Of a stretch of 64,000 nt of DNA, positions 1 through 64,000 are shown piece after piece (within the stretch, counting starts at the first letter, position 1; each line of letters starts with the position of its first letter). The stretch comes from Thermoproteota archaeon (lineage in GTDB: Archaea > Korarchaeota > Korarchaeia > Korarchaeales > Korarchaeaceae). Under the pieces are notes generated by a model that worked only from the letters and a program-made list of their open reading frames with translations, searched no databases and was not told where the DNA came from. The position numbers were made by a program, and so were the translations under genes. The stretch is from NCBI GenBank assembly GCA_026986575.1, contig JALSOH010000004.1, positions 186,001-250,000 on the forward strand, given 5' to 3'.

Positions 1-52
1 ATTTATTGACGGAGGGGATCATCAGGAGAGCTGAAGGAAAGGAGGGATCCCT

Positions 53-2386
53 TTGTCTAGACGAGAGCCCAGACTCAAGGAAAAGCACTGGTCTCCCGAT
101 ATGGAGCTCGAGATGCAGAAGGTGTGGGAGGAGGAGGACACTTATCGCTTCAATCCGGACTCTGATAGGCCTCTCTTCTCAATAGATACGCCCCCTCCCT
201 ACGCTAGCGGTAAGTGGCACATAGCTGCGGCCATCCATTATTCTCAGATCGACATGATCGCGAGGACCCAGAGGATGAGGGGTTACGAGGTCTACTTCCC
301 CTTCGGGGTGGACAGGAACGGCCTCCCGGTTGAGGTGGAGACTGAGAAGAGGTACGAGATCAAGATGTTCGAATATCCTAGAGAGGAGTTCCTCAGGCTG
401 TGTAGGGAGTTCTTGGATGAAGCTGAGCAGGACATCCTCTCGATAGTCAAGAGGCTGGGTATTAGCGCAGACACCAAGAACTACTTCCAGACTGATAGTG
501 AGAAGTGGAGGGCTGTGACTCAAGCCACCTTTATCGATGCCTGGAATAAGGGGTACATCTACGAGGACTACAGGCCGAACATATACTGCCCGAGGTGCAG
601 GACCACTCTAGCAGATGCGGAGGTCGAGTACAAGGAGCTCCCCACCAGACTCGTGTACCTCAAGTTCAAGGTGGAGGGGAGTGAAGAGGAGGTGGTCGTG
701 GCCACTACCAGGCCGGAGCTCCTCCCAGCATGTAAGGCGGTCATATACAATCCCGACGATGAGAGGTACAAGTGGCTGAGGGGGAAGAGGGTGGTCACGC
801 CCCTAGGGGATGCCATACCCGTTATGGAACACCCGTATGCCGATCCCGAGTTCGGGACCGGCTTGGTGATGATATGTTCCTATGGTGACAAGATGGATGT
901 CCAACTCTTCAGGGAGCTCGGTCTGGAGCCGAAAATAGTGGTCAATGAGGACGGCGCCCTCAATGAGAACGCTGGGGAGTACGCGGGCCTCACCATACAG
1001 GAGGCGAGGGAGAGGATAATAAGGGATTTAGAGCGGAAGGGGTTTGTTGAGAGGATCGAGACCATCATGCACAGGACTCCCGTGTGCTGGCGCTGCAAGA
1101 CTCCTCTGGAGATAGTCCCGATGAGGGAGTACTACCTAAAGCAGGTTGATCTGATTCATGAACTCGAGGAATACCTTGATGTGGTGAGATTCTACCCGGA
1201 GTGGGCGTCCAACTACTGGAGGGACTGGTTGAAGTCCGTGAGTTCCGACTGGCCCATATCCAGGAGGAGGTACTACGCCACGGAGATACCGGTATGGTAC
1301 TGCAAGAGCTGCGGAAAGCCCGTGTTACCGCCTCCCGGCAAGTACTACCAGCCTTGGAAGGAGGATCCGCCCTACGACAAGTGCCCGCACTGTGGTTCAA
1401 CGGCTGGCTTCGAGGGGGAGAAGAGGGTCTTCGATACGTGGATGGACTCCTCCATCTCGCCCCTAGTCTACAACGGATTCGGTTGGGACGACGAGTTCTT
1501 CAGTAAGCTAGGATCGAGCGATTTGAGGCCTCAGGGCAAGGACATAGTGAGAACTTGGCTCCATTACACCTTCCTGAGGGTGCATCAGGTGCTCGGGAAG
1601 CCAGCCTTCAAGCACGTCTGGATATCGGGGATGGGGCTGGATGCGAAAGGCAGGGCTATGCACAAGAGCTTGGGTAACATAATATACCCGTGGCCCTTGT
1701 TTGAGAAGTACGGGGCCGATGCTGTGAGGTTCTTCGGTGCGGCAGAGGCGCATCACGGTTCCGACTTCAGGATATCTGAGAGGAAGATAGAGGGCGCCTA
1801 TAAGTTCCTGCAGAAACTGTGGAACGTGGCCAGGTTCATCTCACAATTCGAGGAACCCAAGGGGATGCCTGAGCTGGAACCCTCTGATCTCTGGATACTG
1901 GGGGAGCTGAACAAGTCTATAAGGAGGGCCCTGTCGGGTTATGAGAGGTTCGACTTCTTTGACCCGGCTAACGAGGTCAGGATCTTCATCTGGGATGTGT
2001 TCGCCCCCCACTACATAGAGCTCGTCAAGGGAAGGGCCTACGGTGATTGTGTAGATGAAGGGAAGTCGGCGGCAGCGAGGTGGACCCTCCACTACGTCCT
2101 GAGGGCCGTACTTAGATTAGCGGCTCCCGTCATCCCCCACATCACTGACTACATATGGAGGAGCATCTACGGAGGAACGGTCCACAGGGAGCTCTTTCCC
2201 GAGGTAAGGGAGGAGTGGGACACGGAGTACTTGGAGCTCGGAAGGAAAGTGATGGAATTCAACAGCCTAGTCTGGAAGACCAAGAAAGAAAGGGGCATGA
2301 GGATGAAGGATCCGATAGAGATGAAGATCCCTGAGGACCTCAAGCCCTTCGAGGAGGATCTGAGAAAACTTCACAACATAAAGTAA
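53..2386 (+). CDS. valS: Valyl-tRNA synthetase (crenarchaeal-type, short form)
   Basis: Charges tRNA-Val with valine in the cytoplasm. The 777-residue protein is a class I synthetase: a HIGH-like element (KWHIAAAIHY, about residues 54-63) follows the PPPY strand, and the KMSKS-like element AMHKSLGN lies near residue 535. The CP1 editing region in between contains ATTRPELL. Four CxxC pairs (CPRC, CWRC, CKSC, CPHC) suggest two structural zincs. I first considered IleRS, but the length (IleRS is about 1000 aa), the WHIA...HYSQID block and the carboxyl end (EDLRKLHNIK) match the roughly 800-aa ValRS of Sulfolobus-type archaea as I remember it, so I call ValRS and consider it complete. Start is TTG at 53 with a GGAGGG ribosome-binding site about 5 nt upstream. 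It converges on the tRNA-Ser gene. Confidence 0.88.
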   Translation: MSRREPRLKEKHWSPDMELEMQKVWEEEDTYRFNPDSDRPLFSIDTPPPYASGKWHIAAAIHYSQIDMIARTQRMRGYEVYFPFGVDRNGLPVEVETEKRYEIKMFEYPREEFLRLCREFLDEAEQDILSIVKRLGISADTKNYFQTDSEKWRAVTQATFIDAWNKGYIYEDYRPNIYCPRCRTTLADAEVEYKELPTRLVYLKFKVEGSEEEVVVATTRPELLPACKAVIYNPDDERYKWLRGKRVVTPLGDAIPVMEHPYADPEFGTGLVMICSYGDKMDVQLFRELGLEPKIVVNEDGALNENAGEYAGLTIQEARERIIRDLERKGFVERIETIMHRTPVCWRCKTPLEIVPMREYYLKQVDLIHELEEYLDVVRFYPEWASNYWRDWLKSVSSDWPISRRRYYATEIPVWYCKSCGKPVLPPPGKYYQPWKEDPPYDKCPHCGSTAGFEGEKRVFDTWMDSSISPLVYNGFGWDDEFFSKLGSSDLRPQGKDIVRTWLHYTFLRVHQVLGKPAFKHVWISGMGLDAKGRAMHKSLGNIIYPWPLFEKYGADAVRFFGAAEAHHGSDFRISERKIEGAYKFLQKLWNVARFISQFEEPKGMPELEPSDLWILGELNKSIRRALSGYERFDFFDPANEVRIFIWDVFAPHYIELVKGRAYGDCVDEGKSAAARWTLHYVLRAVLRLAAPVIPHITDYIWRSIYGGTVHRELFPEVREEWDTEYLELGRKVMEFNSLVWKTKKERGMRMKDPIEMKIPEDLKPFEEDLRKLHNIK

Positions 2387-2387
2387 G

Positions 2388-2497
2388 TGGCGCCGGGGGT
2401 GGGATTCGAACCCACGAGGCCCGTGAGGGCCACCGGATCTCGAGTCCGGCCCCTTGCTTCGCCGGGCGCCTGGGCCCTCTGGCTAGGGTACCCCGGC
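2388..2497 (-). tRNA. tRNA-Ser (CGA) with probable D-loop intron, CCA encoded
   Basis: The acceptor stem GCCGGGG/CCCCGGC, T-arm GTGGG-TTCGAAT-CCCAC, anticodon stem CCGGA/TCCGG with loop CTCGAGA (anticodon CGA), and a long variable arm (GGCCC-TCAC-GGGCC) define a class II tRNA-Ser reading UCG. The 3' CCA is encoded at 2388-2390 of the complement. The segment between acceptor stem and anticodon stem is too long: if CCCT/AGGG is the D-stem, the D-loop is 30 nt instead of about 11-14. That leaves roughly 16-20 nt to be explained as a non-canonical intron inside the D-loop. A TATA-like CATTTATAG on the minus strand lies at 2531-2539. The exact splice sites cannot be set by eye. Confidence 0.9.
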
Positions 2498-2553
2498 ACT
2501 ACCCCGCCACTTTCTCCCTGATCTCTGGGGCTATAAATGTTGGGGGTGATAAG

Positions 2554-3312
2554 ATGGATGCTGCCCTCGTCTTAGGGACCGCTGGATCCGGTAAGACCAC
2601 CTTCACTGCGAGCTATTCGGAATGGTTAAGGAGGAGGTTCATGCCGCTCCGGAGTTGCACAGCCAACTTGGATCCGGGAGTGCTGAGCCTGCCGTACAAA
2701 CCCGATTACGATGTTAGGGAGCTGATCAGCGTACAAGATATAATGGGGAAGGAGATACTGGGTCCTAACGGCGCTCTGGTGAGGGCTGCGGAGATCATGG
2801 TGGCTAAGATGGGTGAGATAGTCGAATCCCTATGCTCCCTCAGCTGCGACCATTTAGTGATAGACACGCCCGGTCAAATGGAGATCTTCGCCTTCAGGCC
2901 CTTGGGGAGGGTGCTGTGTGAGAGGCTCTCTTCATGCCTAAATCTGGCTGCCGTCTTTTTGGGAGATCACGAGCCGGGAAGGGAGATGGAGGACATCGTC
3001 ACCTCGGCCCTGCTAGCCAAGATACTGGAACTGAAGCTTGGAGTGACTGTGATCCCCCTGCTCAACAAGATGGATATCTGGCGGGGCGAGGGAGTCGAGA
3101 AGGTATGGGAGAGGGTGCTGAGGGGGGAGGTGGATGGGCTCGATGCTGGCGAGGGTACCCTGTCGGACGCATTGCTGGAGCTCGTGAGGGCCGTTTCCTC
3201 TTTTAAATCACCGGTCAGGGTGGTACCCATCTCGGCTAGGGAGGGAATTAACTACCAAGAGGTTTTCGATCTTCTAAGCGAGGTATGGTGCTCTTGCGGA
3301 GATATGACCTGA
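2554..3312 (+). CDS. GPN-loop GTPase
   Basis: A 252-residue P-loop GTPase of the GPN family, whose eukaryotic members (Gpn1-3) help assemble and import RNA polymerase II; the archaeal role is unsettled. Visible motifs are the P-loop GTAGSGKTTF (residues 8-17), the family-defining GPN tripeptide at about residue 70 (GPNGAL), the switch II motif DTPGQ (about 104), and NKMD as the guanine-specificity motif. Length matches archaeal members such as PAB0955 (about 250 aa). The start is ATG at 2554 with the strong site GGGGGTGAT just upstream. The last 28 nt overlap the next gene, so the two are probably translationally coupled. Confidence 0.92.
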   Translation: MDAALVLGTAGSGKTTFTASYSEWLRRRFMPLRSCTANLDPGVLSLPYKPDYDVRELISVQDIMGKEILGPNGALVRAAEIMVAKMGEIVESLCSLSCDHLVIDTPGQMEIFAFRPLGRVLCERLSSCLNLAAVFLGDHEPGREMEDIVTSALLAKILELKLGVTVIPLLNKMDIWRGEGVEKVWERVLRGEVDGLDAGEGTLSDALLELVRAVSSFKSPVRVVPISAREGINYQEVFDLLSEVWCSCGDMT

Positions 3313-3854
3313 TTGGTATCGACCTGGCCGTTAGGAAACCCTCCTCCCTAGCGGGTTACTCAAAGGGGAGCAAGATAGAGATATGGAGGATGACCCCCTG
3401 TGAGCTACTAGAGGAGGGGTTGGAAACCGAGCTCGTCGTTATAGACGCGTCCCTCTCCCTTCCTAAGGAGGGGGCCTTCAGGGACTTCGAAAGGGAGGTG
3501 TTATCGAGGGGATACAAGCTCCTACCCGTAAAGAAGGGGCCGATGAGGGATCTAGCGATCATGGGCTCCCAGCTGAAGCTCAAGTTGGAAAGTAAAGGGG
3601 TTAAGGTGTTGGAGACACATCCATCCTCAGCCCTGAAGGCGATCGGAATGACTAGGTATCATGTGGTCTCCCTCCTGTCGAAGGTGGGCTTCACCCCGAG
3701 CCCGCCTGTGAGTGAAGATGATGAAGATGCCCTTATATGCCTGCTAGTTGGGATGCTCTACCTGAAGGGAGGAGTGGAGATCTTCGAGGGTGAGGAGGGG
3801 TCGATGGTCCTGCCCAAGCTGGGATTGAGGCTCAGGGATTTGGATCTCACTTGA
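3285..3854 (+). CDS. DUF429-family protein (predicted RNase H-fold nuclease)
   Basis: A 189-residue protein resembling the DUF429 family, predicted by others to adopt an RNase H/RuvC-like fold; no activity is established. The N-terminal GIDLAVRKPS resembles the first acidic strand of this fold, VVIDAS gives a second acidic position near residue 56, and SEDDEDALICLL near residue 145 gives the carboxyl acidic cluster. These three acidic sites are what a metal-dependent nuclease would need. It overlaps the GPN GTPase by 28 nt. ATG at 3285 is the first start in frame, but the fold begins only at RYDLIGID, so a later non-ATG start is possible. Confidence 0.65.
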   Translation: MVLLRRYDLIGIDLAVRKPSSLAGYSKGSKIEIWRMTPCELLEEGLETELVVIDASLSLPKEGAFRDFEREVLSRGYKLLPVKKGPMRDLAIMGSQLKLKLESKGVKVLETHPSSALKAIGMTRYHVVSLLSKVGFTPSPPVSEDDEDALICLLVGMLYLKGGVEIFEGEEGSMVLPKLGLRLRDLDLT

Positions 3855-3900
3855 AGGAACTGAGATCACCTTTTTAGTAGTGATGGGGTAACTGACCCAG

Positions 3901-5337
3901 ATGGCACAGCAAGTGGAGATCGTCAGGAGAGTCCTAAGTAGAGGCTATAACATATCTCCAGAGGCTTTGGCCCTCTTAATGGAGCGGGATATCGGGGAGG
4001 TAGACTCCTTACTAGATTTAATTCCTGATAAACCCGTAATAGAATTGCATGACTTGGAAGAGGCCTTAAGAAGGATGAGGAGGCGCGTGGAGAGGCAATC
4101 CTCTTATGCGACTGGAGAGGTCGTGGAAGGAGTAAGCGTCATTAAGGCTCCCACAAATTTGGGGGTAAAAGGAAGCTCGGAGGAGTTCGTGGAACTCATG
4201 AGGAAAAGGTTTCAGTTCCTGAAGTCTGTTCTCATGAGTAAGAGCGAGATAGATCCCATCCCCATATCTAATCTTCTGAATTCTACGTCTAGAAATGGAG
4301 ATAGAGTGCTCGTGGTTGGGATGGTCTTGGAGAAGCGAGTACTGAGAGACTTCTCCATAAGGATGGAAATAGATGACGAGAGCGGGTCGATCCCCGTCAT
4401 ATTCAAGAAGGGGAGTAGATATTGGGATAAGGCCGACAAGATTCCTGTAGATAGCGTGATAGCTGTCAGGGGAACCTTCATCAATGGAAAACTTTACGCC
4501 GACACTTTCAGGATCCCAGATCTCGATGGCAAGCTGGTGAAGCCGGGCTCGGCATCTGGAAGAGTTGCTCTCGTGAGCGACATCCATATGGGAAGTAAGT
4601 ACTTTAACGAGGAGGCCTTCGAGAGGTTCGTGAGGTGGTTGAACAGCGATCAGGCAAGAGATGTGAAGTATTTGATGATCTGCGGCGACTTAGTCGACGG
4701 TATTGGTGTATATCCTAATCAGGAGGAGGAGTTGAAGATATCAGATGTGTACAAGCAGTTCCAGCTGGCATCAGGGTTCTTGGAGAGGATCCCCAAGGAC
4801 ATCAAGGTAATCTATATACCCGGTAATCACGAGCCGGTCAGGCAGGCGGAGCCTCAACCAGTCGTCCCAGAGGAGTATTTGGATCACCTGTTGGAGGTTA
4901 GACCAGATCTCATAGCCCTTCCCAATCCGGCGATGATAGGTATAGGCGATGTACGTGTCCTGATCTATCACGGACGAAGTTTGAACGCCATCTTCAAGCA
5001 CATACCTGGATTGCAGCCCATAAGGCCCGAGACCGTCGTTGAAGCCATGAGATGGATCCTCAGGCTAAGGCACTTAGCTCCTATCTACGGAGAGCATCCA
5101 ATATCGCCAGAGAGTGAGGACTGGCTTCTAGTGGATCAGATACCCCATGTCCTCCATGTCGGCCATATTCACGTCTACGGAGTAGGGGAGTACAATGGGG
5201 TGAAGATAGTCAATTCTGGGACTTTTGAGAACGAGACTCCATACATAAAGAGTTTGGGGATTGAGGTGACTGTGGGGAAGGCCCCAATACTGGATCTAAA
5301 GAGTATGGAGATTGAGGTGAAGGATTTCTCCTCATAG
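3901..5337 (+). CDS. polB: Family D DNA polymerase small (exonuclease) subunit DP1
   Basis: Small subunit of the archaeal replicative polymerase PolD, carrying the Mre11-like 3'-5' proofreading exonuclease. The calcineurin-like phosphoesterase motifs are all present in order: DIHMGS (about 227), CGDLVDG (261), GNHE (308), YHGRS (356) and HVGHIHVYG (419). An OB-fold-like segment (about 130-210) precedes them, and the N-terminal 70 residues form a helical region. At 478 aa it is slightly shorter than many euryarchaeal DP1 proteins (about 600). It lies back-to-back with orc1, the stops only a few bases apart, so replication genes cluster beside the candidate origin. The large subunit DP2 is not in the window. 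Presence of PolD argues against a crenarchaeote. Confidence 0.95.
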   Translation: MAQQVEIVRRVLSRGYNISPEALALLMERDIGEVDSLLDLIPDKPVIELHDLEEALRRMRRRVERQSSYATGEVVEGVSVIKAPTNLGVKGSSEEFVELMRKRFQFLKSVLMSKSEIDPIPISNLLNSTSRNGDRVLVVGMVLEKRVLRDFSIRMEIDDESGSIPVIFKKGSRYWDKADKIPVDSVIAVRGTFINGKLYADTFRIPDLDGKLVKPGSASGRVALVSDIHMGSKYFNEEAFERFVRWLNSDQARDVKYLMICGDLVDGIGVYPNQEEELKISDVYKQFQLASGFLERIPKDIKVIYIPGNHEPVRQAEPQPVVPEEYLDHLLEVRPDLIALPNPAMIGIGDVRVLIYHGRSLNAIFKHIPGLQPIRPETVVEAMRWILRLRHLAPIYGEHPISPESEDWLLVDQIPHVLHVGHIHVYGVGEYNGVKIVNSGTFENETPYIKSLGIEVTVGKAPILDLKSMEIEVKDFSS

Positions 5338-5340
5338 CCG

Positions 5341-6525
5341 TTACCTTATGCCCATCTGGGCTAAGAGGTTCCTCATCTGCCTGAGGGGGAGGGCCATTTT
5401 CTTCACCACTTTTGTGTTCCCCCTAGCCCCCCCATATTGCATCTCTATCTCGACGAGACCTTGGGACTCCAGCTCCCTCAATATACCCGAGACCCTCCTC
5501 ATAGTCAGCGGCTTCACCCCGTACAAACTAGCCCTCTGTTCGTACGCCCGGTAGATGGTACCAGTTCCAGCCCTGACCACCGGTCGTTCGAGCACATCGG
5601 CGATGGCTGCTAGTATGAGCCTGTGGTGGAGAGGCAGGGTCCTGACAGTTATTGAGACCTCCTCCTCGTTGACCGTATCCACCGCCATGATAGCGTGCTT
5701 CTTCGTCAGTTTCTCAGCCCTCTCGTTCTCCGCTAGCTCAGCAGCCATCCTCAGAATGTCTATAGCCCTCCTAGCATCACCAGACTCTTGGGCTACCCTG
5801 CTAGCTATGTACTGCAAGGCTTCGTCCTCCCAAGTGCCGACCTTGAGCCCCAGATCCGCCCTCTGCCTGAGTATCTGATACAGCTGAGGATGGTTGTAGG
5901 GTGGGAACTGCAACCTGTTTGGTTCGAAGCTGCTCCTCTCCCTAGGATCTAACCTCTCAAGGAAGTCCATTGTGTTGCTGATGACCACCAAGCTTATGCT
6001 CAACTCCTCAGGGAGGTCGTAGTTCAGCCTAGTGAGGGCGTACAGTAGCCTCCCTCCATCCCTCTTAACCAGCAAATCCACCTCGTCGAGGACTATCACC
6101 AGCCTAGAGCTTGAGGTCGTGTAGGCATCGACGAATTTGTCCCAGAGGACATCGAAGGGATAGCCTGACGGTGGAACTAGAACTCCCATGGACCGATTCA
6201 ATTGATAGAGTACCCTGTAGGCCGTGGTGGCTTGGCTGCAGTTCACATATGCGAATTTAGCCCTGAGGTTCGGATACTCATTCCTGTACTTCTTGATCAC
6301 GTGCTTCACTACGGCTGTTTTACCCGTACCAGGCTTCCCAATGAAAGCTACATCGCTTGGGGGTTGATCCACGAGTAGATCGGAGAGTATCCTTGAGAAT
6401 TGGAATATTTGCTCCTCCCTACCGGGCAGGGTATCAGGGATATAAGAGTCCCGAAGGACCCGCTTATCTTTAATTATGGTGTAGGACATGTAAGAAGTAT
6501 CGATAAACGCCTCATCCAATGGCAT
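5341..6525 (-). CDS. cdc6: Orc1/Cdc6 replication initiator
   Basis: Origin-recognition and MCM-loading AAA+ ATPase. The 394-residue protein has Walker A GKPGTGKT at residues 63-70, Walker B LVIVLDEVDLL at about 143-153, sensor 1 (VVISNTMDF), and sensor 2 (GDARRAIDIL) near 265. The carboxyl part is a winged helix (RRVSGILRELESQGLVEI) that would contact origin DNA. ATG at 6525 is preceded by GGAGGGG, and a TATA-like GGATTTAAAG sits about 55 bp further upstream at 6577-6586. It reads away from the repeat-rich gap at 6526-6803, which I interpret as its cognate origin, as is typical for archaeal orc1 genes. Confidence 0.96.
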   Translation of the reverse strand: MPLDEAFIDTSYMSYTIIKDKRVLRDSYIPDTLPGREEQIFQFSRILSDLLVDQPPSDVAFIGKPGTGKTAVVKHVIKKYRNEYPNLRAKFAYVNCSQATTAYRVLYQLNRSMGVLVPPSGYPFDVLWDKFVDAYTTSSSRLVIVLDEVDLLVKRDGGRLLYALTRLNYDLPEELSISLVVISNTMDFLERLDPRERSSFEPNRLQFPPYNHPQLYQILRQRADLGLKVGTWEDEALQYIASRVAQESGDARRAIDILRMAAELAENERAEKLTKKHAIMAVDTVNEEEVSITVRTLPLHHRLILAAIADVLERPVVRAGTGTIYRAYEQRASLYGVKPLTMRRVSGILRELESQGLVEIEMQYGGARGNTKVVKKMALPLRQMRNLLAQMGIR

Positions 6526-6803
6526 CTAACCACTTCCCCTCCGCCCGGACCTGAATAAGTTGTATTGCCTTTGGAGGATTTAAAGTTGGTGCCTTTTTAA
6601 AGAGGAAAGGTTCTAATGATAAGATGATAAGTTCTAAGTAATACAACCTTATTATAATGGAATGCGCATCATTTCCATTCCATCAACTCCGGAGAGAGTC
6701 TCCCCAGTGGTTCAACTCCTTCAACTCCAATGGGCAGGTAACGGATCGGAAATACAGGGATTTCAGCTCCACCACCCTAACATCGGAATGGAAGGAGTTG
6801 AAA
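6526..6803. other. Candidate replication origin (AT-rich stretch plus ORB-like repeats)
   Basis: This is the longest non-coding gap near orc1. The side near orc1 (about 6560-6660) is AT-rich, with TTTAAA and TTTTTAAAG tracts and runs such as CTAATGATAAGATGATAAG, suitable for duplex unwinding. It is followed by copies of TCAACTCC at 6683-6690, 6712-6719 and 6721-6728, a variant TTCAGCTCC at 6762-6770, and an inverted copy GGAGTTGA at 6794-6801 inside the 3' end of ecfT. The 19-mer on the minus strand at 6785-6803 matches the plus-strand 19-mer at 6710-6728 at 16 of 19 positions. Repeats in both orientations next to orc1 resemble origin recognition boxes, though not a known consensus. Function is inferred. 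Confidence 0.6.
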
Positions 6804-7544
6804 TTGTGGTGTGAGTGTCCCCACCACCAGCCCTATGGTGATCACAATTATGGCGTAGATTAGGAGGATCCAATCGCCTCTCCCATACTCGTAAACCACG
6901 TAGCTACTCCTCCTCTCTATAGCCCCAAAAGCCTTTGTCTCTAGGGCCTCTGCCAGCTGGTGACCTCTTCTTATCGCTATTATTATCATGGGAATCAGTA
7001 TAGGGATCAACCTCTTTACCTTCTCTAGGAACCCTCCTCTCTCCAACTCGTAACCTCTGCTAACTTGGGATGTGATGATCATTACCACGTCATCCGCCAA
7101 AACAGGTATGAACCTTAGAGCTATCACAAAGGAGAAGGTTATCTGAAGAGGGACCTTGAGCTTAGTCAGGAGATCTCCTATCTCCGCCGGGCTGGTGCCC
7201 GTCATGAATATTGCGGATGCTATTATCATACTTACCAGCCTCAGCACCATTGCGAGGCTGAACTCTAGACTATGGGTAGTGAGGTAGTTTAGCACCACCA
7301 GTACTACGATGAACAGAAGGGACGCCTTGAGGGATCTCTTCACCCTTCTCTCAGATCTTGATAAGATTATTAGTGGTACTTGGGCTATAAGGGAGAATAT
7401 CTGTATTGGGAGCGAGGCGCTGATGAGAGGAAGGGCTATGAAGGAGGCGAAGAGTATGAATTTTGTGGAGGGATTGAGCCTGGAGTATGGTGTCTCCCCC
7501 ACTTGAGTCCTGAAAATCTCCACCATTCCCATGGGATCGAGCAC
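6777..7544 (-). CDS. ecfT: ECF transporter transmembrane subunit EcfT (CbiQ-like)
   Basis: Membrane scaffold of an energy-coupling factor importer for vitamins or metal ions. The 255-residue protein has several hydrophobic helices: two near residues 29-60, one near 68-95, then about 105-150, and a last one near 225-245. The cytoplasmic coupling region contains the characteristic small-residue patches: SRGYELERGG (about 155) and RRGHQLAEALETKAFG (about 195), the latter being the Ala-Arg-Gly-like coupling helix seen in CbiQ/EcfT. It is last in a three-gene unit after the two ATPases. No substrate-binding S protein is seen in the neighbourhood, so the substrate cannot be told. Confidence 0.88.
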   Translation of the reverse strand: MLDPMGMVEIFRTQVGETPYSRLNPSTKFILFASFIALPLISASLPIQIFSLIAQVPLIILSRSERRVKRSLKASLLFIVVLVVLNYLTTHSLEFSLAMVLRLVSMIIASAIFMTGTSPAEIGDLLTKLKVPLQITFSFVIALRFIPVLADDVVMIITSQVSRGYELERGGFLEKVKRLIPILIPMIIIAIRRGHQLAEALETKAFGAIERRSSYVVYEYGRGDWILLIYAIIVITIGLVVGTLTPQFQLLPFRC

Positions 7545-8324
7545 TTAACCCACCTCCAGCAAAGAATCGACTATGTATCTGTAGGGAGGTATGAGGCCGT
7601 TAGTAGCGAGATTCCTTATATCCGAGAAGATCTCTTTAGGATCTCCTCTATTGATTACGACTCCATAGCGGAGCACGAATACCACATCAGGGCCGAGCTC
7701 GTCCAACCACTCCAAGTCGTGGGTGACGATCACGACACCCTTACCCTCCCCCCTCATCCTCTTGAATATCTCCGATAACGACTCCTTTGAAAGACTGTCC
7801 TGTCCTATTGTGGGCTCGTCTACTGCTAGGAACTCCGGCTTCATGGACAAGATACATGCTATCGAGAGTCTCTTCATCTCACCACCGCTTAGTGACCAAG
7901 GACTCCTCTCTCTCAACTCCCAGAGACCTACTTCCTCCAATGCCCACCTAACAGACTCCTTAATTTCTTCTGGATCCATGCCTATTGATTTAGGGCCGAA
8001 AGATACCTCCTCATATACGGTCTCTGAGAAGAACATATGCTCCGGATTCTGAAAGACCAACCCGACCTTCTTGGACAGCTGCGCGACGCTGGCCTCTCTC
8101 GTGTCCACCCCATCCACAAGGACCCTCCCCTTCATCTCCCCCCTGTAGAAGTGCGGTATCAGCCCGTTCAGGAGCCTCAAGAGGGTGGACTTGCCCGAGC
8201 CATTCGGACCAACGACACCGTAGATTTTACCCCTCTCCAGCTCTAGACTGACATCTCTGAGGGCATTCATTCCACTTCCCTCATACTTGAACGTTACCCC
8301 CTCAACTTCGATCAATCCTGACAC
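7545..8324 (-). CDS. ecfA: ECF transporter ATP-binding subunit (second copy)
   Basis: One of two ABC ATPases energising the ECF importer. The 259-residue protein has Walker A GPNGSGKST (about 38-46), Q-loop VFQNPEH (about 87), signature LSGGEMKR (about 140) and Walker B FLAVDEPT, followed by the H-loop VIVTHDLEW. Walker B is followed by T-I-G-Q-D in place of the usual S-x-L-D. It overlaps the upstream ATPase gene by 23 nt and its stop abuts the start of ecfT, so the three are co-transcribed. A segment covering Walker A to the Q-loop is almost identical at DNA level to the sister gene. Confidence 0.92.
   Translation of the reverse strand: MSGLIEVEGVTFKYEGSGMNALRDVSLELERGKIYGVVGPNGSGKSTLLRLLNGLIPHFYRGEMKGRVLVDGVDTREASVAQLSKKVGLVFQNPEHMFFSETVYEEVSFGPKSIGMDPEEIKESVRWALEEVGLWELRERSPWSLSGGEMKRLSIACILSMKPEFLAVDEPTIGQDSLSKESLSEIFKRMRGEGKGVVIVTHDLEWLDELGPDVVFVLRYGVVINRGDPKEIFSDIRNLATNGLIPPYRYIVDSLLEVG
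8041..8201. repeat. 161-bp near-identical block in ecfA copy 2
   Basis: This segment is repeated at 8861-9021, displaced by 820 bp in the same orientation. I count two differences in 161 bp (at 8118 and 8163). It encodes the Walker A to Q-loop region of the ATPase, from STLLRLLNGLIPHFYRG to QNP. Sequence on either side diverges sharply, including the residues immediately adjacent, which points to gene conversion between paralogues rather than a recent whole-gene duplication. Confidence 0.95.
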
Positions 8325-9135
8325 CCCTCCTCAGAGCTACTATGAGCTCTCCCACTGCGAGCGGCTGGGCTCCCACTACCCCATACTTCCTAGCGAGCTT
8401 GACCACGCTGGGGGGTCTGACCCCATGCAGCGAGATGTCTCCTCTGTAGAGCAACTCCCTAGGATGGCCCTCCCTCACTATCCTCCCATTGGACATCACT
8501 ATCATCCTATTAGCCTTAGGGGCGAACAGGTCGAGCCTGTGCTCAGCAACCACCACAGTCACACCCTCCCTGTTCAAGTTTCCCAACACCTTAGCGATCC
8601 GCGCTGAGCTGAATGGATCCAACTCGCTTGTGGGTTCATCTAGCACGATAACATCGGGCTTCATTGCTAAAACGGAGGCGATGGCCACGAGTTGCTTCTC
8701 CCCACCGCTCAGCTCAGCTGTGCCCCTCTTCCTCAAGTGCTCTATCCCTAACTTCTTGAGGACCTCATTTATCCTCTCAATAATTTCCTCCCTAGGCAAC
8801 CCCAGATTCTCGAGACCGAATGCTATCTCCCTATCCACTCTGAGTGTGACGATCTGATTATCCGGATTCTGAAAGACCAACCCGACCTTCTTGGACAGCT
8901 GCGCGACGCTGGCCTCTCTCGTGTCCACCCCATCCACGAGGACCCTCCCCTTCATCTCCCCCCTGTAGAAGTGCGGTATCAGTCCGTTCAGGAGCCTCAA
9001 GAGGGTGGACTTGCCCGAGCCGCTGAGTCCGGCTATCAGGAGAAACTCACCTCTATCTATCTCCAAGCTGACCTCGGACAGCGCTGGTCTCTTACTGCCC
9101 TCGTAACGGAATGTCACGTTTTCTATTTTCAGCAT
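8302..9135 (-). CDS. ecfA: ECF transporter ATP-binding subunit (first copy)
   Basis: First gene of the ECF operon and partner ATPase of the downstream copy. Motifs seen: Walker A GLSGSGKST, Q-loop VFQNPDN, signature LSGGEKQ, Walker B VIVLDEPTSELD, and H-loop VVAEHRLD. A family-specific carboxyl extension of about 50 residues (HGVRPPSVVKLARKYG onward) may provide the dimer contact. The reading frame opens with GTG at 9144, but ATG at 9135 begins the usual MLKIENVTFRYEG strand, so I choose it. A palindromic TATA centre at 9166-9173 is 34 bp upstream and appears to be shared with the divergent S3Ae gene. Confidence 0.92.
   Translation of the reverse strand: MLKIENVTFRYEGSKRPALSEVSLEIDRGEFLLIAGLSGSGKSTLLRLLNGLIPHFYRGEMKGRVLVDGVDTREASVAQLSKKVGLVFQNPDNQIVTLRVDREIAFGLENLGLPREEIIERINEVLKKLGIEHLRKRGTAELSGGEKQLVAIASVLAMKPDVIVLDEPTSELDPFSSARIAKVLGNLNREGVTVVVAEHRLDLFAPKANRMIVMSNGRIVREGHPRELLYRGDISLHGVRPPSVVKLARKYGVVGAQPLAVGELIVALRRGVRIDRS
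8861..9021. repeat. 161-bp near-identical block in ecfA copy 1
   Basis: Partner of the block at 8041-8201 with 159 of 161 bases identical. Both copies are read on the minus strand and code for the same nucleotide-binding segment. The direct orientation and 820-bp spacing make the pair a potential site for deletion that would fuse the two ATPase genes in frame. Confidence 0.95.
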
Positions 9136-9165
9136 CGGGGCCACATGCTCACACTGTCAAAAAAG

Positions 9166-9173
9166 ATTATAAT
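9166..9173. promoter_or_regulatory. Palindromic TATA centre between ecfA and rps3ae
   Basis: The self-complementary ATTATAAT lies in the 70-bp divergent gap. Its centre is about 36 bp from the S3Ae ATG (9206) and about 35 bp from the ecfA ATG (9135). With archaeal initiation about 25 bp from the TATA centre, each transcript would have a leader of roughly 10 nt. One box could therefore bind TBP in either direction. Confidence 0.55.
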
Positions 9174-9205
9174 ACCTCCCACTGCCATCCAGCTGAGGGA
9201 TCCAA

Positions 9206-9859
9206 ATGCCTAGGAGGAGAGCGCGCAGAAAGGGACCGGCCAAGACGTGGTACCAAGTATATGCTGTGGATGTCTTTCCGAACCAGTGGATCGGCGAGAC
9301 TCCGGCCAGCGACCCCGAGAAGCTCATGGACCGGAATGTGGAGGTGGTGGTGAGGGACGTCACAGGGGACTTCATGCACGAGAAGTACAAACTGTGGTTC
9401 AGGATCTTCAAGGTTGATGGCAACAAGGCCTATGCCCGCTTTGTGAAGGAGATGCTGAATAGGGACTACATGAGATCCATAGTCCAGAGGAGGAGCTCTA
9501 GGATAGACGTACAATCTGAAGGGGTGGCCAAGGATGGTAATGAAGTCCGAATCTTCACCCTCATCGTCACATCGGTGAGGATCAGGAGCAGTCAGAAGAG
9601 TGCCGTAAGGAAGAGGGTCGACGAGTATGTGAGGAGCCTCATCCCAGAGTACACGGTGGAGGAATTGGTCAAGTCGTATATATTCGGTGAGCCGGTGCCC
9701 GTGGTCTCTGAGATCCAGAGGATAGCCTCTAAGGTCGCTCCAATAAAGTACGTGGAGCTCAGGAAGATGGTCATACTGAAACCTGCTGAGGTTCCAGAGA
9801 TACCGGCAGGGGTGGAGCAGGAGGTTGAAAGCAGCACTACTGGCAGCGGGGAAGGGTAA
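9206..9859 (+). CDS. rps3ae: 30S ribosomal protein S3Ae (eS1)
   Basis: Component of the small ribosomal subunit near the mRNA exit, conserved in archaea and eukaryotes. The 217-residue protein starts with a basic tail (MPRRRARRKGPAKTWYQVY) and retains the family blocks GETPASDPEKLMDR, LWFRIFKVDG, DYMRSIVQRRSSRID and SYIFGEPVPVVSEIQRIA. The carboxyl end is a short acidic and Ser/Gly-rich tail. ATG at 9206 follows the palindromic TATA box at 9166-9173. Its last 35 nt overlap the next gene, suggesting one transcript. Confidence 0.95.
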   Translation: MPRRRARRKGPAKTWYQVYAVDVFPNQWIGETPASDPEKLMDRNVEVVVRDVTGDFMHEKYKLWFRIFKVDGNKAYARFVKEMLNRDYMRSIVQRRSSRIDVQSEGVAKDGNEVRIFTLIVTSVRIRSSQKSAVRKRVDEYVRSLIPEYTVEELVKSYIFGEPVPVVSEIQRIASKVAPIKYVELRKMVILKPAEVPEIPAGVEQEVESSTTGSGEG

Positions 9860-10880
9860 GAGGTTACGACCAGTCACAGAAGCGAGGCCAAAGCCCCTCC
9901 TACCTATAGCTGGTTCCACTCTTTTTGAGTACAACTTCTCCCTGATTTCCGATCTACAGGTATATGCGGTCGTTAGCTACAGGAAGGAACTATTCATTGA
10001 CCTGTCCCAGCGCCTCAATTTCAAGATCGTGGACCAAGGCAAACCCATGGGAACGGGTCACGCGGTGATGAAGCTCAGAGATGAGATAAGGGATGACATC
10101 CTACTCATTTACGCCGACATCTACCTCCCACCTGACTCTGTCGAGAGGATCCTGTCCTACCGCGACAGGTACGACCATGTGGTGGCAGTTACTCCGGTGG
10201 AGAGGCCTTGGGAGTTCGGGGTGGTGGAGCTATCCTCGGGTCTTCTTAGGAGGATAGTGGAGAAGCCTAAAAAGGGTGAAGAGCCCTCGAACCTAATAGT
10301 GGCTGGAGCCTTCTTCCTCTCCCAATCAATCTTCGATCACCTGATGGATGTGACCCTATCGCCTAGGGGAGAGATAGAGTTGACAGACGCCCTTACGCTA
10401 GCTGCTTCGCGAGGGGAAAGGGTTGGAGTAGTCACCATCTCACCTTGGGTGGACGCGGGAAGACCGTCAGACTTCTTGCTAGCCCAGAAGTATCTGATGA
10501 ACGACGTGATCAGTGGCGAAAGGTCACCTCCGGAGGGGTACGTCTTGGAGGGGGACATACTCATATCGAGCACGGGGGTTATTGAGAGCTCGGAGCTGGA
10601 AGGACCTTCGGTGGTGGCGGGGCTGCTGAGAGAATCGACCTTAGGCCCTTACTCATATCTGGAAGCTGATTCTCGCGTCACGAACTCGAAGATCCTCAAC
10701 TCCATAGTAATGAGGGGCTCATCGATCCTCAAATCTGAGGTGGCGGATTCTCTAATCGCAGACGATGGGGTGGTCGAGGGGAGTACCTTGACAAGCTCGG
10801 TTACCGCACCATCTTCTCACATCGTCAATTGCAAGATAGAAGGGGAGAAGGTATGGGAGAGTAGGGCGTGTGTCACCTAG
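9825..10880 (+). CDS. Sugar-1-phosphate nucleotidyltransferase (GlmU/RfbA-like)
   Basis: Makes NDP-sugars from sugar-1-phosphate and NTP. The 351-residue protein has the nucleotidyltransferase signature LLAAGKGKRLRPVTEARPKPLLPI at its start (the run spans residues 5-28; key residues G8-x-G-x-R and the KP pair), MGTGHAV for nucleotide contact, and the metal-binding YADIYL (about 96). After about residue 240 the sequence becomes a left-handed beta-helix-like series with hexad character (SRVTNSKILNSIVMRGSSIL). This fits the archaeal bifunctional nucleotidyltransferase/acetyltransferase type, but the helix part is short (about 100 residues), so acetyl transfer is uncertain. It overlaps S3Ae by 35 nt and the convergent ychF end by 8 nt. 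Confidence 0.85.
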   Translation: MKAALLAAGKGKRLRPVTEARPKPLLPIAGSTLFEYNFSLISDLQVYAVVSYRKELFIDLSQRLNFKIVDQGKPMGTGHAVMKLRDEIRDDILLIYADIYLPPDSVERILSYRDRYDHVVAVTPVERPWEFGVVELSSGLLRRIVEKPKKGEEPSNLIVAGAFFLSQSIFDHLMDVTLSPRGEIELTDALTLAASRGERVGVVTISPWVDAGRPSDFLLAQKYLMNDVISGERSPPEGYVLEGDILISSTGVIESSELEGPSVVAGLLRESTLGPYSYLEADSRVTNSKILNSIVMRGSSILKSEVADSLIADDGVVEGSTLTSSVTAPSSHIVNCKIEGEKVWESRACVT

Positions 10881-12066
10881 CGGCCACTATCTTCACGACG
10901 TCTCTGTGTCTCAATACGTAGTCTAGAGATATCCTCCTCTTCTCCCTAACATCTATCCCGTAAAGGGCCTTCTTAGCTATCTCACTGTGGATCTTCTCAG
11001 CCAGATCCCTGACCGTACCACCCTTGGGCAGCAGTATGGCATCCGGAAGGACGTTCCCATCTTTATCCGACAGCTTAGTCTCATTCTCAACTGGGAAAAC
11101 GACCTTCATACCGAGCACGTCATAAACAGCGGATTCCAGCGTCTCCTGAACCCCTGTACTCCCGTATCTCTTCAACACCCTCTCCCTAATGGCCTCCAGA
11201 GCCCTCAGCTGAGCTCTAGTGAGTCTGGACTCATCCATCACATCGAAGTCGGGATCTCCTGGCTCGTACCTGATGAGTCCCGCCTTCGCCGCTTTCCTCA
11301 GGATAAGCTCGGCTTCAGCCGACACCGGAATTACGTGCTCCTCCAAAACTTCTCTCATCCTCTTTATATTATCCTCTGCTTCCGATACATCTACCTTGTT
11401 AGCTGCCACTACAAAGGGCTTCCCCCTTCTCAAGATCTCCCTCGAGAATTCGATCAGGTCCTCATCTCTCCAGTCTAGAGGAGATTTCTCCAGCGACAGT
11501 TCCCTCAACACAACCTTGATGATTCCACTATCTATATCCAGTCCCGAGAGGACCTCGTGTAGCGCCGCATCAACCGAGGAGCCAGCCACGACCCTTCCCC
11601 TGATCTTACTTTTGGATCTCTCTATGATAGATGCCACCCAGAGAGCGAACTCCTCTTTTACAATTGTAACATCCTCTATGGGATCGTGACTGGATGGAGG
11701 TACGGGATTGCCCTCTTCATCGGTGGAGCCAGAGGCGTCCACCACGATCACGTTCACGCTGGCCCTCCTCAAATCATCTAGGAACTTGTTTCCGAGTCCC
11801 CTTCCCTTAGACGCACCCTTCACCAACCCAGCAACGTCCAATAGCTTCACCGGAACGTATCTGTACCTACCATTGCACCAACCGTACTTCGGATCGCACT
11901 TCACCCCGAACTCAGTGCACACGGACTTGACCCTCACATACCCCACGCCCTCATTCGGATTTATCGTGACGAAAGGTCGATTTTCCCTCTCTGCCTCCAC
12001 TAGGGTAGCAGCTGAGAAGAAAGTGGTCTTACCGACGTTCGTCTTCCCGACCAAGCCTATTAGCAT
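10873..12066 (-). CDS. ychF: YchF/Obg-related NTPase with TGS domain
   Basis: Ribosome-associated P-loop NTPase of the Obg superfamily. Motifs: G1 GLVGKTNVGKTT at the N-terminus, G3 DVAGLVKGASKGRGLG near residue 85, G4-position NKVD near residue 250 (typical NxxE-type YchF proteins prefer ATP; here NKVD favours GTP), and a carboxyl TGS domain (VLPDAILLPKGGTVRDLAEKIH). A possible TTG start exists at 12087, but ATG at 12066 lies about 26 bp from the centre of a TATA box at 12088-12097, exactly where a leaderless archaeal transcript would begin, and matches the usual N-terminus MLIGLVGK. The upstream codons would overlap the TATA box. Confidence 0.9.
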   Translation of the reverse strand: MLIGLVGKTNVGKTTFFSAATLVEAERENRPFVTINPNEGVGYVRVKSVCTEFGVKCDPKYGWCNGRYRYVPVKLLDVAGLVKGASKGRGLGNKFLDDLRRASVNVIVVDASGSTDEEGNPVPPSSHDPIEDVTIVKEEFALWVASIIERSKSKIRGRVVAGSSVDAALHEVLSGLDIDSGIIKVVLRELSLEKSPLDWRDEDLIEFSREILRRGKPFVVAANKVDVSEAEDNIKRMREVLEEHVIPVSAEAELILRKAAKAGLIRYEPGDPDFDVMDESRLTRAQLRALEAIRERVLKRYGSTGVQETLESAVYDVLGMKVVFPVENETKLSDKDGNVLPDAILLPKGGTVRDLAEKIHSEIAKKALYGIDVREKRRISLDYVLRHRDVVKIVAAR

Positions 12067-12087
12067 CCTGCCTTCTTGAACTATCAA

Positions 12088-12097
12088 ATTTTAAAAT
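12088..12097. promoter_or_regulatory. Palindromic TATA box between ychF and rpl15e
   Basis: ATTTTAAAAT is a perfect 10-bp palindrome in the divergent gap. Its centre is 26 bp from the ychF ATG at 12066 (leaderless distance) and 25 bp from 12117, giving an L15e transcript start near 12117 and a leader of about 35 nt before the L15e ATG at 12153. Confidence 0.6.
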
Positions 12098-12152
12098 CCA
12101 CCAGTGGAGGGCCTGAGTGCAGGGTGTAAACTTGGTAGTCGCAGGAAGGTAC

Positions 12153-12734
12153 ATGGAGAAACTGGTCTGGAGGAGACGCAAGGAGGATCCGGACTTGGTC
12201 AAGCTCTGGAAGGATAGACTGATACGGTGGAGAAGGGAGCCAGCGATAGTCAGAGTGGAGAGACCCACCAGAATAGATAGGGCAAGGACTCTAGGGTACA
12301 GGGCCAAACAAGGATTCGTAGTGGTGAGAGTCAGGGTCAGGAAAGGTGGTAGAAGGAAGGGAAGGCCGAGATCCGGCAGGAAGCCTGCGGGACTGGGCAT
12401 CCTCAAGCTGACCCCTAGTAAGAGCATAAGGTGGATAGCTGAGGAGAGGGCTGCGAGAAAGTTCCCCAACTTGGAGGTCCTCAACTCTTACTATGTCGCC
12501 GAGGACGGCAAGTACTATTGGTACGAGGTGATAATGGTAGATCCTCATCACCCGGTCATAAAGGCCGATCCTAGGATCAACTGGATACTCAACCCCGCCA
12601 ACAAGAGGAGGGTATTCAGGGGACTCACGAGCGCCGGTAAGAAATCTAGGGGTTTAAGGGCTTCTAGAGGAATACCCGACATAGTCAAGAGGTTCAAGCG
12701 CAAGAGGAGGCTGGCTAAGAGGCCGGGAGCCTGA
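12153..12734 (+). CDS. rpl15e: 50S ribosomal protein L15e
   Basis: Large-subunit ribosomal protein of the archaeal/eukaryotic set. The 193-residue, strongly basic protein has the hallmark [21 protein letters not shown] block near residue 35 and [14 protein letters not shown] near the end. A GTG at 12117 would add 12 residues, but ATG at 12153 follows AGGAAGG at good spacing and gives the same N-terminal length as Pyrococcus-type L15e, so I choose it. It begins the run L15e, COG1325, Rpp30, Pop5, which is a familiar archaeal order. Confidence 0.95.
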
Positions 12735-12739
12735 GCGAT

Positions 12740-13192
12740 TTGTGGCCCCTCATCCTCTCCTCCGCGGAGATCACCACAATAGTATATCCCACGGAATTGG
12801 AGGAGAGGGTGAGAGATCTCCTACTCACACTTGCAGAAGGGGAAGGTGACCTCAAGCTTGAGGAGGAGAAATTCACGAGCCATTACGGCTACTCTTTCAA
12901 GATACTAACGATTAAACTCGGAAAGAGAGCAGCGGAATTCCTCCTGAAGCGTGTTATCTGCTTCTTAGAGGAGTTCGACTTCCTCTCCCTAATGAGTACG
13001 CTGGAAAGTCATGTGGACGGGAGGGATCTCTACCTAAGACTCGATAAACAGGAGCTAGCCTTGGGTAGGTACATGTTATTCTCGGGGGGTCCAGGGGGGT
13101 ACGTGAGGATCAAGCTGACGTTCAGGAAGAAAGTGAACGACTTAGAATCCTTGCTCAGAGAGGTGAGGGAAGACCAGTGCCCCGCTACATAG
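12740..13192 (+). CDS. COG1325-family RNA-binding protein (exosome-associated)
   Basis: A 150-residue protein matching the archaeal COG1325 family, often named an exosome-associated RNA-binding protein from gene context; no direct biochemical role is known to me. The N-terminal strand LSSAEITTIVYPTELEERV and the pattern ESHVDGRDLYLRLDKQELALG are characteristic. TTG at 12740 starts 5 nt after the L15e stop. It overlaps the Rpp30 gene by 16 nt. Its place between L15e and two RNase P subunits supports a role in RNA processing. Confidence 0.75.
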   Translation: MWPLILSSAEITTIVYPTELEERVRDLLLTLAEGEGDLKLEEEKFTSHYGYSFKILTIKLGKRAAEFLLKRVICFLEEFDFLSLMSTLESHVDGRDLYLRLDKQELALGRYMLFSGGPGGYVRIKLTFRKKVNDLESLLREVREDQCPAT

Positions 13193-13830
13193 ATATAATA
13201 GCACCTGAGAGTGAGGAACAGCTCGAACTGATGGTGAGTAGGGCAATTTCACTTGGGTTCGGTGCGGTAGGGATTGTCGGAGACTTTCCTGATCTTCCCA
13301 ACGGAACCTTCAGGGTCTCCATAGTGGGACCATCCTCCATTCCTCAAGAAGCGAGGAAGATAAGGAGTAAGGTGAGACTTCTTCTATCCTCACCCAAGAC
13401 CCTCGAAGAGTCAAGAAAGGTCACTTTCAGCAAGCTCGTAGATGGTGTCGTTGCGAGCTACGACACTGGTAGGCCCAATTTCGATTACGTATCAGCGAAG
13501 CTGCTCAAGAGGAATGAAGGGACCCTCTTAGTTCCGGTGGCATGGATGATCAGGAAAATGCTCGAGGAACCACATGTTATCAGGAACGTTCGGCTGGAGG
13601 TCAGGATTGCTCTCAAAGCGGGATTATATCCCGTGATTGCCTCGATGGCCCGAGATGTCAGAGAGATAGTGCCTCCCCGTTTACTCGTCTCCTTTGGCGA
13701 GTTCATTTTGGATCTGAGGAGGGATCAGGCTAAATCCATGGTTAAGGACTTCCCATCTTATCTCATCAGCGAGGAGAGGAAGCTCAGAACCAAGGGAGTT
13801 GCCTTAGATGAAGTTCAGGGTTCCCATTGA
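13177..13830 (+). CDS. rnp3: RNase P protein subunit Rpp30 (component 3)
   Basis: Protein subunit of the archaeal RNase P holoenzyme that matures tRNA 5' ends; Rpp30 pairs with Pop5. The 217-residue protein has the PHP-like TIM-barrel blocks of the family: VDGVVASYDTGRPNFDYVSAKLL is replaced around residue 88 by an equivalent strand, with LEVRIALKAGLYPVIASMAR (about 140) and a final LLVSFGEF (about 168) typical of Rpp30. It begins with ATG, overlaps COG1325 by 16 nt and Pop5 by 23 nt, indicating tight coupling. Confidence 0.88.
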   Translation: MPRYIDIIAPESEEQLELMVSRAISLGFGAVGIVGDFPDLPNGTFRVSIVGPSSIPQEARKIRSKVRLLLSSPKTLEESRKVTFSKLVDGVVASYDTGRPNFDYVSAKLLKRNEGTLLVPVAWMIRKMLEEPHVIRNVRLEVRIALKAGLYPVIASMARDVREIVPPRLLVSFGEFILDLRRDQAKSMVKDFPSYLISEERKLRTKGVALDEVQGSH

Positions 13831-14146
13831 ACTCAAAGAGAGGAGGAGGTATATCTGCGTGTACGCGCCGGTTTCCAAGTCCGATCTGAATAAGGCCCTC
13901 AAGAGGAGATTGAGGGAGTTATCGGGGATTAAGGGGAGCGGTATCTATAGATTCACTCTGCTCCCTTTGGGGAATGCCAACTTCCTAGTTAGGACAACCG
14001 AAGCCTCCTTAGCAGCCTTGCTCACGGCCCTCCTCATAAACAGATACAAGGATATCCCCTCACTGGAGGTTAGAGGTATCTCGGGCACCCTAAGGAAGGC
14101 GAAGGAGTTATGCGCCGTTCCTCCCACTGTCAAGCGACGTAGTTGA
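13808..14146 (+). CDS. rnp2: RNase P protein subunit Pop5 (component 2)
   Basis: Second RNase P protein subunit, partner of Rpp30. The 112-residue length and the alternating strand/helix pattern (RRRYICVYAP, RRLRELSGIKGSG, RFTLLPLGNANFLVRT, PSLEVRGISGTLRKAKE) match Pop5. The carboxyl SGTLRKAKE motif is typical. Start ATG at 13808 lies inside the Rpp30 gene. The following 73 bp to psmA contain a possible TATA (AAACTCTTTATG, about 14164), so the proteasome gene may have its own promoter. Confidence 0.88.
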   Translation: MKFRVPIELKERRRYICVYAPVSKSDLNKALKRRLRELSGIKGSGIYRFTLLPLGNANFLVRTTEASLAALLTALLINRYKDIPSLEVRGISGTLRKAKELCAVPPTVKRRS

Positions 14147-14219
14147 TCGTGATCACGGAGGGAAAACTCTTTATGTCCTAGGACTTTTCAATGACTGAAC
14201 ATCCTAGTGGGGTGGACAA

Positions 14220-14930
14220 ATGTTTCCACAGGTTACAGGGTATGATAGAGCGATTACAGTCTTCAGTCCTGATGGCAGACTTCTCCAAGTGGAGTACGCC
14301 CTTTCTGCCACTAAAAGGACCCCTCTGGCCTTGGGTATAAAATGCAAGGACGGAGTAGTCCTCCTAGCCGTGAGGAAGTACATCTCTCCGTTGGCTACCC
14401 CTCCCGAGAAGATATACAAGATAGACAACCACATAGGCGCGATTGCTGCTGGTCTGGTGGGTGACGGCCTCGTCCTCATAGAGAGAGGAAGGCTCGAGGC
14501 CCAGTACAACAGGCTCATCTATGGTGAACCAATAACCGTGAAGAACTTGGCTAAGAGGATTGCCGTCCACAAGCAGCAGTTTACCCAGTATGCCGGTCTA
14601 AGACCGTTCGGCGTCATGATGATGATAGGAGGCATAGATGAGGAGCCTGAACTCTACGTGACCCATCCGGGAGGGGCCTTCTACGACTACGCGGCCTTCG
14701 CGGTTGGGAAGAACTCCGACAAGGTGAACGAGACCCTGAAGCAGACATATAATGAGGGTATGTCCCTAGACGAGTGCTTGAAGTACGCTATAAAGCTGAT
14801 AATGGAGGCAGAGGAGGGTGAGGTGACCGCGGACTCGTTAGAGGTTGCAGTCATAGACAGAGAGACGAGGAAGTTCAGAAAGCTGTCCAGAGATGAGCTT
14901 GAAGAGTATGTAAAGGCCGCGAAGGGGTGA
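14220..14930 (+). CDS. psmA: Proteasome alpha subunit
   Basis: Outer-ring subunit of the 20S proteasome, forming the gate and docking site for regulatory ATPases. The 236-residue protein has the proteasome A signature GYDRAITVFSPDGRLLQVEYA at residues 7-27 (pattern YDR...FSPDGRL.QVEYA), the conserved LYGEP-like LIYGEPI (about 99), and RPFGVMMMIGG (about 131). ATG at 14220 is preceded by GGGGTGG. The gene opens the exosome/SBDS run and is 5 nt from SBDS. Confidence 0.97.
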   Translation: MFPQVTGYDRAITVFSPDGRLLQVEYALSATKRTPLALGIKCKDGVVLLAVRKYISPLATPPEKIYKIDNHIGAIAAGLVGDGLVLIERGRLEAQYNRLIYGEPITVKNLAKRIAVHKQQFTQYAGLRPFGVMMMIGGIDEEPELYVTHPGGAFYDYAAFAVGKNSDKVNETLKQTYNEGMSLDECLKYAIKLIMEAEEGEVTADSLEVAVIDRETRKFRKLSRDELEEYVKAAKG

Positions 14931-14935
14931 TTTAG

Positions 14936-15613
14936 GTGCCCGAGCCAGTAATAGCGAGGATTACTCGGGCCGGAAAGAGGTTCGAGATATATGTGTATCC
15001 GGAGAAGGCCTATCAGTTCAGGGAAGGCAGACCAGTAGATGTGAGGAGTATTCTGGCAGTGGAGAACGTGTTCACGGACGCCAGAAAGGCCCTGAAGGCC
15101 TCCTCAGCTGATCTCAAGAAGGCCTTCGGAACTACCGATCCTTACGAGATAGCCGAGATCATTCTTAAGGAGGGAGAGGTTCAGCTGACTGCGGAGTATA
15201 GAAAGAAGCTTCAGGAGGAGAAGACCCGCTGGATAGTCAACTACATACACAAGAACTTCGTCGATCCACAGACCAACCTCCCACATCCAGTATCTAGGAT
15301 ACAGAAGGCCATGAAGGAGGCCAAAGTGAAGATAGATCCAATGAAGGAGCCCGAGCAACAGGTCAAGGAGGTAGTGGAGCAGCTTAGGAAGATACTCCCC
15401 CTAAAGAGCGGTCAGGTTAGGATGACTGTGATCGTTCCCGCTTCGGTGTGGGCCAAGGCGAGATCTCTCTTGGCTGGTCAAGGGAGCATACTGTCGGAGA
15501 AGTGGTCTGACGATGGGACCCAAGTCACCTTTAAGGTGGAGCTCCCTATAGGGGCCCAGATGCTCGTCTTGGAGAGAATAGGAGAGATGGGAGGCCAGGC
15601 GAAAGTTGAGTGA
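14936..15613 (+). CDS. SBDS family ribosome maturation protein
   Basis: Archaeal orthologue of the Shwachman-Bodian-Diamond protein, which acts in 60S/50S subunit maturation with an EF-2-like GTPase. The 225-residue protein has the three expected domains: the FYSH fold at the N-terminus ([37 protein letters not shown]), a helical middle domain with [20 protein letters not shown] and [11 protein letters not shown]-like [17 protein letters not shown], and a ferredoxin-like carboxyl domain. Start is GTG at 14936. It overlaps Rrp4 by 8 nt. Confidence 0.95.
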
Positions 15614-16298
15614 AAGTGCGATACTCGTAAAGAACAGGGAGGTTGTCGTTCCTGGGCAGCCCCTAGCTAGGGGGAGGTTCAAGCTAGGTAGGGACGTTTT
15701 CCGGGACGAATCTGGCATCATCAGGGCCAAGAAGCTGGGATTAGCCGATATAAAGGAAGATACTGTGTCAGTAGTTCCGCTTTCCGGCGCTTATATCCCC
15801 AAGGAGGGGGACATAGTCATAGGGATAATCTCTAGGATAAGCGGGTCCACCATAATAGTGGACATAAGATCTCCCTATCAAGGCGTGATCCCCATACCCA
15901 GGGGGAGGGCTACCGAGAGGGTGGATATGAGGAAGTACAACCTGAAGCTGGGCGATGTGATACTGGCGAAGGTCAAGGCGTTTGATGGATCATCATCCCT
16001 CCTCCTCACGATAGACATGGAGGGCTTGGGGAAACTGGAGGGAGGCTACATACTCGAGGTGGAACCTGCCAAAGTGCCTAGGGTCATAGGGAAGAGGCAG
16101 TCCATGCTGACGATCCTCAAGGAGAAGACTAGGAGTGATATAATCGTTGGGAACAACGGTAGGATATGGGTGCGCTCCCCCTCCTTGAGGGAGTTACTTG
16201 CTCTGGAGAAGGCATTAAGGAAAATAGAGACAGAATCTCACGTCTCAGGACTCAGCGATAGAGTATCTTCTTTCTTGACCCAGGAACTCTCTGATTGA
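15606..16298 (+). CDS. rrp4: Exosome RNA-binding subunit Rrp4
   Basis: Cap protein of the archaeal RNA exosome that binds substrate RNA above the Rrp41/Rrp42 ring. The 230-residue protein has an N-terminal domain with [10 protein letters not shown], an S1 domain ([20 protein letters not shown], about 62-82), and a carboxyl KH domain ([13 protein letters not shown], about 180). Start TTG at 15606 overlaps the SBDS stop. Its stop overlaps the leader of Rrp41. Confidence 0.95.
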
Positions 16299-16312
16299 GG
16301 AGGTGTAAGGTC

Positions 16313-17068
16313 ATGCCCTTGTATGTCGAGAAGAAGCCCGAGGTCCTGATAACAGAGGATGGTGTGAGGACTGATGGGAGAAAGCCCTATGAAATGAGGC
16401 CTGTTAGAATGACCGTCGGCATATTGGACAAGGCCGACGGATCGGCATTCATTGAGTGGGGCGGTAATAAGATACTGGCTGCAGTTTTCGGTCCGAGAGA
16501 GGTGCATCCCAAGCACCTAGTCCTGCCTGATAAGGCGCTGGTGAGAACCAGATATAACATGGCGCCCTTCTCCACTCCGGAGAGGAAGAGGCCTGGACCG
16601 GACAGGAGAAGTGTGGAACTCTCCAAGGTGATAAGGGAAGCCCTGAAACCAGCCATTTTCGTGGAAAATTACCCAGGATCCGTGATCGACATATTCATAG
16701 AGGTGTTGAGATCCGACGCTGGCACTAGAGTAGCTGGAGTAAACGCCGCATCCCTTGCCCTAGCTAACGCGGGGATAGCGATGAGAGGTCTCGTGGCTGC
16801 CTGCGCGGTGGGCAGGGTGGGGGATTTCGTGGTTTGCGACCCTAATCATGATGAGGACATGTGGGGGGACGCTGACATGCCGATGGCCATGCTCATGGAG
16901 GCAGAGGAGATAACCCTGCTTCAAACCGACGGTCCAATGACGGAGGAGCAGTTCAGGGAGGCGCTCAAGCTGGGAAGGAACTCCATCCGCTTCCTCTATG
17001 AGATGCAGAAGGAGGCCCTGAAGAGGCCCTACCAAGTTGTGGAGAGATCCGTCAGGGGTGTTGTGTGA
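16313..17068 (+). CDS. rrp41: Exosome catalytic subunit Rrp41
   Basis: Phosphorolytic 3'-5' exoribonuclease subunit of the exosome ring. The 251-residue RNase PH-fold protein contains DGVRTDGRKPYEMRP, the RNA-binding RYNMAPFSTPERKRPGPDRR (about 80-99), and the phosphate/metal site around DAGTRVAGVNAASLALA and VCDPNHDEDMWGDADMP (D residues near 180-190). ATG at 16313 is chosen over an in-frame TTG at 16295 because GGAGGTG stands 7 nt before the ATG. The stop shares a base with the Rrp42 ATG. Confidence 0.96.
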   Translation: MPLYVEKKPEVLITEDGVRTDGRKPYEMRPVRMTVGILDKADGSAFIEWGGNKILAAVFGPREVHPKHLVLPDKALVRTRYNMAPFSTPERKRPGPDRRSVELSKVIREALKPAIFVENYPGSVIDIFIEVLRSDAGTRVAGVNAASLALANAGIAMRGLVAACAVGRVGDFVVCDPNHDEDMWGDADMPMAMLMEAEEITLLQTDGPMTEEQFREALKLGRNSIRFLYEMQKEALKRPYQVVERSVRGVV

Positions 17069-17874
17069 TGTTTGAATCCGAGATGCTCACCCACAACCTG
17101 CTCAAGGATTACGTTAAGGATCTGGTATCGAAGGGCCAGAGGATCGATGGTAGGGGGTTCCAAGACTACAGACCAATAGAGGTGAAGGAGGGGACATTTA
17201 CCAAGGCTGAGGGCGAGGCTTGGATAAAACTGGGGAACACTCAAGTACTGGTCGGCGTGAAAGCCGATGTGGGAGAACCCTTCCCCGACACGCCAGACAA
17301 GGGGGTACTAGTGTCCAACACAGAGCTGCTTCCACTGGCTTCACCAACGTTCGAGCCAGGTCCTCCCAATGAGAACGCCATCGAAGTTGCGAGAGTAGTG
17401 GACAGGGCTATAAGGAGCGCTGATGCGGTTGACATGTCCTCCCTCGTGATAGTGGAGGGTAAGCTCGTCTACATGCTCTTCCTTGACATGTATGTCCTGG
17501 ATTACGACGGGAATTTAGAGGACGCCCTGACCATCGCTAGCCTCATAGCTCTCGGAAGGGCCGAGATCCCCAAGGTGGAGATAAAGGACGACGGTGAGAT
17601 AGAGGTCAAAGAGGAAAAGTGGAAGGTGAACCTGAAAGACCTCCCCATAAACTTCACGTTCGTCAAGATAGGGGACCAGCTGCTTTTGGATCCGGTGCTC
17701 GAGGAGGAGCAGGTCTCCGACGCGGCCATAACCTTGGCAATAGACAAGGAGGGCAGGGTCTGCTCGATCCAGAAAAAGCACGGCAAGTTCACCATGGAAG
17801 AGATTTTAAATGCCACCAGCATAGCCCGTAGCAAGTGGCCTGAGATAGCAGAGAGGGTGAGGGAGGCAATCTGA
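17068..17874 (+). CDS. rrp42: Exosome non-catalytic ring subunit Rrp42
   Basis: Forms the hexameric ring with Rrp41; structurally RNase PH-like but lacking the phosphate-binding catalytic residues. The 268-residue protein has RIDGRGFQDYRPIEV at the start, GNTQVLVGVKADVGEP, and LPLASPTFEPGPPNENAIEVARVVDR, where Rrp41 would have its arginine-rich RNA site. ATG at 17068 overlaps the Rrp41 stop as TGATG, indicating stop-start coupling that would give the 1:1 stoichiometry. Confidence 0.95.
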   Translation: MFESEMLTHNLLKDYVKDLVSKGQRIDGRGFQDYRPIEVKEGTFTKAEGEAWIKLGNTQVLVGVKADVGEPFPDTPDKGVLVSNTELLPLASPTFEPGPPNENAIEVARVVDRAIRSADAVDMSSLVIVEGKLVYMLFLDMYVLDYDGNLEDALTIASLIALGRAEIPKVEIKDDGEIEVKEEKWKVNLKDLPINFTFVKIGDQLLLDPVLEEEQVSDAAITLAIDKEGRVCSIQKKHGKFTMEEILNATSIARSKWPEIAERVREAI

Positions 17875-17875
17875 T

Positions 17876-18124
17876 ATGACCGGCGCGCCTAGAGCCAAGC
17901 TGAGGACCCCCAGATACGGTCTAAAGATCAGGAGGAGGGTTGAACACATCCTCCAGAAGTCCAAGAGAACGTGCAAGTGCCCCTACTGTGGTGCCAATGC
18001 CGTCACGAGGGTCAGACTAGGTGTCTGGGCCTGCAAGAAGTGCGGTAAGGTGTTCACCGGAGGTGCTTGGGAACCCTTCACTGCCGTGGCCAGGAGCGCA
18101 GAATTAGCAAGGGAGAGGGCTTGA
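17876..18124 (+). CDS. rpl37ae: 50S ribosomal protein L37Ae
   Basis: Zinc-ribbon large-subunit ribosomal protein of 82 residues. The metal site is CPYCGANAVTRV followed by WACKKCGKVFTGGAW, a C-x2-C-x(14)-C-x2-C arrangement near residues 38-58. ATG at 17876 follows the Rrp42 stop by 1 nt. In many archaea the RNA polymerase subunit P gene follows here; in this genome it does not, and rpoP is found at 48106 instead. Confidence 0.96.
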   Translation: MTGAPRAKLRTPRYGLKIRRRVEHILQKSKRTCKCPYCGANAVTRVRLGVWACKKCGKVFTGGAWEPFTAVARSAELARERA

Positions 18125-18711
18125 TCCTAATAACTACTACGAGAAGGCCCTCTCGCCGTACCCGTTCTTTTGTTCGGGACCTATACCATGTCCTTCCAAA
18201 CGCGATCAGGAGAAATAGGGGAAAGATGTCCTTAGAGGATTTAAATGAACTGGCTCTTCAGTCAGGAGCCGAGAGGGTGCTCGTCGTAGGTACTTCTAGG
18301 GGTAACCCCTCCTTCTTATCCTTTTATGAGCCTCACCCATCAGCAATAAGGCCCATCTCGATAATACACCTGAGAGGGGTTTCCTTAAGGAGGGAGATAA
18401 CTGAGAGAAGAGCCCCTCACTCGAAGGACCTCTGCATCATGTACTCTCGCCCGGATTTAGCACACTTAGCTCAAGTACTCTCCCTTTCCTTCGATGTGGG
18501 AGAGCCCATCCTAGCGCCGCTCGAACAGCTGACTCAAGTGGAAGTATGCGACCTCGCACTTCACCTGTCGCAGGGATCGGGCGACATAATCAACTCATCC
18601 TTCTACAGGACCAGACCACCTTGGGAGGTGGGCCCTAGGATGAGGATGGGGGGGTTCCAGGAGTTTGAAGGTGGAAGTGGATCTGAGAGTGAGAGTAACG
18701 TTCGAGAGTAG
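18121..18711 (+). CDS. Brix-domain ribosome biogenesis protein (Imp4-like)
   Basis: Archaeal relative of Imp4/Rpf1 type Brix proteins, thought to bind rRNA during ribosome assembly. The 196-residue protein has TTTRRPSRRTRSFVRDLYHVLPNA and RNRGKMSLEDL at the N-terminus (anticodon-binding-like fold) and the carboxyl block SFYRTRPPWEVGPRMRMGGFQEFEGG. TTG at 18121 overlaps the L37Ae stop (TTGA) and follows GGGAGAGGG; the longer frame from 18067 would lie inside the L37Ae gene. It overlaps Pcc1 by 47 nt. Confidence 0.85.
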   Translation: MILITTTRRPSRRTRSFVRDLYHVLPNAIRRNRGKMSLEDLNELALQSGAERVLVVGTSRGNPSFLSFYEPHPSAIRPISIIHLRGVSLRREITERRAPHSKDLCIMYSRPDLAHLAQVLSLSFDVGEPILAPLEQLTQVEVCDLALHLSQGSGDIINSSFYRTRPPWEVGPRMRMGGFQEFEGGSGSESESNVRE

Positions 18712-18895
18712 CAATGAAGCTTCTCGCTTCTACAGAGCCCTACTCCCAGACTTCTCCGATGTGAAGATAAGTCTAGAGGAGGATTCGGTGGTAATCGACC
18801 TCGCCAGCCTTCCCCCATCCAGAGCCAGAGCTCTAGCTAATAGCCTCTTGAGAACGGTTCAACTCTACCAGAAGATGTTCGAGACCCTTAAGTAA
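18665..18895 (+). CDS. pcc1: KEOPS complex subunit Pcc1
   Basis: Small dimerising subunit of KEOPS, the complex that makes t6A37 in ANN-decoding tRNAs. The 76-residue protein has the Pcc1 pattern: RVRVTFESSNEASRFYRALLPD, then VVIDLASLPPSRARALANSLLR and a final long helix LYQKMFETL. Start TTG at 18665 is inferred from family length; GTG at 18671 is an alternative. It closes the superoperon and overlaps the convergent glycosyltransferase by 8 nt. Bud32/Kae1 genes are outside the window. Confidence 0.82.
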   Translation: MKVEVDLRVRVTFESSNEASRFYRALLPDFSDVKISLEEDSVVIDLASLPPSRARALANSLLRTVQLYQKMFETLK

Positions 18896-19586
18896 TCTTG
18901 GGATAGGCTTCAAATGGCTTCTCCATCAGGAGAACCGAGAGCCCATTATACACCAAGTAAAAGAGGGACTCGCCCAAACCTCTCTTCCTAACTCGCCTAG
19001 CTGAGGTATAAACGACCATCTCTGGGACGAATTTTATCTTACCTATCCTAGATGCGGCCATGGAGAGTAAAGCATCCTCAGAGACCGTCACATCCTCCCT
19101 GAATCCGCCCAGCTTCAGTAACACGTCCTTCCTGAAGGCCGAATTGAATCCCATTAGGTGGGGCCGTCCCATGAAGATGGTGAACCTCACCATCAGGTCG
19201 TAGGAGAGAATGTACGCGGCCTTGAGTAGACCTTCTCCATCCTCTAGGGGATAAGCAGGCCCGCCCAAACCGACCACCCCCTCCTCCTCGAATCCCTTAA
19301 TGAGCGCGGCCCTCCACCCTTTAGCCACGACCGTGTCGGCGTCAACGAACGCTACCATGTCTCCAGAGGATAATCTAATCCCAGCATTCCTGGCCTTGGC
19401 AGGTGAATCGTATTCAGTTGAACTTCTCACGATATCCGCATATCTCTCGGCTATTTCAACTGTGCCATCCTCACTCCCTCCGTCGATCACCACTATCTCA
19501 TCGACATCCTCATTCCTCAGGGCTATCAAAGTTCTCTCAATGTAACTGGCTTCTCTGTAAGTCGGGATCACCACAGAAACCTTCAT
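18888..19586 (-). CDS. Glycosyltransferase family 2
   Basis: A 232-residue GT-A-fold transferase that moves a sugar from an NDP- or dolichol-linked donor; acceptor unknown. It begins with VSVVIPTYREASYIERTL, has VVIDGGSEDGT (about 42), AKARNAGI, and the metal-binding VDADTVV (about 91). Only one or no membrane segment is evident, so it is likely cytosolic or peripheral. Translation is taken from the ATG at 19586, because the 26 residues in front are atypical and arginine/histidine rich and overlap the DUF92 gene. The stop overlaps the Pcc1 end. Confidence 0.88.
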   Translation of the reverse strand: MKVSVVIPTYREASYIERTLIALRNEDVDEIVVIDGGSEDGTVEIAERYADIVRSSTEYDSPAKARNAGIRLSSGDMVAFVDADTVVAKGWRAALIKGFEEEGVVGLGGPAYPLEDGEGLLKAAYILSYDLMVRFTIFMGRPHLMGFNSAFRKDVLLKLGGFREDVTVSEDALLSMAASRIGKIKFVPEMVVYTSARRVRKRGLGESLFYLVYNGLSVLLMEKPFEAYPKIT

Positions 19587-20380
19587 AGAACGACACCTGT
19601 GGCGGTGGAGATGAGGGCGACCACGCCAGTAGATATCAGGTTCACTGCGTGGTTGTCCAACCATTTCAATCCTCTGACAGGCCTTGCACTCCCATTACAC
19701 AGAGAAGGGTCCTCAACTATCCTATCCTCTTCAACGCACCTGTACCTGACCTGCAATAGGGCCCCAAGCAGACTATCTATCAGGCTACAGGAGAAACCTA
19801 AAGATACGGCCAAGAGCAGCTGGTTTGGCCCTATCATGGAGAAAGAAAACGCCTCAATGGCTATCAGAAGAGCGCCTATCAGGCTTGCGAGTGTCCCTAA
19901 CGGAGAAATGGCACCTGATGTGCCCGGTGGTACCCTCCTCAAGGTGTGGATCATGATCGGCGGATCCGTGCTTAGCACCCCTATCTCGCTCCCCAGAGTG
20001 TCTGAGAGCGCCCCAGCTAATGAGGACACGAAGGCCAGCATGGCCGGCTCCCAAGAGGTCAATGAGTAGAGTAGGAGCATGGATGTGGGGAAGAGCAGAT
20101 TGGCTGCAACGTTCTTCCATGTCCTAGCGCCGCCCTTAAGCTCCGCAGCACCCAACTCCTCCTTCAAACCGTACTTGTACTTGGTGAATGCCGATCCCAC
20201 CAGAAAGAACGTGATTAACATGAAAGTCGCGGGCAACCCGCCACCTAACACGAACACGATACCCACGAGCAGACCAGCTACGAATCCCGACCTGTCTATG
20301 GATCTATTGAAGTATCCAGCGGATCCTACGGTCAGGACCACTGCAAGGCCGGCTAATGTGCTCACTAGATCGGCGGTCAT
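19583..20380 (-). CDS. DUF92/TMEM19 family integral membrane protein
   Basis: A 265-residue membrane protein with about seven hydrophobic helices. It carries DUF92 family blocks: GTSGAISPLGTLAS near residue 150, the acidic segment SSLAGALSDTLGSEIGVLS (about 118), and the signature LDNHAVNLIST near the end. Plant relatives (VTE5/VTE6) are phytol and phytyl-phosphate kinases; by analogy an isoprenoid phosphorylation step is possible here, which would suit archaeal lipid salvage, but that is inference. It overlaps the glycosyltransferase start by 4 nt (ATGA-type coupling). Confidence 0.8.
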   Translation of the reverse strand: MTADLVSTLAGLAVVLTVGSAGYFNRSIDRSGFVAGLLVGIVFVLGGGLPATFMLITFFLVGSAFTKYKYGLKEELGAAELKGGARTWKNVAANLLFPTSMLLLYSLTSWEPAMLAFVSSLAGALSDTLGSEIGVLSTDPPIMIHTLRRVPPGTSGAISPLGTLASLIGALLIAIEAFSFSMIGPNQLLLAVSLGFSCSLIDSLLGALLQVRYRCVEEDRIVEDPSLCNGSARPVRGLKWLDNHAVNLISTGVVALISTATGVVL

Positions 20381-20410
20381 CTCCCCAATCCAGCCAAGGG
20401 ATCGGGTAAT

Positions 20411-20421
20411 CGTTTAAAAAT
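20411..20421 (+). promoter_or_regulatory. TATA box of tRNA-Pro
   Basis: CGTTTAAAAAT lies with its centre about 27 bp before the first base of tRNA-Pro at 20443, the canonical archaeal spacing for transcription starting at or next to the mature 5' end. Confidence 0.65.
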
Positions 20422-20442
20422 GAAGGCAGTTACACAGCGATG

Positions 20443-20519
20443 GGGGCCGTGGTCTAGCTAGGTAGGATGCCAGCCTGGGGCGCTGGTGGTCCCGGGTTCA
20501 AATCCCGGCGGCCCCACCA
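20443..20519 (+). tRNA. tRNA-Pro (GGG), CCA encoded
   Basis: Acceptor GGGGCCG/CGGCCCC, anticodon stem CCAGC/GCTGG with loop CTGGGGC (anticodon GGG), and T-arm CCGGG-TTCAAAT-CCCGG form a standard cloverleaf of 74 nt followed by an encoded CCA (20517-20519). No intron. It lies between the DUF92 gene and the convergent radical SAM gene. Confidence 0.96.
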
Positions 20520-20521
20520 GC

Positions 20522-22075
20522 TTAAGAACTTCCCCTCCTTACCGGCACGCCCTCAACCAGTCTATCCGAGAGGACCCTGATGATCTTGACCTCGAGCACC
20601 TTTCCGACCTTGGGCCTTCTACTCACTCTCAACTTGACAACCGGGCCGCCAGCTAGGGGATAGGCGTAGCTCTCCTTTCCTACAGAGGGGGCGATGATTA
20701 CCTTGATTACGGCTCCCAAAAGCTCCCTCTTTCTCATCCTGTTGAGCTCGATCGCCTTTTCCGCTATCATTTTGGATCCACGATCCGAGATCACGTCATA
20801 ACCTTCGAAGGCCGTTCCCGGAAGTGGTCTGAACCTGTAAACCGTTATCTTCTCCGCACCGTACCTGTAGGCCAGCTCCATCGACTTCAGGGTCATCTTG
20901 ACCACCCTATCATTCTGTCCAGGCAGGCTGTGTATGAAGTAGGCGTAGGGCCTGAGTCCCACCTCTCTCAGTTTCCTTATTGCCCCCATCGATTCATCAG
21001 GCCCACAGGGCCTACCCAGTAGGTCCGCATGCTCCGGATCTCCCGTCTCCACCCCTATGTGTACTGGTGTCCCCTTGAGGTATCTCCCCAATACCTCGGC
21101 AACTTTGTCGTTGACCAGGCAGGGTTTCACATTCTCAACCTCGAAGAAAAAGCGGTATTCCCGGGAAAGCTCCTTGATGGCCTTCAGCAACTCCTCTATA
21201 GCGTTCACATTGGGTCCTGGATCGTAGGGATGCGTGAGAGGTCCATTGACCAGCTGTTCCCTACCATACTCTAGGAAGTCGGCGCCACTGAGCACTATCC
21301 TCCTGACCCCCATCTCAGCCAGACCCCTGACCTCCTCTATGATGGAGTCCTTATCCTTGGACTTCGGCGGCCCGTAAAGAGCTGGAATAGAACAGTAGCC
21401 ACAGCCAGGAGGGATGCCCTGAGGACATAATAACCTCTTCCTCAGATCACGCTCATAACAAGCTCTGCAGAGATCGCACATTTCCTTAGAAGCCCCTATC
21501 TTCGGTCTATTGAAGTTAGAGCAGCTCCTCACGACCTCAACGTAGACCCTGCTGCTTCTGTAGTGGGGTACGGTCCTGTAAAACCTGACAGCAGATACGG
21601 AGGGCCGGAACCTCCTGAGATCCTCCGCTGACAAGTTAGAGACACGGGTCAACATCCCGTCCCCAGTTATCAGGTTAGGAATGTCCTCCAAATCTTGAGG
21701 AATCTCGCCCTCAGAGAGGCCTCTCCCCAGGAGGGACTCGAGAGCGACCTCTCCCTCACCCCACACTCCCAAGTGAAAGCCCAATCTAGGTACGACGCTG
21801 GGATCGGAGGTTATCGGCCCACCTATGACCTTAATACCCCCGAATCTGCTCACAGCCCTTCGAACAGCCGGCTCATCCATGCTCATAGCGCTGACCAAGA
21901 GGACATCGAACTCACTTGCCCCCTTCCTAAGGTAGTCCTCCACCCTGTAGATCCTATACTCTAGGTCAAACATCTCCAGTATTCCTGCTATCGCCCTGGG
22001 ACCTGCCCCTATAACGTCTAGGGATGATAATCTCTTTCTTTCACCGGCGGCCAGCGCATCCAATATTAGAAACAT
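20522..22075 (-). CDS. Radical SAM protein with B12-binding-like and TRAM domains
   Basis: A 517-residue protein. Residues 1-150 resemble a cobalamin-binding-type Rossmann domain (VLLVSAMSMDEP, VIGGPITSDP, GVWGEGE). The radical SAM part has CPQGIPPGCGYC, a C-x7-C-x2-C spacing rather than the usual C-x3-C-x2-C, preceded by extra cysteines (RSCSNF, CDLCRAC). Later blocks VLSGADFLEYG, HIGVETGDPEH and FIHSLPGQ fit a radical SAM barrel. The carboxyl 65 residues look like a TRAM RNA-binding domain (GGPVVKLRVSRRPKVGKVLEVKI). It may modify RNA or a protein; COG1031-like enzymes are the nearest family I recall. ATG at 22075 is chosen because the 60 codons upstream lie inside the divergent gene. Confidence 0.75.
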   Translation of the reverse strand: MFLILDALAAGERKRLSSLDVIGAGPRAIAGILEMFDLEYRIYRVEDYLRKGASEFDVLLVSAMSMDEPAVRRAVSRFGGIKVIGGPITSDPSVVPRLGFHLGVWGEGEVALESLLGRGLSEGEIPQDLEDIPNLITGDGMLTRVSNLSAEDLRRFRPSVSAVRFYRTVPHYRSSRVYVEVVRSCSNFNRPKIGASKEMCDLCRACYERDLRKRLLCPQGIPPGCGYCSIPALYGPPKSKDKDSIIEEVRGLAEMGVRRIVLSGADFLEYGREQLVNGPLTHPYDPGPNVNAIEELLKAIKELSREYRFFFEVENVKPCLVNDKVAEVLGRYLKGTPVHIGVETGDPEHADLLGRPCGPDESMGAIRKLREVGLRPYAYFIHSLPGQNDRVVKMTLKSMELAYRYGAEKITVYRFRPLPGTAFEGYDVISDRGSKMIAEKAIELNRMRKRELLGAVIKVIIAPSVGKESYAYPLAGGPVVKLRVSRRPKVGKVLEVKIIRVLSDRLVEGVPVRRGSS

Positions 22076-22110
22076 CCAGTAGTAAGACTTGATGTCAGGT
22101 AAATCTTTTC
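22061..22110. promoter_or_regulatory. Overlapping divergent leaderless promoters
   Basis: The starts of the radical SAM gene (22075, minus) and the dephospho-CoA kinase gene (22092, plus) are 16 bp apart. TATA-like CAATATTA (22061-22068) is about 27 bp before the plus start, and GAAAAGATTTACC on the minus strand (about 22098-22110) is about 28 bp before the minus start. Each box therefore lies within the first codons of the opposite gene. Confidence 0.5.
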
Positions 22111-22634
22111 CCTTCTCGGAGTGTGGAACCCTCCTATCAGACTTGGTACTGAGGGAAGAAGCGAGAGAGATGGTAGCAGAAGCGAAAGGGAATCTTATTA
22201 CATCCATCGAGGAGGTACCTGACGCTCCCTTAGTGTCAGTAGGTGACAGAGTCACTTACTTACTGCTAGAGAATGGTAGAAGGCCTGAGGTCGCAATAAT
22301 AGATCTCATGGAGAGGAGGTCTAGGGAAGCGTTTGCTGTGTATCGGCTGAACGGATACCTCATCCTGTCCTCGAGTAACCCCCCGGGTAGAATAAATAGA
22401 GAATCCTGGAACGCTGTTAGGCTCGCTATAGATATGGCGTCCCACGGATTCAGGGTTGTCTTGATCGTGGATGGTGAAGAGGACCTATTGGGCTTCCCTG
22501 TCACTCTGCTGGCACCCTCCGGCTGGTACATGCTCTACGGCCAGCCAGGCATGGGAATGATCTTAGTAGAGATCAACGATAAGGTGAAGAAGGAGGCAGA
22601 GAACCTGCTCATTAGAGCATTTAAACCTCTCTAG
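22092..22634 (+). CDS. GTP-dependent dephospho-CoA kinase (DUF359)
   Basis: Last step of archaeal coenzyme A synthesis: phosphorylates dephospho-CoA using GTP. The 180-residue protein matches DUF359 (the Thermococcus TK1697 family): VSVGDRVTYLLLENG (about 48), AIIDLMERR, the acidic VDGEEDLLGFPVTLLAP (about 122, key D, E, E, D) and a final YGQPGMGMILV. ATG at 22092 is preferred to TTG at 22089. It converges on arcTGT with a 14-nt overlap of the 3' ends. Confidence 0.9.
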   Translation: MSGKSFPFSECGTLLSDLVLREEAREMVAEAKGNLITSIEEVPDAPLVSVGDRVTYLLLENGRRPEVAIIDLMERRSREAFAVYRLNGYLILSSSNPPGRINRESWNAVRLAIDMASHGFRVVLIVDGEEDLLGFPVTLLAPSGWYMLYGQPGMGMILVEINDKVKKEAENLLIRAFKPL

Positions 22635-24375
22635 GAATTTTATGCCTCCTAATAAGTATGAATGGATGATTCTCATCGAAATCCCTGTATTCTTGACCTG
22701 ATAGAACCGCCTTACCTGTAGCCAACAACTCATCCCTCGAGTTCACAACGAGCACTTCGCTCTTGGGCCTTATCTGGGGATCTGCCCAGTCCACGAACTT
22801 CACGAAGACAGTAGTTCCCCTAGCAACCGTCTCCTCAAACCTCTTCTTCACGCACACCCTTGACCTAGGTGAGGGGAGGAGTTTAATCATCTGCTCCGCC
22901 CCCTGCAGCGTGGGAACGAACATCCCGTCGCTTGGCCTGATGAATCCAAGGGTAATCCCGTCTCTCATCACCTCCCTAGGCATGCCCGTCCTCTTGGACC
23001 TCCTTATTCGGACACCCTCACCGAGCTCTCTCAGGGAAGAGTGGAACTGATAGGAGAGCAAGGATGAGACCAGTTCCTCATCGGAGGGTTCATCCATCAC
23101 GTCCTCCTCATAGGGGAAGACCGTCTGACCGAATGGGTACGCGTACTTCAACCCTAGGGGGACCCTCCCGTAGAGCCTCCTCGTGATGTGCCTCCCAAAC
23201 ACGATGTCCTTGACCCTATCCCGGGCTCTGACCACTTCGGGCCTGAAAAATGTCTCTGGACCCGAGTACAATAGACCTGATGATTTGGAGAAGGGCTCTC
23301 TGATTTCAAGAAGATCTTTCCAATTCTTTAAAACGTATTCGAGCGCCATATACAGCTTGGGGTGGAACCTAGCTCTCTCCTGCACGAGCTCCCACAGCCA
23401 CTCGCCCCTTATGGCCTCCCTCACCTTCCTGATTTCGGCAATCGACACGTATAGGTTGTGTTTCGCTATTAATCGAACCCTCTCCTCTCTAGGAAGCTCT
23501 CTAACCTCCTTTGGGGTATATCTCGTGCATACCGGACATGAACACGGGAACTCGTCGATATCATCCAGCTGAAGAGTTCCGTGAGGGGTCATGTACCTTC
23601 CTTGCTCAGCGTACAACACGTACGCTGCCGAATCGAAGGAATCCGCACCTAGGGCTGCGAAGAAAGCAAAGGTGGAAGGGTGGCCTATCCCCCAGAAGTG
23701 GAAGGGCTTTCCTGACTTGAGGATGGACCTCACGAGCAGAAAGTGCTTGGCTTGTAGGGTGAAATCATATCTCTCTAGAGCAATCTTGAGGGAGCCCACC
23801 CCGTTATATTCGAAATCTAATTCCCTTATTCGTCTGGAGCTGTACTCCACTAGATCGGTGTGGATAGATCCCTGAGGTGTTCCCACCCACAGAGTTCCCT
23901 TCAAATTTTCCCTCAGCTCTGACCACTCCTTCGCGTTCTCCAATGTCCTCATGACTCCTTTTTCCGCCTCTCTCCTGCTGATCTCCGATGACATTGGGAC
24001 GTCCAGTATGGACCCGATGTCCGATCCTATGGCGTGCTGGAACTCCAGTATCTCCCTGTTGGATATCCCGACATCCCCATACCTGTAAATCTGGTAAGCG
24101 CCGGAGTCGGTCATCACGATCCCATCAAATCCCAAGAAGGAGTGGATTCCCCGCTCTAGAGCCCTATCCCTCAATTCTCCTGACTTGTATATTATGTAGG
24201 AATTCGTTATCAGGGACCTAATCCCCATCTCCTTCATTTCCTTGGGAGTTACCACGGGCTTGTTTGGGTTATATACCGGAAAGAACTCCGGCAGAGTAAG
24301 CGTACCGCTCTTGGTCTTGAGGTCAGATAGCCTAGCTGAGGCGTCGCTCTTCCTGACCCTGAAGATCAGATCCAT
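22621..24375 (-). CDS. tgtA: Archaeosine tRNA-guanine transglycosylase
   Basis: Exchanges guanine-15 of archaeal tRNAs for preQ0, the first tRNA-bound step to archaeosine. The 584-residue protein has the TGT barrel with IVMTDSGAYQIY (catalytic Asp near residue 94), SGKPFHFWGIGHPSTF near 220, and the zinc site CSCPVCTRYTP (about 280) with a downstream His. The carboxyl third contains the archaeal C1-C3 domains ending in a PUA domain (KSEVLVVNSRDELLATGKAVLSG). ATG at 24375. Length is normal for ArcTGT, so it is the full-length rather than split form. Confidence 0.96.
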   Translation of the reverse strand: MDLIFRVRKSDASARLSDLKTKSGTLTLPEFFPVYNPNKPVVTPKEMKEMGIRSLITNSYIIYKSGELRDRALERGIHSFLGFDGIVMTDSGAYQIYRYGDVGISNREILEFQHAIGSDIGSILDVPMSSEISRREAEKGVMRTLENAKEWSELRENLKGTLWVGTPQGSIHTDLVEYSSRRIRELDFEYNGVGSLKIALERYDFTLQAKHFLLVRSILKSGKPFHFWGIGHPSTFAFFAALGADSFDSAAYVLYAEQGRYMTPHGTLQLDDIDEFPCSCPVCTRYTPKEVRELPREERVRLIAKHNLYVSIAEIRKVREAIRGEWLWELVQERARFHPKLYMALEYVLKNWKDLLEIREPFSKSSGLLYSGPETFFRPEVVRARDRVKDIVFGRHITRRLYGRVPLGLKYAYPFGQTVFPYEEDVMDEPSDEELVSSLLSYQFHSSLRELGEGVRIRRSKRTGMPREVMRDGITLGFIRPSDGMFVPTLQGAEQMIKLLPSPRSRVCVKKRFEETVARGTTVFVKFVDWADPQIRPKSEVLVVNSRDELLATGKAVLSGQEYRDFDENHPFILIRRHKIPREV

Positions 24376-24431
24376 GAGGAGAGCCCTAAACCCCTTCTCA
24401 CACCAAAATAATAAAAAGGAAGGCTGATGGT

Positions 24432-24653
24432 TCAGGAGATACCATTTCCCTCGCTTTTCAGTAGGTTAAGCCCCTTAGGAGTTATGAAGACTCGCTCCCC
24501 CCTGAACCTCCTCCTCCTCGTAATAAGGCCCTTGTTGGCGAGGTACTTCAGGACAAACTCCCTAGCTACCCTGTCGGGAATAAGTTCAGATGCAACGATA
24601 CCGTCATTTCCCGCTTTCTCTAGTTTACGTAGGATCCTTAAATGCGCATCCAT
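24432..24653 (-). CDS. Small winged-helix DNA-binding protein
   Basis: A 73-residue archaeal winged-helix protein: DAHLRILRKLEKAGNDGIVAS gives helices 1-2, PDRVAREFVLKYLANKGLI the recognition helix, and RGERVFITPKGLNLL the wing and end helix. Such proteins are usually one-component repressors. ATG at 24653 is preceded by GAGGG at good spacing; GTG at 24674 is an alternative that would add seven residues. A near-perfect hairpin lies 30-57 bp upstream and could be its operator. Target genes are unknown. It stands 56 bp from ArcTGT. Confidence 0.7.
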   Translation of the reverse strand: MDAHLRILRKLEKAGNDGIVASELIPDRVAREFVLKYLANKGLITRRRRFRGERVFITPKGLNLLKSEGNGIS

Positions 24654-24682
24654 TAGAACCCTCAATTTATTCACCTTTCGCC

Positions 24683-24710
24683 GTCATCCGGCATCAGCCG
24701 GAGGGATGAC
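24683..24710. promoter_or_regulatory. Interrupted palindrome upstream of winged-helix gene
   Basis: GTCATC-CGGC-ATCA-GCCG-(GAGG)-GATGAC can fold into a two-part stem: an inner 4-bp stem with 4-nt loop, a one-sided bulge, and an outer 6-bp stem. As DNA it is an interrupted dyad of the sort winged-helix dimers bind; as RNA it would be a hairpin in the leader of the gene at 24432-24653. The rest of 24711-24878 holds a C-tract and a plus-strand TATA-like CTATAAAAC (24762-24770), and no gene I can support. Confidence 0.4.
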
Positions 24711-24878
24711 GACGTGGGAGGGCCTGGCCCCCCCCAACTAACACTTAGGTAACATTTCTGTCTATAAAACTTTACCTATCTGCCTTGCCGTTCCACCACT
24801 ATTTACGTCGATTGGTTAAGCGAGATCCCTACGTGAAAACGCTGAAATAGGGTCGGGGTTAGAAGTTCAGGTGCCACT

Positions 24879-26018
24879 ATGGAATGGGATGTCATAATAG
24901 TCGGCGGTGGACCCGCTGGCCTATCCGCAGCGAGGTTTTCCTCTGAACTAGGGCTTAAAACCCTGCTCTTCGAGGCCTATTCTGACATCAAGGCTTGGAA
25001 GCCTTGTGGTGAGGGAGTGAGCAAGGAGACCTTCGAAACCGCTGGGATAGAGCCCAAACCCGGTATAGTTGCAAACGAGCTCAGCATGAGGGTATACGCC
25101 CCATCGGGCAAGTATGTCGAGATCCCGCTCCATGGCTTCGCGATAAACAAGGACCTGTTCCTCCAAGAGATGGGTAAGGAGGCACTAAAGGCAGGTGCCG
25201 AATTCAGGATAGGGGAGAGAGTGGAAGGCGTCGTCAAGGAGGGCGGCAAGGTCATAGGCGTCAAGACCTCTAGGGGTGAGGTGGTCAAGGGGAAGGTAGT
25301 CATAGGTGCGGACGGTTACAACTCGGTTGTCGCCAAGACAGCCGGTCTCGATAACACTACAGAGCTGATCCCCGTTTACCAGTACAAGATGGTCGGTGTG
25401 GAACTGGACTCCCACACAACCGGCCACATATATGTAGGCTCTATGGCTCCCGGGGGATACGCTTGGATATTCCCAAAGGATGAGGAGATAGCCAACGTTG
25501 GTATTGGAGTGCGACCAGGAGCACCCAAGCCCTATCTGGATAAATTCATAAAGGACAGGCCAGAACTCTTCAGAAAAGCCAAGATAATGGGGGTTGGAGG
25601 AGCGGCAGTCCCAATTGGGGGAATGGCTAAGGAGTACATCGCGGACAACCTCATACTCCTAGGAGACGCGGCGGGAATGGTCATTCCTTTCACAGGCGCC
25701 GGTATCCACTCCTCCATAGCTGCAGGCAAGGTGGCTAGCAAGGTCATAAAGGAGGCCATAGATAGGGGAGATACCTCGGCTAGATCCCTCAAAGCCTTCG
25801 AGAAGGAGTACGAACATTGGATAAAGAGAATAAACGATAGTCTGAAGGCTATGAGGGTCTTTGAGAAACTGAGCGATGATGACCTCAACCAACTGGCGGA
25901 TGTACTGGATTACGAGGATGTGATAAACTTGGCAAACGGGATGAATTTGGGTAAAGTGGCCATGAAGCTAATGAAGCATCCGATCCTAGCCACCAAGGTG
26001 GCTAAGGCTCTCCTGTAG
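24879..26018 (+). CDS. Geranylgeranyl reductase family flavoprotein
   Basis: Saturates the geranylgeranyl chains of archaeal membrane lipids (digeranylgeranylglycerophospholipid reductase type). The 379-residue protein has the FAD dinucleotide motif VIIVGGGPAGLSAA (residues 5-18), the substrate/cofactor motif KPCGEGVS (about 43), VKGKVVIGADGYNSVVAK (about 137), YAWIFPKDEEIANVG (about 193), and the second FAD motif LLGDAAGMVIPFTGAGIH (about 261). ATG at 24879. It precedes TrmI by 11 nt, so the two may share a transcript. Confidence 0.95.
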   Translation: MEWDVIIVGGGPAGLSAARFSSELGLKTLLFEAYSDIKAWKPCGEGVSKETFETAGIEPKPGIVANELSMRVYAPSGKYVEIPLHGFAINKDLFLQEMGKEALKAGAEFRIGERVEGVVKEGGKVIGVKTSRGEVVKGKVVIGADGYNSVVAKTAGLDNTTELIPVYQYKMVGVELDSHTTGHIYVGSMAPGGYAWIFPKDEEIANVGIGVRPGAPKPYLDKFIKDRPELFRKAKIMGVGGAAVPIGGMAKEYIADNLILLGDAAGMVIPFTGAGIHSSIAAGKVASKVIKEAIDRGDTSARSLKAFEKEYEHWIKRINDSLKAMRVFEKLSDDDLNQLADVLDYEDVINLANGMNLGKVAMKLMKHPILATKVAKALL

Positions 26019-26029
26019 GAGGTGTCTCT

Positions 26030-26821
26030 TTGCCTATAAAGGAGGGCGACACTGCCCTCCTAGTTGTTTACAGCAAGAAGGGAAGAGCCAAGAAGTTCCT
26101 AGTTAGGATCAAGGAAGGTAAGAGGGTTCACACCCATAAAGGATATGTAGATCTCTCCCTACTGATCGGGAAGGATTGGGGATCGGTTGTTCAAACTAAT
26201 AAGGGCATTCCAGTCGAGGTGCACAGGCCAACACTATCGGATATCATCGAGAAGCTAGGCAGAGCCACCCAGATAATATATCCCAAGGACTCGGGGTTCA
26301 TCCTACTGAAATCAGGGATCAAGCCAGGAGATAAGGTGGTCGAGATAGGAACGGGATCCGGAGCTCTGACCATAGTGCTCGCCACATTTCTGGGTCCCGA
26401 GGGGAAGGTGTATAGCTACGATGTTAGGGAGTCGTCACTCAAGATGGCGGAGAGGAATTTGAAGGCCCTGCAACTGACCAACGTCGTCCTGAAACTGAAG
26501 GACGCGAAGCAAGGGATAGATGAGGAGGACGTGGATGCGGTGTTCGTAGATATACCCGATCCTTGGGAACTCCTCCCTATGATCCACGAGAGGCTGAAGC
26601 CCAACGGCATCTTCATAGCCTTCGTTCCCTCCTGTGAACAGATAAGCAAAACCGTAGTGAGGGCTAGGGAAGTAGGGTTCAGCATGGTGGAGGTTCACGA
26701 GATATTGGATAGGGAGTATGAAAGCGATGAGAGGAGGACCAGGCCCCATCCTAGAATGATAGCGCACACGGGCTTCATAATAATCGGTAGGAAGATTAAT
26801 CCGCCCTCCTCCTCATCCTGA
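26030..26821 (+). CDS. trmI: tRNA (adenine-N1)-methyltransferase TrmI
   Basis: Makes m1A57/58 in the T-loop of tRNA, a thermostability modification. The 263-residue protein has an N-terminal OB-like domain and a class I methyltransferase core: VVEIGTGSGALTIVLA (motif I, about 103), VYSYDVRESSLKMAERNL (motif II), and AVFVDIPDPWEL (motif IV, about 169). TTG at 26030 follows a strong GGAGGTG. The 3' end overlaps the convergent zinc-ribbon gene by 26 nt. Low complexity SSSS ends the protein. Confidence 0.93.
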   Translation: MPIKEGDTALLVVYSKKGRAKKFLVRIKEGKRVHTHKGYVDLSLLIGKDWGSVVQTNKGIPVEVHRPTLSDIIEKLGRATQIIYPKDSGFILLKSGIKPGDKVVEIGTGSGALTIVLATFLGPEGKVYSYDVRESSLKMAERNLKALQLTNVVLKLKDAKQGIDEEDVDAVFVDIPDPWELLPMIHERLKPNGIFIAFVPSCEQISKTVVRAREVGFSMVEVHEILDREYESDERRTRPHPRMIAHTGFIIIGRKINPPSSSS

Positions 26822-27128
26822 ACACTATCTCGTACTCCCCTGGCTCCAGCTCCGCGACAGCCACCTCCTCGGTGATCGTCCTAGAGAGATCGATTTCCCA
26901 TTCTCCCTCCGATACTTTCCTCAGGAAGGCCTCCTCTATCAGTAATGGGACCCCGCCTTCAGGGGCCTCGCGTTCGACCTCCCCTTCAGGCTCTTCGCTA
27001 ACCCTGTAGACGACGAACTCCAGATCTCTCGAACCGCAGGATGGGCAGATCTCTGGAAGGGTCTCATCCGCCCCCTCCAAATCCTTCCGAAACCCGCAGG
27101 ACCTGCAAACTAACACTACCTTCAACAA
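26796..27128 (-). CDS. Zinc-ribbon protein, OapC/ArvC-like
   Basis: A 110-residue protein with an N-terminal zinc ribbon (VCRSCGFRKD...EICPSCGSRDLEF: two CxxC pairs, about residues 8-34) and a carboxyl part EWEIDLSRTITEEVAVAELEPGEYEIVF that resembles the tail of archaeal COG3364 zinc-ribbon proteins. In euryarchaea that family is linked to a small GTPase and a DUF2073 protein (OapC/ArvC naming, from memory). Here it is last in the same kind of trio, overlapping the upstream gene by 7 nt. Identification is by combined size, ribbon, tail and context. Confidence 0.6.
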   Translation of the reverse strand: MLKVVLVCRSCGFRKDLEGADETLPEICPSCGSRDLEFVVYRVSEEPEGEVEREAPEGGVPLLIEEAFLRKVSEGEWEIDLSRTITEEVAVAELEPGEYEIVFRMRRRAD

Positions 27129-27394
27129 GGTCCTACACCCGAAATGAGGACGGAGCCCCTCCTCTTAGACAGCCTTACCCCCCCAGGGTGAATGAGATAA
27201 GGACCCCCCTCAGAGAGCTTCTCTATCTCCATCCCAGATGATTCGCCCTCATGTCTAGAGAGTAGGGATTCTAGGGCAGAGACTACCGCCTTAGGATCTA
27301 TAGTCTTCGTTATGACGACACCTCCCTCCATCAAGAGGCTGACCACTTCCTCAACACTATCCTCAGAGAGTTCCTCTAGGAACAGGATGTTCAT
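27122..27394 (-). CDS. Small protein, DUF2073/OapB-like
   Basis: A 90-residue protein with no catalytic motif visible. The order EEVVSLLMEGGVVITKTID, then SSGMEIEKLSE and a final SVLISGVGPC follows the pattern I associate with DUF2073 (helix, GG turn, GIEIE strand, and a closing V-I-G-P strand). DUF2073 proteins are usually slightly longer (about 110 aa), so this is a short or divergent member. It overlaps the GTPase stop by 4 nt and the zinc-ribbon gene by 7 nt; tight coupling suggests one complex. Confidence 0.55.
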   Translation of the reverse strand: MNILFLEELSEDSVEEVVSLLMEGGVVITKTIDPKAVVSALESLLSRHEGESSGMEIEKLSEGGPYLIHPGGVRLSKRRGSVLISGVGPC

Positions 27395-28047
27395 CCACTG
27401 GCTACCTCCGCTATGGCCTCATAGAGGCTCTCAATATTGTCTCCCCTTAAAGCCGATATCTTCACGACCAGATCCTCCGAGAAGGCCTTCTCCACCCTGT
27501 TAGGCCTGGAATACGGGAGGTCGATCTTATTAGCCACCACTATGTACGGTATCCCCCTAGCCTTAAGATTTCCAGCTATCACCCAGTTAACTTGCGATGT
27601 TGGATCCTTGGTGGAGTCCAACACTATCAAGGCCACATCAACCCTCTCCATCGACTTTATGGCCTCAACGACTCCCTTAGCCGCCTCAGCAGCTCTCTCC
27701 AGAGCTTCCTCTTTCTTAAAACCGTATCTAAGGAAACTCCTGTAAGTGACCCTCATCGCTATTCCTGGCGTATCAACGACATCCATCACCAAGGAAGAAC
27801 CATTTCTTAACTTGAGGGAGACGTTCTCCATCACGCTGACGGTTCTGGTCTCGTGAGGCACTCTGCTCACGGTCCCGAGCTTCTCCCCCACGAAGTCCAT
27901 ACAGATCTTATTGGCTAGAGTTGTCTTCCCAGAGTTGACAGGGCCATAAATACCCAGTATTATCCTCTTCCTCCTACGGAACAGCCTAGAAAATATCCTA
28001 GAAAGGAATCCGCCACTCTGCTTCGGCTCGACGAGTCTGGCCAGCAT
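27391..28047 (-). CDS. Era-like small GTPase, OapA/ArvA-like
   Basis: A 218-residue TRAFAC GTPase: G1 GPVNSGKTTLANK (about 36-48), G2 Thr in ETRTVSV, G3 DTPGIA (about 92), G4 NKIDLP (about 172), G5 ISAL (about 192). Unlike bacterial Era it has no KH domain. The N-terminal 30 residues are basic and amphipathic (SGGFLSRIFSRLFRRRKR), suitable for lying on a membrane. Euryarchaeal relatives (OapA/ArvA) sit with DUF2073 and zinc-ribbon genes and have been connected to extracellular vesicle formation in Haloferax; applying that here is inference. Confidence 0.7.
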   Translation of the reverse strand: MLARLVEPKQSGGFLSRIFSRLFRRRKRIILGIYGPVNSGKTTLANKICMDFVGEKLGTVSRVPHETRTVSVMENVSLKLRNGSSLVMDVVDTPGIAMRVTYRSFLRYGFKKEEALERAAEAAKGVVEAIKSMERVDVALIVLDSTKDPTSQVNWVIAGNLKARGIPYIVVANKIDLPYSRPNRVEKAFSEDLVVKISALRGDNIESLYEAIAEVASG

Positions 28048-28122
28048 TTTCCCATATAAACTGGTTCCATTGCCGTTATAAAGGGCCTAACTGGGATGTA
28101 ATGCGCCATAAATATCTAACTC

Positions 28123-29472
28123 CTAGCTCAGCTGGACTATCTCTCCCAGCTTGGGGATATACGTCCTGATTCTCCTCTTCTCCAACTTTCTCCTCAACTG
28201 ACGCATCTTGTCCGGCTCTCCATGGACCAGAATAACTTCTTTCAGCCCGCTCTCGCTCAACTTGGATACGAAATTGATAAGGTTTGGTTGGTCAGCGTGA
28301 GCGGAGAAGTCGGCGAACTTGACATCCGCCTCTATACGTATCGTGCTGCCATCGGGCATGGGTATGTCCCTCTCGCCATCCATCAGCAGTCTGCCCCTAG
28401 TTCCCCTAACTTGGTATCCAGTCAGATAGATCAGGTTTCCCTTCTTCGTCCCGAAGTGCTTTAAGTAGGTGAGAACCGGGCCTCCTTGGAGCATTCCAGA
28501 TGTAGTTACCACTATGAAGGGCTCACTGAGATCCAATATCTCATCCCTGCTCCAGACCTCCTCTATCGCCCTGTGATCGAACAGACCTTTCTTGCTCTCC
28601 CTCACCCTCCTCTGCAGCTCAGGTCTAAGCCAAGACCAGTAAATGGTATAGAATTTGGAGACCTCCCTGATCATGCCATCAACGAATATCGGGACCTCGG
28701 GGAGGAACCCAGACTCCATATAGTGGATGAGCGTCAGAAGAACCTCCTGGGCTCTCCCTAATGCGAAAGCTGGGACGATCGTCACGCCACCGGACTGAAT
28801 CACGGACCTTATGTCCTCAACGAACTTCCTCTCCACCTTCTTCCTAGAGGGGTGGACATCTTGGTCTCCTCCATACGTACTCTCTATCACGAGGTAATTC
28901 ACCTCCGGAAGGTTTACATTTGCGCCCCTGAGCGTCCTAGTATTTGATGTGTTCAGATCTCCCGTGTACAGGAGGGAAATCCCGTCAGGCGATCTCAGGT
29001 ATATCATCGCGGAACCCAGTACATGTCCCGCATTGAATGGGATGACCTCCCAGCCGTCCACTTGAGTGGACATGCCGAATCTGATAGACCTCTCCCTCTT
29101 CTTCAGCAACCCTATATCCTGATTAGTAAAGGGCTTCGGTTCGTCTTCAGGAAATAGATTAAGGAAATCCCTCAGTAGGATCTCGGACACATCTACAGTG
29201 GGAGGGGTAGCTAGGAAGTCGCATTCCCATTTGGATACTACGGCGGGGGCATACCCCGAGTGATCTAGATGAGCATGGGTCAGCACTAGGGAGCTGACAT
29301 CATGCTGAGGATCCAAGGGGAATTTGTCCCTGCCCCTTCCCCCGAAATCAACGCCAGAATCAAGTATGATCGATCCTTCCTTCTCGATCACCTCTAAGCT
29401 GGACCTTCCCACCCTCTCGGCGGCCCCCAAGAACCTGAGCTTAATCCCGCTCGTTCTTACGCACCTCCTCAA
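28123..29472 (-). CDS. Beta-CASP metallo-beta-lactamase nuclease (aCPSF2-like)
   Basis: RNA-processing nuclease of the CPSF73 superfamily, without the KH domains of aCPSF1. The 449-residue protein has motif 1 (SIILDSGVDFGG), motif 2 LTHAHLDHSGYAP (about 83-95, the HxHxDH metal site), motif 3 (AGHVLGSA, about 148), motif 4 (YTGDLNTS, about 168) and beta-CASP motifs including VIESTYGG and VTTSGMLQGGP, ending with HADQPNL and ILVHGEPD. The start is uncertain: TTG at 29472 lies before the first beta strand and overlaps purB by 32 nt. It could act in mRNA 3'-end formation or as a 5' exonuclease. Confidence 0.9.
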   Translation of the reverse strand: MRRCVRTSGIKLRFLGAAERVGRSSLEVIEKEGSIILDSGVDFGGRGRDKFPLDPQHDVSSLVLTHAHLDHSGYAPAVVSKWECDFLATPPTVDVSEILLRDFLNLFPEDEPKPFTNQDIGLLKKRERSIRFGMSTQVDGWEVIPFNAGHVLGSAMIYLRSPDGISLLYTGDLNTSNTRTLRGANVNLPEVNYLVIESTYGGDQDVHPSRKKVERKFVEDIRSVIQSGGVTIVPAFALGRAQEVLLTLIHYMESGFLPEVPIFVDGMIREVSKFYTIYWSWLRPELQRRVRESKKGLFDHRAIEEVWSRDEILDLSEPFIVVTTSGMLQGGPVLTYLKHFGTKKGNLIYLTGYQVRGTRGRLLMDGERDIPMPDGSTIRIEADVKFADFSAHADQPNLINFVSKLSESGLKEVILVHGEPDKMRQLRRKLEKRRIRTYIPKLGEIVQLS

Positions 29473-30826
29473 TTAGTCTTTTAGCTCTCTCAAATTCCAG
29501 ACTGGCTATCTCATGCCCAGCCCCGATATATGTGTTCGGATCTCTCAGGGCCTCAACCTCCTCGGGAGTTAAGAGGCTGCTTATGGTTGGGTCTTCCAAG
29601 GCGATCTTGAATAGGGACTCTCCCCGTTCGTAGGATGCCATCGCTACCCTCCTCACCAGCTCGTGGGACTCCTGTCTTCCTAAACCCTTCTTCACTAGGG
29701 CTATCATCAACCTCTCACTCAGAGCTAGGTCAGAGTACCTTGCGAGGTTCTCTCTTATCCGGTCCTCATTGATCATCAGATTTTTCATCACATCGGTAAG
29801 AGAGATGAATTGCTCTTCCAGCAGCAGGAAAGCTTCGGGCAGAAAACACCTTTCTGCAGAACTATTCGTCAGATCTCTCTCATGCTCGAGCACTATGTTC
29901 TCAAGCGCCGCTATTGCGAGAGATCTCACCACCTTCGCTAGCCCACAGACCTTCTCGCTCTTTATGGGGTTCCTCTTGTGAGGCATGGTGCTGGATCCAA
30001 CCTGAGTGGCGGATTCGAAGTACTCTTGGATCTCTCCTATCTCCGTCCTGTGGAGGTTCCTTATCTCGTTGGCTATGGCATCTAAGGAGGAGGACATTGC
30101 CGATATCGATATGATTAACCGGGCTAACCTATCCCTAGGTACTACCTGAGTGCTTATCTCTGCAGCTTTGAGGCCGAGCCTACCCAACACATCCTCTTGA
30201 AATTTTATGGGATCTTCGACGCCTAGCTCCACAAGCGCGGCCATTGTCCCAACAGCGCCAGCTATCTTGCCGACTGTAGCATCATTTAAGGCCTCTAATA
30301 AGCTTTCCAAACCCTTCCTCACGAAATACGACCACAGCGCGAACTTCATTGAGAGAGGGATCGGGTCCGCTATGACACCGTGCGTCCTACCTAGGGCCAC
30401 TATCCCCTTCTTCTCTACCTCCTCTCCTCTCCTGACGATTTCCTCTAGGAGGTTTACGGCCCTCCTCACGAGCAGAGATCCAGCCTCTCTGATTTGCAGG
30501 GCCATCACCGTATCAAGCACGTCGTTGGAGGTTATCCCGAGGTGCACATGCATTCCGCTCCTCCCCGCCTTCCTAGCCAGCACCCTGACTAGGGCCATCG
30601 TCTCATGCTTCGTGGTCTTTTCTTCCTCCCTCACCTCATCCCAGCTTACGGACTCAGCTGCCCTCCTCACATCCTCGACCGCTTCTCTGGGCACTATCCC
30701 TCTGTCCGCGAGCGCCTCGACTAGGGCGACCTCCACTCGGGCCATGAGCCTCACTCTGTTTTCAGGTTCGAAGACGCGCCTCATCTCGCTTGATCCATAT
30801 CTGTAATCAATCGGATGAACCGGCAT
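29441..30826 (-). CDS. purB: Adenylosuccinate lyase
   Basis: Two steps of purine synthesis: SAICAR to AICAR, and adenylosuccinate to AMP. The 461-residue protein has the fumarase-superfamily elements KTTKHETMALVR (about 69), MHVHLGITSNDVLDT (about 91-105), GRTHGVIADPIP (about 143), and the signature SSTMPHKRNPIKSEK (about 275-289). It overlaps Hel308 upstream by 20 nt and the beta-CASP gene downstream by 32 nt, an odd partner for replication genes but consistent with a long housekeeping operon. Confidence 0.96.
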   Translation of the reverse strand: MPVHPIDYRYGSSEMRRVFEPENRVRLMARVEVALVEALADRGIVPREAVEDVRRAAESVSWDEVREEEKTTKHETMALVRVLARKAGRSGMHVHLGITSNDVLDTVMALQIREAGSLLVRRAVNLLEEIVRRGEEVEKKGIVALGRTHGVIADPIPLSMKFALWSYFVRKGLESLLEALNDATVGKIAGAVGTMAALVELGVEDPIKFQEDVLGRLGLKAAEISTQVVPRDRLARLIISISAMSSSLDAIANEIRNLHRTEIGEIQEYFESATQVGSSTMPHKRNPIKSEKVCGLAKVVRSLAIAALENIVLEHERDLTNSSAERCFLPEAFLLLEEQFISLTDVMKNLMINEDRIRENLARYSDLALSERLMIALVKKGLGRQESHELVRRVAMASYERGESLFKIALEDPTISSLLTPEEVEALRDPNTYIGAGHEIASLEFERAKRLIEEVRKNERD

Positions 30827-32918
30827 GGATCATTGACCTCGCCTGTTCTATTATCTCCTTGGACAGGCGCCTTCCTATCCCCGGCAACCTCTCAAGATCC
30901 CTTGGAGTCGCCTCAGCTATATCCTTAACGGTTCTGTACCCTGCCTCAAAGAGGACCTTGGCCCTTATCCTACCCACCCCTCTTATTGAGACGAGTTGGA
31001 GCATCTCCTCCGGTATGCCATATTTCAACCTCATGGACAGGGTGCTCAACCAATCAGCAAGCGTTCTCTTCCTCAATAATCTGGCTATCTCCGAGAAAGC
31101 GTAACAGAGCCAGGCACCTGTCTCAGCCAATCCTCTCAGATCGCCCGGTTCTATTCCAAGTCTCTCCTCGATATCTCCTTCAGCAAAACCCTCAATCCAA
31201 AGTTTCAAGGAGAGAGCAGCCTTGGTAATTTGAAGGAGCTCGTTCATTGAGGAGACGGGGATCTCTTCAATGGGAAGGAGGAGATCCATCCCCTCCAGTA
31301 CCTCCTCCAACAGGGTTCTTCCGCCACGCTGGAGAGAAACCCTCGGCATGTCGGGAACCATTGAGATGAGATGTAGGACGGGTAGCTCTACGGAATCACC
31401 GGAGCTGAATCTACGATCAAGCTCGTCCAAGGATTGGATCATTAGGTGAGCCGACGACGGGTCTACATAGAGCTCAGAGACCCTCTTGCCAACTGGAGTG
31501 GCCTCATAACCGTCATACTCACTCACCAAGAATCCTTCTCTTTCTAGAGACGACAGGACGTAGGGTAAGGATCTCTCTAGGAGCCTACTCCCGCCTTGGA
31601 TGTAAAGGAGTGTCTTCCTAAAGATTTCATATAGATCCGACTTACTCATATATCCCCATGAAGCTACAAGCGCCAAGACGTGGTTCCTGAGCTGAGAGAT
31701 ATCGTAAAGCGACGAGGTTATCGGCTCAGGCTCAGAGGAGAGGTATCTCTTGAAAACTCTCTCGGCATCCCTTTCACTTCCGACGACCACAAAGGCTTCG
31801 CCATAGGGGTCGTATCGGGGTCGACCGGCTCTCCCAACCATCTGCCAGAATTCCATCACCGAAATAGGGGCCATCCTACCCAGTCTCCTGTCGAACCTCC
31901 TGTAGGAGCTTATGATGACGGTCCTAGCCGGTAAGTTCACTCCCGCCGCCAAGGTTGGAGTCGCAGTTATCACCCTGATCTTTCCAAAGCGAAAAGCGTT
32001 TTCTACAGCTTTTCTCAACTCGAAGGGTAATCCAGCATGATGGAAGGCGACCCCCCTCCTCATGAAGAGGGTGAGCTTCTCCACGAGCTTGGAGGAGCTG
32101 TATCCATCCAGACCCCCCTCAACCAACTCTTCTAATTCAACTCCTTCCAGATTCAACTTTGATGATAGCTTCTCAGCCCAAGAGACAGCATCTATCCTCC
32201 TGTTGTAGAATATTATAACTTGGCCGCCGCTCTCCAAGCTCCTCACGACTAGAGGAAGGACTCCCTCCCCGGGCAACGGTTCGATCTCTCCATCCCGAAA
32301 TATCAGGTGTCCAGCGTGATACATTGCCACCCTCAAGGGAACAGGTCTCCAGTTAACTCTTAGAGGAGTAGCACCCAGCCAGGATGCAATTTCCTCCAAG
32401 TTAGTGATGGTCGCGCTGAGAGCAATTCTCCTCGCATCGTCGTTATCGTACATGAACTTGGAGACGGCCATCTCGAGAGTAGGTCCCCTATAGGGATCGC
32501 CGACGTAGTGAACCTCGTCTAGCACTAGGAGGGTCAGCTGCCCTAACCAACCGGCCCCATGCCTCTGAACCGAATCGAACTTCTCATACGTCATCACTAT
32601 GAGATCGTACTGGGCTAGGGGCTCTTCGGACGAGTCGTAGTCACCTATCGAGATCCTTACTCTATGACCGCTGAACACCTGAGAGAACTCCTCGTACTTC
32701 TCATAGGCCAAAGAACGCAAAGGTACTAGGTATAGGACCTTTCCTCCCTTTTCTAGCTCCTCATTCATGACCATCTCTGCTGATAGCGTCTTTCCAGCTG
32801 CCGTGGGGGCGGCTAAAACAAAGTTCCCTTCCTCAAGCAGATTCCCCTCTAGAACCACCCGCTGCGTCGGGTAAAGCTCAGTCACACCCAAGCGATCGAG
32901 AAGATCCTCTAGCCCCAT
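30807..32918 (-). CDS. hel308: Hel308 (Hjm) DNA helicase
   Basis: Superfamily 2 helicase acting on stalled or forked DNA. The 703-residue protein has motif Q (LYPTQ), Walker A APTAAGKT (about 38-45), DEVH (about 135), SATI, motif IV-V (AAGVNLPARTVIIS, about 312) and motif VI QMVGRAGRP (about 350). The carboxyl part holds a ratchet-like helical domain and a helix-hairpin-helix pair (IRGVGRIRAKVLFEAG and LPGIGRRLSKEIIEQ). It starts 4 nt after the MCM stop, so GINS, MCM and Hel308 are co-expressed. Confidence 0.95.
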   Translation of the reverse strand: MGLEDLLDRLGVTELYPTQRVVLEGNLLEEGNFVLAAPTAAGKTLSAEMVMNEELEKGGKVLYLVPLRSLAYEKYEEFSQVFSGHRVRISIGDYDSSEEPLAQYDLIVMTYEKFDSVQRHGAGWLGQLTLLVLDEVHYVGDPYRGPTLEMAVSKFMYDNDDARRIALSATITNLEEIASWLGATPLRVNWRPVPLRVAMYHAGHLIFRDGEIEPLPGEGVLPLVVRSLESGGQVIIFYNRRIDAVSWAEKLSSKLNLEGVELEELVEGGLDGYSSSKLVEKLTLFMRRGVAFHHAGLPFELRKAVENAFRFGKIRVITATPTLAAGVNLPARTVIISSYRRFDRRLGRMAPISVMEFWQMVGRAGRPRYDPYGEAFVVVGSERDAERVFKRYLSSEPEPITSSLYDISQLRNHVLALVASWGYMSKSDLYEIFRKTLLYIQGGSRLLERSLPYVLSSLEREGFLVSEYDGYEATPVGKRVSELYVDPSSAHLMIQSLDELDRRFSSGDSVELPVLHLISMVPDMPRVSLQRGGRTLLEEVLEGMDLLLPIEEIPVSSMNELLQITKAALSLKLWIEGFAEGDIEERLGIEPGDLRGLAETGAWLCYAFSEIARLLRKRTLADWLSTLSMRLKYGIPEEMLQLVSIRGVGRIRAKVLFEAGYRTVKDIAEATPRDLERLPGIGRRLSKEIIEQARSMIHAGSSD

Positions 32919-32922
32919 TCTT

Positions 32923-35061
32923 TCATCCTTCTAACAGGCTGATTTTATCCAGCTTGGGGAATATTATCAGACCGTCCTCGTTGAGCTTTTTCAGGATGTC
33001 CTCTATCACGTACTCCTTCCCCCTCAGATTGAGCTTCTCAGCGGCTAGCCTCACCACCACATCCCTATCAACGGTACCGTCCTCGGATTCCTCCACCAGC
33101 TGCTTGATCAGCGAGTAGACTATCTCCCTCCTCTTAACCATCGTATAGGAGACACCGGTCATGAGCCCGGTGATATCTCTTATCCCAGATACGACGTCAT
33201 GAGCGGCTCCCTCCAGCATTATATTCACCAACTTGATCGCCATCTCGGCGTCCTCGGCCATCACCTCCTTCCTGAGGTGCATCCTAGCCCTAGCCTCGCT
33301 GAGCCTTATGAGAGCCTCCAATTGCCTTGGGGTTATTGCGATGGTCTCAAAGAGGATATCCCCCCCTTCCTCGTCCCTAGCTATACCCTTCTTCCTCATC
33401 TCGACGTAAAATTCCTTGATCCTCCTAGCGGCCTCGTCAGTTAGCGTTGGATCTATGTTCTGCTTCGCGTACGCTATGTACTTCTTCAACAGAGTAGGAT
33501 CTATCGGGGGCCTGGCTTCGGGGTTCCTCCCCATTCTAGTGATGAGGATATGCTCAGCTACCATGCTGTCGGCTTCGAGGCTCGGCCTGTCCTTCATTAT
33601 GAACACCAAGTCGAACCTGGAGAGGATCGTTGGAGGGAGGTTTATGTTCTCGGTTATGGAGACGTAGTCGTCATACCTTCCCTTCTTCGGGTTAGCTGCA
33701 GCGATTATGGTGGTCCGTGCGTTAAGTGTAGCCACTATCCCTGCCTTAGCTATCGAAATGGTCTGCTGCTCCATGGCCTCATGTATAGATCTCCTGTCGT
33801 CCTCATTCATCTTGTCGAACTCGTCAATGCAAGCGACTCCTCTGTCCGCCAACACCAGCGCGCCAGCTTCAAGGGTCCATCCACCTGTTGCAGAGTCCCT
33901 AACAACCGCAGCGGTCAGGCCTGCTGCGGTCGATCCCTTTCCCGTCGTGTATAGGCCTCGGGGCGCTAACTGCGCAGCATATTTGAGAAGTTGACTCTTG
34001 GCAACTCCCGGATCTCCCACCATGAGGATGTTTATCTCTCCTCTTACCTTAGAGCCGTCGGCCAGTATCTTGGTACTACCTCCGAAAAGGGCGTATGCTA
34101 TCGCCCTCTTTACCTCTATCCAGCCGAACACGGAGGGGGCAATGGACTTGACGATGAGATCCTCTAGATCTTCCCTCTCAGCCAGCCTCCAGATCTCCTC
34201 CTCGTCCTCTGGAGTTATCTCAAGCTTCTCGTAGATCCTATTTGGAACCTCAACGTGCAATATCTCCAAATAACGCTTATAGATCGGGCCTTGCCCCCTT
34301 CCCTCGTCCCTTCTAGCTGGCTTGATCCTTATTATTCCCGTGATCTTGACCCTATCTCCCGGCTTGACCTCATCCACTATATCATCCAAAAGGACCCCGT
34401 CTATGTGCTCGGGCATCATACCTGGAGGGAGGTCCTCGGGCCTCTCTTGGATCCTTATAGTCCTCCATCGCACAAATTTGCTTAGTTCGGGCGAAAACTT
34501 CATAGGAGCGTCATGCTTCGGGCATCTTTCCGGAGGCTTAACTTTACCCCCATTAATATCCAAGATCACTATATCTTGTTGATCCTCAGGGCATACATAA
34601 ACCGCTTGCAAGAGTTTATCATAAATATCAGAGACTCTAGTTACTATTCCCTCTATCTCTATCAATCTCCCTATAGAGAACTTGGTCACATCCCTCAGGG
34701 ACGCTTTTGTGGGAATGTTGTAAAATCTTAGGTGGAAATCCCCTTCACTGTAAATCCTATATTTCTCCTCTCCGATCAAATCACCTAAGAGCTCGCTTAC
34801 AAGCTCCTTCAGAGCTCTGGAGGCTGCCTCTAAATGGAAAGTCGGGTGAACTATGATATCCTCGGCTATCTCCCTGAATTCGGGGTTAAAATTGTAAAGA
34901 TGAACCCAGTTAACCTCTAGGGATCTCCTTTGATCCTCTATCATCTGAGCTAATGCGTTGCTATAGATGGGCTCGCTGTCCTCATCCAAGTAGAACCGTA
35001 TGAACTCCTTATACTTCTCGGCGAGCTCATCGGGAGATAGAAGAGGGGCCCTCTCCACCAT
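32923..35061 (-). CDS. mcm: MCM replicative helicase
   Basis: Hexameric replicative helicase loaded at origins by Orc1/Cdc6. The 712-residue protein has an N-terminal domain with a zinc-binding region around CPEDQQ and RCPKHDAP (about 153-186), in which only two cysteines and one histidine are evident rather than the usual four-cysteine set. The AAA+ core shows Walker A GDPGVAKSQ (about 347), Walker B LADRGVACIDEFDKM (about 402) and the arginine finger SRFDLVF (about 481). A carboxyl winged helix follows (about 640-712). The ATG overlaps the GINS stop (TAATG). Confidence 0.97.
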   Translation of the reverse strand: MVERAPLLSPDELAEKYKEFIRFYLDEDSEPIYSNALAQMIEDQRRSLEVNWVHLYNFNPEFREIAEDIIVHPTFHLEAASRALKELVSELLGDLIGEEKYRIYSEGDFHLRFYNIPTKASLRDVTKFSIGRLIEIEGIVTRVSDIYDKLLQAVYVCPEDQQDIVILDINGGKVKPPERCPKHDAPMKFSPELSKFVRWRTIRIQERPEDLPPGMMPEHIDGVLLDDIVDEVKPGDRVKITGIIRIKPARRDEGRGQGPIYKRYLEILHVEVPNRIYEKLEITPEDEEEIWRLAEREDLEDLIVKSIAPSVFGWIEVKRAIAYALFGGSTKILADGSKVRGEINILMVGDPGVAKSQLLKYAAQLAPRGLYTTGKGSTAAGLTAAVVRDSATGGWTLEAGALVLADRGVACIDEFDKMNEDDRRSIHEAMEQQTISIAKAGIVATLNARTTIIAAANPKKGRYDDYVSITENINLPPTILSRFDLVFIMKDRPSLEADSMVAEHILITRMGRNPEARPPIDPTLLKKYIAYAKQNIDPTLTDEAARRIKEFYVEMRKKGIARDEEGGDILFETIAITPRQLEALIRLSEARARMHLRKEVMAEDAEMAIKLVNIMLEGAAHDVVSGIRDITGLMTGVSYTMVKRREIVYSLIKQLVEESEDGTVDRDVVVRLAAEKLNLRGKEYVIEDILKKLNEDGLIIFPKLDKISLLEG

Positions 35062-35615
35062 TATTCATCATCCCTTACTCCTAGGAAGACGCTCATCCAC
35101 CCATCTACAACTGCCCTCAGGGCATTATAAAGGATGAGTTCTTCAGGCAGAAGATTTTTGGGAGTTCTTTTACTCGTTAATGCTATCGAGGTCCTTATAT
35201 GATTCAAGATCTTGGAAATCCTCTTATTTACTAGGGAAATCGCATCCCTACGTATAAGAGAATCTTCAGGGGACCGCTCCAATATCTCCCGGATCAGTGG
35301 ATATGTGTAAGGAGGGAGTTCTAGGGGCATCAAGGACACTTTCTCCTTGTAAAGCTTCTCACTGATGATCTTCCAGTCCACCTCCTCGACCTCAGCGAAC
35401 CCCTCCTCCGCTAGAATATCAGCCAACCACTTGGGTACTTCCACTTCCACATCCTTGAACAACCTAATTCCAAGCCTCTCCAAGCTCAAATCCCTTTTAG
35501 GTGCGATCTTAACCTGCTGTATCTCTTCTAAGACGCGAGCCATTCTCTTAGATATCACGGGAGGGCACCCACCTATTCCAGAAAGTATGTTAAATAAGCA
35601 CGACTCCAAATTCAT
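35061..35615 (-). CDS. GINS complex subunit (Gins23-type)
   Basis: Subunit of the archaeal GINS complex that joins MCM in the CMG-like helicase. The 184-residue protein carries the small beta-rich B domain at its N-terminal side (VEVEVPKWLADILAEEGFAEVEEVD, in which PKWLA is typical) followed by a helical A domain (ERSPEDSLIRRD...SKILNHIRTSIA). B-then-A order is the Psf2/Psf3 (Gins23) arrangement. It starts only 3 bp from the divergent NAD kinase ATG and overlaps MCM by 1 nt. Confidence 0.8.
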   Translation of the reverse strand: MNLESCLFNILSGIGGCPPVISKRMARVLEEIQQVKIAPKRDLSLERLGIRLFKDVEVEVPKWLADILAEEGFAEVEEVDWKIISEKLYKEKVSLMPLELPPYTYPLIREILERSPEDSLIRRDAISLVNKRISKILNHIRTSIALTSKRTPKNLLPEELILYNALRAVVDGWMSVFLGVRDDE

Positions 35616-35618
35616 GCG

Positions 35619-36473
35619 ATGCTGGTAAAGGGCTCTCCAGCGAGCAGCGTAACGCTGATATACAATGACGGCAAGAAAAAGACGTTAAAACTGGCCAAAA
35701 GGCTTGAGAGTCTACTTAAAGAGTCTAAAATAAGGGTTGTGGAACTGGAAGATGGTCCGGACGTGGTCGTGGTGATTGGTGGGGATGGGACGCTCCTCAG
35801 GGCCTTCCATCAGACCTTGGGTGGGGTACCGATATTGGGAGTGAAGGACGGGACGTACGGAACATTGCTGGAGGTCGATCCAGACGAGATAGAGTATATA
35901 CCAGATATATTATCGAGAGGAATGTACTGGCTCGAGGAGGCGTCGACCATTGAAACTAGGGGTAACGTCAGACTCATAGCATTAAACGAGTTCTTGATAA
36001 GGAGTGGAAAGCTAGGTAAGTCGTCTAGGCTTGGAATAGCAGTTGACGGGATTCCAATTGGGGAGTGCATATGTGACGGAGTCATAATATCTACTCCAAC
36101 TGGCTCCCTAGCTTATTCGCTTGCGGCTGGCGGTCCTCTAGTTGATCCCAGATCCAAGGACATGGTCGTGTCCTACGTAGCCCCGTGGCCACCTAGCCTC
36201 ACCCTCGCAGTCAAGTCCTTCGTACTCCCTTTGGAGTCGGAGGTGGAGATATGGTCCCCAGACCCCCAAGCCTACATTGTAGCTGATGGTCTTACTCCAC
36301 TAAAGATGAGACCTCCGATCAGAGTTTCAGGCTCGGATATCAAAGGTGTCTTCGTCCGATTGTCTTCAAACCCAGCCGACTTCTACAAGAGGATAGTCAA
36401 GAGGATGGTTCCAAGGAGGCTAACGGGCATAATGGACTACTTAGAAACAGGCATACTCCCACAAAACCTTTAA
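35619..36473 (+). CDS. nadK: NAD kinase
   Basis: Phosphorylates NAD to NADP. The 284-residue protein has the GGDGTLL motif (about 54-60), VKDGTYGTL (about 77), the NE pair in ALNEFLI (about 125), and the glycine-rich DGVIISTPTGSLAYSLAAGG (about 155). TATA-like GTTAAATAAG at 35589-35598 is about 25 bp before the ATG at 35619, so the message is probably leaderless. That TATA lies inside the first codons of the divergent GINS gene. Confidence 0.95.
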   Translation: MLVKGSPASSVTLIYNDGKKKTLKLAKRLESLLKESKIRVVELEDGPDVVVVIGGDGTLLRAFHQTLGGVPILGVKDGTYGTLLEVDPDEIEYIPDILSRGMYWLEEASTIETRGNVRLIALNEFLIRSGKLGKSSRLGIAVDGIPIGECICDGVIISTPTGSLAYSLAAGGPLVDPRSKDMVVSYVAPWPPSLTLAVKSFVLPLESEVEIWSPDPQAYIVADGLTPLKMRPPIRVSGSDIKGVFVRLSSNPADFYKRIVKRMVPRRLTGIMDYLETGILPQNL

Positions 36474-36504
36474 ATTCCTGAGAATGAGAAGACATGAATG
36501 CGGG

Positions 36505-36591
36505 GCGGGGGTGGCCGAGCCAGGTCCAAGGCGACGGACTCAAGATCCGTTGGGCGTCAGGCCCGCGTGGGTTCGAATCCCACCCCCCGCA
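36505..36591 (+). tRNA. tRNA-Leu (CAA), CCA not encoded
   Basis: Class II tRNA of 87 nt: acceptor GCGGGGG/CCCCCGC, anticodon stem ACGGA/TCCGT with loop CTCAAGA (anticodon CAA), a long variable arm (about 36551-36566) and T-arm GTGGG-TTCGAAT-CCCAC. No intron and no CCA (ATTC follows), unlike the other four tRNAs of the window. A TTTAAATT box at 36468-36475, overlapping the nadK stop, is suitably placed as promoter. Confidence 0.96.
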
Positions 36592-36598
36592 TTCAACC

Positions 36599-37747
36599 TC
36601 ACGGTTCCCCGTACTCTTTGAATATCTCCATGAGAACCGGGTTTATCTCAACTATCTTCGTCTTACCCACCGAGGTTCTCCTCACTACACCTGCCGAGTC
36701 CAATCGCTTCAAAATTCTAGATACCTTGCTCTTAGAGAAGCCCGTAAGCTCGGGGAGATCTTTCTGCTCGATTTTCCCTCCTCTCTCTAATATTATATCA
36801 AGTATACTGCGTTCATCCCTGTCAAGCCTCTCCACCAGCTCTCTGTATTGCTCCACTGTCTCATCATCTAAAACTATCTCCTCAGGCGAGGAACCAGACC
36901 ATCCCTCCACTCTGGGTCTCCTTGATGCTCTCCTGTAGAGCATGAAGGCTATCCCTCCCGTTATGACGTTCGATCCTAGAATGACTAGCAGTAACTCCGT
37001 GAGGGGTAGCCCCCCCTCCACACCGTTTAACGGTGTAGTATTGGTGACGACTATTGTGGTCTCTTCGCTCTTAGGGGGCAGAGCTTCTCCCTCCACTCTA
37101 AATACTATGCTGAAGTCCCATGCGTTTCCTCTCGGTAGAGGGAAGGGTTTCCACAATGCTGTCAGCCTCTCAGAGAGAGGATCCATCTCCACTGCACCGG
37201 AAGTCCCTATCTTAGTTATGGCAGCTCCGTATGGAAGTAATATCCTCATCGTGGACCTGTTATATTCTACGGTAGCATTGGGCATGTAAAAGCGATATAC
37301 TAGCCTATACGTGTTGTCTTTAAGCCTGACCAGTATGGTGTTCGGCTTGAACATGAAGGAGAATGTAATATTCCTTACATCACCGGGACCCATCTCCTTT
37401 CCGAATCTGACCAGTATGACGTCGGCATAGGACTCCGTTTCTATCTTACTCACGGAGATGTCCCCCGATAGCGGCCTCAGATTCTCTATGCCTTTATACG
37501 GGTTCTCCATGACTATACCTACCGGTAGTATTGGGAACATCAGGGAGTTAACGCTACCATTGTACTCTTCACTGACAACGATCTCAGCGGTGATCGTTAC
37601 CTTAACAGACGTATTCTCATAAAGCTCCGTACTAACATTCATTTTATTTATAGTCACGCCAGCGACGGGTCCCCCGACGGAGTGGAAACTCAACTGGGCT
37701 ATTATGAGTAGAAGTATTCCCGCTAGTATCGTTGCGTTTTGTTTCAT
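36599..37747 (-). CDS. Membrane-anchored winged-helix regulator with extracellular sensor
   Basis: A 382-residue one-component regulator. Residues 5-25 form a signal peptide or TM helix, 30-230 are a beta-rich external region with many N-x-S/T sequons (NMS, NTS, NGS, NIT, NAT, NRS) fitting an N-glycosylated surface domain, 247-268 form a second TM helix, and 300-382 form a cytoplasmic MarR-like winged helix (LDRDERSILDIILERGGKI, SKSKVSRILKRLDSAGVVRR). It would pass an outside signal directly to DNA. It ends 7 bp from tRNA-Leu. The ligand and targets are unknown. Related membrane winged-helix proteins occur in many archaea. Confidence 0.78.
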   Translation of the reverse strand: MKQNATILAGILLLIIAQLSFHSVGGPVAGVTINKMNVSTELYENTSVKVTITAEIVVSEEYNGSVNSLMFPILPVGIVMENPYKGIENLRPLSGDISVSKIETESYADVILVRFGKEMGPGDVRNITFSFMFKPNTILVRLKDNTYRLVYRFYMPNATVEYNRSTMRILLPYGAAITKIGTSGAVEMDPLSERLTALWKPFPLPRGNAWDFSIVFRVEGEALPPKSEETTIVVTNTTPLNGVEGGLPLTELLLVILGSNVITGGIAFMLYRRASRRPRVEGWSGSSPEEIVLDDETVEQYRELVERLDRDERSILDIILERGGKIEQKDLPELTGFSKSKVSRILKRLDSAGVVRRTSVGKTKIVEINPVLMEIFKEYGEP

Positions 37748-37835
37748 AAGCTCTTCACCTTTTTATAGCTACCTAAGGGGAAACCTAGGAAAACATTATT
37801 AAACTATCACGGCTCTAGTCGATGGGAGACCTGAC

Positions 37836-38261
37836 TTGAAGACAAATCCCCTCCTTTTTCAGTACGTAGTAAACTGGGTTAGGAAATTGAACTCACGAGC
37901 GTCCTTTTCTGATGTAGAGGTTATAGTAGAGGGCCCGAATGATGAAGCTGCTTTAGAGGACATAGGTGTTCATGCTACCTTCACGCACGCCTCTTGGCTG
38001 ATTAGGGACATCAGAGAGCTGGGGGGGATTAGAGTAATAGGCAGGACTTTTATCATACTTACGGATTTTGATACGGAAGGCTCAGCTTTACACGATAGAT
38101 TGAAGAGAATAATCACAGAAATGGGAGGAAAAGTAGATGAGTTTTCCAGAAGTTACTATAAGTCTATAGGTCTTCCCCCTTTGGTGGAGGAGGTAAACGG
38201 CTTCCTGAAGAGGAGGGTCGTGGATTGGAGCATACCTACCGAAGATTGGCGATCAGAGTAA
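37836..38261 (+). CDS. Small Toprim-domain protein
   Basis: A 141-residue protein consisting mainly of a Toprim domain: VIVEGPNDEAALEDIG gives the catalytic Glu (about residue 33) and FIILTDFDTEG gives the DxD pair (about residues 72-74). This resembles the archaeal small Toprim family related to RNase M5 and the DnaG core; nuclease activity is a guess. It overlaps UPF0201 by 16 nt, a pairing that suggests a joint RNA-related function. Confidence 0.78.
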   Translation: MKTNPLLFQYVVNWVRKLNSRASFSDVEVIVEGPNDEAALEDIGVHATFTHASWLIRDIRELGGIRVIGRTFIILTDFDTEGSALHDRLKRIITEMGGKVDEFSRSYYKSIGLPPLVEEVNGFLKRRVVDWSIPTEDWRSE

Positions 38262-38731
38262 CACTGGTAGCTGAAGTCTACCCGACTGAAGACATCAAAA
38301 GGGTTCTCCAAGCTATGAACACTATAATCCCGTTCAGCGAGGAGGTCGACGATGTCGATATAGAGGAGGAAGGACAAAGGAAGCTGATAAGGGTGAGGAA
38401 GGAGGGTTATGAGGCACTAATTAAACTGAGATCGGCATTCAGAAATAACAGAATATTAGATACTGCGAGAAGTCTGCTAATGACGAGGAGAGGTAACCTG
38501 AGAGCTTTGAGATTCCACAAACAGGCAGCATACGTCGGTAAGGTGAGACTTTGCGATGAAGACGAGATGTCCCCCTTGGGTGTGATATCACTCATCATAG
38601 ATTACGAAGGGGATGCCCAAATACTGGCCGACTGGCTCGCCCCCAAAACGGAGAGAGGAAGGCCCATTAGAGAGGCCACCACTCATGAACTGCTCTACGG
38701 AAGGACTAACCCATCAGAGATCGACAGCTAG
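38246..38731 (+). CDS. UPF0201 family protein (RNA-binding-like fold)
   Basis: A 161-residue archaeal UPF0201 protein of unknown function. Recognisable parts are RVTLVAEVYPTEDIKRVLQAM at the start, ALIKLRSAFRNNRILDTARSLL in the middle and the signature FHKQAAYVGKVRLCDEDEMSPLGVI (its two halves around a Cys). The fold is thought to resemble L5-like or COG1325-type RNA-binding proteins. The frame is open from TTG at 38225, but TTG at 38246 gives the usual N-terminus. The end overlaps RNase Z convergently by 18 nt. Confidence 0.75.
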   Translation: MAIRVTLVAEVYPTEDIKRVLQAMNTIIPFSEEVDDVDIEEEGQRKLIRVRKEGYEALIKLRSAFRNNRILDTARSLLMTRRGNLRALRFHKQAAYVGKVRLCDEDEMSPLGVISLIIDYEGDAQILADWLAPKTERGRPIREATTHELLYGRTNPSEIDS

Positions 38732-39643
38732 AAAATCCCGAGCAGCAATAACTTGTCCACCATAAGCTTTAGCGGCCTCCTCTTCGAACCTAACTAGATC
38801 CCCCCCCCTATATCTAGCGCTGAAGTGCGTCAGGATTAACTTCTTGACGCCAGCAGCCTCCGCAATCTTACCAGCCTCCAGTGCGGTGCTATGTCCGGTA
38901 GCTACAGCCCTATCCCTCAACTCATCGAGGTAAGTGGCCTCGTGTATCAGGGCATCAGCTCCCTTTGCCGCAGATATGACCGATTCGGTAGGCCTAGTAT
39001 CGGATGAGTATACGAGGATGGCTCCCCTGCGGGGCGGGCCCATAACGTCTTGAGGCCTCACAATTCTACCATCGGGCAGCTTTACAGAGAATCCCCTCTG
39101 GAGAACGCTTCTTAATACTAAAGGAACGCCGAGCTCATCCGCCTTCATGGGATCGAATTTTCCCGGCCTATCCCTCTCTCTGATCCTGACTCCATAGGTC
39201 TCGAATCCAGCATGGTCGACGGGAAAGAACTCTACGGTGAACTTACCTAGTTCTATGGCCTTGGAGGTCTCTATCTCTCTGAACACCACTTTGAACTGCG
39301 GTTTAGAGCCGGTCTTCTCCTCAACCTGCTCCAGTATATAACGCAAATCCTTAGGTCCGATTACTAGGAGCTCAGAGCCCTTCCGCAGTATGCTCAGGGA
39401 CTGGATCATAGGCATGAGCCCGAAAAAGTGATCCCCATGGAGATGAGTTATGATCACCTTGTTTATCTTCATTAAGCTCTCCTTGGCCCTGATCAGCTGC
39501 CTCTGGGTGCCTTCACCGCAGTCCAATAGAAGAGAATCCCCTGATGTCTTCACAAGGATGGCAGGCAACCCCCTGTCGTCAGTAGGTACCGCTGAACTCG
39601 TTCCGAGGAACCTCACCCTCACTCTCTCAGCCTCACTACCCAT
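38714..39643 (-). CDS. rnz: Ribonuclease Z
   Basis: Endonuclease that removes the 3' trailer of tRNA precursors. The 309-residue protein has the zinc motif THLHGDHFFGL (about 64-74), DCGEGTQRQL (about 39), VDHAGFETYG (about 142), SSDTRPTE (about 214) and ATGHSTALEAG (about 248). It is last in the minus-strand operon that begins with tRNA-Thr and psmB, overlapping TrmG10 by 25 nt. Four of the five tRNAs here encode CCA, which bears on how RNase Z must cut. Confidence 0.96.
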   Translation of the reverse strand: MGSEAERVRVRFLGTSSAVPTDDRGLPAILVKTSGDSLLLDCGEGTQRQLIRAKESLMKINKVIITHLHGDHFFGLMPMIQSLSILRKGSELLVIGPKDLRYILEQVEEKTGSKPQFKVVFREIETSKAIELGKFTVEFFPVDHAGFETYGVRIRERDRPGKFDPMKADELGVPLVLRSVLQRGFSVKLPDGRIVRPQDVMGPPRRGAILVYSSDTRPTESVISAAKGADALIHEATYLDELRDRAVATGHSTALEAGKIAEAAGVKKLILTHFSARYRGGDLVRFEEEAAKAYGGQVIAARDFLAVDL

Positions 39644-40656
39644 ATCCTCCTAGTGAGGGACCTGTGCTCCCTCACATCAAAATATTCAACTACCTCAAAT
39701 CCGCTACAGCTGAAATCGTCCTCGCTTAGATGATCCACGGGGACCGAGATCGCCATCCATCCGTTCTCCTTCAGGTATACTGGGGCCTTTCTTACAAAAT
39801 CTTTGGCCAAATCTTCAGGCGATCTACCTACTGCCGAGCTCATCCGCCCATAGGGCGGATCCGTAACTATACGATCAGCTCTCTCCTCCAACTGAAGGCT
39901 TAACGCATCTCCGACCATCAGCTTGAAACCATCTAGAAAACCATAGGCTACGAGGTTGTTCTTGGCCTCTATAACTCTACTCTCGCTTATATCGGCACCC
40001 ACCAAGCGGGCACCAACAGATAATACTTCAAGAGCTATGCCCCCAACCCCCAAGAAAGGATCCAGTACCAGATCTCCCTCACGAGTCCTCGCTAGATTCA
40101 CCATAGCTCTAGCTAGAGTAGGTCTCATGGAAGCCGGATGGACGAAAGGTCGCGCAGCAACCTCCTTTATCTTGAAAGATGTTCTGTCCACCTCAACCTC
40201 CTTAACGTAGATCACTAGCAGCCCAGAGGTCATCACTATCACTACCTCGGAATTGGGATTGGTAAGGTCAACCTTGGAATGGGGATTCCCCCTCAGCACC
40301 CAACCGCCGACCTCCCTCTCCACCTCCACCCGTTTTAGTTCACTGCAACATCCCCTTACTCTAATGGCGGTAGCTCTGAACCTCCCACCGACTTTGGGCG
40401 GGTCGAATCCTTTCAACCCCTGTGGAAAGTCGGCTGGGTTGAGAGCTGCTAGGAACCTCCCCATGGATCTAGTGTATGCGAGTCTAGAGGCCGCCTTCCT
40501 CATGAGTGAGCTAAAGAGACCGCTCACCTCTAAGACCAGCACTGAGTCCAAGTCCAGATATGTCTCGAATCCAACTTCTAATGACTCTAGAACGGCCTTG
40601 ACTTCGGCCTTAGGGAGGGACGGGTGCTCACCCGATAAGTGAAACGCTATCTTCAA
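39619..40656 (-). CDS. tRNA (guanine10-N2)-methyltransferase (Trm11/TrmG10)
   Basis: Methylates G10 in the tRNA D-stem. The 345-residue protein has an N-terminal THUMP-like domain (GEHPSLPKAEVKAVLESL onward) and a carboxyl Rossmann methyltransferase: PFVHPASMRPTLARAMVNLAR, DPFLGVGGIALEVL (motif I, about 199), GADISESRVIEA and the NPPY-like DPPYGRMSS (about 264). It overlaps RNase Z and Nog1 at its ends, consistent with one tRNA/ribosome-maturation operon. Confidence 0.92.
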   Translation of the reverse strand: MKIAFHLSGEHPSLPKAEVKAVLESLEVGFETYLDLDSVLVLEVSGLFSSLMRKAASRLAYTRSMGRFLAALNPADFPQGLKGFDPPKVGGRFRATAIRVRGCCSELKRVEVEREVGGWVLRGNPHSKVDLTNPNSEVVIVMTSGLLVIYVKEVEVDRTSFKIKEVAARPFVHPASMRPTLARAMVNLARTREGDLVLDPFLGVGGIALEVLSVGARLVGADISESRVIEAKNNLVAYGFLDGFKLMVGDALSLQLEERADRIVTDPPYGRMSSAVGRSPEDLAKDFVRKAPVYLKENGWMAISVPVDHLSEDDFSCSGFEVVEYFDVREHRSLTRRIWVVRLRE

Positions 40657-41686
40657 TCTGCCTCCCTCCTAGCTTTGATCCGACGATTCTCAGCAGTTTT
40701 TCTATACCGAAACCGCTCTCTGCGGATATCTCCACGAATTCGGCTCCTTCTCTTTCTAAGAAGTTTCTGATCTCTGAGAACTTAGCTGTATAGTCTTTTT
40801 CCAGATCCCTCTTGTTGATCACGGCTATGATCTCCTCGGAGAAGTTAGTCACGATCTCCTTGAACAGGGATCTCTGCTCCTCCAGCGTATAACCACAAGT
40901 CTCGGTGGGATCGAGCAAGTACAGGACTAGGCCACCTACATGCTTGAGGGCCGCTATAGCCTGCATCTCTATCCTATTCCTCTTGGAGATGGGTCTATCC
41001 AGCAAGCCAGGAGTGTCAATGAACTGGACCTTCCCAATACCCTCTAGGTCCCGGTGTCCTATTATAATGCCTTTGGTGGTGAAGGGGTAGGGAGCTATCT
41101 CGGGTTCCTTGGTGGTAATCTTGGAGAGAAGAGTGCTTTTTCCCGTATTGGGCATACCAGCTATTATTACAGAGGGGAGAGTGGGATCCAAATCCGGCAA
41201 ATTCCTGAGCTTAGGTACTACCTCCCTCAAGAAGTCCACTTCTGGTCTAACCCTCTTCAATACGGATGATATCCTACCCGCCGCCTCTCTCCTGAGGGTC
41301 GCCATGCGTTTAGGGTCTTCTGTCCAATTTATCTTAGAGATATAGGATCTGGAGATCCTCGAGATCGTCTTAGAGGCCCATTTAACGGCGCCTAGAGCGT
41401 GCCTTACTTGATCCACATCAGCTAAGACGTTCAAAAGTTCTCTATAGAAGGGATCTAACCTTTCAACGCTGGGAAAGGATTTCACCACCCTATCCAGCCT
41501 GCTGACCACTGTGTCAGAGATCGTCTGGATTCTGGATATTTCCCTAGATCTGTAGATCACTATCCTGTCTCCCCTCCTCGACACAGGCTTGGGTTTCTTG
41601 AAAGCCCTCCTGAAGGAGATGTCTAGCAGTTCATCCACGTCTAGAGGGACTACGGCCCTCCTGAAGGGGTTAGGCAATTCTATCAA
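40628..41686 (-). CDS. Nog1-type ribosome biogenesis GTPase
   Basis: Archaeal homologue of Nog1, an Obg-class GTPase needed for large-subunit assembly. G1 is AGMPNTGKSTL (about 171), G2 PYPFTTKG, G3 DTPGLLDR (about 218), G4 NKRD (about 290) and G5 ISA. The N-terminal 150 residues form the Nog1 helical domain (ELPNPFRRAVVPLD...). The frame is open from 41749, but TTG at 41686 overlaps the M50 stop as TTGA, giving a normal N-terminus; the 21 codons upstream would sit within the M50 gene. It overlaps TrmG10 by 29 nt. Confidence 0.9.
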   Translation of the reverse strand: MIELPNPFRRAVVPLDVDELLDISFRRAFKKPKPVSRRGDRIVIYRSREISRIQTISDTVVSRLDRVVKSFPSVERLDPFYRELLNVLADVDQVRHALGAVKWASKTISRISRSYISKINWTEDPKRMATLRREAAGRISSVLKRVRPEVDFLREVVPKLRNLPDLDPTLPSVIIAGMPNTGKSTLLSKITTKEPEIAPYPFTTKGIIIGHRDLEGIGKVQFIDTPGLLDRPISKRNRIEMQAIAALKHVGGLVLYLLDPTETCGYTLEEQRSLFKEIVTNFSEEIIAVINKRDLEKDYTAKFSEIRNFLEREGAEFVEISAESGFGIEKLLRIVGSKLGGRQIEDSVSLIG

Positions 41687-42819
41687 CTCAGGAAGAATAG
41701 AAGGACATTGTATATCAGCATTAGCGCGATAGGTGCTGACACGGCCCATGTTAGCTTGCGGGCCATCTCCTCATCGCCCAAGTACATGGTAAGTATCTCT
41801 GAGAGGACCAACCCTCCATCCAAAGGTAACATGGGCAGGGCATTGAGGCCAGCCAGTCCCAGATTGAACATTATCAGGAACCCGAATAGCTCTATCAGTT
41901 GGATCGCTATCCCGGTCGGCATAGGGACTATGGGGTCGAAGTAAGGCACCCTCGATAGCATCACCCCCAAGAAGGGTGAGCTTTGGTTGTCAGGCCTAGA
42001 TCCCAGCCTCACCCTGTAGGTGCCTCTATCAGTGACGACATCCACCTCCTGACCGGGTCTCAGCTTTTCAAGTGCCTTCACCAAACCCGCGAAATCCCTA
42101 ACCCTGTAACCATCTATCTGCCTTATGACAACTCCATCCGGGAGTATTCCGTAGGATGGCCCACCTTCTATAACCTCCTGAACATACACCCCAGAAGGAT
42201 GGGACATCCCTGGGAATATCGAGAAACCCGGGAATATTATCATGGCTAGAAGTAGGGCCACGAAGAATGTAGTGAAGTTCATGAAGATCCCCGCCGAATA
42301 AACACCCATCCTCTTAAGAGGCTCCAGCTTCTTGATTATCTCCTCATCTGGCTCGACAAAAGCACCTAACAGGACAAATAGAACGAAAAAAGCTATCTTC
42401 TTGATAGGAACCCCGAAGTACCAGCTAGCAGCGGCATGTCCAAATTCATGCACGGCTAGTATCACGAATATGGAGATCAGGAGAGGAGCGGATATGTCGA
42501 AGGTGACCCCTGGTATCACAGGGGCTATCTGGGCGACCTTCGGACCGAATAAAGTGTCTATGGTTATTTTGACGAGAAATATAAGAAATAACATGGAGGA
42601 GATCAGGAGAGCGCCGATCCCGACCTTGTATAGAGGACCGACGAACCTAGCCAGTCCTCCTATGATTCCTCTGAAGCTTTCTGGCTTGAAAGACAACTCC
42701 AAGTAGAAGACGCCTATCTTAGCCTTCTCTCCCCCGAGATAACGGTTCAATAAGAGGCCAACAACGTAGGCCACAGCCCAAAATATGAGGAAGTTCACTA
42801 GGAAACCTTGGGATATCAA
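41683..42819 (-). CDS. Site-2-protease family membrane metallopeptidase (M50)
   Basis: Intramembrane zinc protease that releases membrane-bound proteins by cutting inside a helix. The 378-residue protein has about six membrane helices, the zinc motif HEFGH (about 124-128) within a helix, a PDZ-like domain (VYVQEVIEGGPSYG...VIRQIDGYRVRDF, about 220-300), and LPLDGGLVLSE (about 337) carrying the third ligand Asp. Substrates are unknown. A candidate in the window is the membrane-anchored winged-helix regulator at 36599, by analogy with regulated proteolysis elsewhere (inference). It overlaps Nog1 by 4 nt. Confidence 0.9.
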   Translation of the reverse strand: MISQGFLVNFLIFWAVAYVVGLLLNRYLGGEKAKIGVFYLELSFKPESFRGIIGGLARFVGPLYKVGIGALLISSMLFLIFLVKITIDTLFGPKVAQIAPVIPGVTFDISAPLLISIFVILAVHEFGHAAASWYFGVPIKKIAFFVLFVLLGAFVEPDEEIIKKLEPLKRMGVYSAGIFMNFTTFFVALLLAMIIFPGFSIFPGMSHPSGVYVQEVIEGGPSYGILPDGVVIRQIDGYRVRDFAGLVKALEKLRPGQEVDVVTDRGTYRVRLGSRPDNQSSPFLGVMLSRVPYFDPIVPMPTGIAIQLIELFGFLIMFNLGLAGLNALPMLPLDGGLVLSEILTMYLGDEEMARKLTWAVSAPIALMLIYNVLLFFLS

Positions 42820-42825
42820 GACGGA

Positions 42826-43935
42826 TCAACCTTTCAAGAGGTGCGCCAAGAACTCCGCCATCTCATACACGGAAGGGAGTTTGACGTACTCATCCGCTGA
42901 GTGGTGATTACCTCCCTCAGGCCCCAGTATGACTGGCTTGATGCTGGCCATCTTGTAGAGGTAATTGGCATCAGAGACCGTCCTGTAAACATCCGTCTCA
43001 AGACGCCCTCCCAACACATTCTCTGCAACTTCTTGCACTTTCTTAACGAAGTCGTCGTCCTCAGGAAGCTCGTAAGGCTCCATGAAGGGAGTAGGCCTCT
43101 TCATTAAGGATATCTTGATTTTGGCCTTCAACTCCGGTGTTTTCCTTAGATGATCCATGAACTTCTTCCTTATAACACCCGGATCGTTACCGGGCGGGTA
43201 ATGCCTATCCAGCCTGACCAGGCATCTGTCCGGATGGGCCATCACTAGCTCCGGGGACTTTATACTCAAGGGAGCTACGCTACCACCTATTCCATCGACC
43301 TTGGGCAGGTCCACGGCCCATAGAATGATCTTGGCCGCTTCTATAACGGCGTTTATACCGGCCTCCTCAGTTCCAGGTGCTGCCAATCCCTTTATGTCGA
43401 CATCGAATACGAACCTGCCGAATGCTCCCCTGAAGAGCTTCTTATTGGTAGGTCCGGCAACAATGGCCTCACTGACTCGTGGAAGGATGCCACTCTTCAG
43501 GAGCTCGTAGGTCCCCCTGCTGAAACCCTCGGCATCGCATACAGCAGCAAAGACAACTCCCCTACTATCATCCCATTTTGAGGCAGCTATGAAGGCCTCT
43601 ATCATCGCAGCCAGCATTCCCTTGTCGTCAAAAACCCCCAGCCCATAGAGTTTGTCTTCTTCCAGCTCTCCCCAAGGATTCTTGGTCCAATTAGAGTATA
43701 TCTCGAATGTATCGGTGTGGGCAAGGAACAGCAAGTTATCCTGATCTTTCACGTTGAGGAAGGCCACGACATTACCTGCGCAGTCCTTGACCGGTTGGTG
43801 GACGACCTTGTCAGCGTACCTCGATAGAGTATCCGTTATATAGTAAACGGCCTCGCCTTCCCTGCCCCTCAAGCTCTTTATACCGACTAGATCTATCAGC
43901 AAATTGCGCGTCCTTTCCTGATCCGTGAGGCCCAT
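42826..43935 (-). CDS. M20-family peptidase-like protein with altered active site
   Basis: A 369-residue zinc-peptidase-fold protein related to ArgE/DapE/LysK. The first ligands are present (FLAHTDT, H73 and D75; FDDKG, D103) and so is the last His (GGNHHSADEY). However, the usual Glu-Glu pair appears as Ala135-Glu136 (CDAEG), so the general-base Glu is missing, and the E/D before PT appears as Gly161 (AGPTNKK), removing a metal ligand. It may be a binding protein or an unusual hydrolase. ATG at 43935 is preceded by GAGGGGGG; the ATG at 43950 overlaps the psmB stop. Confidence 0.8.
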   Translation of the reverse strand: MGLTDQERTRNLLIDLVGIKSLRGREGEAVYYITDTLSRYADKVVHQPVKDCAGNVVAFLNVKDQDNLLFLAHTDTFEIYSNWTKNPWGELEEDKLYGLGVFDDKGMLAAMIEAFIAASKWDDSRGVVFAAVCDAEGFSRGTYELLKSGILPRVSEAIVAGPTNKKLFRGAFGRFVFDVDIKGLAAPGTEEAGINAVIEAAKIILWAVDLPKVDGIGGSVAPLSIKSPELVMAHPDRCLVRLDRHYPPGNDPGVIRKKFMDHLRKTPELKAKIKISLMKRPTPFMEPYELPEDDDFVKKVQEVAENVLGGRLETDVYRTVSDANYLYKMASIKPVILGPEGGNHHSADEYVKLPSVYEMAEFLAHLLKG

Positions 43936-43946
43936 CTGATCCCCCC

Positions 43947-44543
43947 TCATGCCGCTCTCAGGGGGATATACAGCTGCCTAGCACCCGATTCGGTAATCAC
44001 CAGCAGGTCCACACCATCTCCTGACAAGGCGTCCCTCGATATGGCCTCCTTCATCGCCTTCTCAGCTAGAGAGAGGGCTTCCTCTTCACCCAAGTCCTCC
44101 TTATATTCCCTCTCCAAGATACCCGTGGCTATCTGAGCTCCAGTGCCTACAGCCGCGAACTTTTCCTCCATAAGTCCTCCGGCAGGATCTAAGACCAATA
44201 TCTTGGATTCTCCATCCTCTAAACCACCTACTATAAGCTCAGCGTAATAGATCCCCCTGAATCTCCCCTGATAGAGAAGCAGGGATAGCAGCTTGGCGAC
44301 ATTCGTGGGAGAAGCTTTCTTATCCAAATCCAGCTCATACAAGGTCATATTGAACTTCACGACATCGATCAACTCTTGGAAGTCGCCAGGGAGTCCGGCA
44401 GTAGAAATGCCGACCCTATCATTAACTAGGAATACTTTCTTGGCGGACTTGCTGAGGACGAATGTACCGTAAGATACTCTCCTGTCCGCCGCGAGAACAA
44501 CACCGCCCTTGAATTTCAAGCCCAGAGCAGTAGCCAGAACCAC
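43947..44543 (-). CDS. psmB: Proteasome beta subunit, PsmB1-type (probably inactive)
   Basis: Inner-ring 20S proteasome subunit of 198 residues. Fold motifs are clear: GLKFKGGVVLAADRRVSYG, AGLPGDFQ and SGDGVDLLVI. Active beta subunits mature to an N-terminal Thr (TTTVG); here the same stretch reads MVLATALG, with Ala at the Thr1 position when Gly5, Asp17 and Lys33 are aligned, and no propeptide. This matches the crenarchaeal PsmB1 type as I recall it (N-terminus ending ATAIG). GTG at 44543 follows GAGGGGTG; the frame upstream is the tRNA-Thr gene and is not coding. An active beta should be encoded elsewhere. Confidence 0.9.
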   Translation of the reverse strand: MVLATALGLKFKGGVVLAADRRVSYGTFVLSKSAKKVFLVNDRVGISTAGLPGDFQELIDVVKFNMTLYELDLDKKASPTNVAKLLSLLLYQGRFRGIYYAELIVGGLEDGESKILVLDPAGGLMEEKFAAVGTGAQIATGILEREYKEDLGEEEALSLAEKAMKEAISRDALSGDGVDLLVITESGARQLYIPLRAA

Positions 44544-44564
44544 TGTAACACCCCTCAAGTTAAA

Positions 44565-44642
44565 TGGAGCCCCGGGCGGGATTCGAACCCGCGGCCTCCG
44601 CCTTACCAAGGCGGCGCTCTAACCGAGCTGAGCTACCGGGGC
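44565..44642 (-). tRNA. tRNA-Thr (GGT), CCA encoded
   Basis: Acceptor GCCCCGG/CCGGGGC, D-arm GCTC/GAGC, anticodon stem CCGCC/GGCGG with loop TTGGTAA (anticodon GGT) and T-arm GCGGG-TTCGAAT-CCCGC. The discriminator is T (44568) and CCA is encoded at 44565-44567. The psmB GTG starts 21 nt after the CCA, leaving no room for a separate promoter. Confidence 0.96.
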
Positions 44643-44680
44643 CCACCTCAAACTGTATCCTGATCTCTTTATAAATGCTA

Positions 44681-46333
44681 TCAGGTAACCCTCCTAGCTC
44701 TTATGAGGGCCGTTAGGGAGATGATCGTGACGAGCATGATGGCTAGGTATGGGATGTACTCTAGGTAGCCATGACGCCTCTTGAGCTCGATCTTCACGCT
44801 CGTGATCTCCTTAAAATACCCAGTAAAGCTCGAGGAAAGGGTTGATACATAGATGAATAAACCCTCTTCATCTTCGTACCACTTAAAGTAAACGGAGGGG
44901 AGGTCTACCTCAACATAGGGAAGGAAATCCCCTTCATCAGGCAATTGCAGCCGAAGGTATATGACCGGAGTGGCCTTGGAGATGCTCACTCTGTACATGT
45001 AACCATTCCTCTCTATGATATAGGGGATTTCGTGGGATGCCAGGCTCAGGGTAGGATCACCCAGCAGGACCTCATAGGCCGCTTCTCTAGGACTTATCCC
45101 TTTCTCCGTGGCCTCCTTTATGTGCAAGTTGTTCACTGTCATAACAGCCTCTCCCAGCGTGCGGCCTGTTAGGACCATCATCAAGATGAGATCTGGATAG
45201 GAGGTACCTGCCTCAGATCCTATGCTGAACTCCACCCTTGTGGCTCCTATATATGCAAACGCCCCGGCATCTAGAAAGGAATAGGCTATGGAACTCTTGG
45301 GATCATCGAGATTTGGGAACCTCAGGGTATCGCACGACAAGGTGATCACTATAGCTCCCAACGGTCTAGCGGACCTCACTATGGAAGGTGTGATGACCAC
45401 GTTACCCTCAGTCTTCAGGGCCATGACGTAGGGGTTCCCGTGCAGGTTGAGATAGATGATACCATTTCTTGCTTCTCTGAGTATCTTAGCGGAATCTTTC
45501 GCCGTCAGGTTGGAATATCCTACATCGGGGTGCAGAATCTTCGTGCTCAATCCGTAGGATGATGCTATGAATTCCACTTTCCTAGCTAAAGGAAGATCCT
45601 CGACGAGGGAGATGCCTCTAAGCCTGTTGATTAAACCCATTGAAGCAGCATCGTCTGCGAGCAGCATTAGGAAGGGTGTAGCCACATCGGGGCCGGTCAG
45701 GACTCCTAAAGAGGTGTCTAGATACGGATCATCGTCTATACCGATTAGGAAGTCTATAACATTCAGGTATCTCTCATAGTTTCGGGAGGTGAGAGGTTTG
45801 GTCAATAAGATGACGTACCTAACCCCCTTCAAGAGTTCTCGGCTCAGTTGAACCGAATCTAAATCAATTAACTTAGCTCTTTTGAGGAAGGCTGCATAGG
45901 CCGCCAGTAAAGAGTAATTCGGACCATCCGAACTGTAGAACAGGACTGCAACCTCACTCTCCATAGAAGATAGCTCTTGGGATATGAGATCCAACTTCTT
46001 TAGGAGGGGTCCAAAGTCAGCTCCTTGGAGACCCTTCTCTTTAGAGTAAAGCAGGAGGTAGGCGAGTTCATGAGGAGTCATCTTTTCAGGGATAGCTTCA
46101 TAAGATCCAACTTTTGCAGGAAATCCCATCTCCCTGAGCCGATTGCTCGTATAGGAGGCGTTCCGGGCCACTACTATCCTCTCTCCCGGGCCCATCGAGA
46201 GGAAGAACGCTGAAGCCGACCTGTAGTCCTCGAAGACGTGAACTAGAGGAGGGCTACCCGTTTGAGCAGGTGTTAGGATCGGAACATCCGACATTACCAC
46301 CAGTAAAACGATGATGGGAAGGAAAGATCTCAA
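44681..46333 (-). CDS. Membrane-anchored gingipain-fold (C25-like) cysteine protease
   Basis: A 550-residue secreted protein: a signal peptide (residues 1-23), a large external region, and one carboxyl TM helix (YIPYLAIMLVTIISLTALI) followed by a short basic tail (RARRVT). The middle resembles clan CD/C25 peptidases: YLNLHGNP (about 298, candidate catalytic His), VITLSCDTLRFP (about 337, candidate Cys), SFLDAGAFAYIGATR (about 356), GRTLGEAVM and the closing LLGDPTLSL (about 433) typical of gingipain catalytic domains. Downstream are beta-sandwich-like strands. I infer a cell-surface protease; substrate unknown. It overlaps the small gene upstream by 4 nt. Confidence 0.72.
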   Translation of the reverse strand: MRSFLPIIVLLVVMSDVPILTPAQTGSPPLVHVFEDYRSASAFFLSMGPGERIVVARNASYTSNRLREMGFPAKVGSYEAIPEKMTPHELAYLLLYSKEKGLQGADFGPLLKKLDLISQELSSMESEVAVLFYSSDGPNYSLLAAYAAFLKRAKLIDLDSVQLSRELLKGVRYVILLTKPLTSRNYERYLNVIDFLIGIDDDPYLDTSLGVLTGPDVATPFLMLLADDAASMGLINRLRGISLVEDLPLARKVEFIASSYGLSTKILHPDVGYSNLTAKDSAKILREARNGIIYLNLHGNPYVMALKTEGNVVITPSIVRSARPLGAIVITLSCDTLRFPNLDDPKSSIAYSFLDAGAFAYIGATRVEFSIGSEAGTSYPDLILMMVLTGRTLGEAVMTVNNLHIKEATEKGISPREAAYEVLLGDPTLSLASHEIPYIIERNGYMYRVSISKATPVIYLRLQLPDEGDFLPYVEVDLPSVYFKWYEDEEGLFIYVSTLSSSFTGYFKEITSVKIELKRRHGYLEYIPYLAIMLVTIISLTALIRARRVT

Positions 46334-46671
46334 TCATTACCCCCGCATTCCTTCTTGAACAGTATCTGATACTGCAGACTGGTAAACCCGTAGTTTTGAA
46401 GCACCCTTTCCAAGTCTGAGGAGAAACGACACGGGATGGAGCAAACAGGCGTTCTCTTCACGTAATACGCTATGTATTTCCATTCCTGATCCTCATCATC
46501 TAGAAGATCTGCTAGGGACCCGAGCCTCCTCTTAGAGGAGAGCACAGATCTAATGAAGGCGAGAGTGAGGTCAACCACTAAATCTAACGACTTACCTGAC
46601 TTGAAACCTTCCCTCCTCGCAAGCTCCCTTACTGCAGAAGATATGACCTCCTCCAGTTTCTCTGCTGTCAA
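46330..46671 (-). CDS. Unknown 113-aa helical protein with Cys pair
   Basis: Not recognised. From TTG at 46671 (AGGTGT upstream) the protein is mostly helical (TAEKLEEVISSAVRELARREG, LVVDLTLAFIRSVLSSKRR) and has an acidic middle (DLLDDEDQEW) and a Cys pair CSIPCRF near residue 80 plus a terminal CGG. No signal peptide or TM segment. The frame continues upstream through tRNA-Gly, but that part is RNA. It overlaps the C25-like protease by 4 nt, so a functional link, such as regulation of its expression, is possible but unproven. Confidence 0.65.
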   Translation of the reverse strand: MTAEKLEEVISSAVRELARREGFKSGKSLDLVVDLTLAFIRSVLSSKRRLGSLADLLDDEDQEWKYIAYYVKRTPVCSIPCRFSSDLERVLQNYGFTSLQYQILFKKECGGND

Positions 46672-46691
46672 GACGCGACACCTGTATATTA

Positions 46692-46768
46692 TGGTGCGGC
46701 CGCCGGGATTTGAACCCGGGTCTCCGGCTTGGAGGGCCGGCATCCTGTCCAGGCTAGACTACGGCCGC
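46692..46768 (-). tRNA. tRNA-Gly (TCC), CCA encoded
   Basis: Acceptor GCGGCCG/CGGCCGC, D-arm GTCT/GGAT-type, anticodon stem CCGGC/GCCGG with loop CCTCCAA (anticodon TCC), T-arm with TTCAAAT. Discriminator A at 46695 and CCA at 46692-46694. The downstream protein start (46671) lies 20 nt after the CCA, as at tRNA-Thr/psmB. Confidence 0.96.
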
Positions 46769-46940
46769 CAGCTGTCTATGCTGCCTCTTGGATCTAAAAA
46801 CTTTAGCTCAGCGCCTGCGCTGGGGAAATCGCAAAATGAATTGGTAAATATATTGTAGAGAGTATGATATACTGTAAATAACTGGTTTAACTCTAAATGA
46901 AATCAGAAGAATCTGTCCATAGTAGTTTGTTATGATGCAG

Positions 46941-46964
46941 CGACCCCAGAGGATAATGGGGTCG
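46941..46964 (+). other. Stable hairpin upstream of tfb promoter
   Basis: CGACCCC at 46941-46947 and GGGGTCG at 46958-46964 form a perfect 7-bp GC-rich stem with a 10-nt loop. It stands about 30 bp before the BRE/TATA of tfb. It could be an operator or part of a small RNA; no T-tract follows, so it is not a typical terminator. The gap 46769-46990 otherwise holds AT-rich sequence without a gene I can support. Confidence 0.4.
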
Positions 46965-46990
46965 AGGGACCCGACCATTGATAAGTTTAG

Positions 46991-47008
46991 CGAAACTTTT
47001 ATATATGC
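46991..47008 (+). promoter_or_regulatory. BRE and TATA box of tfb
   Basis: CGAAAC (46991-46996) followed by TTTTATATATGC (46997-47008) is a textbook archaeal BRE/TATA pair. Transcription should start near 47026-47028, downstream of every ATG of the tfb frame. Confidence 0.75.
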
Positions 47009-47057
47009 ATATGGGGGTCTACACTTCGGCAATTTACTAAAGGGGTGGTGGGTTTTC

Positions 47058-48065
47058 CTGTCTCGGGAGAAGAGAGATTATCCTAAGGCTGATGAACTTT
47101 CCTCTCAGGAAGAGGAGGAGCTAAAGTGTCCCAGATGCGGGAGCACTAACATAGTGGAGGATCCTGAAACCGGGGATCTGGTTTGCCAAGATTGTGGTCT
47201 CATTATAGATTCAAGCGTTCTGAACTTCTCGAAGGACTGGAGGGCCTTTGATTCAGATGAGTACATGGAGAGGGCTCATGCTGGTGCTCCGGTTACTCCA
47301 TTAAGACCGGGCTTCGGTCTTGACACTGAGATAACTCTTACTAGGGGGCTAAGCAAGAAATCCGTGAACCAGTTGAAGAGGACCCAGAAGCATGTGGCGG
47401 ACTCCAAGGAGAAGACCGTGGAACCTGCCCTAAGGAAGATAAGAGATGCTGCCGAGTCTCTAAATCTACCTCAAGAGACTGTCGAGGATGCGGCCACTCT
47501 CTACAGGATGGCCGCACGAGCTGGACTCGTTAAAGGGAGGAGTATGGATGCCATGGTAGCCGCGGTCATCTATGCCGCCTGTAGGAGAACCGATGTTCCT
47601 AGGACCTTAGAGGAGGTATCGAGGTACTTCTCTCTGGAGGAGAAAGAGGTCGGGAGGAGTTTCAGGTTCCTGTTCAGGAAGCTAGGGATACAAATACCTC
47701 CACCGAAACCGGAGAATTTCGTATATCTCATATGCTCTAAGCTGAACCTCCCTGAAGAGATCGCGACACAGGCAATAAGGATAATCAAGATAGCCAAGAA
47801 GAACGGAGCCACAATGGGAAGAGAGCCGGTAGGCGTGGCCGCAGCAGCGGTCTACATGGCCTGCCAAGAGTTAGGTATACATAGGACTCAGAGAGAGTTA
47901 GCTCAAGCAGCTAACGTTACTGAGGTCACTGTAAGGAATAGGTACAAGGAACTCATCCAGAAGGCCCGCAAAGAATGGTTAGATGAGATAGGAGAGGAAC
48001 GATTGAACGAAATAAAGAAGAGAATAGCCGAGAAAGTGAAAGCAGCCTCGCAGGTGAAAGAATAA
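47058..48065 (+). CDS. tfb: Transcription initiation factor TFB
   Basis: Archaeal TFIIB homologue that recruits RNA polymerase to TBP-DNA. It has a zinc ribbon (CPRCGST...LVCQDCGLI, starting about 24 residues in), the B-reader/linker (DWRAFDSDEY), two cyclin-fold repeats (about 110-200 and 210-300: ATLYRMAARAGLVKGRS, AARRTDVPRTLEE-like; VGVAAAAVYMACQELG) and a basic end. The frame is open from ATG 46932, but the BRE/TATA at 46991-47008 puts the transcript start near 47027. No ATG, GTG or TTG occurs in frame between there and the ribbon, so I propose CTG at 47058, preceded by GGGGTGGTGGG. The exact start is uncertain; the gene is not. Confidence 0.9.
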   Translation: MSREKRDYPKADELSSQEEEELKCPRCGSTNIVEDPETGDLVCQDCGLIIDSSVLNFSKDWRAFDSDEYMERAHAGAPVTPLRPGFGLDTEITLTRGLSKKSVNQLKRTQKHVADSKEKTVEPALRKIRDAAESLNLPQETVEDAATLYRMAARAGLVKGRSMDAMVAAVIYAACRRTDVPRTLEEVSRYFSLEEKEVGRSFRFLFRKLGIQIPPPKPENFVYLICSKLNLPEEIATQAIRIIKIAKKNGATMGREPVGVAAAAVYMACQELGIHRTQRELAQAANVTEVTVRNRYKELIQKARKEWLDEIGEERLNEIKKRIAEKVKAASQVKE

Positions 48066-48105
48066 TCTTTTTATTCCCCCTTCAACGGCTCCATGGTGAG
48101 TGGGA

Positions 48106-48249
48106 ATGTATCAGTGCCTGAGGTGCGGTTACATCTTCACTAAAGAGGAGATGGAGGAATATTTCAAGGACTTCAAATGTCCGAGATGCGGGTACAGGAT
48201 CCTGAGGAAAGTGAGGAAAGAGGAACCCAAAGTGGTAAAGGCGATCTGA
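48106..48249 (+). CDS. rpoP: RNA polymerase subunit P (RpoP/Rpb12)
   Basis: A 47-residue zinc-ribbon subunit of archaeal RNA polymerase. It starts MYQCLRCGYIFTKEEM and continues FKCPRCGYRILRKVRKEE: two CxxC pairs 19 residues apart, then the typical Y-R-I-L/F-x-K-x-R end. ATG at 48106 follows GGTGAG. A T-rich CTTTTTATT at 48067-48075 may serve both as the tfb terminator and as a TATA for this gene. The signal peptidase start follows its stop by 1 nt. Confidence 0.9.
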   Translation: MYQCLRCGYIFTKEEMEEYFKDFKCPRCGYRILRKVRKEEPKVVKAI

Positions 48250-48250
48250 G

Positions 48251-48829
48251 TTGCCAGCCGATCAGGCGAACGAGTGGTTAACAAAGGAAATACTCACACT
48301 GGCCGTACTATTCCTGATCTTCTTAGCCTTTTTCAAGGTAGCCCTACCCCTACTGACGGGTGTGGACTCCCCATTTACCGTGGTGACATCGGGATCGATG
48401 AGACCCACCTTGGAGGTGGGGGATCTACTCATAGTGGTAGGCGCTGATCCTTACGATCTAAAGGTGGGGGACATAATAGTGTTCAGAGTCCCTTGGTCGA
48501 GCTCGCTAATAGTTCACAGGATAATCCGAATAGATATGAGCACAAACGGGCCAGTCTTTTACACTAAGGGAGATAACAACGCGCTTCCTGATCCTGGTTT
48601 CAGGACCCCTAAGGACATATACGGCAAAGTGGTTCTCAGAATTCCCTACTTGGGTTCCGCTCTGGAGCTGCTCCAGTCTCTTCCAGCCAAGCTGGCAATC
48701 GTCGGAATTATTGCAGCATATCTCCTATATGAGTATTCCAATATGTTAGGAAGAGGGAGTACCGATAATGGGTCGTATGAGCTTTACACAACCGAGCAAG
48801 ACGATAACTTGGAAGAAACTCGAGATTAA
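48251..48829 (+). CDS. Type I signal peptidase (S26B, ER/archaeal type)
   Basis: Membrane protease that removes signal peptides from exported proteins, such as those at 36599 and 44681. The 192-residue protein has an N-terminal TM helix (residues 13-35), the Ser motif TSGSMRPTLEVGD (about 46-58), the His motif VHRIIRI (about 87; archaeal enzymes use His instead of Lys), the Asp motif KGDNNALPDPG (about 103) and a carboxyl TM helix (about 148-165). TTG at 48251 follows directly on rpoP, an unusual partner. Confidence 0.93.
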   Translation: MPADQANEWLTKEILTLAVLFLIFLAFFKVALPLLTGVDSPFTVVTSGSMRPTLEVGDLLIVVGADPYDLKVGDIIVFRVPWSSSLIVHRIIRIDMSTNGPVFYTKGDNNALPDPGFRTPKDIYGKVVLRIPYLGSALELLQSLPAKLAIVGIIAAYLLYEYSNMLGRGSTDNGSYELYTTEQDDNLEETRD

Positions 48830-48892
48830 AGTGATTAGAGGCATCTAGTGGGAGATACAGGGGACCTCAGCGAGGAAGGTAACTGCCTCTCC

Positions 48893-48903
48893 TTTATATA
48901 TAA
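48893..48903 (+). promoter_or_regulatory. TATA box of tbp
   Basis: TTTATATATAA lies 36 bp before the TBP ATG at 48939, so the transcript should start near 48923 with a 15-nt leader. Weak inverted repeat GAGGCA (48838-48843)/TGCCTC (48884-48889) flanks its upstream side. Confidence 0.7.
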
Positions 48904-48938
48904 CGGGTCACCCGGATAGTAGTGAAACGGGGAAAACT

Positions 48939-49574
48939 ATGTCATTCGACGATAGCGAAAGCGAAGTAATGGAAGAAAAATCCACGGAAAAGGAAGATGT
49001 GGAAGAGATTTTAAGAAGGCTTAGGGAGCCCGAGATAACCATCCAGAACGTCGTGTCATCAGCGGACATAAGGCAGAGGCTCGATCTACACGAGATTGCC
49101 AAGAAGATAAAGAAATCAAGGTATGATCCGGAGAAGTTCCCCGGATTAGTGCTCAAGCTCGATGAACCCAAGGCTGCCCTCCTGCTCTTCAGCAGTGGGA
49201 AGTTCGTATGCACTGGCACTAAGTCCGTAGAGGAATCGGCTAGAGCTATAAATGCTGCAATAGAGGTCCTCAAGAAGCATGGGATAGAGGTCAAAAGGAG
49301 ACCCCTCATCAAGGCTGAGAACATAGTTGCATCGGCAAAGCTCTTCATCAAGGTGGACATAGAGAAGCTGGCTTTGGAGCTTCCTAACACTCTCTACGAG
49401 CCAGAACAGTTCCCAGGTCTAATCTTCAGGATGAAGGATCCTGACGTCGTTTTCCTAATATTCGCCTCCGGAAGCTTAGTTTGTACCGGTGCGAAGAAGG
49501 AGTCTGACGTAAAGAGGGCAGTCTACAAACTGAGGAGGATCCTAGCCGAAGGAGGATACCTAGTTTTCGATTGA
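48939..49574 (+). CDS. tbp: TATA-binding protein
   Basis: General transcription factor that bends TATA DNA. The 211-residue protein has an acidic N-terminal extension of about 30 residues (DDSESEVMEEKSTEKEDVEE) and then two imperfect repeats of the saddle, each with the pattern NVVSSADI...YDPEKFPGLVLKLDEP...FSSGKFVCTG and NIVASAKLF...YEPEQFPGLIFRMKDP...FASGSLVCTG. The acidic tail at the N-terminus replaces the carboxyl acidic tail of many archaeal TBPs. ATG at 48939. Confidence 0.97.
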   Translation: MSFDDSESEVMEEKSTEKEDVEEILRRLREPEITIQNVVSSADIRQRLDLHEIAKKIKKSRYDPEKFPGLVLKLDEPKAALLLFSSGKFVCTGTKSVEESARAINAAIEVLKKHGIEVKRRPLIKAENIVASAKLFIKVDIEKLALELPNTLYEPEQFPGLIFRMKDPDVVFLIFASGSLVCTGAKKESDVKRAVYKLRRILAEGGYLVFD

Positions 49575-49600
49575 ATACTGGTTCTCCCGACTCCAGCCCT

Positions 49601-49610
49601 TTTTATTTTA
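49601..49610 (+). promoter_or_regulatory. TATA box of FBP aldolase/phosphatase gene
   Basis: TTTTATTTTA lies about 35 bp before the ATG at 49640, predicting a transcript start near 49631 and a GGGGGGTGGG ribosome-binding site in a short leader. Confidence 0.55.
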
Positions 49611-49639
49611 GTCAGGCGTTAGCTGTGGGGGGTGGGTCC

Positions 49640-50737
49640 ATGGTAAAGACAACAGTCTCGGTTATTAAAGCCGATATAGGGGGCCTGGCTGGGCATCACG
49701 TGGTTCACCCTAAGCTCAAGGAAGTAGCTGCTCAGGAGCTGTCTAGAGCCAAAGACTCTAGGCTTATAGAGGATTTCTACGTGACAGCAGTGGGAGACGA
49801 TCTTCAGCTTATAATGACACACAGGAAGGGAGTAGAGAACCCTGAAATCCACGAACTAGCTTGGAATGTTTTCAAGGAAGGTACTGAGGTGGCGAAGGAG
49901 TTAGGACTCTATGGCGCGGGACAGGACCTCCTGAAGGATGCGTTCTCAGGGAACCTAAAGGGTATGGGGCCTGGAGTGGCTGAAATGGAGTTCGAAGAGA
50001 GACCCTCCGATCCTGTAATTGTGTTCATGGCAGATAAGACCGAACCGGGCGCCTTCAACCTTCCCATGTTCCGGATATTCGCGGATCCCTTCAACACGGC
50101 TGGCTTGGTTATAGACCCTAGGCTCCACGACGGTTTCATATTCGAGATAATGGATGTGATGGAGAGCAAGGTCGTGGAGATGTCCTCTCCGGAGGAGATG
50201 TACGACATTCTCTCCCTAATCGGTACCCCCGGCAGGTATGTGATACGCAGGGTGTTTAGGAAGTCCGATAGAGAGATAGCGGCCGTGGTCAGTACAACTA
50301 GGCTGAACCTGATCGCTGGTAAGTACGTGGGTAAGGACGATCCTGTGGCTATAGTTAGGGCGCAAAGCGGATTTCCGGCGCTAGGAGAGGTGCTAGAACC
50401 TTTCTCGTTCCCCTTCTTGGTGGCTGGCTGGATGAGGGGATCTCATCACGGTCCCCTCATGCCCGTCTCCGAGGCCGACGCGAGGCCCAGTAGATTCGAT
50501 GGTCCTCCCAGAATAGTCGCCTTAGGATTCCAAGTGCAGGACTCTAAGCTAATAGGACCGAGCGATCTCTTCTCTGATGTGGCCTTCGATGAAGCTAGGA
50601 GAATGGCTAACATGATAACTGACTACATGAGGAGGCACGGTCCCTTCATGCCACATAGGCTCGGACCCGAGGAGATGGAGTACACGACCTTGCCCAAGGT
50701 ACTGGAGAAATTAAAGGACAGGTTCAAGCCCGAGTGA
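49640..50737 (+). CDS. fbp: Fructose-1,6-bisphosphate aldolase/phosphatase
   Basis: Bifunctional, heat-stable enzyme that condenses triose phosphates and then dephosphorylates FBP to fructose 6-phosphate, driving gluconeogenesis. The 365-residue protein has the family features KADIGGLAGHHVVHPKL (about 8-24, Mg ligands and His), GDDLQLIMTH (about 51), NLPMFRIFADPFNTAGLVID (about 136), and the catalytic-Lys neighbourhood around IAGKYVGKDDPVA and RAQSGFPALGE. ATG at 49640 is preceded by GGGGGGTGGG; upstream codons from 49571 lie in the promoter. Its neighbour TIM works in the same pathway, on the opposite strand (14-nt convergent overlap). Confidence 0.96.
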   Translation: MVKTTVSVIKADIGGLAGHHVVHPKLKEVAAQELSRAKDSRLIEDFYVTAVGDDLQLIMTHRKGVENPEIHELAWNVFKEGTEVAKELGLYGAGQDLLKDAFSGNLKGMGPGVAEMEFEERPSDPVIVFMADKTEPGAFNLPMFRIFADPFNTAGLVIDPRLHDGFIFEIMDVMESKVVEMSSPEEMYDILSLIGTPGRYVIRRVFRKSDREIAAVVSTTRLNLIAGKYVGKDDPVAIVRAQSGFPALGEVLEPFSFPFLVAGWMRGSHHGPLMPVSEADARPSRFDGPPRIVALGFQVQDSKLIGPSDLFSDVAFDEARRMANMITDYMRRHGPFMPHRLGPEEMEYTTLPKVLEKLKDRFKPE

Positions 50738-51413
50738 TTTCCACGAAAGGCCTCACTAACTCCTCCATTTTTTCGTAGGGATTCGGGCTTTTGGCTACAG
50801 CAGAGGCAACAAGCACTCCATAGCTACCGAGTCTTATCGCAGCTCTTACATCTTCTCCACTGGTGATTCCCGCACCGCAGAGGAGATCAACGTCAGGATT
50901 GACGTCTATCACGGCCTTAAGCGAGTTCTGAACGACTTCCGGCTTAGCCTTGGACACGGGAATGCCCGTTCCGATGAGCTCAGGAGGTTCTATGGCGACC
51001 GCGTCTGGGGATAAGGCCGCAACGGCCGCCGACTCTTGAGGCGTTGGAGCGCAGACTATGGGCGAGAGACCCAATTCCTTCAGCTTTGTAACGGCCACGC
51101 CTATATGATGAAGTTCTATCTGCTTCTCAGAATGGTTCAACAGGGAACCTCTAGCACCAGACTTCTTTACGAGTTCAGGCGGAATTTGACCCGTGTGAGC
51201 CCCCGGGTCTATAGGATCCACATGCTGAGAGTACACTGGAATATCAACGCTTTCCGCCACTACTTTCAAATCCAGTAAATTCGGCGCGACGCCGATGAGA
51301 ACTCCAGTTTCCCTCCATACTCTCTCCGCCTGCCTAGCTATCTCCACAGCCTTCTCTCCTGAAGCCTGTGAGTATGCCTTCAGGTTAACCAGCAGCCTAG
51401 GAACATCTGTCAT
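50724..51413 (-). CDS. tpiA: Triosephosphate isomerase
   Basis: Interconverts glyceraldehyde 3-phosphate and dihydroxyacetone phosphate. The 229-residue archaeal-length enzyme has NLKAYSQASGEKAVEIA (N and K at the start of strand 1), YSQHVDPIDPGAHTGQI (catalytic His near 81), AIEPPELIGTG (catalytic Glu near 143) and LLCGAGITSGEDVRAAIRLGSYGVLVASAV as phosphate loop and last strand. The gene stands alone on the minus strand between two plus-strand units. Confidence 0.96.
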   Translation of the reverse strand: MTDVPRLLVNLKAYSQASGEKAVEIARQAERVWRETGVLIGVAPNLLDLKVVAESVDIPVYSQHVDPIDPGAHTGQIPPELVKKSGARGSLLNHSEKQIELHHIGVAVTKLKELGLSPIVCAPTPQESAAVAALSPDAVAIEPPELIGTGIPVSKAKPEVVQNSLKAVIDVNPDVDLLCGAGITSGEDVRAAIRLGSYGVLVASAVAKSPNPYEKMEELVRPFVEITRA

Positions 51414-51471
51414 AATTTAGTCGCCCTCCCAAATCTTAATCAGCTTTTTGTAGGTGAGAGTCTCGATTGAA

Positions 51472-52335
51472 ATGAAGCTGGATTACAGGTGCCCCGCTTG
51501 TATATTGAAAGTGGCAGCTAGAGAGGCTACATATGTACCGACCGACAAGAGACTTCCCTTTATAAGGGATGTAGTGCGCGTCCTACACTCTATGGTGGAC
51601 GAGGCGCCTACCCCCGCTCACATAGCGGCCGAGAGGGAGAAGCTCCTCAGATCCTATTCTGGATCGGAAGATCCCTATGCGACCAGAAAGTGGGAGCTAA
51701 TCGAACTAGTTCGAAAGGATCTAGTTCCCCTGATAGAGGAAGAGCTAGTCAACCTTCCTGAGGGCTACCACAAGTTTAGATGGCTTGCCCTGAACTCTGC
51801 ATCGGCGAATGGGTACGAAGTCCCACTAATGGGAGGGAAGGACCTAATAGATAGGTTCACCAAGGTGGTAGCTAGGGATCTAGAGATAGACAGCACCGAG
51901 GAGGCGTTCGATATAATAACCAAAGCTGGTCCAGGGGACATAATATCCTTCATCTTCGACAACGCCCACGAAGCTCCAATAGACCTAATCTTAGTCAGGT
52001 ACCTAGAACAGATGGGCAAGACCGTATATCTGTTTGCGAAAAAGTCTCCCGTGGCTGATGATCTGACCGTAGAGGAATTACGATCACTACACAGGTCACC
52101 CTATATCTTCGGCCTAAGCTCCCCGCTTGGAGTCATGCCTGAGAAGGAGACGGAGGTTAACATGAACATCCTCAGATCCTCGAAGCTAATTATAGCCAAG
52201 GGGATGGCCAATTACGAGACCCTCACCGAGGTAGACTTAGGTGTAAAGGTGTTACACTTGCTCACACTAAAATGCGAGGCTGTTGCAGAACATGCTGGTG
52301 GAAAGCTGGGGAGTCCAGTAGCTATAATGAGGTGA
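51472..52335 (+). CDS. DUF89/ARMT1-type damage-control phosphatase
   Basis: A 287-residue protein of the DUF89 family, metal-dependent phosphatases that remove damaged or harmful phosphometabolites. Landmarks: CPACILKV at the start (a Cys pair typical of the archaeal subfamily), IISFIFDNAHEAPIDLILV (metal-binding Asp and Asn near residue 164), VDD-like SPVADDLTVEE, and the late AKGMANYETLTE (about 243). GTG at 51454 is possible; ATG at 51472 gives the normal MKLDYRCPAC start. AMMECR1 follows after 4 nt. Confidence 0.88.
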   Translation: MKLDYRCPACILKVAAREATYVPTDKRLPFIRDVVRVLHSMVDEAPTPAHIAAEREKLLRSYSGSEDPYATRKWELIELVRKDLVPLIEEELVNLPEGYHKFRWLALNSASANGYEVPLMGGKDLIDRFTKVVARDLEIDSTEEAFDIITKAGPGDIISFIFDNAHEAPIDLILVRYLEQMGKTVYLFAKKSPVADDLTVEELRSLHRSPYIFGLSSPLGVMPEKETEVNMNILRSSKLIIAKGMANYETLTEVDLGVKVLHLLTLKCEAVAEHAGGKLGSPVAIMR

Positions 52336-52339
52336 TAGG

Positions 52340-52954
52340 ATGGCGGAGTTCTCTATGGAGGATGGAGAATACCTAGTCAAGCTAGCTAGAAAATCCATAG
52401 AGCACTATATGGAAAGAAGGTCAGTTCTCGAGGTCGATCCTCCCTATTACAAACTGAAGAGCCCTTATGGAGCCTTCGTAACCCTGAACAAATACCCAGA
52501 GGGGGATCTTAGGGGCTGCATAGGTTATCCGGAACCCGTTCTACCCCTTTACAGGGCCGTCATAAGAGCAGCAATAGCGGCGGCTTTCGAGGATCCGAGA
52601 TTCCCTCCTCTAGCTAAGGAGGAGCTCGATAGGGTCACAATAGAGGTCTCAATACTGACCCCTCCTGAGAGGATAGACGACAAAGTGGAGAGCAGACTCG
52701 ACCTATGGAGGCTAGTGACAGTGGGAAAGCACGGGCTGATAGTTCGCCGTGGTATGTATTCCGGCCTCCTGCTTCCACAGGTTGCCGTGGAATACTCTTG
52801 GGACTCCGAAGAATTTCTAAGCCAGACTTGTATCAAAGCCGGAATGTGGGTGGACTGCTGGCTCAAGGAAGGAACTGAAGTATATAGATTCACTGCAGAG
52901 ATCTTTGAGGAAGAGGAACCTAAGGGACGGATCGTCAGGAAGGAGATAGGATAA
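52340..52954 (+). CDS. AMMECR1-domain protein
   Basis: A 204-residue AMMECR1 protein; the family is nearly universal in archaea and eukaryotes and its reaction is unknown. The six-residue hallmark LRGCIG (about 55-60) and the patches AFEDPRFPPL (about 82), VEVSILTPPE-like TIEVSILTPPERID and GLLLPQVAVEYSWDSEEFL (about 135) are clear. Coupled to DUF89 upstream and followed by a glycosyltransferase after 11 nt. Confidence 0.95.
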   Translation: MAEFSMEDGEYLVKLARKSIEHYMERRSVLEVDPPYYKLKSPYGAFVTLNKYPEGDLRGCIGYPEPVLPLYRAVIRAAIAAAFEDPRFPPLAKEELDRVTIEVSILTPPERIDDKVESRLDLWRLVTVGKHGLIVRRGMYSGLLLPQVAVEYSWDSEEFLSQTCIKAGMWVDCWLKEGTEVYRFTAEIFEEEEPKGRIVRKEIG

Positions 52955-52965
52955 GGTTTGATCGC

Positions 52966-54147
52966 ATGCCGAGGGCCTACTTCTCACCTTTAGGCATAGG
53001 GTACGGACACGCGTCTAGGTCCTTGAACCTAGCTATGAGGCTGAAGAAAGAGGGATTCTCCATCTTCTTCTCAGCCTACGGAGACGCCATCTCTTATCTG
53101 ATGGGGGCGGAGGGAGTGGAGGTTGTGGATTGTGGTGACGAGATGGTATGGAAGCAGAAGCCGGATGGAAGCCCTGACCTCTGGGGGACGCTCAAGAGCT
53201 TATCTGAACTAAGGAGGTTCCTCCACCACATAAAGAAGGAGAAGGAGAACATAGAAGTGGCATCTCCAGATGTCGTAGTATCCGACTCCAGAATATCGAC
53301 ATTGATCGCAGCTCAGTACCTAGGAGTGCCCAGCGTCGTGGTGCTAAATCAACCTAAGTTACTTCTCTCGCCCCTCATGAGGAGGAACGCGCCTCCAGAT
53401 GATCTGAGTGATAGCGAGGGTTACAGCGTACTATCCACAGTGGTGGAGAAGCTACTTAACACAGCGATAACTAGGTTCTGGGGGCTCTCCCAAGCGTCAA
53501 TAATAGCAGATTTTCCTCCACCCTTCAGCATATCCAAGTACCACACCTCGGATCTCCCGAAACCCCTCATGGACAGGATAGTCTTCTCAGGCCCCCTGAT
53601 AGAGCCCAACTGCAGGCCGGACAGGGAAGAGGATGTGATCCTGATAATGATATCCGGACCAGGCGCCGAGAGAAAGTCCCTAGCGGGTGTTATACTGAAA
53701 CTCCTGAATAACATACCAGAGGACTTCAAGGATTACGAATTCATAGTATCCTTGGGTGAACCGTCCAATCCCGGAGATGAGGAGGTTCGGGACAACGTGA
53801 GGATATACAACTGGTTGCCTGATAAGTGGAGCGTCTTGGAGAGGGCTAGGCTGGTGGTTTCCAGAGCTGGGCATACGACTATCGCAGAGGCTCTCATGTG
53901 CGGGAAGCCTCTCCTGTTGATACCCGTTCCGGGACAGACGGAAAAAATGGAGAACGCTCGCTCCATAGAGGAGATGGGTCTGGGCAGGATGGTCAGGCAG
54001 TCTGAGGTGGAGGCTAGGTTCTTTGAGATGTTGAGATTCCTGCTTAAGCAAGAGTATGAGAAGAGGGTTAAGATATTCAGGGAGAGATTTAAAGACTGGA
54101 ATTTCCTAGATAGGGCAGCTGGGATAATAGAGTCAGTTCTCTATTGA
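52966..54147 (+). CDS. Glycosyltransferase (GT-B, MurG/GT28-like)
   Basis: A 393-residue GT-B-fold protein. The N-terminal GIGYGHASRSLNLAMRLKKEG has the GxGHxxR pattern of MurG/MGDG-type enzymes; the carboxyl donor domain shows YNWLPDKWSVLERARLVVSRAGHTTIAEALMCGKPLLLIP, with the SRAG(H)TTxxE nucleotide-sugar motif near residue 303. No TM helix, so it is likely peripheral on the inner membrane face, acting on a lipid or protein acceptor that I cannot name. Its end overlaps the convergent coiled-coil gene by 7 nt. Confidence 0.87.
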   Translation: MPRAYFSPLGIGYGHASRSLNLAMRLKKEGFSIFFSAYGDAISYLMGAEGVEVVDCGDEMVWKQKPDGSPDLWGTLKSLSELRRFLHHIKKEKENIEVASPDVVVSDSRISTLIAAQYLGVPSVVVLNQPKLLLSPLMRRNAPPDDLSDSEGYSVLSTVVEKLLNTAITRFWGLSQASIIADFPPPFSISKYHTSDLPKPLMDRIVFSGPLIEPNCRPDREEDVILIMISGPGAERKSLAGVILKLLNNIPEDFKDYEFIVSLGEPSNPGDEEVRDNVRIYNWLPDKWSVLERARLVVSRAGHTTIAEALMCGKPLLLIPVPGQTEKMENARSIEEMGLGRMVRQSEVEARFFEMLRFLLKQEYEKRVKIFRERFKDWNFLDRAAGIIESVLY

Positions 54148-54632
54148 ACTAAAGATTTGGTTACTGCCCATCTCAGTGCTCTGAAGATCCTCTCCAAATT
54201 CTGCGGTTCTTCGACTTGGATCCTTATTGCTCTGAGTCTGCCGTCCGGATACTCATCCACTTCGCATCTCCCCCCGTACTCCTCAACTTTTCTCACGAGG
54301 AACGAGCTTATAGGCCTCTCTCTGGCATCTATCACCACGTTTTCGGTCGGTACGAACACAATACTGCCCGTTCTCTTGTTAACTCTGGCGATACCGATCA
54401 AAGTACCGGCATCCGAGGTGAGCCTCCTCTCCTCCACATCCTTAGGCTGCTGAATCTCAGGTTCCGGCTTAAGTTGATCCGCAGTCACCAAGGTCTGCTC
54501 CAGCAAGACCTGATCAAGGGCCTCGACCATCTCCCTCAACTGGAGGAGTTCACTCTCCAACTTTTCGATCCTCTTCTTCAAGAACTCCCTGAGCTTGAGT
54601 AAATTCTTTATCCTCTCACTCCTTTCGGACAA
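54141..54632 (-). CDS. Unknown protein with N-terminal coiled coil
   Basis: Not recognised. 163 residues: about 1-50 form a coiled coil (heptads in LREFLKKRIEKLESELLQLREM), 50-75 a Pro/Glu-rich linker, and 75-163 a small mixed alpha/beta domain (GIARVNKRTGSIVFVPTENV, SSFLVRKVEEYGGRCEVDEYPDG, LERIFRALRWAV). The domain architecture suggests a dimeric adaptor. The start (TTG at 54632) lies within the LysRS gene end, so it is translated from the same message. Confidence 0.7.
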   Translation of the reverse strand: MSERSERIKNLLKLREFLKKRIEKLESELLQLREMVEALDQVLLEQTLVTADQLKPEPEIQQPKDVEERRLTSDAGTLIGIARVNKRTGSIVFVPTENVVIDARERPISSFLVRKVEEYGGRCEVDEYPDGRLRAIRIQVEEPQNLERIFRALRWAVTKSLVQ

Positions 54633-56238
54633 CCCTACCTTCCTCCAAGGATTTCCTGTACAGGTCCTTAAATCTGTTCACGCCGACCCTCGAGATGAGG
54701 GGGCCTAATTTGGGGCCCTGTGGCTGACCCAATAGTATCATGTATAGGGCTCTGAAGAACTCCCTTACTGGTACACCCTTGCCCCTAGCGGTCTCGAACG
54801 CCAGGTTCTGTATGTCTTCGTCGCTCATATCCTCAGAAAGACTGTCTATAAAGGAGTTCACTGCTTCAAGAACTTTACCGTTTATCTCCACAGTTCCGAG
54901 CTCTCTACTGCCGAAGTTCTCCACGTAATTCTTGGCGTAATACACGTATCTCCTGAAGATGTCGTCGCTCAGCAGGGAATCGGGATCCACGCCGTAGTAC
55001 TTTGAGATGAGGTCAGCAGCCACCCTCAGCAACTCTTCGAAGCCTATATCTCTCGGAAGCATCGATACGACATTGAGGACCGCGGAGTACCTGTAAGGCC
55101 AAGGCTCAGGGACGCCCTCCATCAAATAGGTGAACTCCATGAGCCTCTTCAGAGTGATGCGATCTCTTTCACTCCTTATCCTCTCCAAGTTGTGATACTT
55201 CCTAACGTTGTTTTCCAGCTCGTTTATGTAGAGAGGAGAGCTCTGCAGAGATATGCTCCTAGTCCCGTGGTATCTCTTGAACATGAGCATCCTCAAGGCC
55301 TCAGGTGGGGAGAATTCCATCCACATCTGGGGTGTTATGACGTTACCGGCGCTCTTACTTATCTTCCTCTTAGTGGAATCTAGGAACATCTCATACATTA
55401 CCGTGAGTGGTGGCTCGTACCCCAAGACTTCCCTAGCTATCCTCTCGTTCACCCTGAACGAGTCGGTTATGTCCTTCCCGTGAGGTTCGAACACTATCCC
55501 TAACGCAGCCCACCTGGCTGCGAACTCTCCCTTCCAAGAGAGCTTACCATCTCCCCTCAGATATGAGGCCTCACCGACATACCCGCATCCCTTTATCCCC
55601 TTGAACTCCTGATCACAGGCGTAGATGACCTTGCCCTCCTCGGGAATAACCTTCAGCACCCTAGTTGTATATATCCTACCGCATCTCTCGCATCTAGGCC
55701 AGTAATGAATCCATCCCTCCGGTTTACTCGATCCTACCTCCTCTCTGATTATTCTGTCGACCTTACTGTTATTCTTCAATAGTTTAGAGACCTGCTCGTC
55801 CAACAAACCGGATTTATAGGCCTCGGTCCCGGAGATGAACGTGAACTCTATGCCCAACTTCTCCAAGGCGTCTATCAACATGGAGCTCATGTGTTCCCCG
55901 TAGCTGGAATGGCATCCCCAAGGATCGGGGATCTCACTCACCGGCATTCCCAAGTACTTGGAGTATTCCTCGGGCACTCCTGCAGGTACCTTTCTCAGCC
56001 CGTCTCTATCATCGCTGTACGCTATCAACTCGCTCTTGTATCCCAGCTCCTCCAGAGCCAGCTTGACCCCATAGGCCCTGAGCGAATCTCCTACAGAACC
56101 TATGTGAGGAAAGCCGCTTGCCCCTATCCCTGATTCCACTCTCAAAACATCTATCTTCCTTCCGAGCCTCTCTTCCCTCTCTATTATATCCCTAGCTATT
56201 TTATCCAGCCAGAAGTGAGGCCTCCTCTCTGAACCCAT
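54616..56238 (-). CDS. lysK: Lysyl-tRNA synthetase, class I
   Basis: Charges tRNA-Lys with a class I fold, the form found in many archaea and a few bacteria. The 540-residue protein has FPHIGSVGD (HIGH, about 44-47), a zinc region CERCGRIYTT...YACDQEFKGIKGCG (about 183-220), KISKSAGN (KMSKS, about 298) and a helical anticodon-binding carboxyl domain. ATG at 56238 gives MGSERRPHFWLDKIARDIIE, the normal start; codons back to TTG 56283 look non-coding and include a T/A-rich promoter-like stretch. Confidence 0.95.
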   Translation of the reverse strand: MGSERRPHFWLDKIARDIIEREERLGRKIDVLRVESGIGASGFPHIGSVGDSLRAYGVKLALEELGYKSELIAYSDDRDGLRKVPAGVPEEYSKYLGMPVSEIPDPWGCHSSYGEHMSSMLIDALEKLGIEFTFISGTEAYKSGLLDEQVSKLLKNNSKVDRIIREEVGSSKPEGWIHYWPRCERCGRIYTTRVLKVIPEEGKVIYACDQEFKGIKGCGYVGEASYLRGDGKLSWKGEFAARWAALGIVFEPHGKDITDSFRVNERIAREVLGYEPPLTVMYEMFLDSTKRKISKSAGNVITPQMWMEFSPPEALRMLMFKRYHGTRSISLQSSPLYINELENNVRKYHNLERIRSERDRITLKRLMEFTYLMEGVPEPWPYRYSAVLNVVSMLPRDIGFEELLRVAADLISKYYGVDPDSLLSDDIFRRYVYYAKNYVENFGSRELGTVEINGKVLEAVNSFIDSLSEDMSDEDIQNLAFETARGKGVPVREFFRALYMILLGQPQGPKLGPLISRVGVNRFKDLYRKSLEEGRVVRKE

Positions 56239-56312
56239 GTAGATCGGTCCTACCGGTCGGGGAGCAATAAGAAATTTACCCAAAAATTAGAGGGGGTTTT
56301 CTCCCCCCGGGC

Positions 56313-56594
56313 TCACACCTGGGTGAGCTCGATCTCTATTACGCTTATGTCCCTCCTGCTACCGTTTTCGTCGATGATCTCCTCAGTGCCAGTTCTGAGG
56401 TCAGTTATCTTGATCTTGCCAGGGAAGTACTTGAGCCTAGTTATCTCAGCCACATCGACAGCCCTAGATATGGACCTACCCCTGGCCTTTAACACGATCT
56501 TCTTCACACCCCTGTTTATCTGGAGAGTGGTAGCCATAACGTAGTTGATAGCAGGCTTCTTACCAACATAGACGATTCCTTCTTCAGCCACCAT
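56313..56594 (-). CDS. albA: Alba chromatin protein
   Basis: Dimeric DNA/RNA-binding protein that coats archaeal chromosomes. The 93-residue protein has the core GIVYVGKKPAINYVMATTLQ (conserved KKP with the DNA-binding, acetylatable Lys near residue 12-13), GRSISRAVDVAEI (about 40) and a strand-turn hairpin arm ITDLRTGTEEI. ATG at 56594 is preceded by GAGAGGTG; GTG at 56603 is part of that site. The leader is closely similar to that of the thermosome gene. Confidence 0.95.
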   Translation of the reverse strand: MVAEEGIVYVGKKPAINYVMATTLQINRGVKKIVLKARGRSISRAVDVAEITRLKYFPGKIKITDLRTGTEEIIDENGSRRDISVIEIELTQV

Positions 56595-56689
56595 GCGTAT
56601 CACCTCTCTATCCTCTGTAGGCCCGCCTCTTTCACTGGGGAGCCTGGAGGGCGAGCTGTGTCTGACTCACCACTCAGCAATTAAAAAAG

Positions 56690-56962
56690 TTACTCTCGCT
56701 TCAGAAGCTTCCTAACATCTAGGAGGGAGATCTTCTCCCCTTCCCTCCTCTCCAAGATGAGGGGCAACTTTCCCTTCTCCAGCTCCAATTTAGCTAGCTC
56801 GACGGGATCGGTCAAACCTTCGGGTATCTCGTTCTCATCTAAAAAGAGGGGAGAGCCAGCTGCGATCTGCTGGGCCCTAATGGATATTATCCTTATGCGT
56901 TCGAACTTGGTAAGCCTCTTGGGACCCAGCAGATCGCTATTAGCTGTCACCTCACTCCTCAC
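56690..56962 (-). CDS. rpoK: RNA polymerase subunit K (RpoK/Rpb6)
   Basis: Small RNA polymerase subunit, omega/Rpb6 homologue, clamping the largest subunit. The 90-residue protein has the invariant LTKFERIRIISIRAQQIAAGSPLFL (key residues T-x-x-E/F-x-x-R-I-I-x-x-R-A-x-Q-I) near residues 17-41, followed by LAKLELEKGKLPLILER. Its 5' end overlaps the thermosome stop by 11 nt, so it is expressed from the thermosome transcript unless there is an internal promoter. Confidence 0.95.
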   Translation of the reverse strand: MRSEVTANSDLLGPKRLTKFERIRIISIRAQQIAAGSPLFLDENEIPEGLTDPVELAKLELEKGKLPLILERREGEKISLLDVRKLLKRE

Positions 56963-58592
56963 CCTTGCCCTTACCGCCCTCGAATTTCTTACCAGCAGCA
57001 GCTATTATATCATCGATCTTGAGCACGGTGGTCGCGAACTCGGCTGCGGACTCTATGGCCCTCCTGATCACCCTCTCAGGCTCTATTATGTCCTTCTCAT
57101 ACATGTTCTCCACTTCTCCGGTGTATATGTTGAAGCCGTACTCCCTCTTGCCCTCGGCATGTGCCTTCCTCAGCTCAGCCAGCTTGACTATCGGGTCATG
57201 GCCGGCGTTCTCTATCAGGGTCTTGGGTATAGACTCGAGGGCCTCAGCGAACTTCTCCACCACGTTCTGCTCCTTTCCACCGAGCTGGACCGCGTAGTCC
57301 TTGAGCTTAAGCACCAGATCCGTCCAAGCGGCACCGGCGCCCACGACTATCTTCTCATCCTCTATGACGTTCCTAACCACGCTTAGAGCGTCGTGAAGGT
57401 TCCTCTCGGCCTCGTCTATGACCTGCTTCTCTCCACCTCTTATCAGGATGCTAACGGCCCTAGGATCCTTGCATCCCTCGACGAAGACCATCTTGTCTTC
57501 TCCGACCCTTCTCTCCTCAACGAGCTCCGCGTAACCGAGGTCCTTCTCGGATATCTCCTTAACGTTAACGACTATCTTAGCGCCAGTGGCCTTGGCGAGC
57601 TTCTCCATATCGGACTTCCTTACCCTCCTAACGGCCAGTATGCCGTGCTTCGCTAGAAAGTGCTGGGCGACGTCGTCGATGCCCTTCTGGCAGAACACCA
57701 CGTTCGCTTCGGTGGCGGCTATCTTCTCCACTAGCTCGGCCAGCATCTGCTTCTCCTGGTCCAAGAACTCCTTCACCTGAGCCGGTGAGGTTACTCTTAT
57801 CTTAGAGGAGAGCTCAGGCTTCTTTATCTCGAGGGCGCTCTCTATGAGGGCTATCTTGGCGTTCTCTATCCTCCTGGGCATTCTGGGATGCACGACCTCC
57901 TTGTCGATCACTATGCCCCTGATGAGCTTGGTGTCGAACAGGGAACCGCCCTCCTTCTTCTCCAGCTTTATGTTATCGAGATCAACGATCCTCTTACCGT
58001 CCCTCTCCTCCACGACCTGTAGGGCAGCGTCAACGACTAGATCGGCCAGATAGTCTTGTGCCACCCTAGCGGACTTGCTGCTCATGGCTATCTTGGCTAT
58101 CTTCTTCAGCAACTCCCTATCGTTCCACGAGACCTTGATCGCTATCTCATTCAAGTACTCCACTGCCTTTTCCGCGGCCTTCCTGTACCCGGAGATTATC
58201 ACCGTGGGATGTATGCCCAAGTCCAATAGGTCCTCCGCCTTGGCCAGTAGTTCGCCTGCTAGGAGAACTACGGTAGTTGTACCGTCTCCAGCCTCCTGCT
58301 CCTGGGATTTCGCTAGGTCCACCATCATCTTGGCCGTGGGATGCTCGACCTCTATCTCCTTCATTATGGTGGCACCGTCGTGCGTGATTATCACATCCCC
58401 GAAGGGGTCGACGAGCATCTTCTGCATGCCCTTAGGACTGAGAGAAGTCCTTATGGTATCAGCTATGGCCTTTGCAACGGTTATATTCAGTCTCAGAGCT
58501 TCTCTACCCTTAGTTCTAGAGGTTCCTTCCTTTAATATGAGAACGGGGATTGCTCCGGCTCCCTCACCACCTGCACCACCTGCGACAGCCAT
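56952..58592 (-). CDS. ths: Thermosome subunit (group II chaperonin)
   Basis: Subunit of the CCT/TCP1-related ATP-driven folding chamber. The 546-residue protein has TSLSPKGMQKMLVDPFGDVIITHDGATI (TCP1 signature), GDGTTTVVLLAGELL (about 93, ATPase loop with Asp), GAGAAWTDLVLKL (about 400) and a Gly-rich end (GGKGKGEE). It lacks the GGM repeat. ATG at 58592 follows AAGAGGTGAT, almost the same leader as Alba. The TATA-like GTTAAAAAAG is near 58663 on the coding strand. Confidence 0.97.
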   Translation of the reverse strand: MAVAGGAGGEGAGAIPVLILKEGTSRTKGREALRLNITVAKAIADTIRTSLSPKGMQKMLVDPFGDVIITHDGATIMKEIEVEHPTAKMMVDLAKSQEQEAGDGTTTVVLLAGELLAKAEDLLDLGIHPTVIISGYRKAAEKAVEYLNEIAIKVSWNDRELLKKIAKIAMSSKSARVAQDYLADLVVDAALQVVEERDGKRIVDLDNIKLEKKEGGSLFDTKLIRGIVIDKEVVHPRMPRRIENAKIALIESALEIKKPELSSKIRVTSPAQVKEFLDQEKQMLAELVEKIAATEANVVFCQKGIDDVAQHFLAKHGILAVRRVRKSDMEKLAKATGAKIVVNVKEISEKDLGYAELVEERRVGEDKMVFVEGCKDPRAVSILIRGGEKQVIDEAERNLHDALSVVRNVIEDEKIVVGAGAAWTDLVLKLKDYAVQLGGKEQNVVEKFAEALESIPKTLIENAGHDPIVKLAELRKAHAEGKREYGFNIYTGEVENMYEKDIIEPERVIRRAIESAAEFATTVLKIDDIIAAAGKKFEGGKGKGEE

Positions 58593-58744
58593 ACATATCA
58601 CCTCTTTTACTGGGTCTCTCAGAACTTGTCGCTGGGATTACCCATGTTAGGGTCGATAACCGAGTTAAAAAAGCTTATCAATCTATCCAGCCCTCCCGTT
58701 AACTTGAGGGCCTTCAAAAGAGATTAAAATGGTGAAATATTTGA

Positions 58745-61639
58745 ATGACAGGTGAAGATTTCACCAATCTATTGCCTGATTGCCTGAAATCAGCTATGAA
58801 AGATAGAGGGATTGAGAGGCTAACGGAGATACAGGAGATGGCGATTCCGCTCATTCTCTCGGGTAAAAATTCCCTCCTGATAGCCCCTACAGGGTCTGGA
58901 AAGACTGAAGCAGCCCTATGGCCCGTCCTCGCGATGATGAAAAGGGAAGAGGTGTGGGAGGGATTCATCACGCTTTATGTGACCCCTTTAAGGGCCCTGA
59001 ACAGAGATCTAGAGGAAAGGATAACCTACTGGTCCTCTAGATGTGGCTTTGATGTTGGGGTGAGGCACGGTGATACCTCTAAGGCGGAGAGGGCTAGGCA
59101 ATCGAGATCCCCTCCCCATATCCTCATAACGACCCCGGAAACCCTTCTGATCATAATGTCCGGACCTAAGATCTCTAAATGGCTTAAAAACGTAAGATAT
59201 GTCATTATAGACGAGGTCCACGAGCTACTGGACGACAAGAGGGGTACACAACTCTCCTTATCCCTAGAGAGGCTTGAGAGGATACGAGGGGGGGCATTCC
59301 AGAGGATAATGCTCTCTGCCTCCTTGGGCAACCCCGCGATGGCTCTAGAATACTTCTCCTACAGGAAAGACGGGAAGATCGCATATTCACGAGAGAGTCG
59401 TGTAATGGAGATTTCAGTGGTCTATCCGGAACCATCTCGAAGAGATATCGAGCTATCCAAGACCATGCTCTTGGAACCGGGAGTGATAGCTAAGATCAGG
59501 CTACTGGCTGACCTGATAAGAGAGGCCAGATCGGCCATAGTCTTCACAAACACCAGATCCATGGCGGAGGCCCTTGGCTACAGGATGAAGAAGGCATTCG
59601 AGGAGCTGAAGATACACGTCCATCACAGCTCACTATCGAAGGACGCTAGAGTGGAGAGCGAATCACTCCTCAAGAGAGGAGAGCTCTCTGCGGTGATCAG
59701 CACGAGCTCGTTGGAGCTAGGAATAGATGTAGGGTATGTCGATTTGGTAGTACAGTATGGCTCCCCTAGGCAGGCGATGAAACTGCTTCAAAGGGTCGGT
59801 AGATCCGGGCACGGTCCAGGCAGGGTGGCCAGAGGGGTGGTTGTGGCTCAGGACTCCGACGACTATCTGGAGTCGATAGTGCTAGCTAAGAGAGCCCTCT
59901 CGGGCGATCTAGAGGAATTAAGGCCTTTGGAGAAGTCCTATGATGTGCTCTATCACAGCACCATCGGGCTCCTCTTGGGCGAGAGATCCATCTCACTGCC
60001 GGATCTGGTGAGCATGGTCAAGCGATCATGGCCGTATAGGGAGATAACCATCGATGAGGTTAGGGAGGTCTTCTCCTTCATGTCCAAGGCTTGGCCCAGA
60101 ATTATCTGGTACGATGAAGTAGAGGATAGAATCAAGAGATACGGAGGCGGACTGGCTCACGAGTACTTCTTTTCGAACATCTCTACGATACCCGACACCA
60201 CATCCTACCCGGTGATAGATGACACCACCGGATTCTACATAGGTCAGCTGGATGAGACCTTCGTCTTGGAGTATCTGCTTCCCGGCGTTAAGTTCGTCTT
60301 CAGGGGATCGGTCTGGAAGGTCAAGAGGATAGAAGGCGGTCGAATTTTCGTGGAACAGGTCTTCGACCCGGTCGGTGCCATACCCAGCTGGATAGGGGAG
60401 CAGTTACCCGTGGCAAGGGAGACCGCAATTGAGGTGGGGGCAATCAGGAGGCTCGTGGAGGAGGCTCTATCCAAGGGCACATTGGACGAACTCGCAGATA
60501 GGTTGGTGAGGGAGTATCCCTTCACCACGTCGGAGGACCTCAGGAGAGCCCTAGCCACAGTAGTAGACCACGTGAAACAGGGCTATCCGCTTCCTACAGA
60601 TAGAAGGATCGTGATAGAAGGGATAACGGGCTCGGACGTCGTGATTCACTCCACTCAGGGTAGCTTGGTTAACAGGACGTTAGGGAGAGGTCTATCCTTC
60701 GTCATCTCTAGGGACTTCAAGGTCGCTGTGAGGGTAACTGAGGACCCCTACAGAATAGTGATAATGGGCGTAGGTAAAGAGGCGGTGACCAAGACCCTGC
60801 ATCGTCTCTCCAGAGAGGGTAAAGATACCTTAGTGAAGGCTGTAGCCAATAGTTCATTCTTCAGGATCAGATTACTTCACGTGGCTAAGAGGATGGGCCT
60901 AGTAAGAGATACGGCGAGCTCTAGGATCGTGAGCTTGGCTAAGCTGGCTAAGGCTTACGAAGGTACTCCCATCTACGAGGAAGCTCTAAGAGAGTCCCTC
61001 ACGAAGGACTTCGATGTGGATGGGACGCTGGACCTGCTCAGGTCAATATCCTCGGGGAAGATGGAAGTGGTCATGTCTGAGAAGCAGGGTCCGAGTCCCC
61101 TGTCTCTGCTGGGATTGGAGAGATCAGGTCTCCCTCTAGAGATAATCCCTCCCTCGGAATTGAGTAAGAGGTTGCTGGAGAGCTTCAAGTACAGGATACT
61201 TTCACAGCAGATCACGCTGGTCTGCTCCAACTGTTGGAGATGGAGCATGGACACTACGGTATCGAGCCTCCTAGATCTGGGAAAAGTGCCCAAATGTCCG
61301 GTGTGTGGAAGTAGCAGGATAGCCGCCCTCTCTGGGTATTGGGCATCCGAAGCGAAGGAATATGTGGAGGAATCTAAGAGAAGGGGGAGACCCTCGGTAC
61401 CTAACTGGGAGCTGGCTAACAGGGTCTATGAACTCGGCTCACTCACCGAGAGGTATGGGTTACCAGCAGTAGTCGCGATGGCCGCTAGGGGAGTGGATCC
61501 CATGGACATCGAGTGGCTGGTAACGAGGCGGACCGAGTTGGACGAGGATTTCATGGCTGAACTCGCTAAAGTTGAGACCGAGGCCGTAAAAAGGAGGCTG
61601 ACTGGGAAGAAGAGGAGAAGGAGGAAGAGGTCTGGTTAG
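58745..61639 (+). CDS. lhr: Lhr-type superfamily 2 helicase with carboxyl zinc ribbon
   Basis: Large helicase-related protein acting on DNA or RNA duplexes. The 964-residue protein has Q motif TEIQEMAIP, Walker A APTGSGKT (about 48-55), DEVH (about 156), LSASLGN, STSSLELGIDVG (about 322), and motif VI RVGRSGHGPG (about 356), then the Lhr winged helix and core domain (about 450-750). The carboxyl 230 residues hold a zinc ribbon (CSNCWRW...CPVCGS, about 826-862) and end in a very basic tail. This is the archaeal aLhr type, not the longer bacterial form. ATG at 58745. Stop is 5 nt from the convergent HPS end. Confidence 0.93.
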   Translation: MTGEDFTNLLPDCLKSAMKDRGIERLTEIQEMAIPLILSGKNSLLIAPTGSGKTEAALWPVLAMMKREEVWEGFITLYVTPLRALNRDLEERITYWSSRCGFDVGVRHGDTSKAERARQSRSPPHILITTPETLLIIMSGPKISKWLKNVRYVIIDEVHELLDDKRGTQLSLSLERLERIRGGAFQRIMLSASLGNPAMALEYFSYRKDGKIAYSRESRVMEISVVYPEPSRRDIELSKTMLLEPGVIAKIRLLADLIREARSAIVFTNTRSMAEALGYRMKKAFEELKIHVHHSSLSKDARVESESLLKRGELSAVISTSSLELGIDVGYVDLVVQYGSPRQAMKLLQRVGRSGHGPGRVARGVVVAQDSDDYLESIVLAKRALSGDLEELRPLEKSYDVLYHSTIGLLLGERSISLPDLVSMVKRSWPYREITIDEVREVFSFMSKAWPRIIWYDEVEDRIKRYGGGLAHEYFFSNISTIPDTTSYPVIDDTTGFYIGQLDETFVLEYLLPGVKFVFRGSVWKVKRIEGGRIFVEQVFDPVGAIPSWIGEQLPVARETAIEVGAIRRLVEEALSKGTLDELADRLVREYPFTTSEDLRRALATVVDHVKQGYPLPTDRRIVIEGITGSDVVIHSTQGSLVNRTLGRGLSFVISRDFKVAVRVTEDPYRIVIMGVGKEAVTKTLHRLSREGKDTLVKAVANSSFFRIRLLHVAKRMGLVRDTASSRIVSLAKLAKAYEGTPIYEEALRESLTKDFDVDGTLDLLRSISSGKMEVVMSEKQGPSPLSLLGLERSGLPLEIIPPSELSKRLLESFKYRILSQQITLVCSNCWRWSMDTTVSSLLDLGKVPKCPVCGSSRIAALSGYWASEAKEYVEESKRRGRPSVPNWELANRVYELGSLTERYGLPAVVAMAARGVDPMDIEWLVTRRTELDEDFMAELAKVETEAVKRRLTGKKRRRRKRSG

Positions 61640-61643
61640 GTTG

Positions 61644-62270
61644 TCAAGTCAGGAGGCCCGCACCCTTCAGGATTCTAATAGCGGCACTCCTCGGATCTTC
61701 CGACTTCGTTATTGCCCTCCCCACCATGACGAAATCGGCTCTTTTAGCTACTTCCCCTATGGTAGACTCGTTTATACCCCCGGCGACACCTATCTTAACT
61801 CCCAGCTCTTTGGCGGAGTCCAGCAACTCGTATTCGGAGAACACCCCCTCATCGACTCCCCTGTGCAGGCATATCCTGTGTATACCGAATTCTATGATCT
61901 CCTTCAAACGGGGCACCACGTTTCTAAGACCTAAAGTGTCCACCAATACCTCTCCTCCGGATTCCTCGGCTCTTCTGACCGCTTCCTTTATTGTCTCATC
62001 CGGTGACACGGCCATCACGCTCATCAGATCGGCACCGGAGGAGAAGGCCAAATCAGCCTCTAGGTACCCCGTGTCCATGGTCTTAGTGTCAGCAAACAGC
62101 TTAACCTCAGGAAATCTCTCCCTGAGTTTTCTCACAGATCTCATTCCTTCAGCCTTTATCAGTGGAGTCCCGACCTCAATCTCCGTGAAGCCAGCTTCCA
62201 CCGCCAGCTCAGCTATCCTAATAGCCCTATCCAAGGATGTCAGATCGAGCGACAGGAACACCTCTACCAT
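61644..62270 (-). CDS. 3-Hexulose-6-phosphate synthase / OMPDC-superfamily aldolase
   Basis: The 208-residue TIM-barrel protein has the HPS pattern: LDLTSLDRAIRIAELAVEAG, IEVGTPLIKAEGM (about 31-43), FADTKTMDTGYLEAD (about 62, catalytic D-x-K-x-x-D), HRGVDEG (about 129) and GVAGGINESTI...VMVGRAIT (phosphate site). In archaea HPS, run in reverse with PHI, often makes ribulose 5-phosphate for nucleotide synthesis. No PHI gene adjoins. The related OMP decarboxylase is a less likely reading. ATG at 62270 avoids a six-residue extension. Confidence 0.87.
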   Translation of the reverse strand: MVEVFLSLDLTSLDRAIRIAELAVEAGFTEIEVGTPLIKAEGMRSVRKLRERFPEVKLFADTKTMDTGYLEADLAFSSGADLMSVMAVSPDETIKEAVRRAEESGGEVLVDTLGLRNVVPRLKEIIEFGIHRICLHRGVDEGVFSEYELLDSAKELGVKIGVAGGINESTIGEVAKRADFVMVGRAITKSEDPRSAAIRILKGAGLLT

Positions 62271-62536
62271 TCCGAGCCCCCCATCCATCTCCTGACCACG
62301 TAAATGAGTGCCAGAATTAAAACTAGAGAGATGAGGATCAGCGCCACGGTGATGTGTAGGGGGATGTTCTCCCCAGCGGCGAAGATGAAGGGACCTATTA
62401 TCACCACGAAACCTCCACCGGAACCAGCTTCGGTGGAGTGAGAGACCATCAGGGCCATAAAGCCCATCATGACGAGGGACACCCCCATGAAGATCAAGAA
62501 CACTCTGACGAAAATCTTCTCATCTATCTCACTCAT
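62264..62536 (-). CDS. DUF131 small membrane protein (first of two)
   Basis: A 90-residue protein with two or three hydrophobic helices (about 10-30, 44-56 and 62-82) and the short motif GGGFVVIIGPFIFAAGENI between them, as in the archaeal DUF131 family of unknown function. ATG at 62536 overlaps the stop of the neighbouring paralogue (ATGA). Its end overlaps the HPS start by 7 nt. Confidence 0.7.
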   Translation of the reverse strand: MSEIDEKIFVRVFLIFMGVSLVMMGFMALMVSHSTEAGSGGGFVVIIGPFIFAAGENIPLHITVALILISLVLILALIYVVRRWMGGSEW

Positions 62537-62772
62537 GACCAAGCCCCCATGAGAACTACCATGGTCAGCATCAGCAGGATGGATGTCGCTACTAGTACGA
62601 TTAGAAGCGATGTCTTAATGTTCTTACCGAACACTATGGGGATAGGCCCTATTAGTATTACCCCACCAACGCTGTAGTCCCCGAACTTCCGGGATGGCAG
62701 TAGCAGCGCCAGCACGATTAGCACAAGTCCCATCACTATTAGGAGAATACCCATGAGGTCTAGAGGGCTCAA
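62533..62772 (-). CDS. DUF131 small membrane protein (second of two)
   Basis: A 79-residue paralogue of the downstream gene: two helices (about 6-26 and 54-76) around VGGVILIGPIPIVFGKNIK. The shared G-x-V-I-I/L-I-G-P-x-x-I/V-x-x-G-x-N-I core marks both as DUF131. TTG at 62772 overlaps the epimerase stop as TTGA. The tandem arrangement suggests a hetero-oligomeric membrane complex; function unknown. Confidence 0.7.
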   Translation of the reverse strand: MSPLDLMGILLIVMGLVLIVLALLLPSRKFGDYSVGGVILIGPIPIVFGKNIKTSLLIVLVATSILLMLTMVVLMGAWS

Positions 62773-64000
62773 GATCTCATCCCCCCGACCAACTTAGCGA
62801 GCTTGGGATAATTCGACGGATCCCCCCTGACCCTAACTATCTCTCCATCCATTAAAGGCGTGCTTGGGCTAAAGGGTAGGGGGAAACCGGACGGATCGTA
62901 TATAGAAATGACCTCGTATCCGGTAATCTCTATGAATTGGGAAACGGTCATCCCTCTGGACTTGGATCTCCTCTCTACTTTAAAAGCCACATAGTGCGGC
63001 GAACCTCCCTTGAAGTAGGGTGATTCGTGCCTCAGGGACCTGAGGTCCCAGATCCTCCGGAGGACCTCGGCTATCATCTTGGATGCTGTACCATCCCCGA
63101 ACGGATTGGGGAGGCTCTCTATCCTTTTTCTAACCTCCTCCTCGTAGAGGAACCTCCTAACCGCTGACACTATGGAGGATGGATTGGCGCCCGCTATCTC
63201 GCCGAATCCAAGTTCAACTATCTCAGGCCTCTCCGTGTTATCCCTCAATATGATGCAGGGCTTCTTCAGGGTGGCTGACTCCTCCTGAACCCCGCCGGAA
63301 TCGGTAGCCACCACATCTGAAGCCGATAGAAGCCTCAAAAAATCTATGTAGCCTAGGGGCTCTATCAACATCACATGCTCCAACTTCCTCAGTTCGCCCA
63401 ACAGACCGAAAGCCTTCAGTCTCTTGTAAGTTCTCGGATGCAGAGGCCACACTATGGTCAGCTCATCCAATTCCCTCAGGGCTTTCACTATCCCCAGCAT
63501 CCTGTACTCCCTGTCGGCATTTTCCTTCCTGTGGACTGTGATAGTCATGAGGGGCTCACCCTCTATTACGCCCAATTCCTTCAGGATGTTGGATCGTCTA
63601 ATGGTACTCCACATCTTCTCAACGACGTCAACTATGGTATTGCCGCTCAATACAATTCTCTCAGGGGGATAGCCCTCCTCATTGAGATTGGAGAAAGCTC
63701 TGGGGGTGGGGGCGAAGTTCAGCGAAGCGAGGTGATCGGCGACCCTCCTGTTTATCTCCTCCGGCATCGTGAAATCGTAGCTCCTGAGCCCTGATTCTAT
63801 GTGTATGAAGGGAATCTCTAGTTTAGAAGCAGCCAAAGCAGTTCCAAGCACGGAGTTCGTATCGCCCACCGACAGGACAGCATCTGGTTCGTAGTTCTCC
63901 ACAACCTTTCCCATCTCATGTAGAACTCTAGCAGTCTGACCCACCTGATCTCCCGATCCTATGCCCAAGTTGAGGTCTGGCTCATCAAGTCCAAGCTCGG
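62769..64000 (-). CDS. wecB: UDP-N-acetylglucosamine 2-epimerase with carboxyl extension (N-terminus cut by window)
   Basis: Makes UDP-ManNAc from UDP-GlcNAc. The frame is open to the window edge (codons before 63968 read ELGLDEPDLNLG), so 60-70 N-terminal residues are missing. Seen are SVGDTNSVLG, IHIESGLRSYDFTMPEEINRR (D and E residues of the active site), TVHRKEN, PLHPRT and VATDSGGVQEESATL. After the normal end (about residue 320 of the visible part) comes an extra segment of about 75 residues with a TrkA-C-like pattern (VISIYDPSGFPLPFSP...MDGEIVRVRGDP). It is upstream of the DUF131 pair. Confidence 0.92.
   Translation of the reverse strand, partial: ELGLDEPDLNLGIGSGDQVGQTARVLHEMGKVVENYEPDAVLSVGDTNSVLGTALAASKLEIPFIHIESGLRSYDFTMPEEINRRVADHLASLNFAPTPRAFSNLNEEGYPPERIVLSGNTIVDVVEKMWSTIRRSNILKELGVIEGEPLMTITVHRKENADREYRMLGIVKALRELDELTIVWPLHPRTYKRLKAFGLLGELRKLEHVMLIEPLGYIDFLRLLSASDVVATDSGGVQEESATLKKPCIILRDNTERPEIVELGFGEIAGANPSSIVSAVRRFLYEEEVRKRIESLPNPFGDGTASKMIAEVLRRIWDLRSLRHESPYFKGGSPHYVAFKVERRSKSRGMTVSQFIEITGYEVISIYDPSGFPLPFSPSTPLMDGEIVRVRGDPSNYPKLAKLVGGMRS

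Follow-up and report, generated by a model that had tools for sequence, protein, structure and literature searches.

Whether three overlapping genes on the minus strand of a korarchaeal genome represent the ArvABC (OapABC) vesicle-forming system, and whether that system requires all three of its members, are the questions raised by the locus described here. Haloferax strains lacking arvA or arvB were reported to produce about 3-fold fewer vesicles, whereas overexpression of arvA raised vesicle numbers 3.5-fold and deletion of arvC 1.65-fold; ArvA was found in the vesicles, and ArvB was described as having a SepF-like fold (Mills et al. 2024, PMC10927574). In that paper, ArvA is presented as the first GTPase shown to drive archaeal vesicle formation, and ArvB and ArvC are proposed to act as exchange factor and GTPase activator, respectively. 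The same study counts 1,666 archaea with ArvA, spread over 14 phyla; 8 of them are Korarchaeota, out of 970 Thermoproteota, and many archaea lack the protein. Of the genomes with ArvA, about 95% also have ArvB and about 91% have ArvC (PMC10927574). The first-pass annotation of this locus had proposed an ArvABC trio outside Euryarchaeota. The identity is upheld below by profiles, tree and fold; the novelty is not, as the presence of ArvA in Korarchaeota, outside Euryarchaeota, is already known. What appear to be new are the short form of ArvB found in Korarchaeota, which lacks the LGGK segment, and its repeated loss, for neither of which a report was found in the searchable literature, the supplementary tables of PMC10927574 aside.

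Organisation of the locus

The window analysed comprises 64,000 nucleotides (positions 186,001 to 250,000 of contig JALSOH010000004.1) of a 1.91 Mb korarchaeal assembly. Reading of its open reading frames placed on the minus strand a GTPase of 218 aa with an ATG start (27391..28047), a 90-aa protein, also with an ATG start (27122..27394), and a zinc-ribbon protein of 110 aa with a TTG start (26796..27128). The overlaps are 4 nt between the first and second genes and 7 nt between the second and third, which bears out the overlaps given at first pass. A candidate TATA element (TTTATAAC; 28075..28082, minus strand), proposed from reading of the sequence, is situated ~32 nt 5' of the arvA ATG.

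Close relatives retain the gene arrangement, the two overlaps and the TTG codon with which the third gene begins. Relatives whose GTPases are 92-99% identical to that of the window have the same lengths, starts and overlaps, and their third protein differs by a few residues. Where dS was measurable, dN/dS was 0.006-0.02 for arvA, 0.03-0.19 for arvB and 0.09-0.21 for arvC. Together, the conserved layout, starts and overlaps and the low dN/dS values indicate that all three are genuine genes under purifying selection.

Upstream of the trio, on the same strand, is a beta-CASP metallo-RNase (identified by Pfam), and downstream is a convergent methyltransferase, overlapping by 26 nt, which from its sequence features we take to be of the TrmI type. 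The RNase and the TrmI-like methyltransferase border the locus across the family, and further neighbours are MCM and Hel308; the nature of these four genes suggests no membrane role.

Identity of the GTPase

All of the G1-G5 motifs noted earlier were recovered on the minus strand: the G1/P-loop GPVNSGKT (residues 35-42; 27922..27945), the switch-I HETR within PHETR (residues 65-68; 27844..27855), the G3 motif DTPG (residues 92-95; 27763..27774), the G4 motif NKID (residues 173-176; 27520..27531) and the G5 motif SAL (residues 198-200; 27448..27456). HETR is invariant in 16 Korarchaeal and DPANN ArvA sequences, as are, in 16 ArvA, G35, N38, G40 and K41 of the P-loop, the D, P and G of G3, the N, K and D of G4, and the S and A of G5. 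The protein consists of a single G domain of less than 250 aa without a KH domain, as is characteristic of ArvA (OapA); it stops at the G domain, so that the C-terminal KH domain that distinguishes Era is absent. Family databases returned generic small-GTPase matches only (MMR_HSR1, 2.1e-13), the best long NCBIfam matches being Der, HydF and Era, and a fold search gave Era and Der as the closest solved structures to the G domain.

Phylogenetic analysis was performed with 13 Korarchaeal and 10 DPANN ArvA against 15 other GTPases, which comprised FeoB, NOG1, HflX, YchF, RbgA-like, Arf-like and other small GTPases of Korarchaeota and Era, Der, MnmE and HflX of E. coli. The DPANN sequences were mostly not picked by GTPase similarity: nine adjoin a gene scoring above the Pfam OapB cut-off, and one (locus L035) came from a search with the window GTPase. 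The reference ArvA in the tree are all from DPANN, a plasmid search for haloarchaeal ArvA having given no match. A branch supported at 96/99 separated all ArvA from the other GTPases, and the window protein is 52% identical to a Micrarchaeota ArvA. The phylogeny, which the first-pass annotation had named as a check, therefore groups the GTPase with ArvA and not with HflX or Era, and indicates that it is an ArvA, distinct from the Era, Der, HflX, MnmE, FeoB and Arf-like GTPases. Of the 29 genomes surveyed from the phylum, 22 have one copy of ArvA; in three genomes of at least 90% completeness and low contamination, no ArvA was detected.

Two further GTPase genes were observed during this survey. 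In the Micrarchaeota-group locus L063 (G098:C7, ~2106-3146, minus strand), an intein-like insert seemingly breaks arvA at its P-loop, the frame ending ...DGNHTFTTWDGLIVHN ahead of TSLANRISMD. The window's own genome also encodes an Arf-like GTPase (L095; G000:C9:48113-48433) with the motif GLDGAGKTT and a long C-terminal extension, ~308 aa in open frame.

Predicted N-terminal helix of ArvA

A basic amphipathic N-terminus, likened at first pass to the membrane-inserting helices of Arf and Sar, appears to be present, albeit modest. The AF2 model places a helix at residues 14-22 (27982..28008, minus strand), with the basic stretch continuing to residue 28, but with pLDDT <50 over residues 1-25. 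The segment LSRIFSRLFRR has a hydrophobic moment of 1.03, a value as high being found in 2.2% of shuffles (p 0.022), and in many ArvA homologues the N-terminal moment is no greater than in shuffles. The comparison with Arf and Sar itself received no backing from the fold, the nearest solved structures being Era and the helix being of low confidence.

As a separate observation, the N-terminal moment was 0.56-0.62 at the ArvB-less loci L010, L011, L013 and L014, versus 0.88-1.05 in ArvB-bearing congeners; with two independent losses only, a tie between the weaker moment and the absence of ArvB is at most suggestive.

Identity of the zinc-ribbon protein

The two CxxC pairs of the third protein, C8-x2-C11 and C28-x2-C31 (27036..27107, minus strand), were confirmed as a zinc ribbon, invariant in 14 homologues. 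In the window, residues 8-101 match OapC (PF09845/DUF2072) with 15.8 bits, under the 23-bit Pfam cut-off, which is passed by the homologues in genomes G026 (33.8), G025 (about 25) and G003 (31.5). Profile-profile comparison of the family with DPANN OapC gave 96.5% and E=7.5e-10, and the window protein has, in addition to the ribbon, the C-terminal domain around the motif G-x-[YFW]-E/L-[IL]-[DN]. An OapC score above the cut-off is not sufficient by itself to diagnose ArvC, since proteins of G001, G002 and G005 also reach it and were rejected as generic zinc ribbons, matching over the ribbon half only and occurring in genomes without ArvA; full-length match and gene order are decisive. In every locus read through, the gene directly follows arvA or arvB. 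On these grounds, the zinc-ribbon protein is identified as ArvC.

Identity of the 90-aa protein

The 90-aa gene is immediately downstream of arvA, in the position of arvB. Pfam and NCBIfam searches yielded no OapB (PF09846/DUF2073) match, the Pfam gathering score not being reached, and no SepF (PF04472) match was obtained in Pfam. Using hhalign, the family alignment matched DPANN/G003 OapB across most of its length (82%, E=1e-5); significance was attained with the eight-sequence family alignment and not with the four closest B sequences alone. Genome G003 is a distant member of the same phylum, in which the gene behind arvA is a Pfam OapB above the cut-off (9e-22, 77 bits), and an HMM built from the Korarchaeal-family 90-aa proteins alone finds this gene with E=3.7e-5. 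In G026 and G025 the best genome-wide OapB match is again the gene behind arvA, at values (0.0025 and 0.054, respectively) that are both below the cut-off.

The AF2 model of the protein (pLDDT 87.7) has the topology beta-alpha-beta-alpha-beta4. All ten top PDB matches in a fold search were SepF, with E values of 0.006-0.08 that are singly weak and together consistent, and IF3-C domains were among the weaker matches, below SepF. The family hhalign result, the HMM match to G003 OapB, the matches in G026 and G025 and the SepF-like model together identify the 90-aa protein as a diverged form of ArvB, and the link to DUF2073 that the first-pass annotation had asked for was thereby found in both profile and structure. 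Korarchaeal ArvB falls ~25-35 residues short of the length of DPANN OapB, and in the alignment the LGGK part (LIKxLGGKxx before GLTVVGPS) is missing from all B proteins of the Korarchaeal family. True SepF is encoded by a separate gene in 27 of the 29 genomes, including that of the window.

At locus L057 (G106:C55), an FtsZ-like ORF (257-1354, minus strand) is found directly 3' of arvA-arvB, which is of note given that SepF, whose fold ArvB shares, anchors FtsZ.

Loss of ArvB in relatives

Six genomes of the window's genus have no ArvB: G009 (Ca. Korarchaeum cryptofilum), G010, G013, G018, G022 and G023. Their gene order is beta-CASP, arvA, arvC, trmI, with an arvA-arvC gap of -4 to +9 nt and no gene between, and an HMM search did not find ArvB elsewhere in these six. 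As G009 is a single-contig chromosome, an assembly gap does not account for the absence. Trees of the beta-CASP and TrmI flanks require two changes, and not one of 200 bootstrap trees permits a single change. Given these trees, and because DPANN and the family's other genera have ArvB, the simplest reading is that ArvB was lost at least twice, in the K. cryptofilum group and in G018, while ArvA and ArvC were kept. The forms of ArvB grade from the full-length OapB of DPANN and G003, through the short form seen in the window and in most members of its family, to complete absence. Its loss with retention of ArvA and ArvC suggests that ArvB is dispensable, and argues against an obligatory exchange-factor role in the Korarchaeal lineage, unless ArvB has been replaced.

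Damaged copies of arvB were also seen. At L019 (G006:C60), the arvB ORF (2157-2399, reverse complement) is interrupted by an in-frame stop (IAPG*VVLKK) at a position that reads E in the near-identical copy of G007; the stop represents either recent decay or a sequence error. In the Micrarchaeota locus L035 (2100-2420; ArvA 52% identical), ArvC is present and ArvB is a stop-broken remnant between A and C that reads MDINIEFVASSALEPLGSDERLE*IMMLGGKLSGLTVIGPSKLVKKL, seemingly another decaying arvB. Convergent changes of ArvA in the ArvB-less genomes were limited to one column exclusive to both lineages (residue 138) and one K-to-R change (131), and are not interpretable.

Proposed mechanism and alternative explanations

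The trio is almost certainly homologous to ArvABC. We further consider it fairly probable that it is a vertically inherited, diverged ArvABC operon of a korarchaeote, most likely working as proposed for Haloferax ArvA, that is, as a membrane switch. In its GTP state, ArvA would bind the inner membrane face through the basic amphipathic N-terminus and, once bound, may help curve the membrane into buds. ArvC, which is always alongside ArvA, would be a zinc-ribbon regulator (the off-switch in Haloferax), and ArvB may be a SepF-like scaffold that boosts or positions the GTPase and, having been lost at least twice, would be optional here. We infer membrane binding, vesicle formation and the roles of B and C in Korarchaeota by analogy. 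No ESCRT-III was detected in the 29 Korarchaeal genomes by a search of limited sensitivity, in which the Sulfolobus control was found but under the curated cut-off, and this agrees with PMC8178401; another budding system is therefore plausible. We tentatively suggest that ArvA and ArvC alone might constitute a working GTPase budding module in Korarchaeota, seemingly without ESCRT-III, with ArvB as an optional adaptor.

The main rival explanation accepts descent from ArvABC and holds that the trio is, perhaps ancestrally, an Era-like module for ribosome or RNA work, the zinc ribbon and the IF3-C/SepF-like protein being RNA-binding partners and the vesicle effects in Haloferax indirect. The fold and NCBIfam matches of ArvA to Era, Der and HydF, the IF3-C domains among the weaker matches of ArvB and the family-wide bordering of the locus by an RNase and a TrmI-like methyltransferase are in line with it. 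However, no KH or other known RNA-binding domain is present, the SepF matches outscore IF3, and many archaea do without ArvA, unlike a core ribosome factor; moreover, Mills et al. place Haloferax ArvA in vesicles and report more vesiculation upon its overexpression (PMC10927574). We regard an RNA or ribosome role as unlikely, while acknowledging it as the main rival.

The other two explanations were rejected. The 90-aa gene could be a SepF paralogue recruited beside arvA-arvC, not ArvB, given that its AF2 model is closest to SepF and that the family HMM also matches true SepF weakly (E=0.012-0.024), but that HMM matches G003 OapB several hundred-fold better, and true SepF has its own gene, which led us to dismiss this origin as highly improbable; the gene also occupies the exact slot of ArvB, which is itself SepF-like in the published account (PMC10927574). 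An unrelated convergence of a generic Era-type GTPase, a small ORF present by chance and a zinc ribbon of generic type would leave unexplained the gene order common to DPANN and G003 (in G003, both B and C score above the Pfam cut-offs), as well as the GTPase tree, the profile-profile matches of B and C and the purifying selection. Although Pfam finds only generic GTPase and weak zinc-ribbon matches in the window proteins, and generic ribbons elsewhere pass the OapC cut-off, convergence is refuted by the G003 Pfam matches, the profile-profile matches and the tree, and we give it next to no credence.

Regarded as a diverged ArvABC operon, the trio extends the complete set, through Korarchaeota, to the TACK side of Archaea. 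The partner roles assigned so far, exchange factor for ArvB and GTPase activator for ArvC, are guesses, for which Korarchaeota offer a natural test: ArvB was eroded and deleted at least twice with the flanks intact, whereas selection on ArvA remained very strong and ArvC was retained. If ArvA and ArvC do suffice, ArvB could not have the essential exchange-factor role put forward in Haloferax, and Ca. Korarchaeum cryptofilum would amount to an ArvB deletion made by nature. The main value of Korarchaeota is that they supply natural ArvB-less genomes.

Comparison with known systems

The ribosome-assembly GTPases Era and Der share with window ArvA the G-domain fold and the style of motifs, whereas ArvA has a single G domain without KH and belongs to a separate clade. 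SepF (PF04472), the archaeal membrane anchor of FtsZ, shares its fold with the 90-aa protein, which differs in having no N-terminal membrane-binding extension; the true SepF of this genome is encoded separately at C4:109950-110183.

ArvABC of Haloferax volcanii (OapABC; HVO_3014/3013/3012; PMC10927574) resembles the window trio in its A-B-C order, in a GTPase of <250 aa without KH, in the SepF-like fold of B, in the zinc ribbon of C and, apparently, in the N-terminal amphipathic stretch. In contrast, B of the window is 90 aa long, lacks the LGGK segment and is below Pfam detection, C is under the Pfam cut-off, B is gone in six genomes of the genus, and a vesicle role of the Korarchaeal set is putative.

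In the DPANN (Micrarchaeota-group) loci L054-L062 and L035, ArvA is 47-52% identical over its full length, the order is the same in most, and ArvC is similar throughout. They differ from the window in an OapB of 114-126 aa that has the LLGGKxxGLTVVGPS motif, and in an ArvC with a longer middle segment.
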